Part shown: one piece after another, positions 1 through 64,000 of the stretch
Layout: every line of letters begins with the position of its first letter
How positions within the stretch are numbered: position 1 is the first letter of the stretch
DNA from: Planctomycetota bacterium
GTDB lineage: Bacteria; Planctomycetota; Planctomycetia; Planctomycetales; Planctomycetaceae
Direction of reading: 5' to 3'
Length of the DNA stretch: 64,000 nucleotides
NCBI GenBank assembly: GCA_022600195.1
Contig: JAHZKX010000058.1
Coordinates: 62,001-126,000 of the forward strand
Notes under the pieces: generated by a model
Databases searched by the model: none
Seen by the model: only the letters and a program-made list of their open reading frames with translations
What the model was told of the DNA's origin: nothing
Translations under genes and position numbers: made by a program

Positions 1-2955
1 ACGACGTCTCCTCAAGAGGGCGAATGGACTCCCGCATCTAACATTGCAGAAATCAAACCAGGTGGATATTACGGCTATGGTGGTCCAAAAATCAATCAAA
101 ACAGACTGTCAGGTTATGATCCACCGTTATGCTGGATTCCCCGATTGCAGGATAATTCCAGCGGCGGACAGGTTTGGGTTACCAGTAATCAATGGGGGCC
201 ACTAAAAGGCCAATTGTTACATCTATCCTACGGCCAAAGTAAATTATTGCTTACCTTGCGTGAAGTGATCAAAGGGCAATCGCAGGGTGGGACTTTGAAA
301 CTTCCACTCGATTTTGAATCCGGAATTATGCGCGGACGGTTTAGCCCAGTTGATGGCCAACTTTACGTCAGTGGAATGAAAGGCTGGGTCACAAACGCTG
401 TGCAGGATGGTTGCCTCCAAAGAGTTCGCTATACAGAAAAACCCGTTAATTTCCCCATTGCCGTCAAAACAATGCAGAATGGAATTTCTCTCAAATTTAC
501 GAATCCATTAGATCGTGATACTGCAGAAAACCCTGACTACTTCGCCATCGAACAATGGAATTATCTGTGGTCCAAGAATTATGGCTCACCGGAGTTTCGT
601 GTATCTGCTCCTCATACAGAGGGACGAGATGAAGTTGAAATTATATCGACAACTCTCATGCAAGACCAGCGTACTGTATTCCTCGAACTGAACAATGTGA
701 AACCTGTGATGCAAATGGGAATCACATATCATCTAAATGATCTATCAGGCACGAAAATAAAACAAACTTATTACCATACAATTAATAGTGTTTCAGAACA
801 AAAGATGGACCCAAATATTTTAACACGAATCAAGAACACACAGCTGCTCACTCTTGAACAACGGCAGCATTTGAAACCGGGAGTTCTCTGGAAATTTAGT
901 CAGAACCCATCGATTGACTCTTCCATCTCTGACGCGCGCACAGGCAGAATGTTCGCACTCGCTGTTGCACCTGGTGAACCAGCAACTCCCTTTTTAAAAC
1001 CTGGGCGATTTACAGCTATCGCTGATGGTTTTCTTCACGTTCCACTACCCGGACACTTCCATCTGAAACTGGAAGGATTCGGTAATACAAAAATTACAGT
1101 GAACGAAAAACGTATTCTGAGTGCAGCCGACCAAAACCTTGCTACAAATGCTTCGGTTTCTGTAAAACTTGAGAAAGGGTTGAACAGAATCGGCATACAG
1201 TACCAAAGTCGAAAAGATGGCGGTGCACAATTGCGTCTACTCTGGCGTGGAGAGAATTTCGCTACAGAGCCAATTCCCCCTGACATTTTGAGTCACACCG
1301 GAAATGATAAACAACTCCTTGAAATGCAACAGCTTCGCCTGGGTCGTGAATTGATCGCGAACTTTCAGTGTCTTGCCTGCCATTCCGTGTCGAGTGAGAT
1401 TGAAAGCACGTTGTCTTTCAATGCGAATCAATCTGCATCTATCACACCCTCATCTGCAATGCCCGACTTAAAGCGTTCAGCACCAAATTTAGATAACATC
1501 GGCAATCGAGTCAGTAAACGCTGGTTGTTTCACTGGTTGTTAAACCCACACAGTTTACATGAAAAATCAACAATGCCTTTAATGCTAGGTGACCCGGAAT
1601 CCAAACTGGCAAAACAAAAAGCAGCCGATTTAACAGCCTGGTTTATTTCTCTGGCAGAAAAACCAACCGTCAATCATTCCCTGAAACCGGGGCATATCAT
1701 TGATACTGATTCAAACTTGTTGATTGAATCCGGTACAAAATCATATGAAGAATTAGGGTGTATTAGTTGTCATCATTATTCAACAGCTACTCAGACAGAT
1801 GAATTCGAGAGACACTCACTCGCACTGATTAAAAGGAAGTATAGCCCCACTCAATTATTTCGTTTTTTGAAGACTCCTCACCGACACAATCGATGGAGCC
1901 GGATGCCTGACTTTAAATTGAAGGATCAAGAAGCGATGGGACTATCTGCTTTTTTGATCGAAAATTCGAAAGCGAAAATTCCGAATTCTTTGCTTGTGCC
2001 TGCAGGATCTGCTAAACGTGGTCAGAAACTCTATTATGGAACACTTGGTTGTGTTCGCTGCCATGGTACACTTTCCAGTCAACCGGCAACGAATTCTCAA
2101 GTAGCCCGTATTCCTTTGACAAAAGTGTCTTACTCAACGGGTTGCCTGGCGGCGATGCAAAAGAATAAAGCAACAATGCCTCATTTTAATATTTCGCAAA
2201 TACAACGAGAGGCGATTCAAGCAATCCTTGAGAACGGAACAAATTCTCTGGCACAACATAGTTTACCTGAAGTCTCTTCAAGATGGATGCGTCAATTAAA
2301 CTGCAAAGCCTGCCATAACCAGGACGCCACAAGGAGCCCGCGTGGAGAAATCGTGACTGAAGAAGGGGACTCGGGATTACCACCTGAATCTCTACCCAGC
2401 CTGACCTGGGCTGGTGAAAAGTTAAAACCATCCTGGTCAAAATCTTTCATAGCAGGAAATTTATCATGGAAACCGCGCCCCTGGCTGAAATCAAGAATGC
2501 CTCACTTTCCGGCTTATGCCTCATATCTCGCATCAGGCATGGCTGCTGAACACGGAATTCCTGCATCATCAGATCGGCATAATTCTGGAGCCAAACTTTC
2601 AACTTCATCAGAGCAGATCATGATCGGAAACAAACTGACCATGAAAAATGCACTGGATTGCCGTCAATGCCATGGAGTGGGAAGCGATGTTCCCACAGGT
2701 GATAACAAAACAAAAATCGCGTTAGGAATCAATTTTGTCCATATAAAACAACGTCTCAATGCGGACTATTACCATCGTTTCATACTTGATCCTCCACGAT
2801 TTGATATTTCGACAAAAATGCCGAAGCTTTCGGCAGATGGAAAAACGACTAAACTAACGAAATATTTTGATGGAGATGCAAATCAACAGTTTCAAGCTAT
2901 TTGGCAATTTATCCAAAGCCTGGATGACCAACCACGTTCTTTCAGCCGGAACTGA
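1..2955 (+). CDS. Multihaem c-type cytochrome with propeller-like and PA14-like regions (5' end outside window)
   Basis: The frame is open from base 1, so the true start lies upstream; about 984 codons are visible. The first ~200 residues resemble the end of a sorbosone/glucose-dehydrogenase-type propeller. A PA14-like beta region follows (about nt 950-1270). The C-terminal half carries five CxxCH haem-c sites: CLACH near 1369, CISCH near 1758, CVRCH near 2050, CKACH near 2301 and CRQCH near 2658. Haem c attachment implies an exported protein, and the architecture is typical of large planctomycete 'heme-binding/membrane-bound dehydrogenase' proteins, thought to act in periplasmic redox chemistry of sugars. 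The substrate cannot be told. The stop codon sits inside an 18-bp tandem repeat. Confidence 0.85.
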   Translation, partial: TTSPQEGEWTPASNIAEIKPGGYYGYGGPKINQNRLSGYDPPLCWIPRLQDNSSGGQVWVTSNQWGPLKGQLLHLSYGQSKLLLTLREVIKGQSQGGTLKLPLDFESGIMRGRFSPVDGQLYVSGMKGWVTNAVQDGCLQRVRYTEKPVNFPIAVKTMQNGISLKFTNPLDRDTAENPDYFAIEQWNYLWSKNYGSPEFRVSAPHTEGRDEVEIISTTLMQDQRTVFLELNNVKPVMQMGITYHLNDLSGTKIKQTYYHTINSVSEQKMDPNILTRIKNTQLLTLEQRQHLKPGVLWKFSQNPSIDSSISDARTGRMFALAVAPGEPATPFLKPGRFTAIADGFLHVPLPGHFHLKLEGFGNTKITVNEKRILSAADQNLATNASVSVKLEKGLNRIGIQYQSRKDGGAQLRLLWRGENFATEPIPPDILSHTGNDKQLLEMQQLRLGRELIANFQCLACHSVSSEIESTLSFNANQSASITPSSAMPDLKRSAPNLDNIGNRVSKRWLFHWLLNPHSLHEKSTMPLMLGDPESKLAKQKAADLTAWFISLAEKPTVNHSLKPGHIIDTDSNLLIESGTKSYEELGCISCHHYSTATQTDEFERHSLALIKRKYSPTQLFRFLKTPHRHNRWSRMPDFKLKDQEAMGLSAFLIENSKAKIPNSLLVPAGSAKRGQKLYYGTLGCVRCHGTLSSQPATNSQVARIPLTKVSYSTGCLAAMQKNKATMPHFNISQIQREAIQAILENGTNSLAQHSLPEVSSRWMRQLNCKACHNQDATRSPRGEIVTEEGDSGLPPESLPSLTWAGEKLKPSWSKSFIAGNLSWKPRPWLKSRMPHFPAYASYLASGMAAEHGIPASSDRHNSGAKLSTSSEQIMIGNKLTMKNALDCRQCHGVGSDVPTGDNKTKIALGINFVHIKQRLNADYYHRFILDPPRFDISTKMPKLSADGKTTKLTKYFDGDANQQFQAIWQFIQSLDDQPRSFSRN

Positions 2956-2998
2956 TTTGCCTGCCGGAACTGATTTGCCTGCCGGAACTGATTTGCCT
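2945..2998. repeat. Three tandem copies of an 18-bp unit spanning the cytochrome stop codon
   Basis: The unit GCCGGAACTGATTTGCCT occurs three times in perfect succession (2945-2962, 2963-2980, 2981-2998). The first copy contains the TGA stop at 2953-2955. Because 18 is a multiple of three, every copy keeps a stop in frame, so the duplication is neutral for the protein. It looks like a recent slippage product. Confidence 0.95.
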
Positions 2999-3102
2999 GA
3001 ATGAGAACTTTATTAAAAATGAGTTAACGCCAAACCATTTCTAAGATATCCTATACCTTATCATTAAGTTGAAATTTCTCTGCCTATCAAGGATTTCATG
3101 TC

Positions 3103-3951
3103 ATGCCCCGTTATATTCGTAGTGCACGCGGATCAAGAAACTCCTCTTTCAAAATGCGTCTCGTGATCGCGGTGGGAATTGCTTTGTTTACTTTCATTTC
3201 CTATATGATGAAAGGAGACATCAATAAGATTACAGGCGAAAAACAGAGAGTCGCATTAACCGAACAACAGGAGATCGTTTTGGGTTTACAGGCAATGCCC
3301 ACGATTATCAAACGCCACCACGGCGAGCATCCGGACCAGAAGTCTCAGGATTATGTTGATCGGGTTGGAAATCGTCTGCTTCAGAGTTTAAATAAATCAT
3401 TGCAGAGCCAGGGACGTCGAAATCCATATCAGTTTGACTTTCATCTTCTGAATGATGATCAAGTTGTTAATGCATTTGCGTTACCGGGAGGTCAAATCTT
3501 TCTTACCGCGGCACTTTATCAACAACTAGAAACGGAAGGACAGCTAGCGGGCGTTTTGGGACACGAAATAGGTCATGTACTATCAAGACATGGGGCACAA
3601 CAAATGGCCAAGCAGGAATTCACCCAGGGATTAGTCGGCGCTGCAGGCGTGGCAGGTGGTGATGTAAGCAGCGCCCAAATGGCCCAAATGATTGGTTCAA
3701 TGGTCAATATGAAATATGGCAGGAGTGATGAACTGGAATCTGACCGCTGGGGAATAGATTTAATGATTATGGCCGGCTATGACCCCTACGCAATGACGGG
3801 AGTCATGGATATCCTCAAACGATCTACGGGAGCAGGAAAACAACCCGAAATATTCAGCACTCATCCTGATCCAGGGAACCGGATCGAACAGATCAGGAAT
3901 TACATTCAAAAGTCTTATCCCTCAAATCTTCCCTCTGATCTGATACCATAA
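3103..3951 (+). CDS. M48-family membrane-associated zinc metalloprotease
   Basis: 282 residues. A basic N-terminus is followed by one hydrophobic segment (about residues 19-36), giving a membrane anchor or uncleaved signal. The zinc motif HEIGH lies near residue 154 in GHEIGHVLSRHG. The third ligand is probably the Glu in the later DELESDRWG segment, which matches the ExxxD of M48 peptidases. The family (HtpX, Oma1, BepA/LoiP) works in envelope protein quality control, and the short length and loose peptidase core fit the BepA/LoiP-like group without the TPR part. AAGGA about 10 nt upstream supports the ATG at 3103. It is monocistronic, 147 bp after the cytochrome gene. Confidence 0.88.
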   Translation: MPRYIRSARGSRNSSFKMRLVIAVGIALFTFISYMMKGDINKITGEKQRVALTEQQEIVLGLQAMPTIIKRHHGEHPDQKSQDYVDRVGNRLLQSLNKSLQSQGRRNPYQFDFHLLNDDQVVNAFALPGGQIFLTAALYQQLETEGQLAGVLGHEIGHVLSRHGAQQMAKQEFTQGLVGAAGVAGGDVSSAQMAQMIGSMVNMKYGRSDELESDRWGIDLMIMAGYDPYAMTGVMDILKRSTGAGKQPEIFSTHPDPGNRIEQIRNYIQKSYPSNLPSDLIP

Positions 3952-4107
3952 CTGGTCAAGAATCTTTGCTGCTTTCTGAATCTATGGTTAGCTGTTGATC
4001 TCACGACAAGCAAACCATTTGGCCTGCATTGACTCTGAATTTCCCGTTATCTGCTCGAGCGTAAGGCACTGCCTGAACAAAACATACGACAGAAACTAGT
4101 TAGTGAA

Positions 4108-4135
4108 TTGACATTACTCTGGGATAGGCTATTAT
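4108..4135 (+). promoter_or_regulatory. Near-consensus sigma70-type promoter
   Basis: TTGACA at 4108-4113 and TATTAT at 4130-4135 are separated by 16 bp. This is a perfect -35 and a five-of-six -10. Transcription would start near 4142. The nearest gene on this strand is rho, 1 kb away, so the promoter more likely serves a small RNA or a long leader. Confidence 0.55.
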
Positions 4136-4141
4136 GTGTAT

Positions 4142-4267
4142 AGAACGTGCTAGCAATGCGATTAGTATTGACGCTATGAGATTGTTTTGATAAACAACAT
4201 TAAGTGAGAAATTTCTAGTAAGCCGTTTTTCAAATGAGGATCTCTCCCGCTCTTTGAGATCGTTTTC
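4142..4267 (+). ncRNA. Candidate small RNA between promoter and terminator-like hairpin
   Basis: The boundaries are inferred. The predicted start is about 7 nt after the TATTAT -10 element, and the end is at GATCTC (4239-4244) pairing with GAGATC (4256-4261), followed by GTTTTCC. The T-run is short, so this is only a possible intrinsic terminator. No known RNA family (tmRNA, SRP RNA, RNase P) is recognisable. No ORF of useful size lies inside. Confidence 0.3.
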
Positions 4268-4799
4268 CATGTACCAGTTTGAAATAATTAACTGGTGATT
4301 AAGTTGGCTTTAAAGTAAGTTGAGTCGTTTCCAGCGGGCGTTATTTCCTCAACAGCATTACTCCTGAAACTATTTAGGAGTCTCATATTCTTGAAAGTAA
4401 TTTCTCTTTCATTAATGCACTGAGTGAAGCTCTAAGTAATTCAAACCAGTTGCAGGCAACCAAGCCACTTACTAGATACGAACTTCGTTTATCAGCATAA
4501 TTACTTGCTTGCAGTTATTAATTTTATGAAAATAGAGTAAGATTATATTCCGGCCTGATCTTCTATTTAAGTCAGACCAGAGAGGCGAACAGGACCGATC
4601 CCGAAAGCCTAATAACTTACGAAAACATTTAAAAGTTCCTTAATAGCAGCCACTTATTGGTTGACGGAGCTTGCACAAAACGATTGAATTTCTAAGTATC
4701 AGTTTTTGACCCTAATATTTTTTGCCTGAAAGGAAATCGGCAAGGCAATCACCCTAATAAAGCATTCGTCAACAAGCTTTAACAAGCTCACTGTTATCA

Positions 4800-4952
4800 A
4801 TGCCTGGACTAAATCTCTTTGATATTTCAAATGCGATTGTCCTGCACAATGGGAATAAACAGGCCATGAAGGTCGAGTCCAATACTGGGCGTATTATTCC
4901 TCCACGTGAATCTTTCTTCATGAGATCAAGATCAGGTCTGTTTTACGTTTAA
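4800..4952 (+). CDS. Possible 50-residue small protein upstream of rho
   Basis: An ATG-initiated ORF of 50 codons ending in TAA. The product begins MPGLNLFDISNAIVLHNG and has a basic C-terminal third. There is no clear Shine-Dalgarno sequence and I recognise no family. It is listed because the composition looks protein-like and it is one of the few open stretches in this gap, but it could be chance. A weak hairpin, GGTCT/AGACC followed by CTTTT, overlaps its stop codon. Confidence 0.2.
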   Translation: MPGLNLFDISNAIVLHNGNKQAMKVESNTGRIIPPRESFFMRSRSGLFYV

Positions 4953-5146
4953 GACCCTTTTCGCGTTTCCACTGAATTAAGAATCGGCTCGTTCAGAAGT
5001 TTACCAGCAGAATTCAGGCATCATCGTCAGCTCTGTGCTGAAAATGTCCGGGCTTGAATGACTATCGGTCACTTCGTGACACGTTCATGCCGTAGTTGTG
5101 TCTCTGAATATTTCGTTACTATATTAGAATGATTTGGTGTTTCTGT

Positions 5147-6769
5147 ATGGCTGCTAAAAGTTCTGAAACTTCAGACAAACCCAAAACCACTCGCCGAAAA
5201 TCAACAAAGACACCAAAAAAAGTAGAGGCTTCGGCAGAGGACTCTTTTGAAAAAAGTGAAACTGACGCTCTGCAGGATGAATACCATCGCAAAGCAGAAG
5301 AAAACCTTGAAATTTTCGAAAACTCGCATTCATCCAAAAGTGAAGCAGAACCTGAAAGAGAACATGAAAGTATGTCAGACATTCCTGCTGAATCCGTAAG
5401 CGACGATAACTCAGAACGAACCCAGAAGGACCAATCTGATAAAACAGGTGGTAACCGTCGTAGAAGACGACGAAGAAGAAAACCAGAAGGAGCCAGCAAC
5501 GCTCCTGCCAATCAAGGACAAGGCCAGAATCGTCAGGGGGGTGGAAATCGAGGCCGCTCCAACAGCTCAAACAACAGAGGTGGAAACCGATCTCGCACTG
5601 GAGGAAGAAATCAAGCTCGACGTCCCCGTTCCACATCCTCTGCTGCCAATGAAAATATCTCCGGTACTATCGAAGGCGTTTTGGAACTTCATCCTAAAGC
5701 TTACGGATTTATCAGAGATCCTAAAGTCAATTATAAAGCTCAAGACTCTGATGCTTTTGTTTCCAGCTCTTTAATTGAAAAGCATAATTTGCGCGAAGGT
5801 ATCCTGATTCGGGGAGAAGTCGGCCCTGGCACTAGAGGTCAAGGTCCACGACTCAAAACCATCGAAACCATTGATGGACGAACCGTTGAAGAGTATATGG
5901 AAATAAAATGCTTTGATGAATTGACTCCGATCAATCCATTCGAACAGATCAAGCTCGAAACAGGAGCCATGCCTATCACGATGCGTATCATGGACCTGCT
6001 TACCCCCATTGGAAAAGGTCAAAGGGCACTCGTTGTGGCTCCTCCCCGGACTGGAAAGACCATGTTATTACAGGATATTGCTGAAGCTGTCAGCAAGAAT
6101 CATCCTGAAATCCGCTTGATGGTCTTATTAATTGATGAACGTCCTGAAGAAGTTACTGAAATGGAACGTTCCATCAAAGGTGAAGTCATTTCATCTTCGA
6201 TGGATCGTGATGTTGAAAGCCATGTGCGTACAAGCCAACTCATATTTGAACGTGGCAAACGACTGGCAGAAGCAGGTGAAGATGCTTTCATTTTATTAGA
6301 TAGTATCACACGAACGGCGCGAGCATTCAACAAGTGGGTTGGTAACACCGGCCGTACAATGAGCGGTGGCCTCGATGTAAAAGCTATGGATATCCCTAAA
6401 AAGATGTTTGGAACTGCACGTCGCTTTGATGAAGGTGGATCTCTCACAGTACTGGGGACAGCACTCATTGACACAGGCAGTCGCATGGATGAAGTGATTT
6501 TCCAGGAATTCAAAGGAACCGGCAATATGGAAATGGTTCTCAGCCGCGAACTTTCTGATCGCCGTATTTTCCCATCCATCGATATCACGCTTTCCGGTAC
6601 ACGTCGTGAGGAAAAAATCCTGGATCCAGAAGTTTTGGACGGTGTCACAATGCTTCGAAGAAGTTTGATCTCTCTAAGCCCGGTTGAAGCAATGGAACAA
6701 CTTGGCAATACACTCAAGAAATTTCCTACTAATAGTGAATTTCTGGAAAAAATCCGTGCTATTCTTTAG
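5147..6769 (+). CDS. rho: Transcription termination factor Rho
   Basis: Hexameric RNA-dependent ATPase/helicase that ends transcription. From the chosen ATG at 5147 (MAAKSSETSDK) the protein is 540 residues. A further in-frame ATG at 5129 would add only MIWCFC, which is unlike Rho N-termini. Residues 1-165 are a low-complexity extension, first acidic/lysine-rich, then an Arg run and Gly/Asn/Arg-rich sequence. The cold-shock RNA-binding domain follows (about 170-240). The ATPase core has Walker A APPRTGKT at about 298-305, Walker B LMVLLIDERPEE and the secondary-site segment NTGRTMSGGLD. The long Arg/Gly/Asn insertion resembles those in Actinobacteria and other phyla. A hairpin at 5068-5080 lies in the leader. 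Confidence 0.97.
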   Translation: MAAKSSETSDKPKTTRRKSTKTPKKVEASAEDSFEKSETDALQDEYHRKAEENLEIFENSHSSKSEAEPEREHESMSDIPAESVSDDNSERTQKDQSDKTGGNRRRRRRRRKPEGASNAPANQGQGQNRQGGGNRGRSNSSNNRGGNRSRTGGRNQARRPRSTSSAANENISGTIEGVLELHPKAYGFIRDPKVNYKAQDSDAFVSSSLIEKHNLREGILIRGEVGPGTRGQGPRLKTIETIDGRTVEEYMEIKCFDELTPINPFEQIKLETGAMPITMRIMDLLTPIGKGQRALVVAPPRTGKTMLLQDIAEAVSKNHPEIRLMVLLIDERPEEVTEMERSIKGEVISSSMDRDVESHVRTSQLIFERGKRLAEAGEDAFILLDSITRTARAFNKWVGNTGRTMSGGLDVKAMDIPKKMFGTARRFDEGGSLTVLGTALIDTGSRMDEVIFQEFKGTGNMEMVLSRELSDRRIFPSIDITLSGTRREEKILDPEVLDGVTMLRRSLISLSPVEAMEQLGNTLKKFPTNSEFLEKIRAIL

Positions 6770-6951
6770 GCTATTATGAGCGGGTTTGATCACTCTACAA
6801 AGTAAGTGAATCAATCTTCGACTGCATCATCTTCTAACAAGCGTTATTAAACCTGATCCTGGCAAAACTGGTGGCATTCTCGAACCAGATTTTCGCCTGC
6901 ACTAATTTCGCGCAGGACTATATCCGAGTTTTAGTTTCAAGTGATAAAAAC

Positions 6952-8448
6952 ATGTCATTGAACTACATCAATTACTTTGGAGATTTGCATAATCATAATC
7001 AAGTAGGATATGCACTAGGTTCTCTGGATCGATCCTTCGAAATTGCGCGGAACCACTTGGATTTTTACGCGTTTACTCCTCATTCCTATTGGCCAGATGT
7101 CGAAGATTATGACGGAAAAATCACGCATAAATGGAAAAATGGATTCCATGTAGCCCGTTCCCGCTGGCCTGAAGTAGTAGAGTTGGCTGAAAGTTTTGAC
7201 AAGCCAGGCGAGTTTGTCACAATCTTGGGATATGAACGGCATGGAACAGAAGAAGGGGACTACCATATCCTCTATCCTGACTTGAAAGGTGATTACGAAC
7301 TCATTGAAGACCTGGCTGATCTACAGGCATTTGCCAGACAAAGAGGCTGCCTGTTGATCCCGCATCACCCTGCGAATCGTCTAGGTCATCGTGGCTTTGA
7401 TGCCAAAAAAATGGCGTCAGATGTTTCGCCCGTTTTGGAAATCCATTCCGAATGGGGATGCGCTGAGCATGACCGTGCTCCATTTCCCTATAAGCGACAC
7501 ACAGAGGGAGGCCGTTGGACAAAACATACCTTACAGTACTACCTTAATCAGGGGTATCGATTGGGAGTCATCGCAAGTACCGACGATCATCTTGGTCACC
7601 CTGGTGGTTACCGCGAAGGCCTGGCGGCAATCAAAGCCACGGAACTGACGCGAGACGCTCTCTTTGATGCAATTCGAAATCGGCGAACCTATGCTGTTAC
7701 AGGAGACCGGATTGAACTTGATTTTTCCCTGAATGACCAATTGATGGGACAGGAATTATCATTTACAAAACAACGTCGACTCAAAGTCCATGTACGTGGA
7801 TGGGATGAAATCGATCGGGTGGAAGTCCTTAAAAATGGGCGAGTCATTTATCGCGATTTTCCTGTAGACAAAGAACCCGACCATCGTGCCTGGGAAAAAC
7901 CAGTTACCCTGCGGTTTGAATATGGATGGGGTCCATGGCCGGCATTAGGGTGGGGTGGAACAGCAGACTGGAACTTCACTATCGATATCGAAGGAGGTCA
8001 GCTCCAACAAATCCAACCCTGTTTCACTACCGGGCCTCTCGATGAGTTCAGGCGTGATCAAATTCTGGAACAAACTTCAAATCAGCTCAAAGTCCAGTCC
8101 TTTACCGCGCTCAAGCAACAGGTCGACGACTGGTCCCAAAAGGCGATCGTGATGAGAATCCAGGGAGACGCTAACACAAAAGTATCAGTTTCCTGTACTC
8201 AACCCAGCGAGTGTCAATTAATACAAACCTTTGCTGAACTTGCCACGAGCAATGAGATGTTATTTACACGACCGTTTCCCTGGGAATCCGCAATGCTTCA
8301 TAGAATCGTTTTTAACAGTCAGTGGGAAACTGATTTCGAATTTGAAGATATTGGCGATGGGGATAAAGACGACTGGTACTACGTAAGAGTGATTCAGTCA
8401 AACGGGGAAATGGCCTGGTCCAGCCCGATTTGGGTCAATCAAAAATAA
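6952..8448 (+). CDS. DUF3604/PHP-like metal-dependent hydrolase
   Basis: About 498 residues from the ATG at 6952, which gives MSLNYINYFGDLHNHNQ; upstream in-frame codons look non-coding. Likely metal ligands are DLHNHN near the N-terminus, YERHGT, LIPHHPANR, EIHSEWG and STDDHLGHPG, an arrangement of the PHP superfamily as in DUF3604 proteins. The C-terminal ~200 residues are beta-rich. Such proteins are predicted phosphoesterases or hydrolases with unknown substrate. No signal peptide is seen from this start. It is monocistronic, 182 bp after rho. Confidence 0.75.
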   Translation: MSLNYINYFGDLHNHNQVGYALGSLDRSFEIARNHLDFYAFTPHSYWPDVEDYDGKITHKWKNGFHVARSRWPEVVELAESFDKPGEFVTILGYERHGTEEGDYHILYPDLKGDYELIEDLADLQAFARQRGCLLIPHHPANRLGHRGFDAKKMASDVSPVLEIHSEWGCAEHDRAPFPYKRHTEGGRWTKHTLQYYLNQGYRLGVIASTDDHLGHPGGYREGLAAIKATELTRDALFDAIRNRRTYAVTGDRIELDFSLNDQLMGQELSFTKQRRLKVHVRGWDEIDRVEVLKNGRVIYRDFPVDKEPDHRAWEKPVTLRFEYGWGPWPALGWGGTADWNFTIDIEGGQLQQIQPCFTTGPLDEFRRDQILEQTSNQLKVQSFTALKQQVDDWSQKAIVMRIQGDANTKVSVSCTQPSECQLIQTFAELATSNEMLFTRPFPWESAMLHRIVFNSQWETDFEFEDIGDGDKDDWYYVRVIQSNGEMAWSSPIWVNQK

Positions 8449-8623
8449 GATCCTGCCTTTGTAAACGACCATCTTTCGCTCGACTCACTATTGTTCCATC
8501 TGAAACCATCTGAATTGAACTAAGCAGCAACCAGAGAATTGATTCTTTCATATACTTTGCTCTAAAATGGGACTACAGTTATTACTATTTATCTTTCAGT
8601 CAATTTGAAAGTAATCCACAAAA

Positions 8624-10132
8624 ATGGTTGAGCAAACCAACCAGCTGATGAATCAGGCCCCCGCGTCACTCGAAGAGTTGGAATCAGGAAGCGCTTCTTT
8701 TTCTGCACTGGTTCAACAATTAACACTCATTGTTGGTGAAGCGGGCATCTTATTTGATGCAGACGAATTACTGGTCTATGAATGCGATGGTTACATTGTC
8801 GATAAAACGGCTCCTGACATTGTTGTTTTTCCCACAACCACGGCACAGATCTCCACGATAGTCAAACTATGCAATCAATTTAATGTACCGTTTCTCGCCA
8901 GAGGAGCTGGTACCAGCCTTTCTGGTGGCTGCCTTCCCATTGGTGGGGGAGTGATGATTGTCTTGACTAAGATGAAGAATATTCTGGAAATTAACCTGAG
9001 GGACCGTTACGCCGTAGTTGAACCAGGAATGGTGAATTTGCATTTAACTAATGCTTTGAAAGGAACGGGATACCACTATGCACCCGACCCATCCAGTCAA
9101 GGTGCCTGTACAATCGGCGGAAATATTGCCACTAATTCTGGTGGGCCACATACATTAAAATATGGTGTCACAACGAATCATTTACTGGGACTGGAAGCCG
9201 TTCTTCCCGATGGTTCTATCATAGAACTTGGTGGTCCCACAGCAGAAGTTCCCGGTTATGATTTACACGGACTCTATGTTGGAAACGAAGGCACGTTCGG
9301 AATCTGCACCAAAGCGATTGTCAGACTGACGCGTGATCCGGAATCCCATCGCACCATGCTTGCAATATTTCAGACAATTGCAGAGGCGACACGCGCCATC
9401 TCTGAAATTATTGCAGCAGGTATCATTCCTTCCGCCTTAGAAATGATGGATCAGGGGATTATCCAGGCGGTTGAAGAAGCATTCCACTTTGGCTTCCCGC
9501 TTGACGCGGGTGCCGTATTACTAATTGAAGTAGATGGTCTGGAAATAGCTTTAGATGAAGAAGTGCGTCAAATACTTGAGATCTGCAATTCCTGTAACGT
9601 TCGGGATATTCAAAGAGCGGACACTCCTGAAGAACGGCTTCTCATCTGGAAAAGCCGTAAACAGGCTTTTGGCGCCATTGGCCGCCTCAGCCCGAGCTAT
9701 TGCACTCAAGACGGAGTCGTTCCCAGAACAAGACTTCCTGAAATTCTCGAATTTATTGAAGAAACCAGCAATCGTTACGGCCTGAGAATTGTGAATGTAT
9801 TTCACGCCGGCGATGGAAATGTGCATCCTATTCTTCTATTTGATGAACGCGACAAAGAACAAATTCAAAAAGTGATGGAGGCAAGTGAAGCGATTCTGGA
9901 AAAATGTCTGGAACTGGGAGGGAGTGTCACTGGTGAACATGGAATTGGTGTTGAAAAAATCAACTTTATGAGTCGCATCTTCAATCAAATTGATCTGGCC
10001 ACTATGGAAACTGTTCGTCATATTTTTAACCCACGACAAATTTGCAGCCGCGACAAAGTATTACCTAACCATCAAACAGATGGAAGTTCAAAGATTACTC
10101 AATCTCACCCCACTCGACGTGCACCACATTGA
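8624..10132 (+). CDS. glcD: Glycolate oxidase FAD-linked subunit GlcD
   Basis: 502 residues. The FAD-binding-4 fold is at about 55-230, with ARGAGTSLSGGCLPIGGGV and GGNIATNSGGPHTLKYGVT. The C-terminal FAD-oxidase domain carries FHAGDGNVHPILLF and TGEHGIGVEK. GlcD oxidises glycolate (or D-lactate) to glyoxylate together with GlcE and GlcF, and the two following genes encode these subunits in order. Gaps of 71 and 68 bp suggest one operon. Family members also include D-lactate dehydrogenases, so the substrate is inferred from the complete D-E-F set. Confidence 0.92.
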   Translation: MVEQTNQLMNQAPASLEELESGSASFSALVQQLTLIVGEAGILFDADELLVYECDGYIVDKTAPDIVVFPTTTAQISTIVKLCNQFNVPFLARGAGTSLSGGCLPIGGGVMIVLTKMKNILEINLRDRYAVVEPGMVNLHLTNALKGTGYHYAPDPSSQGACTIGGNIATNSGGPHTLKYGVTTNHLLGLEAVLPDGSIIELGGPTAEVPGYDLHGLYVGNEGTFGICTKAIVRLTRDPESHRTMLAIFQTIAEATRAISEIIAAGIIPSALEMMDQGIIQAVEEAFHFGFPLDAGAVLLIEVDGLEIALDEEVRQILEICNSCNVRDIQRADTPEERLLIWKSRKQAFGAIGRLSPSYCTQDGVVPRTRLPEILEFIEETSNRYGLRIVNVFHAGDGNVHPILLFDERDKEQIQKVMEASEAILEKCLELGGSVTGEHGIGVEKINFMSRIFNQIDLATMETVRHIFNPRQICSRDKVLPNHQTDGSSKITQSHPTRRAPH

Positions 10133-10203
10133 TTTTGAGATGACTGTCAAAAATCAATCTGCCTGAGAGACAAGATTATTACAAGGTTACTGAAAGAAGA
10201 CCT

Positions 10204-11454
10204 ATGTCGTCCCTACATTCTGGTGATCTGGAAGAATTCGTTCCTACATCTCAAATTGAATTGAGTCGTTTTATAACTGAGAATGCGATAGCGACCCAAA
10301 AACAGATTTTCCCCGCAGGTGGCCGAACATCTCTTTCTGTGTGCTGTCCTGCCAGCTTGTCCGGTACCCAGATTTGCACATCCCAATTGAACAAAGTCAT
10401 CGACTATCCTGTACGTGATATGACAATCACCGTTGAAGCAGGTATGCGAATTGATCAACTCAATGAAATCATCTCGGCAGAAGGACAGCGATTACCCATT
10501 GACGTTCCCCAGTCCAACCGAGCCACTTTGGGAGGCGTAATCGCCACGAACACGAGTGGGCCAAAACGATTTTCGTATGGAACGATTCGGGACTACGTCA
10601 TTGGGATTTCAGCCATCGATGGAAAGGGGAATCTTTTCAAATCGGGTGGACGAGTTGTCAAAAATGTTGCAGGTTATGATCTTAAAAAAATGCTGGTGGG
10701 ATCCCTGGGTACCCTGGCAGTTATTAGTCAGGTTTCTCTGAACCTGCGTCCCAAACCGGAATCTATGTGCATGGTCTGGTTTGCTTTTGATTCGTATGTA
10801 AACGTTGAGCAGGCTCTCAATGCCATGATCACCTCTGGTACAAGGCCCACAGCTGTTGAATACTGTAACAGCAAAGCTGCCAGACAAATTGCTGCAGAGT
10901 CACGCCTGGACCTGCCCTCAGAGCATAATGTTATTTGTATTAGTTATGAAGGCCCCAGCAATGTAGTGAAATGGCAAGCCAATCATATTATCGAAGAGTG
11001 GAATGAGTTTTCTCCTCTGAGTAGCCAAATCATTGAATCTGATCATGCTACAAGACTCTACAACGTTTTCACAGAATATCAGACATCATCGGATGACCCG
11101 GTCACTCTAAAAGCAGTTGTTCTTCCTTCACAGATGATGAAATTTGTAGAATCTGCGACTCAATTAAACATTGCCATTCAGGCCCATGCAGCAGATGGAA
11201 TTGTATTTGGTCATTTACCAGACTCAGCAAGTTCATTGGAAGATGTCAAACAAATCTTAAGTCAGCTTAAAAAATCAATTGACCACAAAACGGGATATCT
11301 AACAGTCTATCAATGTGAATCAGAATGGTCCGAGCTACTCCCACTTTTTTGTTCGCCCCCACCTGGATGGTCTTTAATGAAACAACTTAAAAATGCACTT
11401 GATCCAGACCAACTTTTGAATTCAAAACGTTTTACTGAACTTGTTGAAACATAG
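10204..11454 (+). CDS. glcE: Glycolate oxidase FAD-binding subunit GlcE
   Basis: 416 residues, shorter than GlcD as expected for GlcE. The FAD-binding-4 core has FPAGGRTSL, then TLGGVIATNTSGPKRFSYGTIRDYV, and GRVVKNVAGYDLKKMLVGSLGTL, which is the GlcE-type version. The C-terminal half is divergent but contains AAVLPSQ-like and LPDSASS segments in the usual place. It sits between GlcD and GlcF. A purine-rich GAAAGAAG upstream of the ATG is compatible with a weak ribosome site. Confidence 0.9.
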   Translation: MSSLHSGDLEEFVPTSQIELSRFITENAIATQKQIFPAGGRTSLSVCCPASLSGTQICTSQLNKVIDYPVRDMTITVEAGMRIDQLNEIISAEGQRLPIDVPQSNRATLGGVIATNTSGPKRFSYGTIRDYVIGISAIDGKGNLFKSGGRVVKNVAGYDLKKMLVGSLGTLAVISQVSLNLRPKPESMCMVWFAFDSYVNVEQALNAMITSGTRPTAVEYCNSKAARQIAAESRLDLPSEHNVICISYEGPSNVVKWQANHIIEEWNEFSPLSSQIIESDHATRLYNVFTEYQTSSDDPVTLKAVVLPSQMMKFVESATQLNIAIQAHAADGIVFGHLPDSASSLEDVKQILSQLKKSIDHKTGYLTVYQCESEWSELLPLFCSPPPGWSLMKQLKNALDPDQLLNSKRFTELVET

Positions 11455-11522
11455 CTGTAATCATTTTGTGATCTTATTATTTTTTTATATTGAACGAATC
11501 ATCTCAGACGAGTTAATCAATA

Positions 11523-12881
11523 ATGCCCGATAGTTCTATAACAAATCCCACTCTTGCTCCCAAAGAAATTGAGCAAATACCCGGTTCTGAGATTCCGTAT
11601 GAGAAATTTCTTGACTGTATTCATTGTGGCTTATGTACTGCTGCCTGTCCGACTTATTTGGAAACGGGAAATGAAAATGATAGTCCTCGGGGACGCATTT
11701 ACCTGATGCGCGCTGTTGTCGATCAACGTATTGAACTCTCCAATGCAGTAAAAGGACACCTCGACCTCTGTCTTGATTGCCGTAGTTGTGAGACGGCTTG
11801 CCCTTCCGGAGTTCAGTATGGTCGCTTAATCGAACCGTTTCGTGTTGACGTTCATAAAATGGAATCTTCCCAAGGGAAGAGCGCTCAAAATGACTGGTTC
11901 CACCATTGGATTCTCTATCGCCTCTTTCCTTACCCCAAGAGGATCCGTTGGGCATTACTGCCCGCACGCATCATGCAGGCTTTAAAAATCGACAAACTGC
12001 TGGAATTTTTCAGGTTGCAGTACTTGTTGCCTCAAAAATTAAGACGAATGCACAATTTGTTGCCTCGACTTCGACCAGCTGAACCTTCATCACCGGAGAT
12101 TTTACCAGCGATTGGAACTCAACGCGCACGAGTTGCACTGTTCACAGGCTGCGTTTCTGAGGGAATGTATAGTCATGTCAATCGAGCGACAGCCCGTGTG
12201 TTACAAGCAAACGGCTGTGAGGTTATTGTTCCCAGCACTCAAACTTGCTGCGGTGCTATCCATTATCACAGTGGGGCAGACCGGGAAGCACTTGAATTTG
12301 CTTTGCAAAATCTGGCAGCATTTGAACTTGAACAAATCGACGCCATCATTGTAAATGTCGCTGGCTGTGGCGCCATGCTGAAAGATTATGGACACATCGT
12401 TGATGAAATCAGGGGAGTCCCAACCGAACAAGTTGAACAACTCAAAAAACTGGCGACTAAATTCCAGGACGTTTCTGAGTTTTTGTTTGAATTGGGACCG
12501 GTTCCTCCCGAGGGTGAAATTCCAATTCAAGCAACCTACCACGACGCCTGTCATCTGGTACATGCTCAGAAAGTTCAGAACCAACCACGTAAGCTGCTCG
12601 AGTTGATTCCAGGATTAACTCTGGTTCCACTAAATGAGTCGACTATCTGTTGCGGAGCGGCGGGAAGTTACAATCTGACTCAACCGGAAATGGCAGACCA
12701 GTTAGGAAAACGAAAACTGGAAAATATTCTCGCTACCGGAGCGGAAGTTGTGATCAGCGGAAATGTCGGTTGCACGTTACAAATTGATTCTCAGTTACGT
12801 CAGGCTCGCAAACCGCTTTATGTTGCACATCCCATGGAACTCCTGGATCTCAGCTATCGAAATCAAAAACTTCAAATGTAA
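11523..12881 (+). CDS. glcF: Glycolate oxidase iron-sulfur subunit GlcF
   Basis: 452 residues. Two 4Fe-4S ferredoxin motifs are present: CIHCGLCTAACPT at about residue 33 and CLDCRSCETACPSGVQYG at about 83. Two CCG domains follow, with TGCVSEGMY/TCCGAIHYHSG and YHDACHLVHAQ/STICCGAAGSYN. This subunit passes electrons from the GlcD/GlcE flavins to the quinone pool. All cluster cysteines expected by eye are present. It is the last of the glc set; the HAD phosphatase follows after 89 bp. Confidence 0.93.
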   Translation: MPDSSITNPTLAPKEIEQIPGSEIPYEKFLDCIHCGLCTAACPTYLETGNENDSPRGRIYLMRAVVDQRIELSNAVKGHLDLCLDCRSCETACPSGVQYGRLIEPFRVDVHKMESSQGKSAQNDWFHHWILYRLFPYPKRIRWALLPARIMQALKIDKLLEFFRLQYLLPQKLRRMHNLLPRLRPAEPSSPEILPAIGTQRARVALFTGCVSEGMYSHVNRATARVLQANGCEVIVPSTQTCCGAIHYHSGADREALEFALQNLAAFELEQIDAIIVNVAGCGAMLKDYGHIVDEIRGVPTEQVEQLKKLATKFQDVSEFLFELGPVPPEGEIPIQATYHDACHLVHAQKVQNQPRKLLELIPGLTLVPLNESTICCGAAGSYNLTQPEMADQLGKRKLENILATGAEVVISGNVGCTLQIDSQLRQARKPLYVAHPMELLDLSYRNQKLQM

Positions 12882-12970
12882 GTAACTACGTTGAAACTTG
12901 CTCACGAATTCACTATCCTGCCTTCGAATATGCGATTACTTCTCTCAGTTTGAATTAAAAGAGTTAACCA

Positions 12971-13642
12971 ATGTCTCAAACTACCACCATTCAGGCAGTA
13001 GCCTTTGATCTGGATGGATTAATGTTTAATACTGAGCACGTTTTCTTTCTCTCAGGTGATGCCTTATTACAGCGTCGCGGAAAATCAATGACACCCGATA
13101 TTCTGCAAGGAATGATGGGACGCCGCGCAATGGAAGGATTTCAACACCTCTCCAGCCATTTAAATGAGCCAGAAGATCCCCACGAACTATGGCTCGAAAG
13201 TCAGGAAATCTTCCATTCGCTACTGGATATGCATTTGAAGCCGATGCACGGTTTATTTGAATTACTGGATTATCTGGATGAATTGGAGATTCCCAAAGGA
13301 GTCGCAACATCATCACCGCGAGCTTATCTGGAAACATTACTCACAAAATTCGACCTGACTCATCGATTTCAGATCACGTTAACCGCTGAAGATGTGACTC
13401 ATGGCAAACCTCATCCCGAAATTTACCTGAGTGCAGCTCGGAATTTAGGAGTCGATCCCGAACAAATGCTGGTGTTGGAAGACAGTGAAACGGGCACAAA
13501 ATCCGGAGCGAGCGCCGGGGCATACGTCGTTTCTATTCCTCACGAATACAGTGACTATGGCGATTTCAGTTCTGCCAACTATGTTGCTAGCAATCTTACT
13601 GACGACAGGCTGTTGCAATTGATCGCAGGCGGTAAATCCTAG
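12971..13642 (+). CDS. HAD-family phosphatase, phosphoglycolate-phosphatase/beta-PGM-like
   Basis: 223 residues. Motif I is FDLDGLMFN (nucleophile Asp and acid Asp). Motif II is around VATSSPRAYL, motif III is GKPHPEIYLSA, and motif IV is VLEDSETGTKSGASAG. The cap between about residues 16 and 85 is the helical type of the phosphoglycolate phosphatase/beta-phosphoglucomutase group. Its place right after glcDEF makes phosphoglycolate a reasonable substrate, because its hydrolysis would feed glycolate oxidase; that is inference. AAGAG 9 nt upstream supports the ATG. Confidence 0.8.
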   Translation: MSQTTTIQAVAFDLDGLMFNTEHVFFLSGDALLQRRGKSMTPDILQGMMGRRAMEGFQHLSSHLNEPEDPHELWLESQEIFHSLLDMHLKPMHGLFELLDYLDELEIPKGVATSSPRAYLETLLTKFDLTHRFQITLTAEDVTHGKPHPEIYLSAARNLGVDPEQMLVLEDSETGTKSGASAGAYVVSIPHEYSDYGDFSSANYVASNLTDDRLLQLIAGGKS

Positions 13643-13706
13643 CTCCCCACGGATGATCGTTTTCTAACAGGGATGTTGCAATATCAACTCGCCCCGGGAA
13701 AGTTTC

Positions 13707-14186
13707 TTATTTAAAAAGCGGTGCGTTCAGATGCCATTTTAAGCTGCCTTGCCCCATCCCTATGAGGGAATCAAACTGAATACAGGCGACATTTCCAGGT
13801 TTAAATATAATAGAACCACCGCCAATTAAATCAGCGGTACACCGTGCAACGTCTGGCATATGTGCAACGATTGCAATTCTCTCGAATTGCGAAGACCTGA
13901 TAAATGAAACTAATGTTTCCAGATTCAAACCAAATCCAAGCCAATTGTGAGAACAACACAATTCATCACTCAACTCAACTACATCCTTTAAGATATGAGC
14001 TGTCTGGGTTGCTCTCACTAAAGGGCTATGCAGGATCAAATCGGGACGACTCTGATGTTTGCTAATCCATTTGGCAACCTTCCGAAACTGCTGACTGCCG
14101 TATTCGGTTAATGGACGAGCTGAATCACCTCCGGAAACAGTACCTGCATTTTCGGCCTTTCCATGCCGGATTATCAAAAGCTCCAT
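13707..14186 (-). CDS. SixA-like histidine phosphatase
   Basis: 159 residues from the ATG at 14186. This start gives MELLIIRHGKAENAG and has a good Shine-Dalgarno sequence (AAGAGGAG about 5 nt upstream); the open frame continues 19 codons further but without support. The catalytic RHG motif is at residues 7-9, and a second conserved His sits in VAHMPDVAR. The short length and RHGKAE start match SixA, which dephosphorylates phosphohistidine on HPt or PTS-like proteins. It converges with the HAD gene on the other strand. Confidence 0.8.
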   Translation of the reverse strand: MELLIIRHGKAENAGTVSGGDSARPLTEYGSQQFRKVAKWISKHQSRPDLILHSPLVRATQTAHILKDVVELSDELCCSHNWLGFGLNLETLVSFIRSSQFERIAIVAHMPDVARCTADLIGGGSIIFKPGNVACIQFDSLIGMGQGSLKWHLNAPLFK

Positions 14187-14251
14187 CTTACTCCTCTTTC
14201 CAACCAATGTTCCAAAATGTTGAATAAAAACGAACAGTAACAAACCAGTTA

Positions 14252-15391
14252 TCAGGGAATAACGAGTTTTGTCTTGGTAGCAGATTTAGGTTTCAAGTTG
14301 GAATCCATCCAGCCATACATCAATTCCCGTGATTCATGGGCGACAGAATGTCCTTTACCGTGCACAAAAAACGCGAAATTCTGTGGTGCCTTTTCTATTT
14401 CATATACATCCATCACTTTTAGTAACATCAGTATTCTCTGACGTTGAGTGAGTGGATTTCCATCATTAAGACCTGATAAATCAAGAAACGCACGCGGAGC
14501 AATTAATGCCATAATTTCATGGAAATCAATCGGAGGCAGTTCTCCTTCCATTAACTCGGGTCGGATGTGTTTAAAATAAATATACCAATGATCGCGAGCC
14601 CATGCTTCAACTCTTAAATTTTGTCGAAAAAAAGAAGCACTGCAATTTCCTGCTGCAGCCTGAACTCGTTCGTCATATGCAGCCAGGAACATCGAACCAT
14701 GTCCCCCTAATGAATGACCGAGTACACCAATTTTTTCTGGATTGACTTCTTTGAGTGATTGTAAGACATCAATCGCAATCGAATGCTCATAAGTAAACTT
14801 TCCAACGGCAGTCCAATTCGGATGTTTTTTGTAGAAGGCTGTTGTGTCATAGGGACCTTCATCAGGAATACGGTGGCCAGCCACAAAATGATCCGGCGCG
14901 ATCACTACATAACCTTTACGACATAAATGATCCAGATACGCTTTATCGGGATTCGCAATTAATCCAGCAGCACGCTTCTTTCCAGATGCATAAGTCCCAT
15001 GCAAGGCGACTATCGCAGGAGCAGGGCCTCGGAGATTGAGCGGCACTCCCAAATAAGCATGTGCTCGTTCATCTTCTTCCACCTGATAGCTAATTAACTG
15101 TCGCCGATAAATACCATCGACAATGACCGTGTCATGAAACTGGAGTTTCAGTTCAGGCTTTTCAGGCTTATAGCGATCTCGGATCAGATCCAAATATCGT
15201 TGTTTGAGGATTTTTTTACGCGCTCTCCAACTCTCTGGAGAACTGATTCCTTCAAGTAGATCATCCCATGATGATACAACTTTTTCCGGGGCTGAACGTT
15301 TTCGAACAGCTTTCTCTTCTGCATTTATGCTGCTATCGAATTTGACATTGAAAGCCAGACACATAAACAAACACAGATGTGTCAATCGCAT
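14252..15391 (-). CDS. Secreted alpha/beta hydrolase (dienelactone hydrolase/acetyl-xylan-esterase-like)
   Basis: 380 residues from the ATG at 15391, which gives a compact signal peptide (MRLTHLCLFMCLAFNVKF). An ATG at 15433 in the same frame would add a second hydrophobic stretch, so the start is uncertain. Catalytic features are the nucleophile elbow GHSLGGHGS, an acidic residue in the DLSGLNDG region, and His in HGKGHSVAHESR. Planctomycete genomes hold many such secreted esterases acting on plant or algal polysaccharide substituents. The substrate is unknown. Confidence 0.78.
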   Translation of the reverse strand: MRLTHLCLFMCLAFNVKFDSSINAEEKAVRKRSAPEKVVSSWDDLLEGISSPESWRARKKILKQRYLDLIRDRYKPEKPELKLQFHDTVIVDGIYRRQLISYQVEEDERAHAYLGVPLNLRGPAPAIVALHGTYASGKKRAAGLIANPDKAYLDHLCRKGYVVIAPDHFVAGHRIPDEGPYDTTAFYKKHPNWTAVGKFTYEHSIAIDVLQSLKEVNPEKIGVLGHSLGGHGSMFLAAYDERVQAAAGNCSASFFRQNLRVEAWARDHWYIYFKHIRPELMEGELPPIDFHEIMALIAPRAFLDLSGLNDGNPLTQRQRILMLLKVMDVYEIEKAPQNFAFFVHGKGHSVAHESRELMYGWMDSNLKPKSATKTKLVIP

Positions 15392-15732
15392 AAGTATACC
15401 TATCAAAAGAATGAAACTGGATACTATTATCATCAAACTCTAATAGCATTCACAACAGCTGAATCTGATTTTAACCAGTTTTTCCTGCTGACTCAAACAT
15501 GAGTTCATTATAAATCAGATACACCTTCGCTCATTTTGAACACAAGCGATGCTAAACATCCAAAACAGGAATCATTCTTTTGAAATGAAATTCACTTCTA
15601 CACCTTCTCAGTCGTGAATCGGTGCAGAAGTTCAATTATTTTGGAAAGAAATGGCTTTTTGAATTTCTCCCATTCAGGTAACAGGGCGATAATGAATTAA
15701 ACAAAATCAGTACTTTAGATTGCGGTTCCGAT

Positions 15733-16065
15733 ATGCCCTATGACGAAACACTTGCCGAGCGGGTTCACAAATTATTGAAGCGTCAACAAGGATTTTCCCA
15801 GCGAAAAATGTTTGGTGGACTCTGTTTTATGCTGCATGGAAATATGTGCTGTGGCATCACACAGAATGAATTGATGTTACGTCTGGGCGAAAAGAACGCA
15901 ATGAAGGCGTTAGAAATGCCCTACACAAGAGAAATGGACTTTACTGGCAAACCAATGAAGAGCATGATTTTTGTAGAGCAACCAGGATTTGAAGCTGATG
16001 ACGACCTTAAATATTGGGTCAGCCAAGCTGTTAAGTTTGTGAAATCACTTCCACCAAAACCATAA
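15733..16065 (+). CDS. TfoX N-terminal-domain protein
   Basis: 110 residues, one domain. The pattern QRKMFGGLCFMLHGNMCCGI and later GKPMKSMIFVE match the TfoX/Sxy N-terminal family. The C-terminal TfoX domain is absent, as is usual for stand-alone members. In gamma-proteobacteria TfoX controls competence; in other phyla the role of these short proteins is unknown. It is monocistronic. Confidence 0.82.
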   Translation: MPYDETLAERVHKLLKRQQGFSQRKMFGGLCFMLHGNMCCGITQNELMLRLGEKNAMKALEMPYTREMDFTGKPMKSMIFVEQPGFEADDDLKYWVSQAVKFVKSLPPKP

Positions 16066-16168
16066 CAGCCTGCCCAATTCTCGGGAATGAACCAAGATGC
16101 CAGCATTCCGCTCAACTGCTTACAACGAAACTTAGTTCAAGAGTTTAACTTCGTTGAATTCCTGTTCC

Positions 16169-16561
16169 TTACTGCCTATACCAGGAGCTGTAAAAATAGG
16201 AAGGGTTGTAATACAAAGTCGGTGACGGTTGTAAAATCTTATAGTATGACGGGAATATGCTCTGGTTGACAGTTGGTCGACTAAGCGATACTCCCATTCG
16301 ATTTCGATCATTAATTCGTCGAAGTCGTTGCTCGGCCTGGGCAAGCGCTCTTTGATGGATCAATTTTTGGCTCGCACTCATCCGTTGATAGACTTTTTGA
16401 GAACCAGTTTGCTGATTACTGGAACTGGACTTTAGAGTGATGGTCACCTGTGGGTTGCTCTTTTCCGGAGATACCTGAAGAGGTTTCTGCTCCTGGCCAA
16501 ATACTGCCATCGTCAGGAAAAATGAGGACATGATCACAACAGAATAAACAGAAGAGCGCAT
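16169..16561 (-). CDS. Small secreted protein of unknown function
   Basis: 130 residues. The N-terminal signal peptide is about residues 1-22 (MRSSVYSVVIMSSFFLTMAVFG, then QEQ). The middle is Ser/Gln/Lys-rich, with a helical Gln/Arg segment (about 65-90). The end is rich in Tyr, Pro and Ser. An AGAAAGG stretch upstream of the ATG supports translation. No family is recognised. It may be a lineage-specific surface or periplasmic protein. Confidence 0.5.
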   Translation of the reverse strand: MRSSVYSVVIMSSFFLTMAVFGQEQKPLQVSPEKSNPQVTITLKSSSSNQQTGSQKVYQRMSASQKLIHQRALAQAEQRLRRINDRNRMGVSLSRPTVNQSIFPSYYKILQPSPTLYYNPSYFYSSWYRQ

Positions 16562-16745
16562 AATGAGCCTTTCTCTTCAAGATTGATTTTTAAAAGCGAT
16601 GACAAAGCAGGGCACTCAGCGCTGCGCATATTTTACCCGTGGATCGGATTGATCTTGCTAGATTCATCGACTTAAAAAACAGCAGATCTGAGCAATTTCA
16701 ATTGAATTACGCAATCAGCAACTATTTTGGTCAAGAAATTGCGGA

Positions 16746-17825
16746 CTAGGGAAACTTGACGATCTCGACCCATGAGGGAGACTTTCCCACTTCATATGTC
16801 GCAAGTCGCTTGAGTTTACCAGTTTTAGACGAAATCCGATAAGCGGCCAGCTTATCGGATTTCTGACCCGCTGCGTAGAGAAAGTTACCAGTAGGGTCAA
16901 TGTTAAACGAACGAGGAGTATCCTCCGTAGGTTCCTGTCCCAGCGATTTCAATCGTCCCGATTTTAAGTCCACTTTATAGCAGGCAATACTATTATGCCC
17001 CCGGTTAGATGCATATAAAAATTGACCTGAAGGGGAAAGCTCGATATCCGCACAGGAATTTTTCCCTTCAAACCCTTTTGGAAGAGTTGAAATTGTCTGG
17101 AAGGGAGTCAGCGAACCTGTTTTCGAATTGAGTTGATACGCCGTGACGGAGCTAGCTTTTTCATTATCAAAATAGATAAAACGATTATCTTTTGATACTG
17201 CAAGGTGCCTCGGCTCTAATCCAGCAGAAGCCTGAACCAACGGTTTCTGATTCGCCTTTAACAGCCCCTTCTTTTCATCCCAAGTAAACTGATAAATCGC
17301 ATTAGGACCTGTATGCGGCACAAACACAAATTGATTCGTCTGATCTGGTAAGATTGCGTGCGCATTTTTGTCTGTTGGAATTGTTTGTAAGATTTCATCT
17401 GAAATCTCACCATTTTTTTTAAGCCTGTGAACGGCAACTTTTCCTTCACCATAATAGGCAGAAAACAGATAGCGGCCGGTTTTGTCTGTTGCAATATACG
17501 CCGCATTGCCTCCTGCAGAAACCGATGAAATATTCTTCAACTTACCATTCGTGGGATTAAGGGAAAAACTTTTAAACTGTTTCGCAGATCGGACTGAGGC
17601 ATATAAATATTTCGTTTCTGGATCTATTTCCAGACATCCGGGAGCCCCCTCAACCATGACATCCTCAAGATGACTTAAAGCTCCATCTTGCTCGTTCATT
17701 TGATAAATGGCGATTTTCTTATCTCCCCCCAGGGAGATATAAACGAAACTCGCAGCGCTACAGGGAATCTCAGACAAAAAACATAACCCCACAATGATCA
17801 AACAAAATCGCGACAGAATATGCAT
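16746..17825 (-). CDS. Secreted lactonase-family seven-bladed beta-propeller protein
   Basis: 359 residues from the ATG at 17825. GAGG 8 nt upstream and a clear signal peptide (MHILSRFCLIIVGLCFLSEIPCSAA) decide the start. About seven repeats of the YhE/Pgl type follow, such as FVYISLGGDKKIAIY, KYLYASVRSAKQFKSF, QFLYASNRGHNSIACY and NFLYAAGQKSDKLAAY. The family contains 6-phosphogluconolactonase (YbhE) and carboxy-cis,cis-muconate cyclase. An exported copy is unlikely to serve the cytoplasmic pentose phosphate pathway, so the substrate is open. Confidence 0.82.
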   Translation of the reverse strand: MHILSRFCLIIVGLCFLSEIPCSAASFVYISLGGDKKIAIYQMNEQDGALSHLEDVMVEGAPGCLEIDPETKYLYASVRSAKQFKSFSLNPTNGKLKNISSVSAGGNAAYIATDKTGRYLFSAYYGEGKVAVHRLKKNGEISDEILQTIPTDKNAHAILPDQTNQFVFVPHTGPNAIYQFTWDEKKGLLKANQKPLVQASAGLEPRHLAVSKDNRFIYFDNEKASSVTAYQLNSKTGSLTPFQTISTLPKGFEGKNSCADIELSPSGQFLYASNRGHNSIACYKVDLKSGRLKSLGQEPTEDTPRSFNIDPTGNFLYAAGQKSDKLAAYRISSKTGKLKRLATYEVGKSPSWVEIVKFP

Positions 17826-17903
17826 GGTAGCCTCTTTCAAAATGAACCAACTCAAAGTAGCCGATAGTACTGATTACCAGTAGAGCCGGTTCTGGGGCTA
17901 ATT

Positions 17904-18656
17904 TCAAGCAGACGTGAATTGCAAAGCATGTCTCACTGCTTCTAATTCTCGGGATCCGCCAAAGACAATGCAGATATAAACCCGGTCATCTTCTACCCAC
18001 TTGACAGTGGCATAATTTCCCTTTTTGAGTTGAGCATAAGCAACATTATCAGGGTCGAAAGACGCATGCGAAGGTAATGGTTCAACCCGACCAGCTGGGA
18101 CCTGAACCAATGATCCGTAGATTACTTTTTCTCCCCCGGTCGGAAGAGTAAAAAAACGCACAACGGCATCATGCTTTGAAGCATCGCCTACTGAAATGCC
18201 ATAAGATTTGCTGGTAAAGACCAAACGGCCTTTGAGACGCCAGCCTCCGTGTACTGGAAATTGTTCGGAAAAATTATTATCAAATTCAGACAAGAGGCGG
18301 CTGTCCAGATTCAATTCCGGACTGAATTCAGACAATGCTAAAACAGGCTCCTGAGTGGCCCAAAAATAAGTCAGCATCATTAAAAACATCAGGCAAACTG
18401 AAAGCCCCGTAATTACGCCAGGCTTTTTAAGAAAATCTCTCCGAGACATGGCAACCGTTTGATCATTCGATAAATCAGTCACATGATTTTGACTAAGCGA
18501 AGCCAAGACTGAATCTTTTAAACCTTCAGGAATCTCAACATCAAAAAGAACATTCTTGATCTGGTCATGAAAAGCTGCATCTCCAGAAGATAATCCAGAA
18601 TCAGTATGATCTGATAAAGAAAAATCTGATTCTGGGGATGACTCTGAAAGATTCAT
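17904..18656 (-). CDS. Putative membrane anti-sigma factor
   Basis: 250 residues. The Ser/Asp-rich N-terminus is followed by a cytoplasmic part (about residues 25-80), one membrane segment (about 81-101, VITGLSVCLMFLMMLTYFW), and a mixed alpha/beta extracytoplasmic domain. It lies 41 bp downstream of an ECF sigma gene on the same strand, the normal arrangement for a sigma/anti-sigma pair. No HxxxCxxC zinc motif is present, so this would be a non-ZAS type. The role rests on topology and position. Confidence 0.6.
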   Translation of the reverse strand: MNLSESSPESDFSLSDHTDSGLSSGDAAFHDQIKNVLFDVEIPEGLKDSVLASLSQNHVTDLSNDQTVAMSRRDFLKKPGVITGLSVCLMFLMMLTYFWATQEPVLALSEFSPELNLDSRLLSEFDNNFSEQFPVHGGWRLKGRLVFTSKSYGISVGDASKHDAVVRFFTLPTGGEKVIYGSLVQVPAGRVEPLPSHASFDPDNVAYAQLKKGNYATVKWVEDDRVYICIVFGGSRELEAVRHALQFTSA

Positions 18657-18697
18657 TATAATTCCATATAACCGTTTAAAATGACAACTTTAAAATA

Positions 18698-19219
18698 CTA
18701 TGAATGAATAGTTGTCTTTTCTTCGGAACGCGAGGAAAATCGTTCTTGTAAATAAGTTTTTGCCCTTGCCAGACGACTCATGACAGTCCCAAGAGGAATC
18801 GACAATTCTTTAGAGATTTCCTTGTATGATCGCTCTTCAAAATAAAACATCAATAGCGGAATTCGAAAGTCTTCCGGCAATTCATTAAGAGCACCCTGTA
18901 ACTCCTCTGAAGTTAATTCAGGGACTACCACTTCCTCTGAAACCAGATCAAACGACTGACTCAAAGAGAGGGGGGTGATCTTCTGCGAAATATTTTTCAA
19001 AAACAAATTACGTAATATCGTGCAAAGCCATGAACGTGCGAAACTCATATCTCGCAGCTGAGAAAGTTTTTTCTGAGCTATCAGGTAAGTCTGCTGGGTA
19101 AGATCTTCTGCCTCTGCTCTGTCGCCTGACAAGCGATAGGCATACCGAAACAGTAGCTGATAATGTAAATCTACCAACAATGTGAGCTCGTCTGAATCAT
19201 TCTGGTTCTGCAATGACAT
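18698..19219 (-). CDS. ECF-type RNA polymerase sigma factor
   Basis: 173 residues, the usual ECF length. Region 2 holds LFRYAYRLSGDRAEAEDLTQQTYLIAQKK and the RSWLCTILRNLF segment. Region 4 holds LNELPEDFRIPLLMFYFEERSYKEISKELSIPLGTVMSRLARAKTYLQ with its helix-turn-helix. It directs RNA polymerase to a small regulon. The putative anti-sigma factor follows directly, so activity is probably released by a membrane signal. Confidence 0.9.
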   Translation of the reverse strand: MSLQNQNDSDELTLLVDLHYQLLFRYAYRLSGDRAEAEDLTQQTYLIAQKKLSQLRDMSFARSWLCTILRNLFLKNISQKITPLSLSQSFDLVSEEVVVPELTSEELQGALNELPEDFRIPLLMFYFEERSYKEISKELSIPLGTVMSRLARAKTYLQERFSSRSEEKTTIHS

Positions 19220-19389
19220 AACCTAAATCTCTATTAAGAAAGATGCTGAAATACATCTTATTATTCCCCAATTAAGCGAAATTATTGGAATATTTTAGCT
19301 TAAATCAGTCGTTTATCGTCATCATTCAAATTCCAACCTCACAAAAAATGAACATATGAACTCAATCATGATGCAAAATTGTGACAACT

Positions 19390-20502
19390 CTAAGATTTGA
19401 TGACCTTCTTTTGAATCGTCAGGGATTCTAATCTTTTAAAATTGGGATCAGGCAAATTTTCAAAAGCCTTCACGCTTGGAACACCTTCTTCAGAGTCAAA
19501 TAAGCTCAGTGGAAATTCTGCCAGTTCCTCATGATAGTATTTTTCGCTGGGGAAGATATCTGCGGGATAAGTAAAATTATCCAACATCGCTAAAGCAGTG
19601 CAATGCGAGGCGCCTGTCGCACTTTCCAGCATACCTCCCACCCAGCAGGGAATTCCTGCCTGCTGACAGAGATCATGGATTCTAACAGCATTTGTCAGTC
19701 CTCCAACTCGCCCCGGTTTAATGTTAACGTACTGACAGCTTTTTAATTCTACTGCCTGCTGAGCTCGATAGGGGTGCGTGATGGTTTCATCCAGGCAAAT
19801 GGGGGTCTTAATCATTTCCTGCAACCGAGCATGATCCGTAATATCATCATGTTGTAATGGCTGTTCAATCATCGCCAACTGAAATTCATCGATTGCTTGA
19901 AATAATGAGGCATCTTTAATTCGATATCCGCTATTGCAATCGATGTGAAACGTTTCATCTGGAAACGAAGACCGAACTGCTTTGAGCATCGGAATATCCC
20001 ATCCAGGACGAAACTTAAGTTTGATCCGCGGAAAGTTCTCTGCTACGGCAGAACCCACAACTTCAATCAATTCATCCACATGATCCATGACGCCAAAATC
20101 AGCTCCAACCGGCACTTCATTTCTTGTCGCGCCTAAAGCTCTATGCAATGGCACATTGGTCATCCTACTGTGCAAGCTCCACCATGCATTATCCAATGCT
20201 GCCTTGGCAAATGAATTCCCTTTGTAGAGAGACAGTTTTTCCTGTAGTGCCTGACCACTGTCGATTTCCTGACCAATCACTGCTGGCGCTAGCCATTCAG
20301 ACACTGTATGAAAGACGCCCCCGGCCCATTCTGGGCTGTAACAGGGAGCAGCGAGAGGCGTGCTCTCTCCCCAGCCTTCAACCGAACCACTCACCAATCG
20401 GCATAATACAGAATGAATGGCAGCATCTTCACCATAAGCAGTTCGCCAGGGATAAATCAAAGGCATTGCCACATGAAATAATTCAATCCGTTCGATTTTC
20501 AT
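19390..20502 (-). CDS. menC: Enolase-superfamily enzyme, o-succinylbenzoate synthase-like
   Basis: 370 residues. Muconate-lactonizing-enzyme subgroup features are visible: IKLKFRPGWD (KxK catalytic lysine), HIDCNSGY and MIEQPL and CLDETI (metal ligands Asp, Glu, Asp), and YVNIKPGRVGG (second catalytic Lys). The length and WGESTPLAAPCYSPEW segment near residue 45 fit MenC, which forms o-succinylbenzoate for menaquinone. No other men gene is in the window, and N-acylamino-acid racemase is a close alternative. It lies 65 bp downstream of the Hsp70 gene on the same strand. Confidence 0.75.
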   Translation of the reverse strand: MKIERIELFHVAMPLIYPWRTAYGEDAAIHSVLCRLVSGSVEGWGESTPLAAPCYSPEWAGGVFHTVSEWLAPAVIGQEIDSGQALQEKLSLYKGNSFAKAALDNAWWSLHSRMTNVPLHRALGATRNEVPVGADFGVMDHVDELIEVVGSAVAENFPRIKLKFRPGWDIPMLKAVRSSFPDETFHIDCNSGYRIKDASLFQAIDEFQLAMIEQPLQHDDITDHARLQEMIKTPICLDETITHPYRAQQAVELKSCQYVNIKPGRVGGLTNAVRIHDLCQQAGIPCWVGGMLESATGASHCTALAMLDNFTYPADIFPSEKYYHEELAEFPLSLFDSEEGVPSVKAFENLPDPNFKRLESLTIQKKVIKS

Positions 20503-20567
20503 CTGAAGTTTGTATCCTACTCTACCGCGTCAAAAGAACTCATTTCATCTCAGGTATAACGCTTATG

Positions 20568-22580
20568 CTAAGCATCATCCAGTAGATCCCAGAACTCGTT
20601 CTCAGCAGCATCCAGTCCCTTTGACTTCGTCTGAGAGGGACGTTTGCCCTGTTTTTGTGACTGGGGCTGATTTGTTGCTGATCGCTGAGATGCCGTCCGC
20701 TTTTTCTGATTGCTGTTTTGTTGACGTCTTTTCTGAACCTTCTTGCTGGTCTTTTTTTGAAGAACCTCATTTCGTGAAGAAAGTACTCCTTGAGAATGTG
20801 TTTCGGGAGCCGAGCACCCAGAACCAGGAGCACCCTGTTGAGGTTCACCACATTGATTACACAAAGCAACCGGACGCTCTGAACTATCTAGTCCACGAAC
20901 GACTGATCCAGACTTAACTGAACGAGCCTGCTTTCTTGGTAAATCTCTTGTTTTCTCAGATTGATTGATTGATTCTGCCTGTTCCAGAATTTCATTCAAG
21001 ATTTGGGGCTGTGAGACGTCCGCTTCTACCTGAGAGCTTACCTTGAGTTCTCCCTCATCAGCTGTCCCTTGAATCAAATTCTGTTCTCGCGTAATTTCAA
21101 TTTCTGCTGCTTTTCCGCTGGTAAGATCCCTGGCAGAGACATGAACTCGAGCCTCGGAATCATATTCCATTAACACTTCGATTTTAGAATCGACTGGTAA
21201 ATCTGCGGGTAGCCCGTCTATCACACAATTTCCCAAGATGGCAAATGGCTCATCCTGAGAGGCACCACTTTCTATTAATTTTAAATGCACTCGACGCTGA
21301 TTTGGTGAAACGGTCCCATAGGTGTGTTTGACCGATGCTGGCAATTTTGTGTTGGCCGGCAAAAGATAGTGTGGCATGCGCTGTTGACCCTGTTGATCAC
21401 GTACCAGGAAACCCAGTGAGCGTGCATTAACACTATGCTGCTTAATTTTCGAAAGACGACTGGCAGCCTCTGTTGTCAAGATGGACTTAGCATATTCACG
21501 ATTACTTAACAGCATCCCTGCATAATAAGCGGCCCCATGAGCAATGGACTGATCTGGTGGAAGTGAAAGATTTCGAGTTGTTCCACTCGATTTTTTTAAG
21601 GCATCTCGAATCATCGGCATACGCGATGATCCACCAGTTGTCAGCACAACATCAACATGAGCCCATCCCATCTTATTATCTTTTAACAATGTTTTTGTAA
21701 TGTTGGTGGTTTGATCCACCAGCGCTTTTGTGAGCTGCTCAAATTGAGACTGTGTAATCTGATAAGTTTTTCGCTTTGATCCTATCTGACAGGCAAGAGT
21801 TGTCTTTGGTCTGACGGTAAGGCTGCGTTTTGCCTGTTCCACTTCATTTGCCAGATATTGCAGACTTTCAGGATCATTGCAGGGGTTTACTCCAAACTCA
21901 TTGAAAAACTGTTCTGCAATTGTTGCCTGTAATTTACTGTTCCAATCAATGCCCCCCAGTTTTAAATCGCCACCACTGGCAATAACGTTCACTTCATCTT
22001 TCTGATACTTTACCAATGAAAGATCGAACGTACCGCCCCCCAGATCATAGACCAGAATGCATTGTTCTTCAGCGAGTTCGGAAAACCACATACCCTCTGT
22101 ACCTAAAACATAGCAGAGGGAAGCTGCCACTGGTTCGTTAATCAGGTCAACCCGCTTTAGGCCCGCCTGTTTAGCGGCTGCGATCGTTTCTTGACGTTGG
22201 ATATCACTAAATAGCGCAGGAACTGTAATCACTGCCGATTCGATGGGCCCGACACGTTCCACTGCCGCAGCGAGCAGTTTTTTTAATACAAACGAGGAAA
22301 TATCAATTGGAGTAAAATAACGACCATCAATCTCCCAGCGAAAATTTGATTTCCCCAGAAAACGCTTCGCATGTTGAATGACATTTCGGGGATTAACTAT
22401 CGCATGCCTTAGCGCTTCAGTACCGACAATCACCTCCGCACCATCAAACATAGCAACTGACGGAGTCGATAATTCACCTTCCTGATTAGGAATGGTAACT
22501 GGTTCTCCATGCTCATTCAGATGAGCAATACAAGAATAGGTAGTTCCCAGATCGATTCCAACGGCCTGTATTTTCTGCAT
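20568..22580 (-). CDS. Hsp70/DnaK-like chaperone with unusual Cys/Lys/Gln-rich tail
   Basis: 670 residues. The nucleotide-binding domain (about 1-375) starts VGIDLGTTYSCIAHL and includes VITVPALFSDIQRQ, YDLGGGTFDLS and TTGGSSRMPMIRDAL. The substrate-binding beta domain follows (about 390-500), with VHLKLIESGA in place of the usual EGER segment. From about residue 505 the usual DnaK lid is replaced by a low-complexity tail. The tail contains a CxxC-x11-C-x5-H cluster at about 574-595 (possible zinc site), a Lys/Gln/Arg/Ser-rich stretch, and the acidic end ENEFWDLLDDA. No dnaJ or grpE is adjacent, so this is probably a specialised paralogue. Confidence 0.85.
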   Translation of the reverse strand: MQKIQAVGIDLGTTYSCIAHLNEHGEPVTIPNQEGELSTPSVAMFDGAEVIVGTEALRHAIVNPRNVIQHAKRFLGKSNFRWEIDGRYFTPIDISSFVLKKLLAAAVERVGPIESAVITVPALFSDIQRQETIAAAKQAGLKRVDLINEPVAASLCYVLGTEGMWFSELAEEQCILVYDLGGGTFDLSLVKYQKDEVNVIASGGDLKLGGIDWNSKLQATIAEQFFNEFGVNPCNDPESLQYLANEVEQAKRSLTVRPKTTLACQIGSKRKTYQITQSQFEQLTKALVDQTTNITKTLLKDNKMGWAHVDVVLTTGGSSRMPMIRDALKKSSGTTRNLSLPPDQSIAHGAAYYAGMLLSNREYAKSILTTEAASRLSKIKQHSVNARSLGFLVRDQQGQQRMPHYLLPANTKLPASVKHTYGTVSPNQRRVHLKLIESGASQDEPFAILGNCVIDGLPADLPVDSKIEVLMEYDSEARVHVSARDLTSGKAAEIEITREQNLIQGTADEGELKVSSQVEADVSQPQILNEILEQAESINQSEKTRDLPRKQARSVKSGSVVRGLDSSERPVALCNQCGEPQQGAPGSGCSAPETHSQGVLSSRNEVLQKKTSKKVQKRRQQNSNQKKRTASQRSATNQPQSQKQGKRPSQTKSKGLDAAENEFWDLLDDA

Positions 22581-22755
22581 AAACTATGAACTCTCTAAAG
22601 ATAAGCATTATCAGATACTTGAATAGTCATACCAGGACAGGAAAAGTCCCTGTAACTATGTTATCATGGAAGCCTGTAACACTCCAGCACTTGATTCGTG
22701 TTTTTCCGGTCATAAATACCAGTCAGATTGTTGGCCAGATAGAAAGATCAGCACA

Positions 22756-23973
22756 GTGAAAAAACTTCCCTGCCGCCTGAAATGGTGGATTTTGGCAACT
22801 CTGCTCATTGTTTCCAGCGATATGGGGATGATCCAGCCTGTTTCCTCTGCTCAGATATCAGAAAATCAGACTGTGATCCTGAATCGGGATCTTCCAAAAT
22901 ATCTTACTGACAGAAACTTTCGACGCGGGTTATCAAAGACTTTTTCTGCTTCATGGTCCAACGTAGGAATTCGTTCCATTCTTCAGCGAGTCAGTAGTAC
23001 GCAAAATATCTCAATCATTCTTGATCGCAGAATTGACCCCTCGCTTAAGCTGAAACTGGATATTCAAAACCTGACACTGGAGGAGGGGCTACAAAAATTA
23101 GCCTCGCTGGTCCATGCAAAATCTGCAATCGTTGGCAGCACGATTTATATTGGTCCAGAGAAAATGGTTTCTAAACTGGAAACACTCCTGGAATTAAAAA
23201 AAGAGGCGTTTTATAAACTGGCAAACTCTCATACGAATTTAAAAACACGATTACGTTTTCTCACTCAAAGGAAAACATTTCATTATCAGGACTTAGACCA
23301 ACCTTCTGAGATTCTAAAACGAATCTCAGAAGCATATCAGATTAAAATTAAAAACGATAAACTGGTTTCCCATGATCTCTGGTCATCTGGCACACTTTCA
23401 GCAGTGAATGTAAATGAAGCACTCTCATTAATTCTGATACAATTCAATTTGACCTATCGTTGGGAGCAACAGGCAACACAAATTCAACTGATCCCGATTC
23501 CTGATACAGTCACTATAGAAAAAACATATTCTCCAAGAGGCAAATCAGTTGCTTATGTCATCAACGATTTGAAAAAGACTTTTCCCGATCTGACAATGAT
23601 TCCTTCCGGCAAATCCATCACGATCAGTGCTTCCAAAGAATATCATGACAAAATTGAACAGCTTCTGAATCCCAGAACTAATTCTCGTATCTCGAAACCA
23701 CAAAAGGTCGATCCGGTACCCATCCAGAGACGAAAGTTTACTTTGCGAGTCAAAAAGATCCCACTTAATGCGATCATGAAAAAACTGGAACAATCGGGAA
23801 TTGAATTTGAATATGTCGAGAGTCAATTAGTCAGCGCAGGTATTGACCTTAGCAAACAGATTGACATCTCTGTCAACGGAGCCAATGCACAAGAGTTTTT
23901 TGACAGACTCTTCGATACTTTTGATTTGAATTATCAAATAAAAGGAACCAAGGTTACATTGACTCCAAAATAA
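22756..23973 (+). CDS. Secreted protein with three STN-like domains
   Basis: About 405 residues from a GTG at 22756, chosen because it starts a good signal peptide (VKKLPCRLKWWILATLLIVSS). An in-frame ATG at 22666 would prepend 30 Cys-rich residues unlike an export signal. Three short beta-alpha-beta units resemble the secretin/TonB N-terminal (STN) domain: one around IRSILQRVSSTQNISIILD, one around EILKRISEAYQIKI, and one at the C-terminus around NAIMKKLEQSGIEFEY. No secretin barrel or TonB plug follows. It is divergent from the Hsp70 gene. The function is unknown; similar planctomycete proteins are annotated as STN or DUF4974-like. Confidence 0.6.
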   Translation: MKKLPCRLKWWILATLLIVSSDMGMIQPVSSAQISENQTVILNRDLPKYLTDRNFRRGLSKTFSASWSNVGIRSILQRVSSTQNISIILDRRIDPSLKLKLDIQNLTLEEGLQKLASLVHAKSAIVGSTIYIGPEKMVSKLETLLELKKEAFYKLANSHTNLKTRLRFLTQRKTFHYQDLDQPSEILKRISEAYQIKIKNDKLVSHDLWSSGTLSAVNVNEALSLILIQFNLTYRWEQQATQIQLIPIPDTVTIEKTYSPRGKSVAYVINDLKKTFPDLTMIPSGKSITISASKEYHDKIEQLLNPRTNSRISKPQKVDPVPIQRRKFTLRVKKIPLNAIMKKLEQSGIEFEYVESQLVSAGIDLSKQIDISVNGANAQEFFDRLFDTFDLNYQIKGTKVTLTPK

Positions 23974-24450
23974 ATGAACTCTGTCTTTCCAGACGCAAAT
24001 CCAACTTTCCCGGAACTTTCTTTACTGGTAACACGGTGGGTACTTTGAAATAGCGCTCAATATCGGGTAATATCCCGCATATGTAAGTGAGTACCAGTCT
24101 TTGTGAGCACAATAAAAACACCGCTTGCACTGAACAAAGGCTAGATCCTGCCGGCTCAGGCAGCGAGAGCATTATCCGTAACTTATTTCTAAATAATGCT
24201 TTATCTACAGAGCCTTCTAATGATCGCTTAGACCTTGTGGGAATAGTTCAAAAAGCCCTGATCGATCTGCAAAGTACCAGTGATTTTTCGATTATGGACA
24301 GAGGGAACGAAATTCGGAAATCCAATAATGAGAACTGAATGATGGTTGATTGCGATCATTTTTCCAGGTTTCCAAGTAACAACCAGAAATGCTCAGTCGA
24401 AAATTCGGCAAGAACATCTCAAAGATATAACAGTAGAGTGAGGAGAAAAC
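23974..24450. other. 477-bp gap upstream of the phosphofructokinase gene
   Basis: No convincing gene. A GTG-started ORF (24087-24338) has no ribosome site and no recognisable family. The last 20 bases before 24451 carry an AGGAG ribosome site for the next gene. Nothing else is recognised. Confidence 0.5.
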
Positions 24451-25737
24451 GTGGCAAGTCCTAAAAATATGATTGTGGCACAATCTGGTGGACCTTCACC
24501 AGTTATCAATAACAGCTTGAGAGGATTAGTAGAGACCGCGCGAGACCTGCCTGAAATCGGAACAATTTATGCCGGCTGGCACGGAATTGAAGGGGTTCTC
24601 AAAGAAGAATTACTTAACCTGAGTGGGCAATCACCCGAAGAAATTGCACTCTTGCGAGTCACTCCTGCCGCGGGGTCAGTCGGAACCTGTCGCTACAAAC
24701 TCAAAGAACATCAGAATGAAGACTTTGATCGACTGATTGAAGTTTTTAAAGCACATAATATTGGATACTTCTGCTACATCGGTGGAAATGACTCGATGGA
24801 TACCGCCAACAAGGTCGCTCTGATGGCCACCGAGAGAGGCGTTGATATTGTGGGCATCGGCGTTCCTAAAACAATTGACAACGATGTTGGAGACAGTGAA
24901 TTCAAACTCATTGACCACACTCCCGGCTATGGCAGTACAGCCCGTTACTGGTTGAGTATGGTTCAATTGGCAAATGAAGAAAACCGCGGAAGCTGTCCTG
25001 CTGACCCTGTTCTGGTTTTACAGGCTATGGGTAGAAAAATTGGATTTATTCCTGCTGCAGCTCGATTAGCAGACCCACAGCGAAAAATTCCCATGCAGAT
25101 TTATCTGGCAGAGACTTCGGTCAGTATTGATCAGATACATGCACAGGTGAATGATCAACTTCGAAAAGACGGGCGGCTGATTGTGGTTGTCAGTGAAGGT
25201 CTTTCACTGGGAGATATCGGAGAAACGAAAGATTCCTTTGGCCATACACAATTCAGCTCAAGTCAGATGACAGTTGCCCAATTGCTTGTGAATGAACTCA
25301 ACGAGAGAGGTCTTGCAGTGAAGGGGGCTGCCCGGGCTAATATTCCAGGCACGGATCAACGCCATAATATTGCCTACGCATCCACTGTTGATTTAGATGA
25401 AGCCTATGGCGCGGGACAAAAAGCTGCATTGTTGGCGGCAGCGGGCGAGTCGGGATATATGTCGACAATTCTCCGCACTGATGGGCCAGGATACAATGTC
25501 TGTTATGATAAAGTTCCTTTACCCGAAGTTGCCAATAGCGAACGGACATTTCCTCAAAACTGGATCACTGCAGATGGGATGGACGTTACCGATGATTTTG
25601 TGAAATATTGTCAGCCCCTGGTTGGAAACGATTGGCCTAGTATCCCCTTGATTAATGGACGTATGCGTTTAGCACAATTACAACCCTTATTCAGTGATCA
25701 AAAATTACCGAAATATATTCCTCAGGCAGACAGATAA
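24451..25737 (+). CDS. pfp: 6-phosphofructokinase, PPi-dependent type
   Basis: 428 residues with a GTG start, AGGAG 6 nt upstream. The PFK fold shows QSGGPSPVINNSLRG, YIGGNDSMDTANK, GVPKTIDNDVGDSE, PGYGSTARYW and QAMGRKIGFIPAAARLA. In ATP-dependent enzymes the two selectivity positions are Gly (GGDGS and PGTIDND). Here they are Asp (GGNDS) and Lys (PKTIDND), the pair known to select pyrophosphate. It converts fructose-6-phosphate and PPi to fructose-1,6-bisphosphate reversibly. It is followed at ~90-bp spacing by a HAD hydrolase and gnd, forming a sugar-phosphate cluster. Confidence 0.9.
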   Translation: MASPKNMIVAQSGGPSPVINNSLRGLVETARDLPEIGTIYAGWHGIEGVLKEELLNLSGQSPEEIALLRVTPAAGSVGTCRYKLKEHQNEDFDRLIEVFKAHNIGYFCYIGGNDSMDTANKVALMATERGVDIVGIGVPKTIDNDVGDSEFKLIDHTPGYGSTARYWLSMVQLANEENRGSCPADPVLVLQAMGRKIGFIPAAARLADPQRKIPMQIYLAETSVSIDQIHAQVNDQLRKDGRLIVVVSEGLSLGDIGETKDSFGHTQFSSSQMTVAQLLVNELNERGLAVKGAARANIPGTDQRHNIAYASTVDLDEAYGAGQKAALLAAAGESGYMSTILRTDGPGYNVCYDKVPLPEVANSERTFPQNWITADGMDVTDDFVKYCQPLVGNDWPSIPLINGRMRLAQLQPLFSDQKLPKYIPQADR

Positions 25738-25835
25738 CTCTTAATCAATCATGCAAAGTGAACGTCAATGAGGCGCATTCCTTTGTTCTACTCAAACAAA
25801 AACAGATGACTCATAAATATAAATGGGAGAAAACT

Positions 25836-26720
25836 GTGTCGGATAATCCACTGGATTCCCAGTTTCAAAAGAAAAGCGAATTTCTAATTGGTATTGATTC
25901 AGATGGTTGCGCCTTTGATTCCATGGAAATAAAACACAAGGAGTGTTTTATTCCTAACTTTATCAATTATTTTGGATTACAGCCAATTTCCAAATATGCA
26001 CGGGAAGCAGCTGAATTCACGAATCTGTATTCTAAATGGCGGGGAGCGAATCGCTTCATTTCTTATACTCTGGCATTAGACCTTCTTGAAGAACGTCCGG
26101 AAGTTCAAGCACGCAATGTTCAAATCCCCAAACTTCAGGGAGTCAGAGACTGGATTGAAAGGGAAACCAAACTGGGTAACCCGACGTTGTCTGCTGAAGT
26201 AGAAAAAACTCATGATCCTGACCTTGAAATCGCACTCAAATGGTCTCTCGCAGTTAACGAAATGATCGCTGACATGGTACATGATGTACCCCCTTATCCA
26301 AACGTCAGAGAGAGCTTACTGAAACTGGATCCCGTCGCCGACATGATTGTCTGTTCTGCAACGCCCAATGAAGCGCTCAACAAAGAATGGGAAGAACACG
26401 ACATTGCACAATATGTCGATGCGATATGTGGTCAAGAAGCTGGAAGTAAAAAAGAGACCCTCGGCCAGGCTAAAGACTGCGGATACGAACCGAACAAGGT
26501 ACTCATGATCGGCGATGCTCCCGGTGATATGAAAGCAGCAGAAGCAGTTGGAGCACTCTTTTACCCCATCAACCCGGGTTGTGAAGAGGCAAGCTGGGAA
26601 CGATTCATTGGCGAAGCATGTGACAAATTCCTCAACGGTGAATATGCAGGCGAATACCAGGAAAAAGTAATCGCTGAATTTGATAGCTATCTGCCAGAGT
26701 TACCCCCCTGGAAACAGTGA
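25836..26720 (+). CDS. HAD-family hydrolase in sugar-phosphate cluster
   Basis: 294 residues from a GTG at 25836. The sequence GGAGAAAACT just upstream is nearly identical to the ribosome site of the preceding pfp gene, which decides this start; upstream GTG 25758 and ATG 25806 lack one. Motif I is IGIDSDGCAFDSM, motif II is IVCSATPNEAL, and motifs III/IV are near KKETLG and KVLMIGDAPGDMKAAE. A large helical cap lies between about residues 30 and 160. Its substrate is unknown; a sugar phosphate is likely from the neighbours pfp and gnd. Confidence 0.78.
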   Translation: MSDNPLDSQFQKKSEFLIGIDSDGCAFDSMEIKHKECFIPNFINYFGLQPISKYAREAAEFTNLYSKWRGANRFISYTLALDLLEERPEVQARNVQIPKLQGVRDWIERETKLGNPTLSAEVEKTHDPDLEIALKWSLAVNEMIADMVHDVPPYPNVRESLLKLDPVADMIVCSATPNEALNKEWEEHDIAQYVDAICGQEAGSKKETLGQAKDCGYEPNKVLMIGDAPGDMKAAEAVGALFYPINPGCEEASWERFIGEACDKFLNGEYAGEYQEKVIAEFDSYLPELPPWKQ

Positions 26721-26806
26721 TCCAGAACAGTAGGCCACTCAGTGACCGTAGAACCGATTTCACATTTTTTAATTAACAGAACATTAGAATCAAACGAGAA
26801 TATTCA

Positions 26807-28243
26807 ATGTCAAAACACGATATTGGCCTGGTAGGCCTGGCAGTAATGGGACAAAATCTGGTACTGAATATGGCCAACCATGGCTATTCAGTTGGTGTTT
26901 TCAATCGAACCACCAGCGTCACAGACGATTTTGTCAGCAGCAAAACCGAAGAACAGAAGATTGCAGGATATCATTCGCTCAAAGACCTGGTCGAGAATCT
27001 GGCTTCTCCGCGAAAAATCATGCTGATGGTCAAGGCTGGCCCCGCAGTGGATGCGATTATCGAAGATCTCAAAGGGTTATTAAGCCCCGGAGATATCATC
27101 ATTGATGGCGGTAATACACACTTTGATGATACAAACCGCCGTACTAAAGAAGTAGAAGACGCTGGTCTGCTCTTCATCGGAACTGGTGTTTCAGGCGGTG
27201 AAGAAGGTGCTCTTAAAGGCCCTAGCATCATGCCTGGCGGAACACCCGCTGGTTGGCCACATGTCAAATCTCTTCTACAGGATATCTCTGCCAAAGTTGG
27301 CGAAAATAATGATATCCCTTGCTGTGAATGGGTTGGTGAAGCAGGTGCAGGACATTATGTCAAAATGGTACATAATGGTATTGAATATGGAGATATGCAG
27401 TTAATCTGCGAATCATACTACATTCTCAAACATGCTCTCGGCCTCACTAACCAGGAACTATATCAAGTATTTGATCAATGGAATCAAGGCGAACTCGAAA
27501 GTTACCTGATTGAAATTACCCGTGATATTTTCACTGTAATTGATGAAGAAACGGGTGATTATCTTGTAGATAAAATCCTGGATACCGCCAAGCAAAAGGG
27601 AACCGGAAAATGGATGAGCCAGCACGCATTGGATCTGGGAGTTCCAACAACTTTGATTACAGAAGCCGTCTATGCTCGCTGTCTCTCCGCACAAAAAGAC
27701 GCAAGGGTACGTGCTTCCAAAATCCTCGGGGGACCCGATAAAAAGTTTGAAGGAGATCGGGATCAATTCATCGAGGATGTTCGACAGGCCCTTTATGCAT
27801 CAAAATTGTGCAGTTATGCTCAGGGTTATGTTCAACTGAACGCCGCCGCCGAACACTTTGGCTGGAAATTAAATAACGGGGACATTGCTCTCTTGTGGCG
27901 TGGTGGTTGTATTATTCGCTCTACATTTCTGCAGGATATTAAAGCAGCCTTTGATAAAAACCCTCAACTGGAAAATCTTTTACTCGACGATTTCTTCCGT
28001 AACGCTGTGGAGCAGGCACAACCAAGCTGGAGACGAGTTGTCTCAACAGCGGTTGAACTGGGATTACCGGTCCCCAGTTTCACAGCAGCACTGAGCTACT
28101 ATGATGGTTATCGTCAGGAACGATTACCAGCAAACCTGTTACAGGCTCAACGAGACTACTTTGGAGCACATACCTATCAACGTATTGATAAAGAAGGTAC
28201 TTTCCATACAGATTGGATTCGTGAACGCCGTCTGGACTCTTAA
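26807..28243 (+). CDS. gnd: 6-phosphogluconate dehydrogenase (decarboxylating)
   Basis: 478 residues, the long bacterial form. The Rossmann start is IGLVGLAVMGQNLVLNMANHGY with the NADP-preferring FNRTTS turn. Further signatures are GTGVSGGEEGALKGPSIMPGG, GAGHYVKMVHNGIEYGDMQ (catalytic Lys) and the C-terminal ALSYYDGYRQERLPANLLQAQRDYFG pieces. It makes ribulose-5-phosphate and NADPH in the oxidative pentose phosphate pathway. It lies 86 bp after the HAD gene, probably transcribed with it. Confidence 0.96.
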   Translation: MSKHDIGLVGLAVMGQNLVLNMANHGYSVGVFNRTTSVTDDFVSSKTEEQKIAGYHSLKDLVENLASPRKIMLMVKAGPAVDAIIEDLKGLLSPGDIIIDGGNTHFDDTNRRTKEVEDAGLLFIGTGVSGGEEGALKGPSIMPGGTPAGWPHVKSLLQDISAKVGENNDIPCCEWVGEAGAGHYVKMVHNGIEYGDMQLICESYYILKHALGLTNQELYQVFDQWNQGELESYLIEITRDIFTVIDEETGDYLVDKILDTAKQKGTGKWMSQHALDLGVPTTLITEAVYARCLSAQKDARVRASKILGGPDKKFEGDRDQFIEDVRQALYASKLCSYAQGYVQLNAAAEHFGWKLNNGDIALLWRGGCIIRSTFLQDIKAAFDKNPQLENLLLDDFFRNAVEQAQPSWRRVVSTAVELGLPVPSFTAALSYYDGYRQERLPANLLQAQRDYFGAHTYQRIDKEGTFHTDWIRERRLDS

Positions 28244-28375
28244 TCTTACCCAAAAAGGCTTATCTGAATAGTTTCCAGGGTATACTACGCTGTAGCCAGA
28301 CTATTCAATCGCCCGTTAATATAGAAACAATTCATTTATTAACTGGTAAAATCATGATTATTGGGAAGTAGAGCA

Positions 28376-29110
28376 ATGCGAATCGTATTGTTGGGAACAG
28401 GTGGTTATCATCCGAATGAGCGTCGACACACGGCCTGTTTGATGATTCCTGAACTGGGGATCATTTTTGATGCAGGAACCAGCTTTTTTCGTGTTCCCGA
28501 CTTTCTGCAGACACGTGATTTACAGATTTTCCTGACTCACGCCCATTTAGACCACATTGTCGGTCTTTCATTTTTTCTGGTTCCTATGCTGACTGATCAG
28601 GTCAGCTCCGTTCAAGTATTCGGTGAAGAAGCAAAACTGGCTGCGATACAGACACATCTCTTTTGTGAAGAAATCTTTCCTGTTCTGCCTGATTATGAAT
28701 TCATTTCATTACCCGAGACAGTCACAGTACCCGGTAATGGAATTCTTCGGCACCTGAAACAAGAACATCCCGGAGGTTCTCTCGGCTATCGTATTGATTG
28801 GCCTGATCGCTCTCTGGCATATATGACCGATACCGCTCACCCTGAACAGAACCTGGAATTTGTTCAAGGGGTCGATCTACTGATTCACGAATGCTACTTT
28901 CCAGATGAGATGGCTGAATGGGCTGATAAAACAGGTCATAGCCATACGACACCCGTCGCAAACCTTGCACGAGATTCCAAAGCAGGAAAATTGATTCTGA
29001 CCCATATTGATCCACAACGAGCCGGCGATGATCCCATCGATATCAAAGTTGCTCAAAAGATTTTCCCTAATACAATATTAGGAGAAGATTTAATGGAAAT
29101 CGATTTTTAA
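28376..29110 (+). CDS. MBL-fold metallo-hydrolase, RNase Z-like
   Basis: 244 residues from the ATG at 28376 (MRIVLLGTGGYHPNERRHTA); an in-frame TTG 15 bp earlier adds nothing sensible. Motifs are LTHAHLDHIVG (HxHxDH), EHPGGSLGYRI, YMTDTAH, HECYF, GHSHTTP and ILTHIDP. These match the short RNase Z/phosphodiesterase branch of the metallo-beta-lactamase fold. The flexible arm of true tRNase Z is not visible, so a phosphodiesterase role is equally likely. Confidence 0.8.
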   Translation: MRIVLLGTGGYHPNERRHTACLMIPELGIIFDAGTSFFRVPDFLQTRDLQIFLTHAHLDHIVGLSFFLVPMLTDQVSSVQVFGEEAKLAAIQTHLFCEEIFPVLPDYEFISLPETVTVPGNGILRHLKQEHPGGSLGYRIDWPDRSLAYMTDTAHPEQNLEFVQGVDLLIHECYFPDEMAEWADKTGHSHTTPVANLARDSKAGKLILTHIDPQRAGDDPIDIKVAQKIFPNTILGEDLMEIDF

Positions 29111-29164
29111 TTCTACAAAAGATGCCGCCTGCCACCATCCCACTAAAGTAAGAATTCAGAAGCC

Positions 29165-30139
29165 ATGACGAAAGAAACATCATCAAAAACAGTTCTTTCG
29201 CAGAGACTCCTTGAATCTTTAAGAACCCCTCAAGATGGCCTCCCCCTGACATTCGATGAAGACCAGAATATTCTAATCGACCGGCATCGTGATCAGTCCT
29301 ATCCCGTTATAAATGGCATTCCCCGATTTGTAAAACAAGAGCATCTTTCCAGCTTTGGCCTGCAATGGAATAAATACGAGGTTGCTCATGTCGAAGAAGA
29401 TCAAGCAACATTCACAGCCAAAACTGGAGTGCCGTTAAGTGAGTTGAAAGGGCTCAAAATCCTGGATGCCGGCTGTGGTGGTGGTCGTTACTGTAAAGTA
29501 GCCGCCGAAGCGGGGGGAAACGTATTTGGTGCAGACCATACAACCGCTGTTGAAAAAGCACAGACGCTCTGCAGTCATCTTGAAAATGTGTACTTGGTCC
29601 AGGCCGATCTCAAGCAGCTTCCTTTTGAGCCCCAATCATTTGACTTTGTGTTTTCGATTGGTGTGATGCACCACGATAAAGAGACACGCGCTGTCTTTGA
29701 CGCTGTGGCTCGTATGGTCAAGCCTGGTGGTCGCTATTCCGTTTGGCTCTATCGAAAGAACCAGTGGTGGCAGGAATGGATCAATTCAGGACTTCGCAAA
29801 ATTACGACACGCATGCCCCCAGAAAAACTGGAATCCTGGTGCCGACTCGGAGCCTGGGTGGGTGGAATTCCGTTGATTAACAAAACCCTGAACAAAATTA
29901 TCAATTTCAGTAATCATCCCAATCAGGAAAACCGCGTCTGTGATACCTTCGACTGGTATGCGCCTGCTTATCAGTACCACCATACAATTGCAGAACTTGA
30001 ATCCTGGTTTGAGCAGGCCGGGTTTGAAAATACGCAGAGATTGCCTCCTGAAAAGACAGGAGCTTTCTATAATTGGTGTTACAGCCATAATCTGCTGATA
30101 GGCAGTGGAGTGAATATACAAGGAACAAAATCTAAATAA
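29165..30139 (+). CDS. Class I SAM-dependent methyltransferase with Trm112-like N-terminus
   Basis: 324 residues. The N-terminal 60 residues (LTFDEDQNILIDRHRDQSYPVINGIPRFV) are Trm112-like without the zinc cysteines. The methyltransferase core holds motif I LDAGCGGGRYCKVAAEAG, the acidic end of strand 2 FGADHT, QADLKQLPFEPQSFDFVFSIGVMHH and KPGGRYSVWLY. The substrate is unknown; this family often acts on small molecules or sugars. It lies 54 bp downstream of the MBL gene and is probably co-transcribed. Confidence 0.8.
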   Translation: MTKETSSKTVLSQRLLESLRTPQDGLPLTFDEDQNILIDRHRDQSYPVINGIPRFVKQEHLSSFGLQWNKYEVAHVEEDQATFTAKTGVPLSELKGLKILDAGCGGGRYCKVAAEAGGNVFGADHTTAVEKAQTLCSHLENVYLVQADLKQLPFEPQSFDFVFSIGVMHHDKETRAVFDAVARMVKPGGRYSVWLYRKNQWWQEWINSGLRKITTRMPPEKLESWCRLGAWVGGIPLINKTLNKIINFSNHPNQENRVCDTFDWYAPAYQYHHTIAELESWFEQAGFENTQRLPPEKTGAFYNWCYSHNLLIGSGVNIQGTKSK

Positions 30140-30305
30140 GCTCAATCTAGCTACACTTGAACATCTTCACCCAATCAATTCAATCAAGACGATTTGTGAT
30201 AGAAAATGAACCGGTGATCGCAGGATCCTATCGATTCTTTATGGTTCTACATATCACAAAATCGATTCGAAATGAAACAGAGCATTATTAAACCACCTCT
30301 TAGAC

Positions 30306-30334
30306 TTGACAATCTGACGTAAAAAAGTGATAGA
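30306..30334 (+). promoter_or_regulatory. Possible sigma70 promoter of the ferredoxin reductase gene
   Basis: A perfect TTGACA (30306-30311) lies 17 bp from a weak GATAGA (30329-30334). The predicted start near 30341 would give a ~90-nt leader that includes the hairpin at 30393-30412. Confidence 0.35.
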
Positions 30335-30392
30335 GGAAGAAATCATCTTTAGAGATTTGAATAAAGATATCCGCAATCCAACCTGAAATAGT

Positions 30393-30412
30393 CCACCTTT
30401 CGAGGTGGTTTT
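30393..30412 (+). terminator. Terminator-like hairpin just before the ferredoxin reductase start
   Basis: CCACCT-TTCG-AGGTGG, a perfect 6-bp stem with a TTCG tetraloop, followed directly by TTTT. It ends 20 nt before the ATG at 30432. The position suggests an attenuator or a translation-blocking hairpin, unless the real start is further downstream. Confidence 0.6.
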
Positions 30413-30431
30413 GAGCGCGACAGGCAGAGTC

Positions 30432-31391
30432 ATGAATCCTCCGAACCCGCCACCCGGGCAATCGACATCTGAAATTGAAGAGTTACAGAAAAAACATTAC
30501 AACGCAACGATCCTTGATTTGCGCATGCCCCATGATCATTTGATGATTGTTCGCGTCAAACCCGATGCAGCGATCCCCAGTTTTTCAGGTGGGCAATATA
30601 CCACTCTCGGCCTGGGTTCATGGGAAGCCCGCGTCGATGATGGTCCGCTGGCAGAGCTACCCAAGCCGAAATTGGTTCGCCGCGCCTATTCGATCTCCTG
30701 TCCAATGCTGGACTCAAATGGCAAACTCGTCTCAAATGACCAGATCGACTATCTGGAATTTTATATTACACTGGTTTTACGTCCTGATTCGGATGATCCA
30801 CCACTCACACCTCGACTCTTTCGGTTAAAGGTAGGAGACCGGCTGCACCTTGGGAAAAAACCTGTGGGAACCTATACGCTCAAACCCATCCAGCCAACAG
30901 ACAATGTCATCTTTGCCGGTACTGGTACAGGAGAAGCCCCACACAATTCCATGTCGATTGAATTACTAAAGCGAGGTCACACCGGACAAATTACTTCGAT
31001 GACTTGTGTACGCTACAAGGGAGACCTTGGTTATTTAGATCAACAAATGCAATTGCAAGAACTCTTTCCTAATTACCACTATGGCGCATTTACGACTCGC
31101 GAACCAGAAAATATAGACCAAAATCATCCACACTATGTTGGCAAGCAATATTTGCAAGATGTGATCGCACCGGAAAAGTTCAGCGATTCATTTGGTTGGA
31201 CCCCAATCCCGGAACAAACTCATATCTTTCTCTGTGGAAATCCCTCGATGATCGGTCTTCCAGAAAAAGACGAAAACGGGGAGCTGGTCTTTCCCGAATC
31301 AAAGGGAATGGTGGAATTGCTCACAGAGCAAGGCTATCAACTTTCCACTCCGAAATCCCAGGGAAATATCCATTTTGAGAAATACTGGTAA
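30432..31391 (+). CDS. Ferredoxin--NADP reductase
   Basis: 319 residues from the ATG at 30432. The FAD domain includes RRAYSISCPML (RxYS, FAD binding) and LRPDSDDPPLTPRLFRLKVGDRLHLGKKPVG. The NAD(P) domain includes VIFAGTGTGEAPHNSM, TCVRYKGDLGYL and IFLCGNPSMIG, and the C-terminus is FEKYW. It resembles the FpR class, which moves electrons between NADPH and ferredoxin/flavodoxin. Unlike E. coli Fpr (~248 aa) it has extra segments, as in planctomycete and cyanobacterial relatives. A terminator follows at 31438-31461. Confidence 0.85.
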   Translation: MNPPNPPPGQSTSEIEELQKKHYNATILDLRMPHDHLMIVRVKPDAAIPSFSGGQYTTLGLGSWEARVDDGPLAELPKPKLVRRAYSISCPMLDSNGKLVSNDQIDYLEFYITLVLRPDSDDPPLTPRLFRLKVGDRLHLGKKPVGTYTLKPIQPTDNVIFAGTGTGEAPHNSMSIELLKRGHTGQITSMTCVRYKGDLGYLDQQMQLQELFPNYHYGAFTTREPENIDQNHPHYVGKQYLQDVIAPEKFSDSFGWTPIPEQTHIFLCGNPSMIGLPEKDENGELVFPESKGMVELLTEQGYQLSTPKSQGNIHFEKYW

Positions 31392-31437
31392 TACAGCAAA
31401 TCCCATCCTGTTCTCAGATGATCAATCACCAAAACAA

Positions 31438-31461
31438 AAAGGGGCTTTTTCAAGCCCCTTT
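31438..31461 (+). terminator. Rho-independent terminator after the ferredoxin reductase gene
   Basis: A ten-base-pair stem (AAAGGGGCTT with AAGCCCCTTT) has a four-base TTTC loop; the stem's own T-run continues into TTTAAAT. It lies 46 bp after the stop codon. Confidence 0.85.
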
Positions 31462-31615
31462 AAATATTGAATTCGATCAAAATCTTAAGATCTCAGCCAG
31501 ATTTTCCTATTGCCAAACGAAGCATTCCCAAGTCAAAGCAATATCGCTGTTACAATCCAAACCGATTATAAAAACAAAGGCTCTCAGATCATTTCAACCA
31601 GACTGAGCTTCCAGT

Positions 31616-31705
31616 GCGCATCCCATTTACCATGGCGTCTTTCATTCTGTTAGACTCATTTCAAATGGCCTTGGAGACGCTACAGTAATCCTGGACACAG
31701 GCTAG
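31616..31705 (+). repeat. Dispersed 90-bp element, copy A
   Basis: About 83% identical over the last 71 bp (12 mismatches, no gaps) to copy B at 62672-62762 on the minus strand; both start GCGCATCC and end CTAG. The core has GCGTCT pairing with AGACGC about 35 nt later, unchanged in both copies. There is no ORF. It lies on the same strand as the preceding gene, downstream of its terminator. It could be a small RNA, a regulatory site or a non-coding mobile remnant. Confidence 0.7.
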
Positions 31706-32077
31706 CCCTTACGATGTCTGATCTTAGCTCGAGCGCGTCGTTTTTTTCGACCTATTTTTCGGCGACCTTTGCCTGTCTTCTTGGTTCCCATTCTGAGAAA
31801 TGCCTTTCGTATCAGCTCTTACCAGTGAAATTTAGTCTATATCCGTTTATGTTAATCAACAAACACGAGTCAGATGTTCGATTATGTGAGTGTTGAAAAA
31901 GATTAGAAATATATCAATCGTCTTCCAAATCGTCACTCTAACAGGCTTTGATAGAATCTTCAACCACGCATATTCAAGGAATTTAAGGTCCCTTGAGAAA
32001 TCTGACCTAAAACACCAAGATAGAGAGATTAGCCTGCAAACAATCGTAAATCCCACAATTCATCAGGAACAGCAATT
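31706..32077. other. Non-coding stretch before the aldo/keto reductase gene
   Basis: Short frames only. A T-rich segment near 31739-31759 (TCGTTTTTTTCGACC) could be an imperfect hairpin with T-run. CAGGAA upstream of 32078 is the ribosome site of the next gene. Nothing else is seen. Confidence 0.4.
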
Positions 32078-33079
32078 ATGGATTATCGCAACTTAGGAAA
32101 AGCGGGAGTACGAGTTTCTCCCATTTGTCTCGGAACAATGATGTTCGGGGGACCCACCAACGAATCAGATTCCATTTCGATTATGCATAAAGCAATCGAT
32201 CTGGGAATCAACTTCTTCGATACCGCAAACATGTACAGTACAGGTGGTTCAGAGACGGTCGTCGGGAAAGCTCTGACGGATCGACGGGATAAAGTCATTC
32301 TCGCGACAAAAGGTCGCGCTCCGATGGGTGATGGCCCGAATGATGCGGGGGCCAGCAGAGTCCATCTCATACGCGAACTGGATCGTAGTCTGCAGCGACT
32401 GGGAACTGATTACGTCGACATCTATTATGTTCATACTCCTGATTACCAGACTCCCATAGAGGAAACACTTCGCACCTTGGATGATATGGTCCGATCTGGC
32501 AAGGTACGATATATCGCTTGTTCAAATTTTCGTGCCTGGCGGCTGGCGGAGGCTCTATGGACCAGCGATGTTCGAAACCTTCATTCCTTCAGCTGTGTTC
32601 AACCGCTCTATAATATCATGAACCGGGATATTGAGGTGGAACTAATGCCGCTTTGCCAGGAGAAGGGCATCGGAGTTGTCAGCTACAGTCCTCTCGCCAG
32701 AGGAATATTAACCGGCAAGTATCGAAAAGATCAGCCTTTTCCTGAAGGTAGTCGCGCTTCCCGAAATGATAAGCGAATGAATGAAGCAGAGCTCCGGGAT
32801 GTCAGCATTGAACTTTCACAGGAAATTGCAGCGTACTGTGATCAAAAAGGGGTTTCGATGACGAATTTCGCTTTGGCCTGGTGTCTCGCCAACCCGATAC
32901 TCACATCTATCATTATTGGTCCTCGTACAATGGAGCAATTTGACGACAACCTGGGCTGCCTGGATGTCGAAATCACAGCCGATGATGAAGCGTTTATCAA
33001 TTCGCTCGTGCCTCCCGGAGAGCATAGTGGCAAAGGATTCCAGGATCCTGCGTATCCGGTAACAGGTAGGGGGAAATAA
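32078..33079 (+). CDS. Aldo/keto reductase
   Basis: 333 residues, a full TIM barrel. Catalytic tetrad candidates are Asp in NFFDTANMYSTGGSE with its Tyr, Lys in KVILATKGR, and His in IYYVHTPDYQTP. The NADPH site includes YSPLARGILTGKYR and IIGPRTMEQFDDNL. It resembles the YajO/AKR11 group, with unknown natural carbonyl substrate. AGGAA upstream supports the ATG. It converges with trmL, leaving only 8 bp between the stops. Confidence 0.9.
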   Translation: MDYRNLGKAGVRVSPICLGTMMFGGPTNESDSISIMHKAIDLGINFFDTANMYSTGGSETVVGKALTDRRDKVILATKGRAPMGDGPNDAGASRVHLIRELDRSLQRLGTDYVDIYYVHTPDYQTPIEETLRTLDDMVRSGKVRYIACSNFRAWRLAEALWTSDVRNLHSFSCVQPLYNIMNRDIEVELMPLCQEKGIGVVSYSPLARGILTGKYRKDQPFPEGSRASRNDKRMNEAELRDVSIELSQEIAAYCDQKGVSMTNFALAWCLANPILTSIIIGPRTMEQFDDNLGCLDVEITADDEAFINSLVPPGEHSGKGFQDPAYPVTGRGK

Positions 33080-33087
33080 GCACGCGA

Positions 33088-33564
33088 TCAAGGGAGTCCC
33101 CCAAACTGACGAATGGCTTCATACATGACTGCTGTTGCAGTACTGGCCAAATTCAGACTCCGAACCTGTTCACGCATTGGCAGTTTTAAATTGAAATCGG
33201 GGGATTCCTCCAGAATTCGTGGAGGCAGGCCATTACTTTCACTCCCAAACAGGAAAACATGCCCCGGTTCGAACTCCGCATCCCAAACATGGCGTGTGGC
33301 GAACTTGGTCAGCTTCCACCATGTCTTGTCTGAGAGGCGTGATTGAACGTCTTGCAGGCTGTCAACTGCTTCCCAGTCGAGATATTGCCAGTAATCCATG
33401 CCGGCACGTCTCAGATGCTTTTCATCGAGTTTGAAACCAAGCGGTCTCACTAACCACAATTTGGCACCGATGGCGACACAGGTACGACCAATATTCCCTG
33501 TGTTCTGTGGAATATCTGGCTGGTAAAGTACAATGTGCAGTGATGGCTCAGGTGATGCTGACAT
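33088..33564 (-). CDS. trmL: tRNA (cytidine/uridine-34 2'-O)-methyltransferase TrmL
   Basis: 158 residues from the ATG at 33564. SPOUT-fold signatures are [43 protein letters not shown] and [23 protein letters not shown]. The enzyme methylates the wobble ribose of leucine tRNAs. The length (about 157) matches TrmL rather than the larger TrmH. In-frame codons upstream of 33564 start with TTG and have no ribosome site. Confidence 0.93.
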
Positions 33565-33738
33565 TTGGAGTCTCAAATTGGCAAAATTATCGCAAAACAG
33601 TTATAAATACGAATTTATAGCACTCGTAAGAAAGCCCGGTCTATGTAATACTTAACGCATTCCAGCTATCATAATTCGCGTCAAAAAAGTTCCTTTGCAG
33701 AATATCGTATCAAGAAATGAAACGGTACATCCAGCGGC

Positions 33739-33758
33739 TCCTGCTGCAGGACTTTTTT
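33739..33758 (+). terminator. Terminator-like hairpin in the ileS leader
   Basis: TCCTG-CTG-CAGGA (33739-33751), then C and six Ts (33753-33758), 51 nt upstream of the ileS ATG. The stem is only 5 bp. No upstream gene on this strand needs a terminator, so attenuation of ileS is possible. No T-box features (specifier loop, T-box sequence) are seen. Confidence 0.4.
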
Positions 33759-33809
33759 CTAATTCTTCAAGCCCAAATTCAAACTATCACGACTCAATAA
33801 GAATAACCG

Positions 33810-36800
33810 ATGTTTCAAAAAGTTACCGACGCCAGTTTCATCAAGGGTGAACACGAGATTCTCAAATTCTGGGAAGAAAACCAGGTTTTTGAACAGCTGC
33901 GAAAAAAAAACAAAGGGAAACCCAAATGGTCCTTTATTGATGGTCCCATGACTGCCAATAACGCAATGGGAGTTCACCACGCATGGGGGCGAGCGTACAA
34001 AGACGCTTACCAGCGCTACTATTCGATGACCGGGCACGAACTACGTTTCCAGAACGGTTTCGATTGCCAGGGACTCTGGGTGGAAGTCGAAGTTGAAAAA
34101 GAATTGGGCTATGGGACGAAACAGGAAGTCGCCGAACATGGCATCGACAAATTCGTCAACGAGTGCAAAAAACGAGTGTTGCGTTTTGCTGCCCGGCAAA
34201 CAGAACAGTCGATCCGACTGGGTTACTGGATGGACTGGGACGCCCCGGAAGAGTTACGCAAGCTGGCTGAGTTCATTGGCAAAGAGACCGAAGTCACAAT
34301 CACGACACCCAGCGGCCAGCAGGCCACTGATAAAGCTGATCTGTTAGTCTCACGCCTTGGAAACGCAGAATGGGGTGGCAGTTACTTCACGTTTTCAACT
34401 GAAAATAACGAAACCATCTGGACCTTTCTTAAAAAGTGTTATGAACGAGGCAAAATCTATCGTGGGCATGATGTAATGCCCTGGTCGGGGCGTGGAGGCA
34501 GTGCCTACAGCCAAATGGAAGTTGCCGATGGTCGAAGCTTATCAGTCCACCGCTCCGTCTTTGTCAAGTTCCCTTTGAAAAACCGTGAGAACGAAAACCT
34601 GCTGATCTGGACGACAACTCCCTGGACACTCACGAGTAATGTTGCTGCTGCCGTGAATCCCGACCTGGAATACGTCAAATTGCGTGCAAAGAAAGATGAC
34701 GCCATCTATTACTTTGCAAAAGAAAACCTGGAATACCAAAGGCTGAGCCGCGAGTATAAAGAAGGGTTTGGGAGACCTGAGTGGTCGTGGCCGAAAGATG
34801 TTCCCAAACTGAAAACTCTGGCACAAATTTTTAAAGAGCAGGGGGGGTATGAAATTCTCGAAACCATCAAAGGTGCAGAGATGGTGGGCTGGGAATATAC
34901 TGGACCTTTTGATGATCTCCCTGCCCAGCAATCTCCAGGTGGACACCCCTCTGATGAATCTCTACTCGAAAAAACAGGAGTTTCCTGCCATAAAGTCGTT
35001 GATGGTGGTCGAGATTTTAAAGGCAATCCACATGTGGTTGCCGGTGAAGGGACAGGGATTGTCCATACTGCGCCGGGCTGCGGCGATGTTGACCATGAAC
35101 TAGGCATTCAATTAGGTCTGGTAGCAATCGCTCCATTAGGTGAAGACGGACGTTTCGAAGAAGGATTTGGTGTCTTTACTGGAAAAGAAGCCATTTGCCC
35201 CGAGACACCGGAATTGGTTTTTGAGTTGTTGAAACAAAAAAATCTCCTGGTAAATGTAGAACCCTATCCCCACATTTACCCGCACTGTTGGCGAACCGGA
35301 GACGAACTGATTTTCCGACTCGTTGATGAATGGTTCATCAACATGGACTGGCGAGAAGAAATCAAAGATGTGACCCGACAGATCAATTGGGTTCCTTCCA
35401 GTATTGATGGCGAACAGCATGAACTGGAATGGCTCACGAATATGCGTGACTGGATGGTCTCCAAGAAACGATTCTGGGGATTAGCACTCCCAATTTGGGT
35501 CGATGAAGAAACCGGTGATTTTGAAGTGATTGGTTCTTTGGATGAACTTAAAGAGCGTGCTGTTGAAGGTTGGGAAGCCTTAGAAGGGCATACACCTCAT
35601 CGCCCCTGGATCGACGAAGTTAAACTCCGTAATCCTAAAACCGGCAATCTCATGTCACGTATCCCCGACGTGGGAAATCCCTGGCTGGATGCCGGTATCG
35701 TTCCCTTTTCCACGATGCAATACAATACTCATCAAGAAACGTGGAAACAGTGGTATCCGGCTGATCTCGTTACGGAATGCTTCCCTGGTCAATTTCGGAA
35801 CTGGTTCTACGCGTTGCTCTCCATGGCCACCATGATGGATGGGACCCCACCCTTCAAAACCTTGCTTGGATACCGTCTGGTTCTGAATGAGGAAGGGAAA
35901 CCCATGCATAAATCAGATGGAACCGCGATCTGGTTTGAAGAAGCTGCTGAACAATTAGGTGTGGATACGATGCGTTTGATGTATCTGGCGCATAACCCCG
36001 CCTCCGACCTGCGTTTCGGTATGCGAAATCCTGAAAAACCGATTACATTGGACACACCAGAAGGCCCAATCAGTCAAACAAAAGAAGGGGCGCCTACTTG
36101 TCTGGTGGAAAGTAAACCAGCAGATGAAATTCGAAGGCATGTGTTGATTCCTCTTTGGAACTCCTATGCCTTTTTCATCAACTACGCACGATTGGATGAA
36201 TTTGACCCCTCGCAAAAAAACATCCCCGTGAGCGAACGCCCCGAAATTGATCGTTGGATCTTATCAAATCTGCAAGTCTTACTGGAAACTGCCAAGACTG
36301 AAATCGAAGCATACAATTATGCCGCCTTCCTCAAACAAGCGGCAGCGTTTATTGATGATTTATCGAACTGGTACATCAGGCGCAATCGACGTCGTTTCTG
36401 GCGTTCCCAAGACGCAAACGACACCGATAAACTCGCCGCTTATCAAACATTGTTTGAAGTCCTGGTCACACTCGCCAAGACATTAGCCCCGAGTATCCCT
36501 TTCCTCAGTGAGAGAATGTACCAGAATCTGGTCACGAGCTGGGACAAGAATGCCCCTACCAGCGTGCACCTTTGTGAATACCCACAATGTGACACATCAT
36601 TGTTGGACCAGGAACTCAATTTCCACGCGTTACAGGCGCAAATTGTAGTCAAATTAGGGCATAAGCTGAGGGATGAGTCCAACCAGAGAGTTCGTCAACC
36701 TCTTGCTGAAATGCGATTTACCTGTCATACCGCAGAGCAGACTGAGGCTATTAAAAGTCTGTCAGATACGATTAAAGAAGAATTAAATATCAAAAAGGTT

Positions 36801-37358
36801 ACATGCTGTGAAAATCTCGACGAGCTTGTCAGCTACACTTATAAACCGAACCTGAAAACACTTGGTCCCAAGTATGGTAAACTCTTGGGAATGCTTCGAA
36901 AGCAACTTCCTGAAATCGGCGATGCAGTACTTGGACCACTCAGGCGGGGTGAGTCTGTCTCGCTTGAACTATCAGGAAATCAGATTGATCTGGGGCCGGA
37001 CGATGTCCTGGTTGGAACAGAACAGGCTGCAGACTGGATTTGCTCGGATGATCAGGGAATCCAAATTGCTATCTCAACGAAATTAACGCTTGAGCTGGAG
37101 CAGGAAGGAATGGCTCGCGATTTTGTCCGACACGTGCAACAACTTCGCAAAGAGGCTGATCTGGAGATTGAGGATCGGATCAAAATCGATTTCAAGTCCT
37201 ATGGCGCGACAGAAGTAGAACGGGCAGTTTCGACCTGGTCAGAGTATATCCTGGGGGAAACACTGGGAGATCAAATCGAGCAGACTGACAGCACGGCAGA
37301 AATGAAGGAAGTCACGATTGGTAACTTCAAAGTGGGAATTCGAATTGATAAATCATAA
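33810..37358 (+). CDS. ileS: Isoleucyl-tRNA synthetase with GVHH signature
   Basis: 1182 residues. The order is N-terminal catalytic half, CP1 editing insertion (about 190-430), second catalytic half, then the anticodon-binding helical domain ([13 protein letters not shown]). The class I HIGH position reads MGVHHAWGR, that is GVHH at residues 54-57 instead of HxGH. The KMSKS position reads PMHKSDG (698-704), with the first Lys and central Ser replaced. The usual C-terminal zinc finger of type-1 IleRS is not apparent, and the rest follows the type-2 (eukaryote-like) pattern. GxHH IleRS2 enzymes are known to be hyper-resistant to mupirocin. The gene is intact and the only IleRS here. Confidence 0.93.
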
Positions 37359-37360
37359 GT

Positions 37361-37389
37361 CTGAGATGATGAACTGAACATCATCTCAG
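37361..37389 (+). terminator. Strong hairpin after ileS
   Basis: A perfect 11-bp stem, CTGAGATGATG (37361-37371) with CATCATCTCAG (37379-37389), 7-nt loop, begins 2 nt after the ileS stop. There is no T-run on either strand, so it may protect the 3' end or act with Rho rather than be a classical terminator. ileS and the sulfatase gene converge here. Confidence 0.55.
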
Positions 37390-37422
37390 CTTCGAATCTG
37401 CAATGCTGCTCTACAATTCCCT

Positions 37423-39333
37423 CTATTTTTCCTTGGCTGATTTTTCCTGAATTCGTTCAATCAATCGCATGACGTATGATTGCAATCTTCTATCAAGTTG
37501 AGGGTTCTTTAAAGGTAACTGAGCAATCTTTTCTTTTACCGGAGCTACCTTGTCGTCACCCAACTTCTCGAGCCCATTCAACGCGAGAATTGCAATATAG
37601 ACACCATCCCGGTTGAGATTAGAAAGTGAATACAAAGTATTCACAGCATCCTGAACATCCTTTTGATTTCCATATTCCCCCAGTGCTTCTGCAGCAATAC
37701 ACCGTACTGACTTCGAGGAATCATCTAACGATTTGCGTAACTTGTTCTGTGCTTTCCTGACTGCTCCTTCACCTCGCATTAACAGCCCCATGGCAGCCCA
37801 GTAACGAATGGCAGAATTTTGATTGTCTAACCCTGCGATCAGTTGATTCACCGAATCAGGTTTTCCGGATGATGCGATTTCAGCCATCGCCAGAATTTGC
37901 TTCAGCGGGTAAAGTTGCGAATTTTGCGCGATGAGATAGGGGGCTCCACCATCTGAAAGACTATGCACTTCTGCTTCTGGAAGAAAGCCCAGATCCCGAA
38001 CAGCCAGTAACTTATTATGCTGAGCTTCACGCAACTCTGCCAGAATTTCCTGATGTTTTTCTGACTTCACCAGGTTATGTACTTCGTCTCGATCTGCCTG
38101 AAGATCATAAAGTTCTTCCGCTGGCTTCGTTTCCCAGAAATAGGTCTGAGGTGGAGAAAGTTCTCCTGCATCATACATCTTCTTCCAGACCTGAGTCGTT
38201 GGTGTCTGGAACATATAATTCAGATATTGTCCATACTCTTTGTGAGGCATATAGTTTTTGATATAGAGATAACGCTTGTTTCTAACCGATCTCACAAGGT
38301 CGTAACGCTCATCCATTCTGCCACGAAATCCAAATTGATAAGCTTGAGGTGGTGCTTCATATTTCCCCATAAATGCATTCCCCTGCATATAAGCGGGCGG
38401 CTTAATACCAGCCAGACTGAGCAGAGTCGGCGCAAAGTCTACAAAACCAACCAGTCGATCAGACTTACCTTGCGTCTGATAATCAGCAGAAGCCAATTTT
38501 CGAAATTTGGGTGGAATATAAACGACTAAAGGAACTTGTAAGCCAGAATTATAGGGCCAGCGCTTGCTGCGTGGCATACCCGAACCATGATCTCCGTAAT
38601 AGAAGATGATCGTATCATCGGCTAAGCCGGCATCTGCCAGCTCTTTCAGATTCTTGCCGACCAAAGCATCCATCTCTGTGATTCGATCATAGTATTGCGC
38701 CCAGTCATGGCGTACTTCAGGTGTATCCGGGTGGTAAGCGGGAATTCGAACCTTGGCAGGATCATGAACTAAAGTGTGGGGACGGTTTCGAATTTTACTC
38801 TCATGGCTAATTGTATGATTAAAGACAGCAAAAAATGGTTGCCCCGGTTTACGATTCTTCCAATGTGCCTTTCTACTCGATTGATCCCAGACAGTTCCTG
38901 TTTTTGCCACATTGTAATCTTCCTTACTGTTATTCGTGCAGTAGTAACCAGCCTCTTTGAGGTAATGGGGATACATGAAAACGTCATCGGGAAGTTTCAC
39001 CATGCTGCGCATATGCTCTGCTCCCAGGCAGGTGGGATACATGCCAGTTATCAGGGTAGTTCGCGCGGGCGCACAAACAGGAGCAGTCGACCAGCAATTC
39101 AAATAAATTGTTCCCTGAGAGGCCAGTTTGTCGATGTGGGGTGTATCTGCATATTCATCCCCATAGCACCCCAGATGGGGACCATTATCTTCACTGGTAA
39201 TCCACAAAACATTAGGACGACTGCTATTCGATTCTGCCGCAATCAGTTTGCTTTGGCTATTGAACAAGACTGTAACCGTCAAAATGGACAGCATCCAACA
39301 CAGCTTGTTTTGCAGAGCACTTTTAAACCACAT
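37423..39333 (-). CDS. Secreted sulfatase with C-terminal HEAT-like repeats
   Basis: 636 residues from the ATG at 39333; the open frame extends 5 codons further to a TTG. The signal peptide is about residues 1-33. Sulfatase signatures are ITSEDNGPHLGCYGDEYADTP (metal site) and VCAPARTTLITGMYP, the CxPxR motif whose Cys becomes formylglycine, then YYGDHGSGMPRSKRW. After the catalytic part, about 170 residues form HEAT-like helices (IRYWAAMGLLMRG, VRCIAAEALGEYG). Planctomycetes hold many such enzymes for sulfated algal polysaccharides. The substrate is unknown, and the sulfatase-maturating enzyme is not in this window. Confidence 0.92.
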   Translation of the reverse strand: MWFKSALQNKLCWMLSILTVTVLFNSQSKLIAAESNSSRPNVLWITSEDNGPHLGCYGDEYADTPHIDKLASQGTIYLNCWSTAPVCAPARTTLITGMYPTCLGAEHMRSMVKLPDDVFMYPHYLKEAGYYCTNNSKEDYNVAKTGTVWDQSSRKAHWKNRKPGQPFFAVFNHTISHESKIRNRPHTLVHDPAKVRIPAYHPDTPEVRHDWAQYYDRITEMDALVGKNLKELADAGLADDTIIFYYGDHGSGMPRSKRWPYNSGLQVPLVVYIPPKFRKLASADYQTQGKSDRLVGFVDFAPTLLSLAGIKPPAYMQGNAFMGKYEAPPQAYQFGFRGRMDERYDLVRSVRNKRYLYIKNYMPHKEYGQYLNYMFQTPTTQVWKKMYDAGELSPPQTYFWETKPAEELYDLQADRDEVHNLVKSEKHQEILAELREAQHNKLLAVRDLGFLPEAEVHSLSDGGAPYLIAQNSQLYPLKQILAMAEIASSGKPDSVNQLIAGLDNQNSAIRYWAAMGLLMRGEGAVRKAQNKLRKSLDDSSKSVRCIAAEALGEYGNQKDVQDAVNTLYSLSNLNRDGVYIAILALNGLEKLGDDKVAPVKEKIAQLPLKNPQLDRRLQSYVMRLIERIQEKSAKEK

Positions 39334-39456
39334 TCGCTTTTCTTTCAAATCTGAGACGAAGGTTGAGCCATCCTAAAGAAAGGGACTCATACGTTTGATA
39401 CGTTATTTTTCAATTTTCTACTGGTTCAATTTCATACATAAACGATTTGAACACCG

Positions 39457-41019
39457 TTATTTACCGCGTACATCATAACACAATAGAAGATCCTGATCTC
39501 GCAAGAACAATTTCCCATCTGCTACAACCGGATGAGCCCAAGCAGGCTTGCCACTACGTTGTGGCTGATTGAATCGTCCTTTTTCGACGTACGCTTTGGG
39601 ATTGATTTCGACCAATGCCAGAGGCCCCGATTCACTTCTCATATAGATATGCCCGTCTGCACACGTCAGCGCACCTTTTCCAACGGAACGATCCTGCCAA
39701 ACCGTTTGACCATTGGAAAGATTAATGCAAGTGAGCACACCAGGATCACTTGAGCCATAAAGATATCCGTCTACTTGCACCATTCCTCCGTGATGATTTT
39801 TCATATCCTTTGTAAAAAATCCCAATTTTGCGGAAACACGACTTTGCCCTGCAGTCAAACGGAGCAGGGCGCCTCCTTTCCCATAACCCGAAGCATAGAA
39901 GATTGAATTATTACCTGCGAAAAAAATGGGGGCAGAACAGTTCGCTGTATTATTCGATGCTTCCTTATTTCCCCATAAAGGCGTTCCAGTCTGGGCATCG
40001 ACTCCCATAATTCCTGCATGTGTAAAATTCACATACTGTTTGATACCTCCTACAGTCACCATGATTGCTGAAGAGTAAGCGGCTTGGGGGTTGCCGGGAG
40101 CGGCTGCTTTCCAGAGAACTCTCCCATTCTGCTTATTGAGGGCAACCATGGTTGCTCTCTGGCCACCAGGACAACAAATCAGTTTTTCACCATCAATTAA
40201 GGGAGATTCGCTGATACCCCAGACAATATTTCTGGCACCGAATTCCTGCAAAATATTCTTTGTCCATTCCACACTACCATCTCTCGTAGTCATGCGCGAA
40301 AGATCACCATTTCCTCCCAGAGCATACAAAACGGTACCGTCAATAGTTGGAGTCGACCGAGGACCATTCCCCTGGTTATTTTTAAAAATTGAACCATTCG
40401 GCCGAGACCAGACAATTTCTCCCGTATTGATATCAATGGCAATGACCACTTCTTCATTCGCCTTGGTTCCCATTGTAAACAGCAGATTCCCGCTAACAGA
40501 AACTGCGGAATACCCCTCTCCCAGCCCACGGGCCGTCCATAGTAATTTTGGTGGAGTCTGATTCCAGTCCTTTAGCAGTCCTCTCTCTGAAGAAATATTG
40601 GTTCGTCCGGGACCACGAAATTGCGTCCATTGTTGCGCTGCTCCACTCTGACTTCTTGATTCAGGTTTCTTTTTAGCCTTCATCCCTTTTTTAGGTCGGC
40701 TGACCGGACCACCAGGCTTTTTAGTTAAAGCTTGACGAACTGAAAATCGAGTGATCGCTCCAGACGATGAAGTGAATACTGTCGCCCTCTGACCGACTTT
40801 AAACTGGTCAAATTTTGTCTGCTTGCCATTGAACGTTGTGGGAGCTGAATCAGGTATTGAAAAACTTTTTTCTTTACCCTGAGATGATTTAATGACCACT
40901 TGCTTTTGCTCAGCAGAGATTGATTGAATAATCCCGCTAAATACAGCAGCTTCAGCCGAACTAACCCAAGCCACTGTCATGAGGCTGATAGCCAAACTCA
41001 ATAAACGAACTGATCGCAT
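39457..41019 (-). CDS. Secreted PQQ-type beta-propeller protein with N-terminal OB-like domain
   Basis: 520 residues with a signal peptide at about 1-24. A small beta domain follows (about 25-98), then a Lys/Pro-rich linker. An eight-bladed PQQ-like propeller starts at WTQFRGPGRTNISSERG, with blade signatures VVIAIDINTGEIVWSRPNG, VVALNKQNGRVLWKAAAP-like and VLTCINLSNGQTVWQDRS. Catalytic residues of true PQQ dehydrogenases are not visible, so a binding or scaffold role is likely. A paralogue lies at 42961-44352. Confidence 0.85.
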   Translation of the reverse strand: MRSVRLLSLAISLMTVAWVSSAEAAVFSGIIQSISAEQKQVVIKSSQGKEKSFSIPDSAPTTFNGKQTKFDQFKVGQRATVFTSSSGAITRFSVRQALTKKPGGPVSRPKKGMKAKKKPESRSQSGAAQQWTQFRGPGRTNISSERGLLKDWNQTPPKLLWTARGLGEGYSAVSVSGNLLFTMGTKANEEVVIAIDINTGEIVWSRPNGSIFKNNQGNGPRSTPTIDGTVLYALGGNGDLSRMTTRDGSVEWTKNILQEFGARNIVWGISESPLIDGEKLICCPGGQRATMVALNKQNGRVLWKAAAPGNPQAAYSSAIMVTVGGIKQYVNFTHAGIMGVDAQTGTPLWGNKEASNNTANCSAPIFFAGNNSIFYASGYGKGGALLRLTAGQSRVSAKLGFFTKDMKNHHGGMVQVDGYLYGSSDPGVLTCINLSNGQTVWQDRSVGKGALTCADGHIYMRSESGPLALVEINPKAYVEKGRFNQPQRSGKPAWAHPVVADGKLFLRDQDLLLCYDVRGK

Positions 41020-41223
41020 TGGAATCCCTCGTGATTTTAAGAAACAGTCGATTAATCGGTATGTCTAATATCAGACGTGCGTTTTCGTAATCTTGATTAT
41101 ACTCAGAATAAGAGACTGGAAGAAGCAGTAAACATGATTTGCCTCAATTTGAGGTTTTATTTTTTGAAGTCTTTCCGTCTGATTCCGGTTCCATTCAAGA
41201 GCCCATCCTCAAGATAAGATCAT

Positions 41224-42267
41224 TTAATTAATCTTAAATGTCTTCAAAAAAACATCAGTGATCACCGGTCGATGGTCGGAAACCCAGGTCCATCTATTTT
41301 CAGAAGAAATGACTACAAATTGGTCGTTCACCCAAATACTGTCAAGATCCAGCACCGGAAAGGGCAAAGGCCAGGTTGCCGTATAGCCATCACCGGCAAC
41401 TTCAAAGGAGTTTTTTATCCATTTTCTTAAAGGACGAAAGTGATCCGAATCGCTGGGTGTATTAAAATCCCCTAACACCAAAATGGGATGGTCTTTGATT
41501 GCAGATATTTGAACAGCCAGTTGCTCTAAAGCATCCTTTCTTGACTTAAAAATATTGCTTTTGATATCAACGAGAAAAACTGACACGCTTCTTCCTTGAC
41601 CCTGATTCAATTCTAAGTCCAAAAATTCATACTTTCCCATTTCGGTGAGTCTCCCCGACTGCTGATTTGCAATGGGAACTCGAGACAGAAGTACAAATCC
41701 ATCTTTAACGATTTGAAAAGGGTGATCTGGAAATGTCTCTTTCCAGAATCGTTTCATTTTAGCCGAGTCAGACCCCGCTTCTACCAAACCGATTAGATCT
41801 GCGTCTACAGCTCTTAACTCATCAAGAACACTCTCCATACCCCATATTCGATCACCAATATTCCAGAATAAGATCCGCAACTCTGGCAATTGTTTATCCT
41901 TCAATGCGATAGGAACTTCATTTTTTTGAAATTGTGTATTCCAACACCAAACACCTGTGATCAAGGTCAATATAAGCCAGATTAGAGAAATACGTTGCCA
42001 ACGAACGCACCAGGAAAATAGAAAAACGATCGCTGCTCCCAAGCACAACAGAATCAGGGGCGATATATAGAACACCAACGTCAGAAAGACCCCAGCAGAA
42101 TCGCGCACAGTCAACCGAATGATCAAAGCCAGAACCCAAAAGGCAGAGAAGAGAAGAATAAAAAGCTTAAGTAACCCGTTTCGAAGACCATTCGATGTAG
42201 CCCTATCATTCTGATCATCCACCTCCGAAAGTTTATTTATCTGGCATTTAATAGGTTTTGACTTCAT
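41224..42267 (-). CDS. Membrane-anchored endonuclease/exonuclease/phosphatase-family protein
   Basis: 347 residues. Three membrane segments lie at about 32-50, 60-85 and 92-112. The EEP domain then holds LRILFWNIGD, DADLIGLVEAGSD (Glu metal ligand), LVLGDFNTPSDS (Asp/Asn) and WVSDHRPVITDV (Asp-His). All core catalytic motifs are present, and the domain is predicted outside the cytoplasm. Relatives are annotated as membrane-bound EEP hydrolases acting on phosphodiesters, lipids or extracellular DNA. The substrate is unknown. Confidence 0.85.
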   Translation of the reverse strand: MKSKPIKCQINKLSEVDDQNDRATSNGLRNGLLKLFILLFSAFWVLALIIRLTVRDSAGVFLTLVFYISPLILLCLGAAIVFLFSWCVRWQRISLIWLILTLITGVWCWNTQFQKNEVPIALKDKQLPELRILFWNIGDRIWGMESVLDELRAVDADLIGLVEAGSDSAKMKRFWKETFPDHPFQIVKDGFVLLSRVPIANQQSGRLTEMGKYEFLDLELNQGQGRSVSVFLVDIKSNIFKSRKDALEQLAVQISAIKDHPILVLGDFNTPSDSDHFRPLRKWIKNSFEVAGDGYTATWPLPFPVLDLDSIWVNDQFVVISSENRWTWVSDHRPVITDVFLKTFKIN

Positions 42268-42434
42268 CTGCTTAAATTTCTAAGCGGTACCAGCTACTCT
42301 AATTTTTTTCATCGAAATTCATTGATCTATTCATAGATGGCTCTATTTCAGTTATGTTATGATCTAAGTGCTTTCAGCATGCAATCGAAATTCAAGATAC
42401 TCTGACATCATTTTCTAAAGGGAAATCAATCGCA

Positions 42435-42902
42435 ATGAGCCAAACTCCTGAAGAACGCATCCAGGAACTGGGACACTCTTTACCAACCCCACCACAAGCT
42501 GTTGGATCATACATCCCGGTAACGCAATTTGGGAATATTATTGTCACAAGTGGACAGCTCCCTTTTATTGGCTCTGAACTGATGTTTAAAGGAAAGATCG
42601 GTGACCACCTTCACGAAGATGATGGTTCCAATGCAGCTACGATTTGCCTTATGAACGCATTAGCACAAATCAAAACGATCTCAGGTGATCTTTCTAATAT
42701 TAAACAAATCGTTCGGCTAGAGGGATATGTACATTCTGCGCCTGGATTTGACAGACAACCTTATGTTCTGAATGCAGCATCACAACTCTTAACTGATATC
42801 TTTGGTGAGAAAGGACAACACACCCGTGTGGCTTTGGGGATTTCGGAAATGCCTCTCAATGCAGCTGTTCAAATCGCACTCTGGGTTGAACTCTCATCGT
42901 AA
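42435..42902 (+). CDS. RidA/YjgF-family protein
   Basis: 155 residues. It matches the long RidA subgroup (about 150 aa): VTQFGNIIVTSGQLPF, the central LMNALAQIKTISGDLSN, VRLEGYVHSAPGF, and the end HTRVALGISEMPLNAAVQIALWVEL with the Arg expected at the imine-deaminase site. Canonical members hydrolyse reactive 2-aminoacrylate; subgroups differ. A short hairpin (GCCTG...CAGGC, 42903-42917) begins at the stop codon. Confidence 0.9.
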   Translation: MSQTPEERIQELGHSLPTPPQAVGSYIPVTQFGNIIVTSGQLPFIGSELMFKGKIGDHLHEDDGSNAATICLMNALAQIKTISGDLSNIKQIVRLEGYVHSAPGFDRQPYVLNAASQLLTDIFGEKGQHTRVALGISEMPLNAAVQIALWVELSS

Positions 42903-42960
42903 GCCTGTCAAGCAGGCAAAACCAATGTGTCTCGGCACTACGCTTTAGGGATTGTCAAAA

Positions 42961-44352
42961 ATGCTTGAGCCTGTAATCCAATTTGGTAATAAGTGTTTCT
43001 TTCACTCCTCTGTCATGCGATTCACAATCCTGTATTTTGCTTTGCTCATCAATACTGGTCTTGTCGTAGGCCAGTTACCTAAAATCTCTCCCGGCCCCTC
43101 AAAATCCAAAGAAACTCAATCGCAGAAATCAGAGCAAAAAGAAAATTCACACTCACTGAAAGGTAGTTGGAATTCATTTCTCGGAAATAACCGTAATGGC
43201 CAGTCTGATGAAACTGGACTGAATTTAGATTGGAATGTACATAAGCCTTCGGTCCTTTGGCGAGTCCCTCTGGGGGATGGTTTTTCTTCGATTGTGATTG
43301 CTGAAGGTCGAATTTGGACCATGGCAACACATCTCACAAATGATTATGTGGTCTGTTTTGACGCATTGACTGGAAAAAAACTGTGGGCAACCCTCGCAGC
43401 CCCGACTTATCTGGATAATCAAAGACAGGCGCGTGGCCCCCGTTCCACTCCGACATACCATGCAGGTAAACTCTTTTGTCTTCTACCAGCAGGAGATTTA
43501 CTCTGTCTTGATGCTGCTTCTGGAAAAATCCATTGGAAAAACAACATTTTCCAGCTCAGCGGTGCTCCCAGGCAGGAACAGAAAACTATTTATTACTGGG
43601 GAATGTCAGCTTCCCCACTGATAGAAGGGAACCTGGTGATTGTCCAACCGGGAGGATCAAATAATAATTCTGTAATTGCAGTTGATAAAGAAACGGGAAA
43701 ACTGATCTGGTCAGCTGGCAATGATGCTCCCGGTTATGGTTCTCCCATAGTGATCGAAGCCGATGACCAAAGACAAATTATTGTCCCCACCGGACAATCG
43801 ATCCTCTCTCTCACACCGGAAAAAGGGGATTTGCTCTGGCGCATTGTCTGGGGCAACAAATATAATTGTAATTGCGCTACACCTGTCTGGAATGATGACT
43901 CACTCTTTATCTCTTCCGCTTACGGCACCGGCTGCATGAGATTCGCTTTGATTCGACAGAATGAAGAAATTCGTCCCATTTCTCGTTGGAAAAACCTCTC
44001 TCTACAAAATCAGTTTGCCACCAGCATTATTAAAGATGGGTATATTTACGGTCCTCATGGGGATCTGGCGACAGTCACATACCGCTGCCTGGACATGCAA
44101 CGCGGGCAGGTACAATGGATCTCCAGACGAGTAGGAAAATGCACGCAGATTGCGGTGGAAGGTCATCTCATCTGCCTGACAGAGCAGGGGACACTGATTT
44201 TAGTCGAGGCCAATCCAAAAGAGTATCGCGAGAAAGGCAGACTGACAGGTTTGCTTGGGTTTAAAGCCTGGGCTCATCCTGCATTGGCAAATAAACGTCT
44301 TTATATACGCGATGAAAAAAGACTGGTCTGCCTTGATCTCAAACAAAAATAG
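42961..44352 (+). CDS. Secreted PQQ-type beta-propeller protein
   Basis: 463 residues from the ATG at 42961 (a TTG 9 bp upstream is in frame). The N-terminal hydrophobic segment at about 18-37 acts as signal. A Ser/Lys/Gln linker precedes the propeller, which starts at WNSFLGNNRNGQSDETG. Blades are marked by DYVVCFDALTGKKLWATLA, DLLCLDAASGKIHWKNN, VIAVDKETGKLIWSAG and KRLVCLDLKQK. It is a paralogue of the minus-strand gene at 39457-41019, lacking that gene's N-terminal domain. The partner or substrate is unknown. Confidence 0.85.
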   Translation: MLEPVIQFGNKCFFHSSVMRFTILYFALLINTGLVVGQLPKISPGPSKSKETQSQKSEQKENSHSLKGSWNSFLGNNRNGQSDETGLNLDWNVHKPSVLWRVPLGDGFSSIVIAEGRIWTMATHLTNDYVVCFDALTGKKLWATLAAPTYLDNQRQARGPRSTPTYHAGKLFCLLPAGDLLCLDAASGKIHWKNNIFQLSGAPRQEQKTIYYWGMSASPLIEGNLVIVQPGGSNNNSVIAVDKETGKLIWSAGNDAPGYGSPIVIEADDQRQIIVPTGQSILSLTPEKGDLLWRIVWGNKYNCNCATPVWNDDSLFISSAYGTGCMRFALIRQNEEIRPISRWKNLSLQNQFATSIIKDGYIYGPHGDLATVTYRCLDMQRGQVQWISRRVGKCTQIAVEGHLICLTEQGTLILVEANPKEYREKGRLTGLLGFKAWAHPALANKRLYIRDEKRLVCLDLKQK

Positions 44353-44388
44353 CCAAGAGAATCAATAACTTGATGGCTTTGAGAGTAA

Positions 44389-44928
44389 CTAGCTCTTAGC
44401 GGGAGCTGCAACCAGCTCTTTTTTAAGATGATTCAGTTTTTGTTGCTGCTGCTTAATCAATTTTTCCTGTGCCTCAATTTGTTTCTTGAGAGTCTGCTCA
44501 TTTTTTTTAGCAGATTTTTTCTTCGGCAGTTGCTTTTGACCAGGAATGATCCGTCTCGGCGGGTTTCGCAATTTTACAAGTGCTTTTTTATTTTCCGCTT
44601 TGATTCGTGCGAGAATGCGATCAGCCTGAAAGATTGTCCGGCGTGCCTCTTCTAATGCAGAATGCTTCTTTCCATCTTGGCCTTCAACCTCTTCGTCTTC
44701 CAGGTCATTTTCGACATCTGTCAGTGCATCATAAAAAGCGCGCGTGAGACCTGTTTTTAAGTCATCTCGATCATAGTTTGATTTCACTTGATCTTGCTTT
44801 TTCGCTGATTGAACAGTGGCAGAGTTCTCTGAATTAGACTTGTCTGCTTTCTGTTGTGCCGAGCTGAAGCTGCTCATGGTGAGATAAAATAAACCCATCA
44901 CGACTACTAATGTTAAGATACGCTTCAT
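44389..44928 (-). CDS. Secreted coiled-coil protein of unknown function
   Basis: 179 residues. The signal peptide is about 1-24 (MKRILTLVVVMGLFYLTMSSFSSA, then QQK). A Ser/Asn/Lys-rich linker is followed by a mostly helical body. The last 45 residues (KKNEQTLKKQIEAQEKLIKQ and on) form a clear coiled coil rich in Lys and Gln. No family is recognised. The next gene on this strand is the Flp pilin, but with a 300-bp gap and a terminator between. Confidence 0.5.
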   Translation of the reverse strand: MKRILTLVVVMGLFYLTMSSFSSAQQKADKSNSENSATVQSAKKQDQVKSNYDRDDLKTGLTRAFYDALTDVENDLEDEEVEGQDGKKHSALEEARRTIFQADRILARIKAENKKALVKLRNPPRRIIPGQKQLPKKKSAKKNEQTLKKQIEAQEKLIKQQQQKLNHLKKELVAAPAKS

Positions 44929-45143
44929 CGAACTGTCCCATTCATTTCATTGCGAAAAAACAGAAAAAGCCACAGGCTCTTTATTCACCTGATTCATTAT
45001 ATTCAAATCAATCCACTTATACCATCCCTTTTAACACAAAAAGAATAACCACATCATATCATTGCAGATGGAATCTATGACTCTCTCAATCGACCTGAAA
45101 TCGGTAAAAAGTGGATGATTAAAAGAGGATCTTTCATAATAGA

Positions 45144-45179
45144 GTAAAAAAATAAGCCTGTGTTAAAACACAGGCTTAT
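45144..45179 (-). terminator. Strong rho-independent terminator after the Flp pilin gene
   Basis: On the minus strand ATAAGCCTGTGTT pairs with AACACAGGCTTAT (13 bp, 2-nt gap; 12 bp with a four-base loop), followed by TTTTTT. It lies 50 bp downstream of the pilin stop. Such a strong terminator fits a highly expressed pilin transcript. Confidence 0.9.
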
Positions 45180-45228
45180 GAATATATGAAGTTGGAAATC
45201 GTTTGCGCAGAGTTGACAGGTGATCAAT

Positions 45229-45417
45229 TCACGAATTGATCGCGTTGATTGCGTTGGCTAAATCCATCAGCTCATTGATTAAAGCGCTTCGCAATGTTGT
45301 AAGGCCAGCGATCGCACCAATTCCAATTATGGTCAACAATAGTAAATATTCAACAAAGACAGCGCCACGAACTTTTTTCGTCCATCGCCGTGATTGCATC
45401 CGGATCTTATTAAACAC
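45229..45417 (-). CDS. flp: Flp/Fap-type pilin
   Basis: 62 residues with a GTG start; AAAGGA 8 nt upstream favours it over the internal ATG at 45399. A basic N-terminus (QSRRWTKKVRG) is followed by the prepilin cleavage site G/AVFVEY, with Glu at +5 and Tyr at +6, then a hydrophobic helix (LLLLTIIGIGAIAGL). This is the classical type IVb Flp architecture, and the mature length of about 45 is normal. It should be the main subunit of the Tad pilus whose machinery lies at 53-57.7 kb. A sigma54-type promoter (45468-45483) lies about 50 bp upstream. Confidence 0.88.
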   Translation of the reverse strand: MFNKIRMQSRRWTKKVRGAVFVEYLLLLTIIGIGAIAGLTTLRSALINELMDLANAINAINS

Positions 45418-45467
45418 AGGTTATCCTTTCTTGTAGTCCAGACAGAAGTTCCTCTGGAAACTTACTA

Positions 45468-45483
45468 AGCATAACCTGTACCA
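45468..45483 (-). promoter_or_regulatory. Sigma54-type promoter of the Flp pilin gene
   Basis: TGGTAC-AGGTT-ATGCT on the minus strand: GG and GC separated by exactly 10 bases as sigma54 requires, with one mismatch in the -24 box and one in the -12 box. The predicted start is near 45456, giving a 40-nt leader. Confidence 0.6.
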
Positions 45484-45560
45484 ATCCTTATATTTTTTAT
45501 AACTCCAGACGCCTTAAAACAATGATTCTAAAATAGCCACTGACTCGGGGTAATTACAGG

Positions 45561-45613
45561 CTTTACACTTAGGCCTACTAAACATAAGAGCACATTTTAG
45601 TAAAAGTGTAAAG
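45561..45613. promoter_or_regulatory. Large nested inverted repeat upstream of the Flp pilin gene
   Basis: CTTTACACTT (45561-45570) pairs with AAGTGTAAAG (45604-45613), and inside it TACTAAA (45576-45582) pairs with TTTAGTA (45596-45602): 17 bp in two stacked arms with small bulges. It lies about 80-130 bp upstream of the flp -24/-12 promoter, the usual distance of an activator-binding enhancer. It could also be a hairpin in a transcript. Confidence 0.5.
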
Positions 45614-45875
45614 TAACAAAAAATAACACTCACAGCAAATTATGTTAACAATCAGATACAGTGAAATATTTGAGGAATCCAATCAGATACATTCCATCTG
45701 GAAGAAGAGCAGAGCAGCAGAAGATATTTTCAGGGTCAGGAAAGCACCCGAAATAGTGGAAACTAGTGGAGTGTCATTATTGTATTATGGGGTGATCGAG
45801 ATCACGGGAGTGCGACAGCGGAACAGGTAAATAACAGTCCCAGCCCTCAATCCCAAGCTAGACAAAGCACTAGCG
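45614..45875. other. Rest of the gap between Flp pilin and STAS genes
   Basis: It contains a 62-codon plus-strand ORF (45642-45830) without ribosome site or recognisable family, which I do not accept as a gene. Nothing else is seen. Confidence 0.4.
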
Positions 45876-46241
45876 CTAGGAGTTTATCGCTTTAATTGCT
45901 TCTTCCCGATTCGGATAAGTTTCCCAAAGCTGATCAAGATGAGTTACTTCTAAGACTTCCATACAGTACTGACTGAGCCCACAGATGCAGAATCTACCAC
46001 CTTCCTGATGGTTGAGACGATTCCACATTCTGAAAATCACTTCAATAAAGGCGGAACCAAAAAATGAGGTATGTGAAAGATCCAGAACAACAACCGGGGG
46101 GGTCGCCGTTTCAGTGACTTGCAGTAATACCTCAGTCAACGCATCAAGCCTGGGTTCATCCAGATTTTCATACTCCGGACCCAAGGCAACTATGGTGACC
46201 TGGCCTTCTTTGATTATTTCTGGTGGGTAATCGGCGGGCAT
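45876..46241 (-). CDS. STAS-domain protein (anti-sigma-factor antagonist-like)
   Basis: 121 residues, one STAS domain. The segment PPVVVLDLSHTSFFGSAFIEV corresponds to the phosphorylatable DxSxxxFxDSSG loop of SpoIIAA; the Asp before the Ser is replaced by Gly but the Ser stays. Such proteins switch partners by Ser phosphorylation. No anti-sigma kinase or phosphatase is adjacent. The gene is followed by the Flp gene on the same strand, 458 bp away. Confidence 0.85.
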   Translation of the reverse strand: MPADYPPEIIKEGQVTIVALGPEYENLDEPRLDALTEVLLQVTETATPPVVVLDLSHTSFFGSAFIEVIFRMWNRLNHQEGGRFCICGLSQYCMEVLEVTHLDQLWETYPNREEAIKAINS

Positions 46242-46479
46242 AATCGAACTGTCAACAAAACTGTCGTTTGCAAAAACCCTACTTGTGATGTCAAGTGGGT
46301 GACCAAAGGAACCTACATATAGTAATACATCTCACCAAAGTGTCAACCAAGAAATGAGATTGTATGACCAAGATCTTTCGGCGCAAGTCCATTAAAACCG
46401 AATATTTACCAACACTTGTCCCTCTTCGCATCTCTCCTATTCTTAAGTTCAGATCCTGATTGAGGGCCAGGCAGTACAA

Positions 46480-47658
46480 TTAGGGTTCGTTTTTCCACTC
46501 TTGAAGTTTGGCGACCAATTTTATTATCTCATTATTCCGATAAACGATCAGAGTTACCTCATCTTCCACTTTATGTGCCTCTAAAGCATCTAATAAATCA
46601 TTTGCATTCGAAATTGGCATTTCATCCAGCTGCATAATCAAATCTCCCAAAATGAAATTACCAGCCTCATTTTTTCTAATCGGTTTTAATCCAGCCAAAT
46701 CAGCTGCTCCACCAGGGGCCACTCTTTGAACCATCACTCCCTGGACGTCCTGTGGAAGGACACGATTCATTCTGAGTTTTCGTGTCACGAAATCATCGAC
46801 GCCAGTGAAGTTCAAGCTGGGTATTTGAATGACACCATAACGAATCAATTGAGGCACAAATCGACTGATGAGATCGACTGGTACTGCATAGCCTATTCCA
46901 GCATAAACGTGAGAGGAGCTATAAATGGCCGTGTTAACTCCAATTAAGTTCCCCGAACTATCTAGCAAAGGTCCCCCAGAATTTCCAGGATTGATGGCTG
47001 CATCAGTTTGAATCACATTTCGAATGGACCTTCCTGTCACAGAAATAATTTCTCGGCCTAAGCCACTAATAATTCCTGTTGTCAAAGTTTGATCCAATCC
47101 GAAAGGATTACCAATGGCCAGAACCGACTGACCCACTTGTAGGTCTTCAGAGATTCCAATCTTGATTGGTTTTAATTGCTCAGGGGGTGCATCTATAATT
47201 CTCAAAACCGCAAGATCCTTAGATCTAGCAGTTCCAACTTTGACAGCTTTCCATGTCGTGTTATCAGCTAAAGTGACCGTGATCCCAACGGCCTTCTGGA
47301 TCACATGATAGTTTGTTACGACGTGTCCGTTCCGGTCCCAGATAAATCCACTTCCTGAACCTTGTGGAGTATTCTGGAGATTCATATTGAATGGATCTCC
47401 CTGAAAAGGAAGCTCCGCAGTCCGGATATGCACAACCGAAGGCGAAGATTCACGGAACAATTCAATGGTTCTTAATTCGGACTGAGTCAGGTCTTTTCGT
47501 ACTATCGAACGAAAAGCAGGTTGTCTCAACTTACGGCTGATTAATTCGAATGTCATGACAACAATCAAGACAATCAGAATGAAAATGAGCCATTTCTGAA
47601 TACTTGATGATTTTCTCGCGGGAGAATCAAAACGAAGTGACTGTTGCTCTGGAACCAT
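46480..47658 (-). CDS. HtrA/DegP-family serine protease with one PDZ domain
   Basis: 392 residues from the ATG at 47658. An ATG at 47706 would add 16 Cys-rich residues, so the start is not certain. One membrane segment (about residues 22-42) anchors it. The trypsin-like triad is His in GHVVTNYHVIQ, Asp in SKDLAVLRI and Ser in NPGNSGGPLLD. A single PDZ domain follows at about 290-385 (MVQRVAPGGAADLAGL), as in DegS-type proteases. The role would be envelope stress sensing or degradation of misfolded exported proteins. Confidence 0.92.
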   Translation of the reverse strand: MVPEQQSLRFDSPARKSSSIQKWLIFILIVLIVVMTFELISRKLRQPAFRSIVRKDLTQSELRTIELFRESSPSVVHIRTAELPFQGDPFNMNLQNTPQGSGSGFIWDRNGHVVTNYHVIQKAVGITVTLADNTTWKAVKVGTARSKDLAVLRIIDAPPEQLKPIKIGISEDLQVGQSVLAIGNPFGLDQTLTTGIISGLGREIISVTGRSIRNVIQTDAAINPGNSGGPLLDSSGNLIGVNTAIYSSSHVYAGIGYAVPVDLISRFVPQLIRYGVIQIPSLNFTGVDDFVTRKLRMNRVLPQDVQGVMVQRVAPGGAADLAGLKPIRKNEAGNFILGDLIMQLDEMPISNANDLLDALEAHKVEDEVTLIVYRNNEIIKLVAKLQEWKNEP

Positions 47659-47773
47659 TGACTCGCAGTTTCCTGAATAATGGAATGGACAACAACTGGC
47701 GGCCATCAAGTACTCATTTTAGGCTGGCCTACTTGAAAATCGCAATACTGGGAGTGAATCGTACTTCCTATAC

Positions 47774-48589
47774 TTACTGTAGTTTTGCTGCAACGGAGTT
47801 TAGATCACTAACGGCTTTGATAAATCGTTTTTTCAATTTGGGTGAAAGTTCTGAAAAAGCTGACTGCACAGAAGGTGTTAACATTTGATTACTGCGTTCT
47901 ACAGCAGTACAAATACGTTTAATTGCCTGTTCGGGAGTAAGCTCTGGTTTTGCAACTACAGATACTTCAGAGCCTGAACCTTTTGGAGCAGGGGAAGCAG
48001 CACCGGAACGAAACGGACTATATTCGTTTCCGGAATTTCCCATATCGCGTGCGTGCCCGCCTACAGTGGCAGGAGAATCTGCCTGCTCTCGTAAACCGGA
48101 ATCACCAAGGCCACCTTGTTCAGATTGTCCATAACCAGACGGATCTTTTACAGAAGTCGGTTCGTCTGAGAGAAATGTAACTTCAGAATCTGCGGGATAC
48201 TCTTCAAATGGCTCAGAAATTGAGAGATCTTCGCCATGGATCGCACGTCTCCAGGCCTTTAATTCAGCAACAGTGGCCTTATTTTCCTCTGCCCATTGCA
48301 AGCACTCTGGTGCATCATCCCACGTCAAGGAGATATAATAATGTGACCATCTAAGATTGGAATACTGATCCCGAACGTCACCGAAAGACTCCCAAACTCT
48401 TCTACGTTGATAAATTTGATCGCCACTTAAGCCAACCATCGCACCAAAATCGGCATCAGTTCTCCCTTTAGCGTATTTTTTTGTCCATTGAGCCGCACAT
48501 TCTCCAATCACCCAACTACTATCACTTAATGCTTCCCGGGCACGATCAATCAGTTGCGCTTCAGTCATTTTTGATGTCTTATCTGTCAT
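47774..48589 (-). CDS. Conserved-looking protein with helix-turn-helix-like N-terminus, unknown function
   Basis: 271 residues. The N-terminal ~110 are helical and include DADFGAMVGLSGDQIYQRRRVWESFGDV, which reads like a helix-turn-helix of the ParB/phage-regulator kind. A low-complexity linker rich in Ser, Gly, Pro and Glu (about 115-205) follows, then a helical C-terminal module (TPEQAIKRICTAVERSNQML...). There is no membrane segment or signal. It may bind DNA, but I recognise no family. It is upstream of the HtrA gene with a 115-bp gap. Confidence 0.55.
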   Translation of the reverse strand: MTDKTSKMTEAQLIDRAREALSDSSWVIGECAAQWTKKYAKGRTDADFGAMVGLSGDQIYQRRRVWESFGDVRDQYSNLRWSHYYISLTWDDAPECLQWAEENKATVAELKAWRRAIHGEDLSISEPFEEYPADSEVTFLSDEPTSVKDPSGYGQSEQGGLGDSGLREQADSPATVGGHARDMGNSGNEYSPFRSGAASPAPKGSGSEVSVVAKPELTPEQAIKRICTAVERSNQMLTPSVQSAFSELSPKLKKRFIKAVSDLNSVAAKLQ

Positions 48590-49088
48590 GTTTTTATAAG
48601 TCTTAAAATAGAAACAAAGAAGATGGAAAACCGTTCCCGTCGATTTTCCAAGAAATTCAGTAAAAAGCTTACTTAAGTACTGACTTTTCTACAGGGAATG
48701 AAGAATCCTTACGAACCTTCAGCACCTGAATGCATCAAATCAGATACCCAAAAGACCAAATATCGATGCTACACGGATTCCAAACAGAATACCACCAAAC
48801 AAGCGTAGTTAGACTAAGAGATCCCTGTTTGAGCCACTATGATTTCCCTAGACTTTTTCACTAGACCAATCGGCTCGCAGTCACCAATCTGAGTTAAAAT
48901 AGGGATGTTACGAAATTATTTCTGAAGATTTGCTCTTTGCTTGACCTAACTTCGATCGGTTATTAGGATTCGGTGAAACTCATACGAAGAAGCGTCGAAT
49001 AATGACTCTATCACTTCTGTTGATTAAATAGTTTCAACTCAATAAACTCCTCTATGATAAGAGTTTATTGTTTCTTGATGAAATTCAG
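48590..49088. other. 499-bp gap upstream of tRNA-Cys
   Basis: No gene. A perfect hairpin, CAATAAACTC (49040-49049) with GAGTTTATTG (49061-49070), followed by TTTC, lies 18 bp upstream of the tRNA. A possible -35 TTGACC near 48939 lacks a good -10. The rest shows nothing. Confidence 0.5.
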
Positions 49089-49162
49089 GGCGCCGTAGCC
49101 AAGTGGTCTAAGGCGGTGGATTGCAAATCCATTATTCCCCGGTTCGAATCCGGGCGGCGCCT
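49089..49162 (+). tRNA. tRNA-Cys (GCA)
   Basis: Acceptor GGCGCCG (49089-49095) pairs with CGGCGCC (49155-49161), with discriminator T at 49162 as usual for tRNA-Cys. The anticodon loop TTGCAAA (49121-49127) gives GCA. The T arm is CCCGG-TTCGAAT-CCGGG. The 3' CCA is not encoded (CTT follows), so it is added by CCA-adding enzyme. Confidence 0.97.
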
Positions 49163-49417
49163 CTTTCCTGCCAATCTATGCTGTGCTCTCAATCTGTGCC
49201 AGAGTGGCTATCATCTACAGATTCTTTTCGACGAATTAGATTCCATTATCTGTCGGAAACATTCATTTCCAAGCAAGCCCCTGTCATCGACTTCATTCGT
49301 CACTCCACTTTTTCCAAGCTGATTCAAAACAGTTCCTGCTATTCAATCATCCTCAATCTTTGAATTGATACAGACTTTCTATGCAATCAAATGGTCTGCC
49401 TGACGGTGAGTCAGTTA
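49163..49417. other. Gap after tRNA-Cys
   Basis: Two overlapping plus-strand frames run out of the tRNA and are not credible genes. No other signal is seen before the terminator at 49418-49454. Confidence 0.4.
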
Positions 49418-49454
49418 CGAAAAAAGCCTGACAACTAAAAATGCTGCCAGGCTT
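49418..49454 (-). terminator. Rho-independent terminator of the 463-residue gene
   Basis: On the minus strand AAGCCTG...CAGGCTT (7 bp, 17-nt loop with further pairing) is followed by TTTTTCG. It lies 35 bp after the stop codon at 49489. Confidence 0.75.
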
Positions 49455-49488
49455 CAATGTTTAAAAACAATTTAACTATTGAATCAAC

Positions 49489-50880
49489 TTATTTACTCTG
49501 CTGTTCTTTAAGATCAGATAAGATTTCCGAATTTTTTAAACATCGTATAAGTGAGATATCGCTGGTTATTCGGCCTCTTCGATCGCTGATCATTTCAGAT
49601 GTATTTACCATTCGATCTAAGGCTACCTTAATCCCCGTATCTAGAGAGGGAGCGTCGGGCGATTTTAGATCAACATATTTCGACTCCGATGCTTTCCACA
49701 TGATCCATGATGTCGAAATATCATGGAGACTGGCCGTACCAAGTGGATAATATTTATTGATCCTCTCACTCCAGGCAGCTTTCGCATGATTCATGCTTTG
49801 AGAAAATAATATTCGGCTTTTTTCCGTTTGTTTATTCTCCCGAAAATAATTGCCTTTAACATAAGTCAATTGAGCTTTCGAAATCTCAAGCAAATCAGAT
49901 CTTCCCAAACCTGCACCACGGGAGGCCATCCATTCGACATCTGTTTTAATTTCTTCTAACCCTCTGGCAAAAACAGCAATGTTTCTCGAATCATTTTTAT
50001 CCTGTCCGAAAAACAAATTGCGTTCCTGATTTGCAAAATAGACTGACTTTGATGCCCTTCGAAATTCCGACAAATCAGCCTCACCTACTTGCAGTTCAAT
50101 TTTACGTATAGAGAAATAATCATCTGAATTTCTTGTAACCTGCTCAATTGCGATGTGTTGAGCGTCGCTATCCTTGATCTCACTGGCTATTTCGTATTGA
50201 TTTTGTGCAAGGAGCAGCTTCGCGTGGTAGACGTCTCCAAACCACCCCTGAGCTGCCGGTTGATTGAAATTTTGTAATTGTTCAACCGCTTGCCGAAGCA
50301 ATTTTTGTTTCGAAGTTAACAAAGACACTTTGGCCCGTTTTACCTGCCGGATATTCGCAGCTTCAATTTTTGTATCATACGCAATATTTAAGGCAAGATT
50401 ATAATCGACTAGGGACATTAACCCTTTTCTAAATGAGTCTGAACTCTGCCCAATTAATTCATTTGCATTTTTTTCAGTCTGCTGCAAATGCCTCTTCAAT
50501 TTTCGTGAAACCACTCTCTGATTCGACGTGGAAAGATTCGATTTCCCTGAACGGTTCTGATGACTTTGATTTTTTGTGTGTTCTGGTACAAGGTTGAGTG
50601 GAATATATTGCTTGTGTTTTCCTTTATTTCGATTCGTAGAAGAAGGATGATCGAGCATGGTTGCAGTCTCTCCCTCTTCAATATCTAAAAAGCTATTGAT
50701 TGTCGCCTGGGAGTTCACTGAAGTGAGTGATTCTCGATGTGGGATTAATTGAGAAGTGGAGGGTATTTGCGACCAGAAAACCAGACCGATCATTGAGCAA
50801 ACAATAGAAGAACTTATACAGAAATGAAATCGATCGCTCATAAAGGTCCAGAATCGCTTCAAAGAATGAAATCCGATCAT
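49489..50880 (-). CDS. Membrane-anchored helical protein of unknown function
   Basis: 463 residues. One membrane segment (about 20-38, FCISSSIVCSMIGLVFW) is followed by a large exterior part. That part has a Ser/Lys/Asn-rich linker (to about 130) and a long all-helical region with heptad-like spacing, comparable to TPR or coiled-coil proteins. A second start at ATG 50841 is possible. No family is recognised. It lies back-to-back with the sigma54 activator, near the pilus locus, and could belong to it, but no sigma54 promoter is seen upstream. Confidence 0.5.
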   Translation of the reverse strand: MIGFHSLKRFWTFMSDRFHFCISSSIVCSMIGLVFWSQIPSTSQLIPHRESLTSVNSQATINSFLDIEEGETATMLDHPSSTNRNKGKHKQYIPLNLVPEHTKNQSHQNRSGKSNLSTSNQRVVSRKLKRHLQQTEKNANELIGQSSDSFRKGLMSLVDYNLALNIAYDTKIEAANIRQVKRAKVSLLTSKQKLLRQAVEQLQNFNQPAAQGWFGDVYHAKLLLAQNQYEIASEIKDSDAQHIAIEQVTRNSDDYFSIRKIELQVGEADLSEFRRASKSVYFANQERNLFFGQDKNDSRNIAVFARGLEEIKTDVEWMASRGAGLGRSDLLEISKAQLTYVKGNYFRENKQTEKSRILFSQSMNHAKAAWSERINKYYPLGTASLHDISTSWIMWKASESKYVDLKSPDAPSLDTGIKVALDRMVNTSEMISDRRGRITSDISLIRCLKNSEILSDLKEQQSK

Positions 50881-51219
50881 TTAAAAGTATCGGAGATGGG
50901 GTGAGCAATCCATGCTGTCTGCAACAAGTTAGTCCTTACAGAAGAGTATCGGCATTTACATTTATAAAAAATTCTAAATCAAACGAGTGCCCATGCAATG
51001 AGAGCGAGAAGCATTTTTGTCAGTGACATTCGAACTGATACGATGCGATTAATCGGAGACGAATTACACTCTCCAGCCATCAATGGAACTCAACCACATC
51101 GGCTCACTCTTTAATAACTTTGCATCCTATCTAGCTACATAATAATAACTTGAAAGCCCCCTCCCAATAACATTACATATCAACTATTCACGGCGTATAG
51201 AAAAATCAGTTTGTGAATC

Positions 51220-51438
51220 ATGCTCAAAATTCAGAATTTTTTGAGTTTCCCTCTGGTGTTAGCTCATCCTGGAACTTTACGATCATTCATAAACAAAACT
51301 CTCTCCTATTTCCCCATAGTTACATATTTGATTATGGTGATAACATTTGTTATCGTATATAAATCGACGTATTCATCATATTCTTCCTATTCACCTTATA
51401 TCAACGACAATTTGATACGTGTGTTTTTTATTGCCTGA
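51220..51438 (+). CDS. Possible small membrane protein
   Basis: 72 codons from an ATG with no clear ribosome site. The product has one strongly hydrophobic helix (YFPIVTYLIMVITFVIVY) followed by a Ser/Tyr-rich stretch. It ends 54 bp before the sigma54 activator, so it might be its leader gene. AT-rich DNA often produces such frames by chance, hence the low confidence. The rest of the 50881-51492 gap shows nothing else. Confidence 0.22.
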   Translation: MLKIQNFLSFPLVLAHPGTLRSFINKTLSYFPIVTYLIMVITFVIVYKSTYSSYSSYSPYINDNLIRVFFIA

Positions 51439-51492
51439 GAAGTAAGCTGAACCCAACCATCTATTGATTTGACGAGAATAAAAGGATTTGTG

Positions 51493-52926
51493 ATGGCCCC
51501 TCTTGGAATAATTTACTCATCGGACTCCAAAATGGAGTCTATTCTCAAACCGCACATACAAGATCAAATCAATTCTTCTCTTAAAACAGTCTCTACACTT
51601 TCCTCACTGAAAAATTGTATACAAAACTCACATCCGGCTATTTTATACCTCGATTTGAGAGTTACAAAACTTCCACTTGAAAAAGACAATTATCACGAAG
51701 TGCTTTCTTATTTGAGAGAAACGTGTGAATACCCTCTCAAAGTCGTTTCTGTGATAGATCAATTTCTTCCATTGGAATTCGCCGAATCGACTATTTTTTT
51801 GACAGACGCTTACCTCGAATATCCACCCGCACCTGAAGAATTTCGAGTTCTCTCCGAAGAATTAAACAAAATCAATGCCACAACAAAACCTTCGACATTA
51901 CCCAAATCCCGTCAAATTTATGATGGTGACACTCACGTAACAACTTATACACCGGCGATGATTCCCATCATTGATCAGATTTCGAAAATTGCAAAACACA
52001 ATGTGACACTGCTTCTTGTAGGTGAAACCGGAACAGGTAAAACAACGTTAGCATCGATGATTCATCAACTCTCGCCCAGGAGAACTGAACCTTTTCAAAA
52101 TATCGCATGTGGTGCACTTCCGTCTGATCTCATAGAAAGCGAGCTTTTTGGGCATTTACGTGGTTCATTTACTGGTGCCGAACGTAGTAAAATTGGTCGT
52201 TTTGAAGCAGCTGGGAAGGGGACTTTGCTTTTAGATGAGATCGATATTCTCACTGCGAAAGATCAAGCAAAGCTTCTTAAAGTGATCGAAACGGGACAGT
52301 TCGAACCTGTCGGGTCTACTGAATCTCGTCATTCTGAAGCGCGACTCATTGTGGCAGCAAATGTGGAACTTGAAGAACTGACTCAAAATAATAAATTTCG
52401 ATCAGACTTATATTATCGCTTGAATGTCCTTCAATTTCGATTGCCGGCTTTAAGAGAACGTCCTAACGATATCATCCCGCTTTCGATTGAATTTATCAAA
52501 GAATGTTGCAAACTTCACTCGATCAAGATCAATAAAGTTCACCTAAAAGTAATTCAAATGCTGCAGCACTATAGTTGGCCGGGTAATCTGAGAGAGTTAA
52601 AAAATCAGATCCAAAGAGCAGTCTTATTTTCAAATCACGGTGAATTGACTACCAATGAATTTTCTCCCAATATTCTCCAAGAAACAATCTCTCTCACTGA
52701 AAATGGCTTTCAGTCATCACAGGAGAATACAACATTAGCTGACCAGGTAGCTCTGAACGAAAAATATCTCTTACAAAAGTCTTTGTCAGAGAATGGTTAT
52801 CGCAAAACAGCAACAGCAAAAGCATTGGGGATTAGTCGAGTTGGACTATACAAAAAAATGCGGAAGTACGGGATGCTTGAGCAAAAGAAACCAACGGTCC
52901 AAAATAATCTTCACTCGAAAAATTAG
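51493..52926 (+). CDS. Sigma54-dependent transcriptional activator (AAA+ enhancer-binding protein)
   Basis: 477 residues from the ATG at 51493, with AAAAGGA 9 nt upstream. The N-terminal ~125 residues look like a degenerate receiver domain (ILYLDLRV in the place of the phospho-Asp strand). The AAA+ domain (about 145-380) has Walker A GETGTGKT, the sigma54-contacting loop GSFTGA (canonical GAFTGA), Walker B TLLLDEIDIL and arginine finger DLYYRLNVLQFRLPALRERPNDI. The C-terminus holds a Fis-type helix-turn-helix (RKTATAKALGISRVGLYKKMRK). It faces the tadC end of the pilus operon and is the obvious activator for the sigma54 promoters found here. No cognate kinase is visible. Confidence 0.93.
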   Translation: MAPLGIIYSSDSKMESILKPHIQDQINSSLKTVSTLSSLKNCIQNSHPAILYLDLRVTKLPLEKDNYHEVLSYLRETCEYPLKVVSVIDQFLPLEFAESTIFLTDAYLEYPPAPEEFRVLSEELNKINATTKPSTLPKSRQIYDGDTHVTTYTPAMIPIIDQISKIAKHNVTLLLVGETGTGKTTLASMIHQLSPRRTEPFQNIACGALPSDLIESELFGHLRGSFTGAERSKIGRFEAAGKGTLLLDEIDILTAKDQAKLLKVIETGQFEPVGSTESRHSEARLIVAANVELEELTQNNKFRSDLYYRLNVLQFRLPALRERPNDIIPLSIEFIKECCKLHSIKINKVHLKVIQMLQHYSWPGNLRELKNQIQRAVLFSNHGELTTNEFSPNILQETISLTENGFQSSQENTTLADQVALNEKYLLQKSLSENGYRKTATAKALGISRVGLYKKMRKYGMLEQKKPTVQNNLHSKN

Positions 52927-53000
52927 GGCCTAGACCAGCGAATCTGTTGCTTTGATAACAGTTCATAAGATCTGTGGTTTAGGGAATCACACACTCGCCC

Positions 53001-53025
53001 ATCAGAGTGAAAGTTTCTCTCTGAT
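53001..53025. terminator. Palindrome between converging activator and tadC genes
   Basis: ATCAGAG (53001-53007) pairs with CTCTGAT (53019-53025), with additional pairing GAA/TTC inside. Genes converge here, so a bidirectional terminator is likely, but there is no clear T-run on either side. Confidence 0.4.
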
Positions 53026-53042
53026 ACCACCACCTCTGCGTT

Positions 53043-54044
53043 TTATTGACCGCCCGTTTGATTCTGGTTTATGACTTGTTGAGAAGTCGTGCTGATGGAT
53101 TCACCGTATGTCATCGGTTCCAGAATTCCTCCCGGGCTGTGCTCTCGAATCAGAAAATTCCTTAATTCAAGTACCGCTGGTCCGAAGAATAAAATATAAA
53201 TGGGAGGGGCCATGCAGAAAATCACAGGAAAGAGTAACTTGATACTCGTCTTACTGGAATGCTCCTCTGCACGTTGCCGATACTTACGGCGGACACCATC
53301 GGCGAAATCTATTAATGCTGTTGAAACGTTCGTCCCTAATCTCTCCGTTTGAGAGATCATCGAAGAAAGTGCATTTACATCGGGGGCATCTATTCTTCTT
53401 GCAAACTGCTTAAGAGCGTCTGACATCGAATTGGCATCTGAGTGACGACGAATGATCTCAAACTCGACAGCGATATCTGGATGAGAAAAACGAACTTCAT
53501 CTGTAACGCGTTCCAGGGCGGTCCTCAGTGGAACTCCCCCCGTCAAACACATCATAACCAGATCGAGTGCATCGGGCAGCCCTTTTTGAATTCGATGAAC
53601 TCTACGGTTCGCCTGACTGTGAAGGACGAAACGGGGAAGCCCATAACCAGTACCAGCAACCAATAAACCCACAACCAGGATTATTTGTGGAAGTTTTGAT
53701 CCCGGATCTGCCAGCACACAACCAATTCCAGTCACTATCAATACCAGCACCACGAGAAGGTTACGTGTTGCCAGATATTCGACAAGAGCCGTTGACCGGT
53801 AATAACCGGCCCTTTTGAGATCGAGCTCAATTTTTCCAATGACTTCAGCCGTCTGAGGAATTACGCCCCCCAGTGACCGACTGAAAATTCCCATTTTTGA
53901 AGTCTTGTAGTAATTCGAACTCTGAGCATCGAGATCTAGACCTTTCTTCCAGGAACGATGCCCTGCTGCAATTGCATCTCCGATCAAGAAGAATACTAAG
54001 CAGACAAGCAGAAAGGTGGCTATCGAAATAATATCAATAAACAT
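53043..54044 (-). CDS. tadC: Tad pilus inner-membrane protein TadC
   Basis: 333 residues. T2SS F-type topology: an N-terminal membrane helix (about 7-25), paired helices at about 98-140, a cytoplasmic helical domain with LPDALDLVMMCLTGGVPLRTALERV, and C-terminal helices around LLFPVIFCMAPPIYILFFGP. TadC and TadB form the inner-membrane platform on which the TadA ATPase drives Flp pilin assembly. It is last in the cpaB-tadA-tadB-tadC order, 73 bp after tadB. The C-terminal tail is Gln/Asn-rich. Confidence 0.88.
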   Translation of the reverse strand: MFIDIISIATFLLVCLVFFLIGDAIAAGHRSWKKGLDLDAQSSNYYKTSKMGIFSRSLGGVIPQTAEVIGKIELDLKRAGYYRSTALVEYLATRNLLVVLVLIVTGIGCVLADPGSKLPQIILVVGLLVAGTGYGLPRFVLHSQANRRVHRIQKGLPDALDLVMMCLTGGVPLRTALERVTDEVRFSHPDIAVEFEIIRRHSDANSMSDALKQFARRIDAPDVNALSSMISQTERLGTNVSTALIDFADGVRRKYRQRAEEHSSKTSIKLLFPVIFCMAPPIYILFFGPAVLELRNFLIREHSPGGILEPMTYGESISTTSQQVINQNQTGGQ

Positions 54045-54117
54045 AGGTTTCTCTTTTATGTAAATTCTGAATAACGAGCCAGGTGAGCATCATCATCATT
54101 CATCTCGAATTAAGTTT

Positions 54118-55050
54118 TTAATATTCTGTTCTGAGTAGTGCTGATACCCAAAGGATGCCAATCACTTCCAGCACAATCGCGATGAGTAAGAGTATATTTC
54201 CAATGGGATCCGTATACAAATTGGAAACGTGATCAGGGAACGCAACCATTAAAATCACAAATGCAACAGGTGCAACCACCGTCATGAGCAATGCGGATGC
54301 ACGGCCAGCACCTGTCGATGCTTTCATTTGACGACGATAGTTTATTCTATCGCGAATCACTCCTGCCATTCGTTCCAGATTTGCGGGTAGATTACCACCA
54401 GTTTTACGATATAGCATTAGCGTCGAAGTCAATATTTTCAGGTCAATCAGTTGAATCCGATTTGAAAGTGACTTCATGACAGAAGGAACTGACATATTCA
54501 TATCTAACTGCCGGGCACAGCGTCTGAATTCAAAGCTCAAAGGCCCTTTTGCCTCTTCACCCACAATCGTAATAGCCTGTTCTAAACTGGCTCCAGCATG
54601 AGTTGAGCGGGCCAGTAAATCAATCATTTCGGGAAGTTCTTCCTGGATCATCTGCATTCTCCTTTTCCTGCGAAAATGCAAAACGATTAAAATGGCAATC
54701 ATTCCACAAATCATACCGGCAATTCCCGCCAAAGGCTGATCTGAGTAAACAAAAATTGCACCACCGATGGCTAATCCACACGCTACAATCAAGAGAAAAG
54801 CAGTGAACGGCGTAAGTTCAGAACCATTTTCGAGAACCAATCGATCAAAACTCTGATCAATTTTCCCAAGGATACTATTCGAGGGCTCCTGGTCAAACAC
54901 GTTCCGAATTCTTCTCAATCGAGGACGCTTTGCAAAATTTCCAGAATTAGATGTGCCTGCACCAGATATGTCGCGAACAACCAGATAGATCGCCAGAATT
55001 GTGACCGTCACTGCCGCAAAACAAATCAATGCTATCGATGAACTGTCCAC
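54118..55050 (-). CDS. tadB: Tad pilus inner-membrane protein TadB
   Basis: 310 residues from a GTG at 55050 (GGAG about 9 nt upstream); the frame extends to a TTG at 55083 without better support. Membrane helices are at about 8-26, 88-108 and 112-130, and two at the C-terminus. The T2SS-F signature is in ELPEMIDLLARSTHAGASLEQAI and RKTGGNLPANLERMAGVIRDR. It partners TadC. The 70-bp gap to tadA and shared strand indicate one operon. Confidence 0.88.
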   Translation of the reverse strand: MDSSSIALICFAAVTVTILAIYLVVRDISGAGTSNSGNFAKRPRLRRIRNVFDQEPSNSILGKIDQSFDRLVLENGSELTPFTAFLLIVACGLAIGGAIFVYSDQPLAGIAGMICGMIAILIVLHFRRKRRMQMIQEELPEMIDLLARSTHAGASLEQAITIVGEEAKGPLSFEFRRCARQLDMNMSVPSVMKSLSNRIQLIDLKILTSTLMLYRKTGGNLPANLERMAGVIRDRINYRRQMKASTGAGRASALLMTVVAPVAFVILMVAFPDHVSNLYTDPIGNILLLIAIVLEVIGILWVSALLRTEY

Positions 55051-55120
55051 TACGGGATATCTCCACTCTAATCTAAATAACAAATTTCATAACTTGGAAT
55101 CATTTCCTTAAGGTCTGAAA

Positions 55121-56455
55121 CTATTTTTTTGCAAATATCTGATCGCTGAGTTTAATTCCAGAAGCTTCCATCCGTTTGAGACAAGCAGGGCGATATCCAG
55201 TCGCATAAAATTTGCCTTGTGCATTTCCCTGATCATCAACGCCGGTTTGCTCAAAACCAAAGATATCTTCCACTTTATATTCACCCTGACTGTTCAGAGA
55301 AACAATTTCAGATACTTTAGCAATACAACGTTGCCCCCCTTTAAGGCGGGCGACATGCAGAATAATTCCAATTCCGTTTGCGATGTATTGTCGGATGACG
55401 GGTAACGGAAGTTCAAAACCGCTCATAGAGACCATCATTTCCAAACGGGCTAATGCATCGCGAGTATCATTTGCATGAATGGTTGTTAAAGATCCTTCAT
55501 GACCTGTATTCATTGCCTGGAGCATATCTAGTGCTTCAGGCCCTCTTACTTCACCGATAATAATACGATCCGGACGCATACGCAGGCTGTTTTTAACCAG
55601 CTGTCTTTGCGAGATTTCCCCCACACCTTCAGTATTATCAATTTTTGTTTCAAGACGCACAACATGTTTATGCTGCAGGATTAACTCAGCCGAATCCTCT
55701 ATGGTAATCAACCGTTCTTCTCGCGGTATAAAATTAGAAAGTGCATTGAGCAATGTCGTCTTACCGCTACCAGTCCCCCCGGAAATCAGCATACTAATAC
55801 GGGAATCTACAACTGCCGCCAGAAAATCTACAATCTCCGGAGTCACTGATTTCTTTTCAATCAGATCATCAATCTGTAAAGGAACTGTTCCAAACCTTCG
55901 AATGGATAATGAGGGCCCGTTTAAAGCCAGTGGTGGAATGATGGCATTAATTCGTGATCCATCAGGGAGTCGAGCATCGACCATCGGATTGACTTCGTCT
56001 ATTCTCCGCCCCACACGTGATACGATCCTTTGAATGATCCGCATCAAATGCTGATTATCAGCGAAAATAACATCGGATTCCTCAAGTTGGCCATTTCGTT
56101 CAACATGAATTTCATAGGCATGGTTGACGAGGATATCACTGATGGTTGGATCTGCCATCAAATGATCCAAGGGCCCTAAACCAAAAACCTCACTCAGCAG
56201 CTCATTCAGTAAGCGTTCACGATCAATACCTTCCAGAACGGAAATATGCTCATCACAAATTTCTATTGCAACAGAACGCACTTCTCCTGATAGCTCTTTT
56301 TCTGATATTTGGGCCAACATAGACAGGTCAAGTGAATCAACCAGTTCCTGATGAATTAAAACTTTTTGCTTTTGAAAATGTAGTTCCGCTTCTCTGTTTT
56401 CAGGAACAAAACTTTCAGACTCCGCAAAAAGTTTCTTTGTACCAATTGATTCCAT
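55121..56455 (-). CDS. tadA: Tad pilus assembly ATPase TadA/CpaF
   Basis: 444 residues from the ATG at 56455. This is the T2SS/T4P secretion ATPase of the CpaF class: N-terminal helical part with FGLGPLDHLMADPTISDILV and RNGQLEES, Walker A SGGTGSGKTTLLNAL, Asp box LITIEDSAEL, Walker B DRIIIGEVRGPEALDML, and His box NTGHEGSLTTIHAND. It powers pilin polymerisation at the inner face of the membrane. It is separated from cpaB by 206 bp that show nothing recognisable. Confidence 0.95.
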   Translation of the reverse strand: MESIGTKKLFAESESFVPENREAELHFQKQKVLIHQELVDSLDLSMLAQISEKELSGEVRSVAIEICDEHISVLEGIDRERLLNELLSEVFGLGPLDHLMADPTISDILVNHAYEIHVERNGQLEESDVIFADNQHLMRIIQRIVSRVGRRIDEVNPMVDARLPDGSRINAIIPPLALNGPSLSIRRFGTVPLQIDDLIEKKSVTPEIVDFLAAVVDSRISMLISGGTGSGKTTLLNALSNFIPREERLITIEDSAELILQHKHVVRLETKIDNTEGVGEISQRQLVKNSLRMRPDRIIIGEVRGPEALDMLQAMNTGHEGSLTTIHANDTRDALARLEMMVSMSGFELPLPVIRQYIANGIGIILHVARLKGGQRCIAKVSEIVSLNSQGEYKVEDIFGFEQTGVDDQGNAQGKFYATGYRPACLKRMEASGIKLSDQIFAKK

Positions 56456-56661
56456 GTGCAATCCCAAAATTTCAAAATATTGTTACTTAGGTTGGCATAA
56501 CAAACATGATCGCGATGATCAATCTCTAGTTGTCATGACGTACTTTGAGCGAAAACCATACCTTGATCGAATCAAAGATGCTTAAATTGCTAAAAATGCC
56601 ACAGAAACACAACTGCTATGTAACCGAGAACCAGGATCGAGAGATTCTAATTTTGCCGGTT

Positions 56662-57660
56662 TTACAAACCACTGGCGGGAATAGAAATCTCAGAGGTTTT
56701 ACGTTTGGTTTGTTTCATAGTCGTAGTTGCTTTATTGGAGGGGATCACTTCTGAAGCAACGGGAGTTTCAATTGCGTCTATCCAGTTTTCGTTTTTGTAA
56801 GCACGATTTCCCTTAAAGTGCACAGTATTCAGACTACCCGCACGATAAATATCCATGCTTGATACCTGCTGACTTGGTAAAAAGCCCAGGATATTGGAAA
56901 GTGTCAGACGATCACTGGAACGACCCGCCGATACGACTTCGGTATTCTCATTAGGATTACGCAACGCCATGCTTAATACACCATGGCCTTCCACTACTTT
57001 TAAAACTTTCCCCTGTTCAGGAGAGACTTCAAGCGTGATGGAATACTCTTCTGACTCACCACTGGATTTCCCGACAGTTTTATGTCCTGGAACAGCGATT
57101 TCACCGACGGCCAGAACACGAACTTTTTCCAGGAGGGTGATTGTTGTTTCCGGGATACCATCAGTGGCATGAGATCGAAACAGAACGTCAGCAATCGCGC
57201 CAGGGCGAGAGAAACCGGCGACATTCCCAATTTTATGAATGGCTACTGTCACAGCCCTGTTACCTGGTTCCAGAACATCTGAAAGACCGGGTCCCATTCC
57301 ATTTGCAAATAAATCGACCGTGTGAAAAGGTTGCCCCGCTTTGATCGGACTCTTCAGCACACGTCCCGCAATATACTGAGTGGCCATAATCCTTTGCTTG
57401 CCCTTGGAATCGAATTTCTTATCGATTGATTTAGGAGAAATTCTTAAGATGGCAATATCATCCAGCGATAATGTCTGCCCTGGAATCAAATCTCTTGATG
57501 CAATGGGTATTGTCATCATCTTTGGCTTTGCAGGATCTTCTGCGATCACCGGTGCACTGGGCTTTTTATGCAGAAACTGTCGCACTGTATAAGCAGCACC
57601 TAAACCAAGTAGAATTGCGAAAATCGCTGCGGTCATTGTTCCTGGACTGATTTTTGCCAC
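56662..57660 (-). CDS. cpaB: Flp pilus assembly protein CpaB/RcpC
   Basis: 333 residues from a GTG at 57660 with AGGGA 9 nt upstream; the frame upstream of it is not credible. One membrane helix (about 11-28, AAIFAILLGLGAAYTVRQFL) precedes the SAF domain (IPIASRDLIPGQTLSLDDIAILRI, RVLKSPIKAGQPF) and the RcpC region (GNRAVTVAIHKIGNVAGFSRPGAIADVLF). CpaB is the periplasmic factor that works with the outer-membrane secretin. No secretin gene (rcpA/cpaC) is present in the window. A sigma54-like promoter lies 47 bp upstream. Confidence 0.9.
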   Translation of the reverse strand: MAKISPGTMTAAIFAILLGLGAAYTVRQFLHKKPSAPVIAEDPAKPKMMTIPIASRDLIPGQTLSLDDIAILRISPKSIDKKFDSKGKQRIMATQYIAGRVLKSPIKAGQPFHTVDLFANGMGPGLSDVLEPGNRAVTVAIHKIGNVAGFSRPGAIADVLFRSHATDGIPETTITLLEKVRVLAVGEIAVPGHKTVGKSSGESEEYSITLEVSPEQGKVLKVVEGHGVLSMALRNPNENTEVVSAGRSSDRLTLSNILGFLPSQQVSSMDIYRAGSLNTVHFKGNRAYKNENWIDAIETPVASEVIPSNKATTTMKQTKRKTSEISIPASGL

Positions 57661-57706
57661 GTTAACTTCCCTGAAATCTTCGAATATAAAAAATTGTCTT
57701 ACCTTG

Positions 57707-57722
57707 CGCAAACAAAACGCCG
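57707..57722 (-). promoter_or_regulatory. Possible sigma54-type promoter of cpaB-tadABC
   Basis: CGGCGT-TTTGT-TTGCG on the minus strand: GG-N10-GC spacing and a perfect TTGC -12, but three mismatches in the -24 box. The predicted start is near 57696. The stretch TTGTTTGCG recurs in the candidate at 62527-62542. Confidence 0.4.
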
Positions 57723-57776
57723 GTATTTACATTCAATTAATGTTTGATTAGTAGCAACCACTACTAAAATATCACT

Positions 57777-58070
57777 TTACTCACTCGACGCAGAAATCGT
57801 TAAATCAAGTCCCGCGGGTGCGTCACCAGCAGAATCTGTTAGAGAATTTGAATCGACATATTCACTCGTTACACCATTTACGGTGTAGCTATAAGATTGA
57901 TCAAAACTCTCCAGAGCTACGGCCACATCACCATAATTCTGGACGATGTGATCTCTCAGAGTCGATATGCCTGGAATAATACCAATCACAAGAATGGTAA
58001 CCATCAGGACAGTCGCAAAAGGAGAAACACTTCCCCTTTGGTCACTCCAAAATTGACGAGCAATTTGCAT
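57777..58070 (-). CDS. Pilin-like protein 3, divergent
   Basis: 97 residues, ATG start. A short leader MQIARQFWSDQRG ends in the Gly expected before cleavage, then SVSPFATVLMVTILVIGIIPGISTLRDHIVQNYGDVAVALESFDQSYSY. It shares FWxDxxG, the TLRDxIVxxxGDVAxAL core and the QSYSY segment with the two neighbouring pilin-like proteins, but lacks the conserved Glu after the cleavage site, as minor pilins can. The C-terminal ~35 residues are acidic and Ser-rich. It has its own sigma54-type promoter at 58133-58148. Confidence 0.7.
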   Translation of the reverse strand: MQIARQFWSDQRGSVSPFATVLMVTILVIGIIPGISTLRDHIVQNYGDVAVALESFDQSYSYTVNGVTSEYVDSNSLTDSAGDAPAGLDLTISASSE

Positions 58071-58132
58071 CCCTAATGTTCCTGACTAAATCAACTCTTC
58101 AATGAGAAATTATTTCGAACACCATCATGAGA

Positions 58133-58148
58133 AGCATCTTACGTGCCA
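58133..58148 (-). promoter_or_regulatory. Sigma54-type promoter of pilin-like gene 3
   Basis: TGGCAC-GTAAG-ATGCT on the minus strand: a perfect -24 box, GG-N10-GC spacing and one mismatch in the -12 box. The predicted start is near 58121, giving a 50-nt leader. Confidence 0.72.
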
Positions 58149-58169
58149 AACAGTTCCCAGATGTCCATA

Positions 58170-58214
58170 AAAATGTAAAAGAGCCTGTTCCCGAGGGGGC
58201 GTCCTCGGGAACAG
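58170..58214 (-). terminator. Strong terminator after pilin-like gene 2
   Basis: A perfect 12-bp GC-rich stem (58185-58196 with 58203-58214, 6-nt loop). On the minus strand it is followed by GGCTCTTTTACATTTTT, a slightly delayed T-rich run. It separates gene 2 from the independent promoter of gene 3. Confidence 0.8.
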
Positions 58215-58243
58215 ATTCTGAATTACTCAAGCTACGCTAGAAG

Positions 58244-58570
58244 TTAACCTTCTGCCGAAGCTGGAATCGTAACACTGATACAGGCTGGCTCAGCAGCAAC
58301 ATTATCTGTGGCAGCATCACAGAAATCGAGCAGGTCGATGTAGATCGAACCAGCTGTACTCGATGTATGCCCAGTTACACCTGAAAAGCTGTAACTCTGA
58401 TTGATGTTTGAGATAGCTAAAGCAAGGTCACCCAGTTCCTGAACAACTTGATCACGAACGGTGGCCAATCCGACGACAACACCCAAAACGAGGATTGTGC
58501 CGATTAACACGAGTTCTGACGAGACAACAAAACCTGCCTCATCATTCCAAAAATTAGTAAGCATGTTCAT
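58244..58570 (-). CDS. Pilin-like protein 2
   Basis: 108 residues; AAGGAG 8 nt upstream supports the ATG. Leader MNMLTNFWNDEAG, then FVVSSELVLIGTILVLGVVVGLATVRDQVVQELGDLALAISNINQSYSFSGV in successive segments. A Glu sits at +6 after the predicted cleavage Gly, one place later than in classical Flp pilins. The C-terminal ~45 residues (GHTSSTAGSIYIDLLDFCD...) are an extra domain absent from Flp and nearly identical to that of protein 1. It is probably a structural pilin or surface fibre subunit. It is separated from gene 1 by 157 bp. Confidence 0.78.
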   Translation of the reverse strand: MNMLTNFWNDEAGFVVSSELVLIGTILVLGVVVGLATVRDQVVQELGDLALAISNINQSYSFSGVTGHTSSTAGSIYIDLLDFCDAATDNVAAEPACISVTIPASAEG

Positions 58571-58727
58571 CCTAACTCCTTATTGATTATGTGAGCCGTT
58601 AAAACAGCTCCTTTGAACATTATGATTGAAAAATTAAACAATAATCACTGGAAACGGTTCTCATCCTCAAAGTGCCAAATTTCACTAACACCAGGTTGAG
58701 AACTCACCCAAAAACCGATATCGAAAC

Positions 58728-59048
58728 TTAACCTTCAGGTTCAGCGACTACGACAGCGATACAGTGCGCAAAATCACCTGCATTATCTGGTCCGTCACAG
58801 AAGTCTAAAAGGTCGATAAAGATAGACCCTGCTGTGCTTGATGAGTGCCCTGTGATTCCAGAGAAAGAATAGCTCTGGTTGCTGTTTGCGAATGCAGCGG
58901 CAACGTCTGCCAATTCTGCGATTACCTGATCACGAAGTGTAGTTAACCCGACAATCATACCGAGAACCAACACAGTAGCGATCAGCACTAGTTCTGTTGA
59001 AACGACGAAACCATTTTCATCATTCCAAAACTGCTGAAACATCTTCAT
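58728..59048 (-). CDS. Pilin-like protein 1
   Basis: 106 residues from the ATG at 59048 with GGAG 8 nt upstream; the open frame begins 5 codons earlier. Leader MKMFQQFWNDENG, mature start FVVSTELVLIATVLVLGMIVG, then TTLRDQVIAELADVAAAFANSNQSYSFSGITG and HSSSTAGSIFIDLLDFCDG. It is about 65% identical to protein 2 by eye over the shared length. It is the first gene behind the sigma54-type promoter at 59173-59188. Without a terminator after it, gene 2 is probably co-transcribed. Confidence 0.78.
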   Translation of the reverse strand: MKMFQQFWNDENGFVVSTELVLIATVLVLGMIVGLTTLRDQVIAELADVAAAFANSNQSYSFSGITGHSSSTAGSIFIDLLDFCDGPDNAGDFAHCIAVVVAEPEG

Positions 59049-59135
59049 TCGTACTCCTAACATTAATCAGATGGTTAATGTTTGCTGAATGCACCACATG
59101 AACATGTAGTTATTAACATTCGAGCAACTCTAACG

Positions 59136-59160
59136 CGTCTGCTTACGCCCAGCGCAGACG
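59136..59160 (-). promoter_or_regulatory. 5'-leader hairpin of the pilin-like gene 1 transcript
   Basis: CGTCTGC (59136-59142) pairs with GCAGACG (59154-59160); the stem would start 1-2 nt after the predicted sigma54 start site near 59162. A third GCAGACG at 59174-59180 overlaps the -12 box. It could be an mRNA-stabilising 5' hairpin or a repeated operator. Confidence 0.5.
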
Positions 59161-59172
59161 TTCCAAATTAAC

Positions 59173-59188
59173 AGCAGACGATGTGCCA
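59173..59188 (-). promoter_or_regulatory. Sigma54-type promoter of pilin-like genes 1 and 2
   Basis: TGGCAC-ATCGT-CTGCT on the minus strand: a perfect -24 box, exact GG-N10-GC spacing and one mismatch in the -12 box. The predicted start is near 59162, with a 114-nt leader before the ATG at 59048. Confidence 0.75.
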
Positions 59189-59496
59189 TTTTGACCCACA
59201 ATGCATATTTTTCGCAATTTCACTCTATAATGAACTTTATGAGCAATAGGGCTAAGAGAAATTTGCGTTACAGTCCCTAAAATCAGTAGCAATCGGCTAA
59301 TAGGTATGATTCGAGCAAAATTGAGCCGCCCGCAACTCAAAGCAGGGCGATCGCAGACCCTGTATCCAATGGTTAACACTTTGAACACGCATGTAACCTT
59401 CGGTGCACAACCTGATTGACATGTTGAAAGCAGCCAGATGTAATCGGATGAGTATCACGATTTTGAGCAAATCGTCTTCAGCTCACTGCAACAGTA
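59189..59496. other. Upstream region of the pilin-like genes
   Basis: No gene is accepted. A minus-strand frame (59143-59388) runs across the promoter and is spurious. An activator-binding enhancer would be expected here. I find no copy of the 45561-45613 inverted repeat. Confidence 0.4.
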
Positions 59497-60687
59497 TTAT
59501 TGGTCCTGCTGAGATATGTCGACCTGAGAGGGAAATTTCCCTCTCCATAACGCAAGGGCGCGCCCTGCGTGAGATAAAAATGTGTAGCTGCTTTTTATCT
59601 CTGATTCAGGCATCGCTTTGATACTGTTGACAAGCCAATGTCCCGCTTTCTTAAGCGTTTCCTCAGGTGGTTGAACCTCTTCTGGTGCCAACGCCCACCA
59701 CTCCATCGCATGCCCCGTTGCTAAAATCCGCCGCGCGCGAGGAGTAAATGATTTTTCAGATGACAATTCCAGCTTTCTGCCATCCCAATTCTTATCCCAA
59801 TATCCCTCTTTCGCCTGAGTTTTTACAAGCAAAGCTGTGATGTTTTTCAAATACAGTATAATCTTTTCTCGCCCTTGATCTGTCAGAATGGGGGCTTGTT
59901 CATCAACCCTTAACAGCATGACCAAAGCGTGCAATCGATGTTTTCCATAACAAACCCCTTTTGTGGGCTGTTGGCGCATTATCCGCTCTGCAATGAGATC
60001 AAAATTAACGAGTTGTCCTTCGGTTGTCATCCAATCTTGAGGGGACTGAAGATACAGGGCAAATACAAGAGTGGACCACTCATATTCCAACTGATTCAAA
60101 CTGAATGAGCTTAAAGTTTCCTGAATCATCGCCGCCAGGGTCGTTTCCCCATTTGGTGTGACAACAGGGTAGTCGGCAGGGGTCCCCACTTCAGCAAGAG
60201 TTGCTAAAGTATGATCTTCATGACTCGAACTTGCCAATCCGTCCTGAACGCGTGGCTTGATTCCATATTGATTTTGAACGAGCAGAGGTTTGGATTTCTC
60301 CCCCCATACCTGGTTAAAACTACGATGGTCCAGCAGAATATCACGCATTTCAATCCCTGAAAGAGATTTTGGATCGTCAAAGGTCGCCTCAATCCCCCAG
60401 AATCGTAGTGCATGATCCACGTGATTAATACGAGGTGTTGTCCCCCTGAACTGAGGACGCAAACGATAAAGTACACCTGCGAGATCTTCATCCGAAACGA
60501 TGCTGGGACGATCATAAAGCGGAGTCACTTTAAGAGGATTCAATCGTATTTGCGGTAATTGCTTCTGTTCTTCCCATGAATGAAATCGAACTGCCCCCCA
60601 GCCAATGGCTGCACTGACCAATAGAATATGGAACCCGAGATAACAGGCAACACTCAATTTTTTTCGAAACGGTGTCTTGGTCTGCAT
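59497..60687 (-). CDS. Membrane-anchored protein with alpha-barrel-like repeats, unknown function
   Basis: 396 residues. One membrane helix at about 10-32, the rest probably outside. The body is helical, with segments such as EGYWDKNWDG and ATGHAMEWWALAP that resemble squalene-cyclase/prenyltransferase-type alpha-alpha repeats; no catalytic motif is seen. Its ATG overlaps the stop of the upstream gene in TAATG, so the two are translationally coupled. Function is unknown; the location suggests a link to the pilus or cell envelope. Confidence 0.6.
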   Translation of the reverse strand: MQTKTPFRKKLSVACYLGFHILLVSAAIGWGAVRFHSWEEQKQLPQIRLNPLKVTPLYDRPSIVSDEDLAGVLYRLRPQFRGTTPRINHVDHALRFWGIEATFDDPKSLSGIEMRDILLDHRSFNQVWGEKSKPLLVQNQYGIKPRVQDGLASSSHEDHTLATLAEVGTPADYPVVTPNGETTLAAMIQETLSSFSLNQLEYEWSTLVFALYLQSPQDWMTTEGQLVNFDLIAERIMRQQPTKGVCYGKHRLHALVMLLRVDEQAPILTDQGREKIILYLKNITALLVKTQAKEGYWDKNWDGRKLELSSEKSFTPRARRILATGHAMEWWALAPEEVQPPEETLKKAGHWLVNSIKAMPESEIKSSYTFLSHAGRALALWRGKFPSQVDISQQDQ

Positions 60688-62432
60688 TAGGGCTGTACCT
60701 CGCTCTCTGATTTGTCAGCCGCAGTTTTATTACTGTCTTGTTTCTCTTTCACAGCTGAAATCAGCTTAGGTTCGCGAGTCACGACTATTCCGAGATCATC
60801 TTCATAAACTATTTCAAATCCTTTTAATCTGCGAACTTGTTCGTCCAGTTTGACCTGTTTTTCTTTATGAACAATAAACGTGGAAACGTTATACTTTTCT
60901 GCCGCCGACTGCCATCCCCGATTCGCTCTTGCGATTCCCAGGTAATCCTTCCAGACACGGGGAGGTGATAAATGCACAGCATTCGTCGTCATAAAAACAT
61001 TCATTCCAGGCGGGCCATCCCAAACCAACCAGTCGCCCCACCATTGAGGATTCCAAACCTGCCCCTGAGGAGGGTGTAACTTTAAAAATTCTGTTAACTT
61101 TCGAGGCGTTCCCTGGCTATAAATTTTGTCTATTTTGCGAGGCGTGCCACCGAAAAGGGGAGTTGCGATATTGGAAAAAGCAAAACCAAACCAAATAATC
61201 AAGACACAAAATGCTGTAATTACAGGCGATTTTTTAGCCCAAAACGACATTTTTTCCGATGTTCCCGTAGCCTGGCTTTGCCCTTGCTGTCTCTTTCCAG
61301 GCATGACATTCGCCAAATGGGGAACCATGGCATAGACAAAAACTACCGAAAACCAACCAATCATCCGGACGCCAATAATCACTGCCAATGAGAGCAGCCC
61401 GACACGCAACACATCTGCTGTTCGGATTGCTTCCCGGCTACGCCGAAAAAGACCCAGCATCAATACCCATGAGGCGCAGAACCAGATTCCTTCCGCATCC
61501 CGAAACTCAAGAGGTTCCCACTCCAAAACATCTTTTAAGTTCGGATTTCGTGGAAATGTGAGAGAGTTGATAAACAAATCAATGTGATAGGGATTGAGCA
61601 GAGCCCCACAGACAGACAACTCAGTGACCACTAGCCAGCGCCTGACCCATTTGTCACTACAGATTTCAATCAGACTGCGTGTTCGCCAGCCAACTTCGAT
61701 GACCCTTCCCAGGAATTGCAGACCCAGTATTGCCAGTCCCACAACAAAAGATCCATGTAGATTCGCCCATGCCAGAAAAATCAATGGGATACCGAAATAT
61801 AATGAAATTAACAACGTTTTTGGTATTTTTTGAGTTTGCTTGAGGGAGTGATCGAGATCGTCTTCAGGCAGTAAATTTGATTTGATGGAATCGTATTTTT
61901 CCGACCAGGCCATGATAACGAGTAAAATCGCCACACATAAAGTTCCAAATATTTCCGGCCTGATGATCGCAATCCGACTCGAAGCGATGACCACAAGCAG
62001 AAATGAGGCTAATGTACTCACACCAACTCTGCCGGATTTCAGATAGAAGGCGAACCAGAACAGAACATGCGTCGTGAATACAGTCAACGCAAAAATATGT
62101 GATAAACCTCGCACTCCCCAAACGCCATTGATTTTGGCAAAAATAATCTGTGAGAGCCAGGCGGCATCGATGCAGCGGACCCCTTCTGCGAGGGAGAGAA
62201 AAGGATCGTATTGTGGCAAAGACTGATTCGCTAAAATCCAATCCCCATAGGAAACATGTCCCCAGATGTCCGAGTAAAAAATGTGGACATTGCCAAAATA
62301 GAAAAACATTGTCGCAAACCACAGACATGTGATTAATTGCGGCCAGCCCATTGAAAGCAGTTCGCGATGCGAACGCTTCACTTTCACCGAAGTCAAAGAT
62401 TGTACTGAACCAGGATGGGAATCCACCGACAT
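60687..62432 (-). CDS. Polytopic membrane protein, GT-C-glycosyltransferase-like topology
   Basis: 581 residues from the ATG at 62432, with GGAAGG just upstream; a GTG 12 bp earlier is in frame. About 9-11 membrane helices are followed by an exterior C-terminal part (from about 430). The first loop contains YSDIWGHVSYGDWIL, which recalls the acidic motif in the first loop of GT-C glycosyltransferases. The C-terminal stretch includes GQVWNPQWWGDWLVWDGPPG, and the tail is Lys/Ser/Asp-rich. The gene is coupled to the next one (TAATG). A sigma54-like promoter is at 62527-62542. Confidence 0.62.
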   Translation of the reverse strand: MSVDSHPGSVQSLTSVKVKRSHRELLSMGWPQLITCLWFATMFFYFGNVHIFYSDIWGHVSYGDWILANQSLPQYDPFLSLAEGVRCIDAAWLSQIIFAKINGVWGVRGLSHIFALTVFTTHVLFWFAFYLKSGRVGVSTLASFLLVVIASSRIAIIRPEIFGTLCVAILLVIMAWSEKYDSIKSNLLPEDDLDHSLKQTQKIPKTLLISLYFGIPLIFLAWANLHGSFVVGLAILGLQFLGRVIEVGWRTRSLIEICSDKWVRRWLVVTELSVCGALLNPYHIDLFINSLTFPRNPNLKDVLEWEPLEFRDAEGIWFCASWVLMLGLFRRSREAIRTADVLRVGLLSLAVIIGVRMIGWFSVVFVYAMVPHLANVMPGKRQQGQSQATGTSEKMSFWAKKSPVITAFCVLIIWFGFAFSNIATPLFGGTPRKIDKIYSQGTPRKLTEFLKLHPPQGQVWNPQWWGDWLVWDGPPGMNVFMTTNAVHLSPPRVWKDYLGIARANRGWQSAAEKYNVSTFIVHKEKQVKLDEQVRRLKGFEIVYEDDLGIVVTREPKLISAVKEKQDSNKTAADKSESEVQP

Positions 62433-62526
62433 AACACCTTCCACTCATAAAACGGACGTAACCTCTTATGCTACGTCAAAAATCCAGACTTTTTCTGGCC
62501 CATTTGAAAAGATTCAGGAGTAGTCC

Positions 62527-62542
62527 CGCAAACAATGTTCCA
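62527..62542 (-). promoter_or_regulatory. Possible sigma54-type promoter of the membrane operon
   Basis: TGGAAC-ATTGT-TTGCG on the minus strand: one mismatch in the -24 box, perfect TTGC at -12 and GG-N10-GC spacing. The predicted start is near 62515, 83 nt upstream of the ATG at 62432. Confidence 0.45.
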
Positions 62543-62671
62543 AAGAGACTCGGCTCAAATGTATAGAAGAGCGGACGGCGATGGCACAGCTAAATAAACT
62601 GATCAATCTGTAAAGAAGGATGTTTTAAACGGGATACATAGCATCAGAAAGTATTTCGCCTTCAAATTCCA

Positions 62672-62762
62672 CTAGTCTGAGTCCCGGTTTACTGTGGCGT
62701 CTCCGAGGCCTTTTGAAGCAAGTCTCATAGAATGAAAGACGCTATAATGAAATAGGATGCGC
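62672..62762 (-). repeat. Dispersed 90-bp element, copy B
   Basis: Minus-strand copy of the element at 31616-31705. It starts 2 bp after the stop codon of the HAD gene (62764), so it would be in that gene's 3' transcript end. It keeps GCGCATCC at the start, the GCGTCT/AGACGC stem and CTAG at the end. Confidence 0.7.
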
Positions 62763-62763
62763 T

Positions 62764-63369
62764 TTAGATCTGAATTCCACGAAATGCCAATTGGCCAATC
62801 AGGGATGCGGTATCGGTAAAAACTTCTGCCTGAATTTTCAGTTTTCTGGCTTCGCAGATATATTCGGGGATATCATCTGTATAAAACGCCTCTTCCGGAG
62901 CGCACTGAATCTTTTCCAAGGCATACTGAAAAATTTCTGGCTCTGGTTTGATGGCGCCTGCTGCATAGGATGTCGCATAATCATCAAAACGCTGGAGTAC
63001 ATCGTATTGATTCCAGATGAATTCAAAATGTGAAACGCAGGTGTTAGACAATAAGACCAATCGATAACCGCTGGACTTTAAAGAATCCAACACCGGAAGA
63101 ATGGAAGTGTTCAGATCAAAAATATCAGAACCGGCGACGACTAACGCTTCGTAATCGACCGATTGGTCTACTGCTTGTTCAAACCTCTGATGAAACTGAG
63201 CGGGAGTTAAGTTTCCCCGTTCGTACTCCCACTGCATTCCGGATTCGATCAGAAGAGCCCGAATTTCACTAGGCGATCGACCACAGAGAAGCCCCATTTG
63301 TTCACACATTTTATCATGTGAAAAAAATGCCAGAACATTCCCCATATCAAATAGAAAGGTGCGTATCAA
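62764..63369 (-). CDS. HAD-family hydrolase (subfamily IA, YihX-like)
   Basis: 201 residues with a TTG start; GAGGGA about 9 nt upstream and a motif beginning at residue 4 support it, as no ATG is available. Motif I is FLFDMGNVLAFF, with Met-Gly in place of Leu-Asp-Gly as in YihX-like phosphatases. Motif II is LVLLSNTC, motif III is GAIKPEPEIF, and motif IV is AFYTDDIPEYI. The helical cap is short (about 15-85). YihX-like enzymes hydrolyse sugar phosphates such as glucose-1-phosphate; the substrate here is unknown. Confidence 0.85.
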   Translation of the reverse strand: MIRTFLFDMGNVLAFFSHDKMCEQMGLLCGRSPSEIRALLIESGMQWEYERGNLTPAQFHQRFEQAVDQSVDYEALVVAGSDIFDLNTSILPVLDSLKSSGYRLVLLSNTCVSHFEFIWNQYDVLQRFDDYATSYAAGAIKPEPEIFQYALEKIQCAPEEAFYTDDIPEYICEARKLKIQAEVFTDTASLIGQLAFRGIQI

Positions 63370-63573
63370 AATTCAGGTCCCTCAGAAATCAGCTATTTGT
63401 TCTTTTCATCTGGATCATCCAAGTTGTATGCGACAATGTTCATGATCACAAGTGACTTTAATCCTCGTTGAATTGAATTTTTTTCCCTCAAACACGCATA
63501 ATTACGCTGATCGGGAACAGAAGAATACACCTCTTATTGACGATAGATGAAAATTTTCTTAAATTGCCTCTAG

Positions 63574-63614
63574 ATAAGAACTTGATGAGAGCTAGTTCCT
63601 AGCGCAGTTCTTAT
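63574..63614 (+). promoter_or_regulatory. Two-tier hairpin in the leader of the ACT-domain gene
   Basis: The outer stem ATAAGAACT (63574-63582) pairs with AGTTCTTAT (63606-63614), 9 bp. The inner stem GCTAG (63591-63595) pairs with CTAGC (63599-63603) around a TTC loop. No T-run follows. It ends 75 nt upstream of the ATG at 63690. The rest of the 63370-63689 gap shows nothing recognisable. Confidence 0.5.
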
Positions 63615-63689
63615 CACATTGCGTTCAGGTTTGCCCAGTGTTTCTGAGCTCGTTATCAATCCTGACTGCTTAGTCTGTGGAGAGAATCG

Positions 63690-64000
63690 ATGGATTTTGA
63701 AGATCAATCTTCCTACCCCTCAGGGGAACAAGGCAAAGAATGGCCCTGCCTGCGTCAATTTTGTGTGTTTATGGAAAACCGGGTCGGTTATCTAAATCAA
63801 CTCTTAAAACTGCTTGAAAAATTTGATCTCAGGATCATCGCTTTGAGTACCGTTGACTCAGTGGATGTGGCGATGAGCCGTATTGTCCTCGATAATTACG
63901 AGCGGGCTCGTGAAATTTTTGAATTGTCGAATTACACATTCTTCGAAAAAGATTTGATCGGTGTCGAACTGCCTGATGACACTCAGCCTTATATGAAAAT
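63690..64000 (+). CDS. ACT-domain protein (3' end outside window)
   Basis: 103 codons are visible from the ATG at 63690, with GGAGAG about 6 nt upstream. The sequence [22 protein letters not shown] followed by [31 protein letters not shown] has the beta-alpha-beta ACT fold: a first strand, an ENRVG loop where regulatory amino acids usually bind, then a helix. Such stand-alone ACT proteins are thought to sense amino acids; the partner is unknown. The frame is still open at the window end. Confidence 0.8.

Follow-up and report, generated by a model that had tools for sequence, protein, structure and literature searches.

Which gene is served by a strong promoter that has no gene right behind it? 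The question is raised by a site in a 64,000-nt stretch of planctomycete DNA (hereafter called the window), which is assigned to a Gimesia genome, as the two best relatives of its rho gene among named records are Gimesia MAGs. The site consists of TTGACA at position 4108, a 16-nt spacer and TATTAT ending at 4135, and with 11 of 12 consensus matches it is indeed the strong sigma70-type promoter that was originally predicted. It lies in a gap of 1.2 kb that separates the gene of an M48 peptidase from rho. The absence of a gene directly behind it was also noted in the original prediction, and no forward-strand ORF of more than 50 aa lies between the promoter and rho. From this, an orphan promoter driving a small RNA of ~125 nt was proposed. 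The evidence discussed below points to another answer, i.e., that 4108–4135 is probably a distal promoter of rho with an untranslated leader of ~1 kb (estimated probability 0.78). In searches on rho leaders and on the start sites and ncRNAs of planctomycetes, which covered titles and the start of abstracts in a literature with few subscription papers and no bioRxiv preprints, no description of the locus was found, and little turned up on regulatory RNAs in the phylum. The features of the locus are as follows.

3103–3951, forward strand: M48 peptidase gene, the upstream neighbour in Gimesia (Pfam PF01435, E 7e-34)
4072–4107, forward strand: conserved element upstream of the −35 box, CTGAACAAAAYAT ... 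GTGAA (all 16 usable rows of the genus alignment)
4108–4135, forward strand: promoter TTGACA-N16-TATTAT, read as a distal rho promoter (conservation, linkage to rho)
4142–4425, forward strand: structured 5' leader domain of about 285 nt in island 1, start predicted (identity, consensus fold)
4235–4351, forward strand: central domain, which excludes the GATCTC hairpin (predicted to be dominant in 13 of 16 species)
4239–4261, forward strand: GATCTC/GAGATC hairpin, the terminator of the original prediction (arms kept in all 16 species, without a conserved U-tract)
4426–4619, forward strand: fast-evolving leader spacer (183–203 nt in 16 genomes, 175 nt in G006)
4620–5146, forward strand: island 2, the second conserved block, forming the rho-proximal leader (alignment; structure clear in 4800–5128)
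5147–6769, forward strand: rho, transcription termination factor (Pfam Rho_RNA_bind and ATP-synt_ab; 540 aa from the ATG at 5147)

The ATG at 5147 was used as the start of rho; a further in-frame ATG is present at 5129. The distance from the predicted transcription start to the ATG at 5147 is about 1,005 nt. The N-terminal part of Rho (5147–5670), which precedes the RNA-binding domain, is long, of low complexity and rich in Lys, Arg and Gly (GGNRGRSNSSNNRGG), and its length differs widely between genera. Most genomes of the family contain two Rho-like matches, the second with about 48–52% identity to the query, and many genomes of family f3 contain three. Further upstream, CCGGAACTGATTTGCCTG is present in three tandem copies (2946–2999) at the stop of the ORF 145–2955.

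Sites of the form TTGAC[ATG]-N16-18-TANNAT occur twice in the 64-kb window when both strands are counted, and the promoter at 4108 is one of them. A promoter scan showed no excess (4 found vs. 7.5 expected); the case for the promoter rests on conservation.

Promoters upstream of rho in other genera

The lead for a family-wide analysis was an 83-nt block upstream of rho that is common to two Fuerstiella-like loci; this block had no BLAST match in the Gimesia gap. Conserved blocks upstream of rho were seen in other genera (L034/L041 and L035/L038), one block of about 470 nt (77%), which may in part be coding, and one of 83 nt (86%). For the family, 80 regions upstream of rho from outside Gimesia were taken from 130 genomes in which rho had been matched. 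The choice followed score order for the most part and was blind to the upstream DNA; one region, L189, was too short, which left 79 to be counted. Within 1.6 kb upstream of rho, TTGACA-N16-TANNAT was found on the forward strand in 58 of these 79 regions and on the reverse strand in none, whilst Markov shuffles gave a mean of 0.10; the form was present in 35 of 41 genera. A looser pattern, TTGACN-N15-18-TANNNT, was found in 60 regions on the forward and in 3 on the reverse strand, with a spacer of exactly 16 nt in 59 of the 60 promoters. In a set of 36 genera with one genome each, a TTGAA-like stretch stands ahead of most −35 boxes; in Gimesia, GTGAA or GTCAA is found.

A further 17 of the 79 regions contain TTGACA-N16 followed by TAATAC, CAATAC or TCATAC on the forward strand and none do so on the reverse strand, which served as the control for this form, defined after it had been noticed in the data. 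All examined genomes of the genera g43, g55, g60 and g66 have this TAATAC-type form. The remaining four regions, three from g5 and one from g69, have neither form. Near forms (N17-TAAGAT and N16-TATATT) are in range in two of them, one has TTGACA-N17-TACGAT at −1650, and L212 has none of these.

Outside the family, the looser pattern was present on the forward strand in 21 and on the reverse strand in 1 of 40 genomes, which were chosen for a high rho score among 72 non-family genomes with a match; the spread within the class is thus only roughly estimated, as most of the other 32 genomes carry only a ~51% identical Rho. All 11 genomes of family f5 have the looser form, at −645 to −758, and so do all six of f8, f9, f10 and f12, with weak TTGACG forms in both f8 genomes. 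The form was found in 1 of 3 genomes of f7 and 3 of 12 of f3, and it was not found in f2 (0 of 4), f6 (0 of 1) and f11 (0 of 3).

In 61 whole genomes, the extended pattern TTGAATTGACA-N16-TADNAT was found at 16 places, spread over 15 of the genomes, and a reversed-pattern control at none. By coordinates, 13 of the 16 places are the rho site; the other three belong to two genomes outside the set examined for rho. Both Gimesia genomes among the 61 lack the extended TTGAA-TTGACA form. The shorter TTGACA-N16-TADNAT occurs at 3–30 places per genome in nine genomes, including the rho site in seven; in the other two, the rho site has a C that the TADNAT pattern excludes.

The M48 peptidase gene does not share this distribution. 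No homologue was found in the 80 regions of the family, each reaching up to 4.5 kb upstream of rho, nor in 36 other named loci, some of which were shortened. The promoter form accompanies rho in many genera in which the upstream neighbour is not M48, and the promoter probably belongs with rho. This linkage argues against a conserved promoter without a dependent gene, a dependence of rho on the promoter being putative, and the label of orphan is not supported.

Between the promoter and rho, directly upstream of the latter, lies the presumed leader, in which no gene is conserved. Its length is 999–1027 nt in 16 Gimesia genomes and 379–1622 nt elsewhere (median 820, n = 60), counted to the first in-frame ATG or GTG and varying with that choice. 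A second TTGACN-N15-18-TANNNT within the leader was found in none of 16 Gimesia genomes and in one of 60 others. Terminator-like sites were found in leaders of 3 of 37 genera (mean of shuffles 1.2, maximum 3), a scarcity that permits, but does no more than permit, a continuous transcript from the promoter into rho. The longest leader ORF measures 153–192 aa in three genera, so some leaders may hold a gene. No 6–8-mers were common to the leaders across genera above a reversed control. In all 36 genera considered, the purine fraction of the leader is below that of the rho coding region (0.485 vs. 0.551), and in 32 of them it is also below that of the DNA preceding the promoter; in the window, the pre-promoter DNA (3952–4100, 0.470) is even poorer in purines than the leader (0.482). 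A C-over-G bubble of the classical rut type was found at z > 2 in the leaders of none of 37 genera.

Conservation and structure of the putative Gimesia leader

The gap is matched by DNA in all 16 other genomes of the genus. In the resulting alignment of 17 genomes, 16 are usable over the promoter, and G006 is without island 1. TTGAC[AT]-N16-TANNAT is kept in all 16 genomes covering the site, always with a spacer of 16 nt; the distance between the M48 stop codon and the −35 box ranges from 92 to 156 nt. The flank at 3960–4060 is diverged, next to the conserved element at 4072–4107. The window has 20 intergenic stretches of 150 nt or more; the gap is the longest of them and, in four of four relatives, also the one with the most sequence aligned. 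Two other stretches of the window are conserved as well. At 31702–31813, 112 intergenic nt show 87–92% identity in four of four other Gimesia genomes, with extra repeat-like matches from G014 in the neighbouring 31616–31715. The second stretch (48936–49067), just upstream of tRNA-Cys (49089–49163), is 81–91% identical in three of four relatives and matches over a greater length at 78% in the fourth.

Two islands of conservation stand out in the gap, at 4072–4425 and 4620–5146. Originally, a comparison of the promoter and hairpin stretch with the rest of the gap was proposed; both islands are conserved, with a diverged spacer between them. In 14 distant Gimesia genomes, island 1 is 69–79% identical, compared with 28–43% at fourfold-degenerate sites of rho and the M48 gene; in the close relative G010, the values are 98 and 82%, respectively. 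Coding in island 1 was rejected, as no ORF is kept among 16 species and the strand, frame and sequence of the longest one change between them. The original prediction was right as to a non-coding RNA behind the promoter, and the stretch is conserved. Strong matches to the sequence models R1 and R2 were found in Gimesia only (11 Gimesia genomes each; 150 genomes drawn). Weak matches (E 0.01–0.1) were found in two and three other genomes, respectively, and one weak second match in G016; rho is absent around two of the weak R2 matches (L140 and L141). Island 2 contains TTGACG-N17-TTGAAT at fixed spacing in 17 of 17 rows, possibly a second, non-consensus promoter. At the start of this island (4622–4639), the near-palindrome AAAACATTTAAAAGTTCC is identical in 15 of 17 Gimesia rows, with one change in the other two; lying ahead of TTGACG-N17-TTGAAT, it looks like an operator.

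The RNA structure of island 1 is conserved in Gimesia. In shuffles that keep alignment columns, not dinucleotides, the consensus fold of 4142–4425 in seven representatives has a z score of −5.15, with none of 100 column shuffles as stable (other strand, z −3.67). The central domain reaches −5.91, whereas the M48 gene, rho-coding and spacer controls are between −1.1 and 0.5. In island 2, the z score is −4.09 for 4800–5128 and −1.09 for 4620–4800. In a structure of 40 pairs that was drawn up by hand, 95.2% of cells are paired, compared with 34–57% when it is slid along the alignment. Shuffling partners among species still leaves 94.1% of cells paired, because many of the 40 pairs never vary. The central domain is closed by two helices, TGAGGA (4235–4240) with TCCTCA (4346–4351) and CCCGCT (4246–4251) with AGCGGG (4333–4338), in which all cells are paired and most pairs are invariant. 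Covariation is modest: three of the 40 pairs change on both sides, a number reached by 218 of 500 shuffles, and pair types are not in excess, whilst the covariation score and the nine doubly changed cells exceed all 500 shuffles. Outside Gimesia, structure in the initial 260 nt of the leader is clear in g45 (z −4.5, with −3.1 on the reverse strand too) and g4 (z −6.4) and weaker in g29 (−1.9), g37 (−1.5) and g44 (−1.2), with 3–4 genomes and 40 shuffles for each of these three; g48 did not align.

These data bear on the point at which the original prediction let its RNA end. GATCTC (4239–4244), GAGATC (4256–4261) and the GTTTT behind them are present as described, and further hairpins are predicted to follow. 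The arms are kept in all 16 Gimesia species, but the U-run is not: only one T is found in the eight bases after GAGATC in four species, and three in another four. In eight of the 16 species, then, the U-tract is weak or lacking, so that the hairpin is not a conserved terminator. The silence of a first terminator scan says little here, as it allowed loops of up to 8 nt and this hairpin has a loop of 11. A scan with loops of up to 10 nt and at least five T reported the hairpin in four of 16 species, the window genome (G000) not among them, and no intrinsic terminator is conserved among the 16 Gimesia. In the full-length prediction for 13 of 16 species, TGAGGA/TCCTCA and CCCGC/GCGGG form and the hairpin is excluded; it wins in G015, G003 and G002, with probabilities of 0.98 in G003 and 0.97 in G002.

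Competing readings and the possible control of rho

A small RNA of ~125 nt, running from 4142 to the GATCTC/GAGATC hairpin, is very improbable. In its favour are the arms kept in all 16 species, the GTTTT in the window genome and the three species in which the hairpin is favoured, but half of the species have a poor U-tract or none, and the conserved structure goes past the hairpin to about 4425 and excludes it in most species, with conservation returning at 4620–5146. Moreover, the fold of the ~125-nt RNA barely beats shuffles (z −1.33, with 18 of 200 shuffles as good), and the genus alignment gives a z score of only about −1.5 (−1.48). For a stand-alone small RNA with an intrinsic terminator, a conserved GC-rich hairpin with a U-tract would be expected at the 3' end, and none was found. 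Less improbable, yet still unlikely, is an independent, trans-acting ncRNA of ~285 nt (4142–4425) that lies beside rho by chance, with rho being driven from island 2. Island 1 is indeed structured by itself and cut off from island 2 by the diverged spacer, and island 2 holds the fixed-spacing TTGACG-N17-TTGAAT. However, promoters of the same form go with rho across genera, which the M48 neighbour does not, the sequence of island 1 was not found outside Gimesia beyond weak matches in two genomes, and there is no conserved terminator and no consensus promoter between island 1 and rho. 6S RNA (RF00013) is a structured regulatory RNA, and it was rejected as an identity: the leader region has no match to it, and the 6S match of the window genome, which stays below the family cut-off (E 2.6e-5), is at another place, G000:C54. 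RNase P and a weak SRP match, the latter likewise below the cut-off, are at other places in the genome too.

The comparative evidence favours a continuous transcript into rho, which the original prediction had named as incompatible with its small RNA. According to the distal-promoter reading, transcription would start near 4142, cross the untranslated leader, i.e., the structured 5' domain of ~285 nt, the fast-evolving spacer and the conserved rho-proximal block, and enter rho at 5147; the leader would then presumably set Rho levels.

How it might do so can be considered against other bacteria. What is known of how Rho levels are controlled comes mainly from a few model bacteria. The rho leader of E. 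coli is about 255 nt long; the planctomycete leader is longer, with a median of 820 nt outside Gimesia and about 1,000 nt in Gimesia. An untranslated leader upstream of rho is a feature that planctomycetes would share with E. coli and B. subtilis, in which rho is reported to be autoregulated by attenuation in its own leader (PMC6582626; PMC5540618). In contrast to theirs, the planctomycete leader is without a C-over-G bubble and, in Gimesia, strongly structured, and Rho dependence is putative here. In B. subtilis, C excess and T-richness are described as marks of Rho-terminated fragments (PMC13323073). In Salmonella, the rho leader is a target of RNA regulation by the sRNA SraL (PMC6582626); SraL acts in trans, whereas nothing that acts in trans is known at the planctomycete leader.

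Among the possible mechanisms, feedback of Rho on rho via attenuation in the leader is the most likely, although somewhat less likely than not. A long untranslated leader would fit such attenuation, and the low purine content of the leaders speaks for it; the missing C-over-G bubble and the purine-poor DNA ahead of the promoter in the window speak against it. When Rho is plentiful, transcription would end inside the untranslated, purine-poor leader, and when Rho is in short supply, transcription would reach rho. The folded leader domains could delay or gate Rho loading, and a stable leader fragment could accumulate that resembles an sRNA. An alternative for this step alone, which is compatible with the distal promoter, is a riboswitch-like or protein-binding leader in which the exclusive GATCTC/GAGATC and TGAGGA/TCCTCA folds control rho and Rho itself is not involved. 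Both of these helices being invariant or nearly so, with a predicted winner that differs among species, would suit such a switch, but it is doubtful: no known Rfam riboswitch or leader family matches the gap at or above the gathering score, no ligand is suggested, compensatory changes are few (the 3 of 40 pairs mentioned above), and the sequence is found in one genus only. Equally doubtful, and the boldest extension of Rho feedback, is an RNA sensor of Rho activity across much of the class, in which promoter and architecture persist while the leader sequence turns over between genera. In Gimesia, the exclusive folds, GATCTC/GAGATC on the one hand and TGAGGA/TCCTCA with CCCGC/GCGGG on the other, would then switch Rho-dependent termination on and off.

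If the distal-promoter reading is true, a deeply conserved promoter with a leader of 0.4–1.6 kb ahead of rho would suggest that control of Rho levels in planctomycetes is kept by architecture and not by leader sequence. The distal rho promoter would offer a ready experimental system in planctomycetes, and other seemingly orphan promoters in planctomycete gaps may serve genes that are located a kilobase away.

Follow-up and report, generated by a model that had tools for sequence, protein, structure and literature searches.

In Caulobacter, Glu5 and Tyr6 of the pilin PilA form the hydrogen bonds of the filament core (PMC11067988). KilP, the major pilin of the Myxococcus Kil Tad pilus, is a 97-aa protein; in the modelled filament its helix leads into an unfolded region exposed at the surface (PMC12075869). 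Some planctomycetes bear fibres that are believed to arise from crateriform pits and to bind polysaccharides (PMC8303584); we found no paper naming the subunits of these pit fibres, and no description of the family reported here was found in the literature on planctomycete Flp pilins.

We analysed a 64,000-nt stretch of DNA from a Gimesia-like planctomycete (hereafter the window) carrying three tandem prepilin-like genes, P1 to P3. Like Caulobacter PilA and the canonical Flps, their products start with a short leader whose last residue is Gly, continue as a single long hydrophobic helix, which in P1 and P2 has a Glu near its start, and are accompanied by a Tad machine with CpaB/CpaF/TadB/TadC (PMC11067988). 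P1 and P2 differ from PilA in that the Glu stands at +6 instead of +5 and is followed by Leu or Ile instead of Tyr (PMC11067988). Their mature length is 93–95 aa against 45 aa, they carry a Cys-bounded variable tail, and they do not match Flp_Fap. The trio is similar to KilP in total length and in its Tad machine (PMC12075869), whereas KilP keeps the G/XXXXE signature (Glu at +5) and the planctomycete set consists of paired ELx pilins plus a Glu-less third gene. We propose, with a probability of about 0.7, that the trio supplies the structural subunits of a Tad (type IVc) pilus in this planctomycete. The family to which the trio belongs is absent from the protein-family libraries searched, and it departs from the known pilins at the very residue by which Tad assembly is anchored. 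It offers concrete candidates for planctomycete fibre subunits, and its core with Glu at +6 and no Tyr tests how strictly Tad assembly needs the Glu5–Tyr6 pair.

The trio and the surrounding tad genes

The minus-strand ORFs were read directly, and the three genes were found where a preliminary description of this DNA had placed them. The features considered below are as follows.

58728–59048, minus strand: P1, ELx-type prepilin of 106 aa, leader MKMFQQFWNDENG, mature part 93 aa, two Cys, Glu at +6
58244–58570, minus strand: P2, ELx-type prepilin of 108 aa, mature part 95 aa
57777–58070, minus strand: P3, Glu-less and Cys-less prepilin of 97 aa, mature part 84 aa, of a separate conserved subfamily
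56662–57711, minus strand: cpaB/rcpC, Tad pilus assembly protein (PF16976, TIGR03177)
55121–56467, minus strand: tadA/cpaF motor ATPase (PF00437; best NCBIfam match TIGR03819, 337 bits, just below the cut-off of 373)
54118–55083, minus strand: tadB-type inner-membrane platform protein (PF00482; B/C name from gene order)
53043–54044, minus strand: tadC-type inner-membrane platform protein (PF00482; B/C name from gene order)
51469–52926, plus strand: sigma-54 enhancer-binding activator, convergent with tadC (Pfam scan)
45229–45417, minus strand: short Flp-like ORF of 62 aa, GAVFVEY, Glu at +5 (match to the P1 core, E = 1.4e-4)
59173–59189, minus strand: sigma-54-like −24/−12 element ATGGCACATCGTCTGCT; the internal P1 ATG at 59042 lies 147 nt downstream (element coordinates derived from this offset); 10 of 13 consensus positions
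58133–58149, minus strand: sigma-54-like element TTGGCACGTAAGATGCT, 79 nt before P3, 12 of 13 consensus positions

Good ribosome-binding sites precede P1 (AGGAG, 5′ of the ATG at 59048) and P2 (AAGGAG, 5′ of the ATG at 58570), and P1 contains a second, internal ATG at 59042 (MFQQ). All 13 Gimesia loci examined retain the three genes in unchanged order; judged by these orthologues and by dN/dS values of about 0.002 to 0.29 depending on the region, P1–P3 are real genes. Each leader comprises 13 residues and ends in FWxD(E/Q)xG, with the long hydrophobic helix next; the motif given earlier, FWxD(E/Q)xxG, was in error, as one residue and not two separates E/Q from G. The mature lengths counted after this Gly (93, 95 and 84 aa) agree with the range of 84–95 reported before, and the Glu at +6, followed by Leu, in P1 and P2 and its lack in P3 were likewise read correctly. 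P1 and P2 do share the near-identical block noted in the preliminary description, SYSFSG(I/V)TGH(S/T)SSTAGSI(F/Y)IDLLDFCD. We rejected the view that they end at IDLLDFCD with a single Cys: both continue for about 20 residues, including a second Cys (HCI/ACI), and the two Cys are kept in 13/13 orthologues of each protein. P3 has no Cys.

The trio stands at the head of a compact cluster, with cpaB, tadA, tadB and tadC downstream on the same strand; co-encoding with these four genes is one of the features by which Tad pilins are recognised. The order trio-cpaB-tadA-tadB-tadC-activator is kept in three other Gimesia-like genomes, each with an ORF similar to the activator at the equivalent place, and a fourth locus has the same trio/tad order as far as its contig extends; the genes of these four loci were identified by sequence and position. 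No secretin, TadZ, TadE/F or peptidase was recognised inside the trio–tad cluster. Searches of the same genome, together with individual contig stretches, revealed a secretin, a TadZ-like protein, CpaB, Flp and a peptidase on contig C68, a peptidase, TadE, CpaB and TadA on contig C73, TadA with two genes after it on contig C39, and four A24 peptidase matches in all. In this second tad cluster, that of C73 (L038 4344–5744; G000:C73), the TadA gene is interrupted by one in-frame TAG, reflecting either a pseudogene or a sequencing error. The Flp-like ORF at 45229–45417 could encode an accessory pilin belonging to the trio's system. Two genes upstream of the trio (window 59497–62444) encode products of 396 aa and 585 aa, of which the longer looks membrane-spanning; neither has a Pfam match, both genes are syntenic with the trio in two of the other Gimesia-like loci, and a part in pilin modification is no more than a guess.

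The sigma-54-like element of P1 lies 146–147 nt before the MFQQ codon in 13/13 Gimesia loci, and a related P3 element lies roughly 77–104 nt upstream in all 13, although these loci are related and their conservation does not amount to 13 independent events. Within the window, elements scoring at least 10 occur at a background rate of 0.094 per kb and strand. Matches at 12 of 13 consensus positions also precede family members at two other loci, and rpoN was found in the genome. The motifs suggest that the cluster is probably switched on via sigma-54 and the adjacent activator.

Family relationships and conservation of the pilins

Of 59 class genomes sampled, 30 contain members, the highest copy number being about 20 per genome; the family surmised earlier is confirmed and has proved much larger than the sequence alone could show. 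The P1 query retrieved relatives from 32 genomes of a 392-genome phylum sample, all belonging to the window's own class. By a count made by eye, 17 of the 30 class genomes having the family carry a member no more than about 1 kb upstream of a same-strand cpaB, and three further genomes with a distance of about 1.5 kb bring the number to 20. Two subfamilies were distinguished, the ELx type of P1 and P2 (alignment A3) and the Glu-less P3 type (alignment A4), whose profiles match each other at 99.5% probability; many genera include a P3-type orthologue in their tad-linked sets. Gly −1, which marks the class III leader of Tad pilins, is invariant in alignments A1, A3 and A4, and Ser +4 and Glu +6 are also invariant in A3. 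A pattern scan that admitted Glu at +5 or +6 but demanded Leu or Ile next returned 73 sequences, including a spurious match of 29 aa, and all had Glu +6 and Leu/Ile +7. Exactly two Cys occur in 52/73 of these sequences, at variable spacing, and the residue after Gly is Phe in 67/73. Cleavage after Phe +1 would restore a Glu at +5, but we consider it less likely, given that the Gly never varies whereas the residue after it does.

The canonical Flps of the same genomes mostly read GPTAVEY, with Glu +5 and Tyr +6. No Pfam or NCBIfam pilin model matched P1–P3 at its cut-off, the best being Flp1_like (E = 0.011), and Flp_Fap (PF04964) gave no match; Pfam and NCBIfam names were dropped, these matches being weak and far under cut-off. 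An hhalign comparison of the family profile with the local canonical Flps was weak (4% probability), and a search of solved structures yielded no relatives, only one chance-like match (E = 0.97). We tested for the Glu +5 followed by Tyr that defines Flp and found Glu +6 followed by Leu in P1 and P2 and no Glu in P3, and therefore the trio is filed, by its sequence, as a divergent Tad-linked pilin family apart from Flp proper. The earlier proposal of subunits distinct from Flp thus holds at the level of sequence (Flp_Fap does not match, Glu +6 is invariant and no Tyr adjoins it), but not in the sense of another kind of fibre, since linkage to the Tad machine makes a divergent Tad pilin family the better reading. 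A length of about twice Flp, offered as a further cue, is not distinctive by itself, as KilP has 97 aa (PMC12075869).

Constraint is unevenly distributed along the proteins. Across the 13 Gimesia loci the first 45 mature residues of P2 are identical, and dN/dS of the helix is 0.07 for P1, 0.002 for P2 and 0.10 for P3, whose helix is under less constraint than that of P2. The block up to DFC gives 0.05 (P1) and 0.10 (P2), and the tail after DFCD 0.29 (P1) and 0.23 (P2). A nearly frozen helix with a variable Cys-bounded tail fits a buried core and an exposed surface. AlphaFold models P1 as a single helix (residues 18–57, confident over about 20–50) with a low-confidence tail (pLDDT about 44–57; shallow alignment of 16 rows), and P3, also from a shallow alignment, as a weaker helix with a possible hairpin and a low-confidence tail. 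The extra C-terminal domain proposed in the preliminary description finds no support in these models, and a folded domain was set aside; it is at best a Cys-bounded tail. The two conserved Cys of P1 and P2 fit a loop like the disulfide-bounded D region in the globular domain of type IVa/IVb pilins, but no beta-sheet domain was predicted with confidence.

A candidate Tad filament and competing explanations

What the sequence establishes is gene order, synteny, family membership, the invariance of certain residues, a gradient of conservation and motifs resembling promoters. The view of the trio as surface-fibre subunits gains support because it heads the cpaB-tadA-tadB-tadC cluster and members lie close upstream of cpaB in 17 of 30 class genomes with the family. 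In the Tad pilus that we favour, a prepilin peptidase from another locus would cleave after the conserved Gly, and the helices of P1 and P2, about 45 residues long, would pack as the filament core, driven by TadA, TadB and TadC, with the Cys-bounded tails coating the exterior. P1 and P2 probably act as co-major or alternative major subunits. CpaB would guide the fibre to its secretin, which is probably one that another tad locus also uses. Several results speak against this model: no pilin model of Pfam or NCBIfam fits at its cut-off, the profile resemblance to canonical Flp is weak, the Glu is shifted and the Tyr missing, and no secretin, TadZ, TadE/F or peptidase was recognised in the cluster. 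Some tip-initiating minor pilins of the GspK/PilX type, in type II secretion and type IV pili, lack the N-terminal Glu. By analogy with type IV minor pilins, P3 is probably a minor, initiating/priming or tip pilin: it resembles the GspK/PilX type in the loss of Glu, and differs in being small, in having no large globular domain and in being a sequence sister of P1 and P2.

A more specific form, which we regard as tentative, is a distinct Tad filament with a rewired core, in which the near-identical majors co-polymerise on a P3 initiator and unlinked arrays supply exchangeable tails or tips to a shared machine. With the Glu one residue later and no Tyr, the Caulobacter-type hydrogen-bond network could not form as such in this filament.

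It is rather unlikely, in our estimate, that P1–P3 are instead minor or tip pilins on a filament of canonical short Flp, built from the ORF at 45229–45417 or the Flps of C68 or C40. Canonical Flps do occur in the same genomes, a short Flp-like ORF lies 8 kb past the cluster and another about 12 kb from the trio in genome G381, and Myxococcus has several minor-pilin sets forming exchangeable tips (PMC12075869). The identity of the P2 core in all 13 loci, however, fits a densely packed major subunit better, and two near-identical ELx pilins with a Glu-less third resemble majors plus a minor. Slightly less probable still is a short periplasmic secretion apparatus run by the tad-like genes, with the trio as pseudopilins and no external pilus. 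An external fibre would indeed need parts from other loci, given the lack of a recognised secretin, TadZ or peptidase in the cluster, but the cluster has kept CpaB, which takes part in Tad pilus assembly, and the frozen core with its variable tail is like that of abundant filament subunits. Pseudopilins usually have larger globular domains, which P1 and P2 lack. That the proteins are small signal-anchored membrane proteins which never undergo processing into a filament seems very improbable: orphan copies far from tad genes would suit it, whereas two findings argue against it, namely that Gly −1 and Glu +6 do not vary even among divergent members and that the genes are linked to cpaB-tadABC.

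Copies outside tad clusters

The sampled other Gimesia genomes have 14–20 members each, many of them away from tad genes, which prompts one to ask whether pilins are exchanged on a single machine. Four orphan ELx pilins form a tandem array in G381 (L088 7757–10500), around which no tad genes were recognised. Tandem arrays of about ten orphan ELx pilins were found at G181:C1:5120045–5125592 and G227:C1:5178885–5184599, far from the cpaB genes found in those genomes. An orphan pair at L086 6912–7792 adjoins ORFs like fliS and fliD, named by sequence appearance, and a near-identical pair lies at L087 6903–7783. The window's own genome contains two orphan members with long tails (L003 1213–1701 and L005 1309–1764), one tail being Lys-rich and the other carrying CxxC motifs (PCQICKPGE...CPHC).
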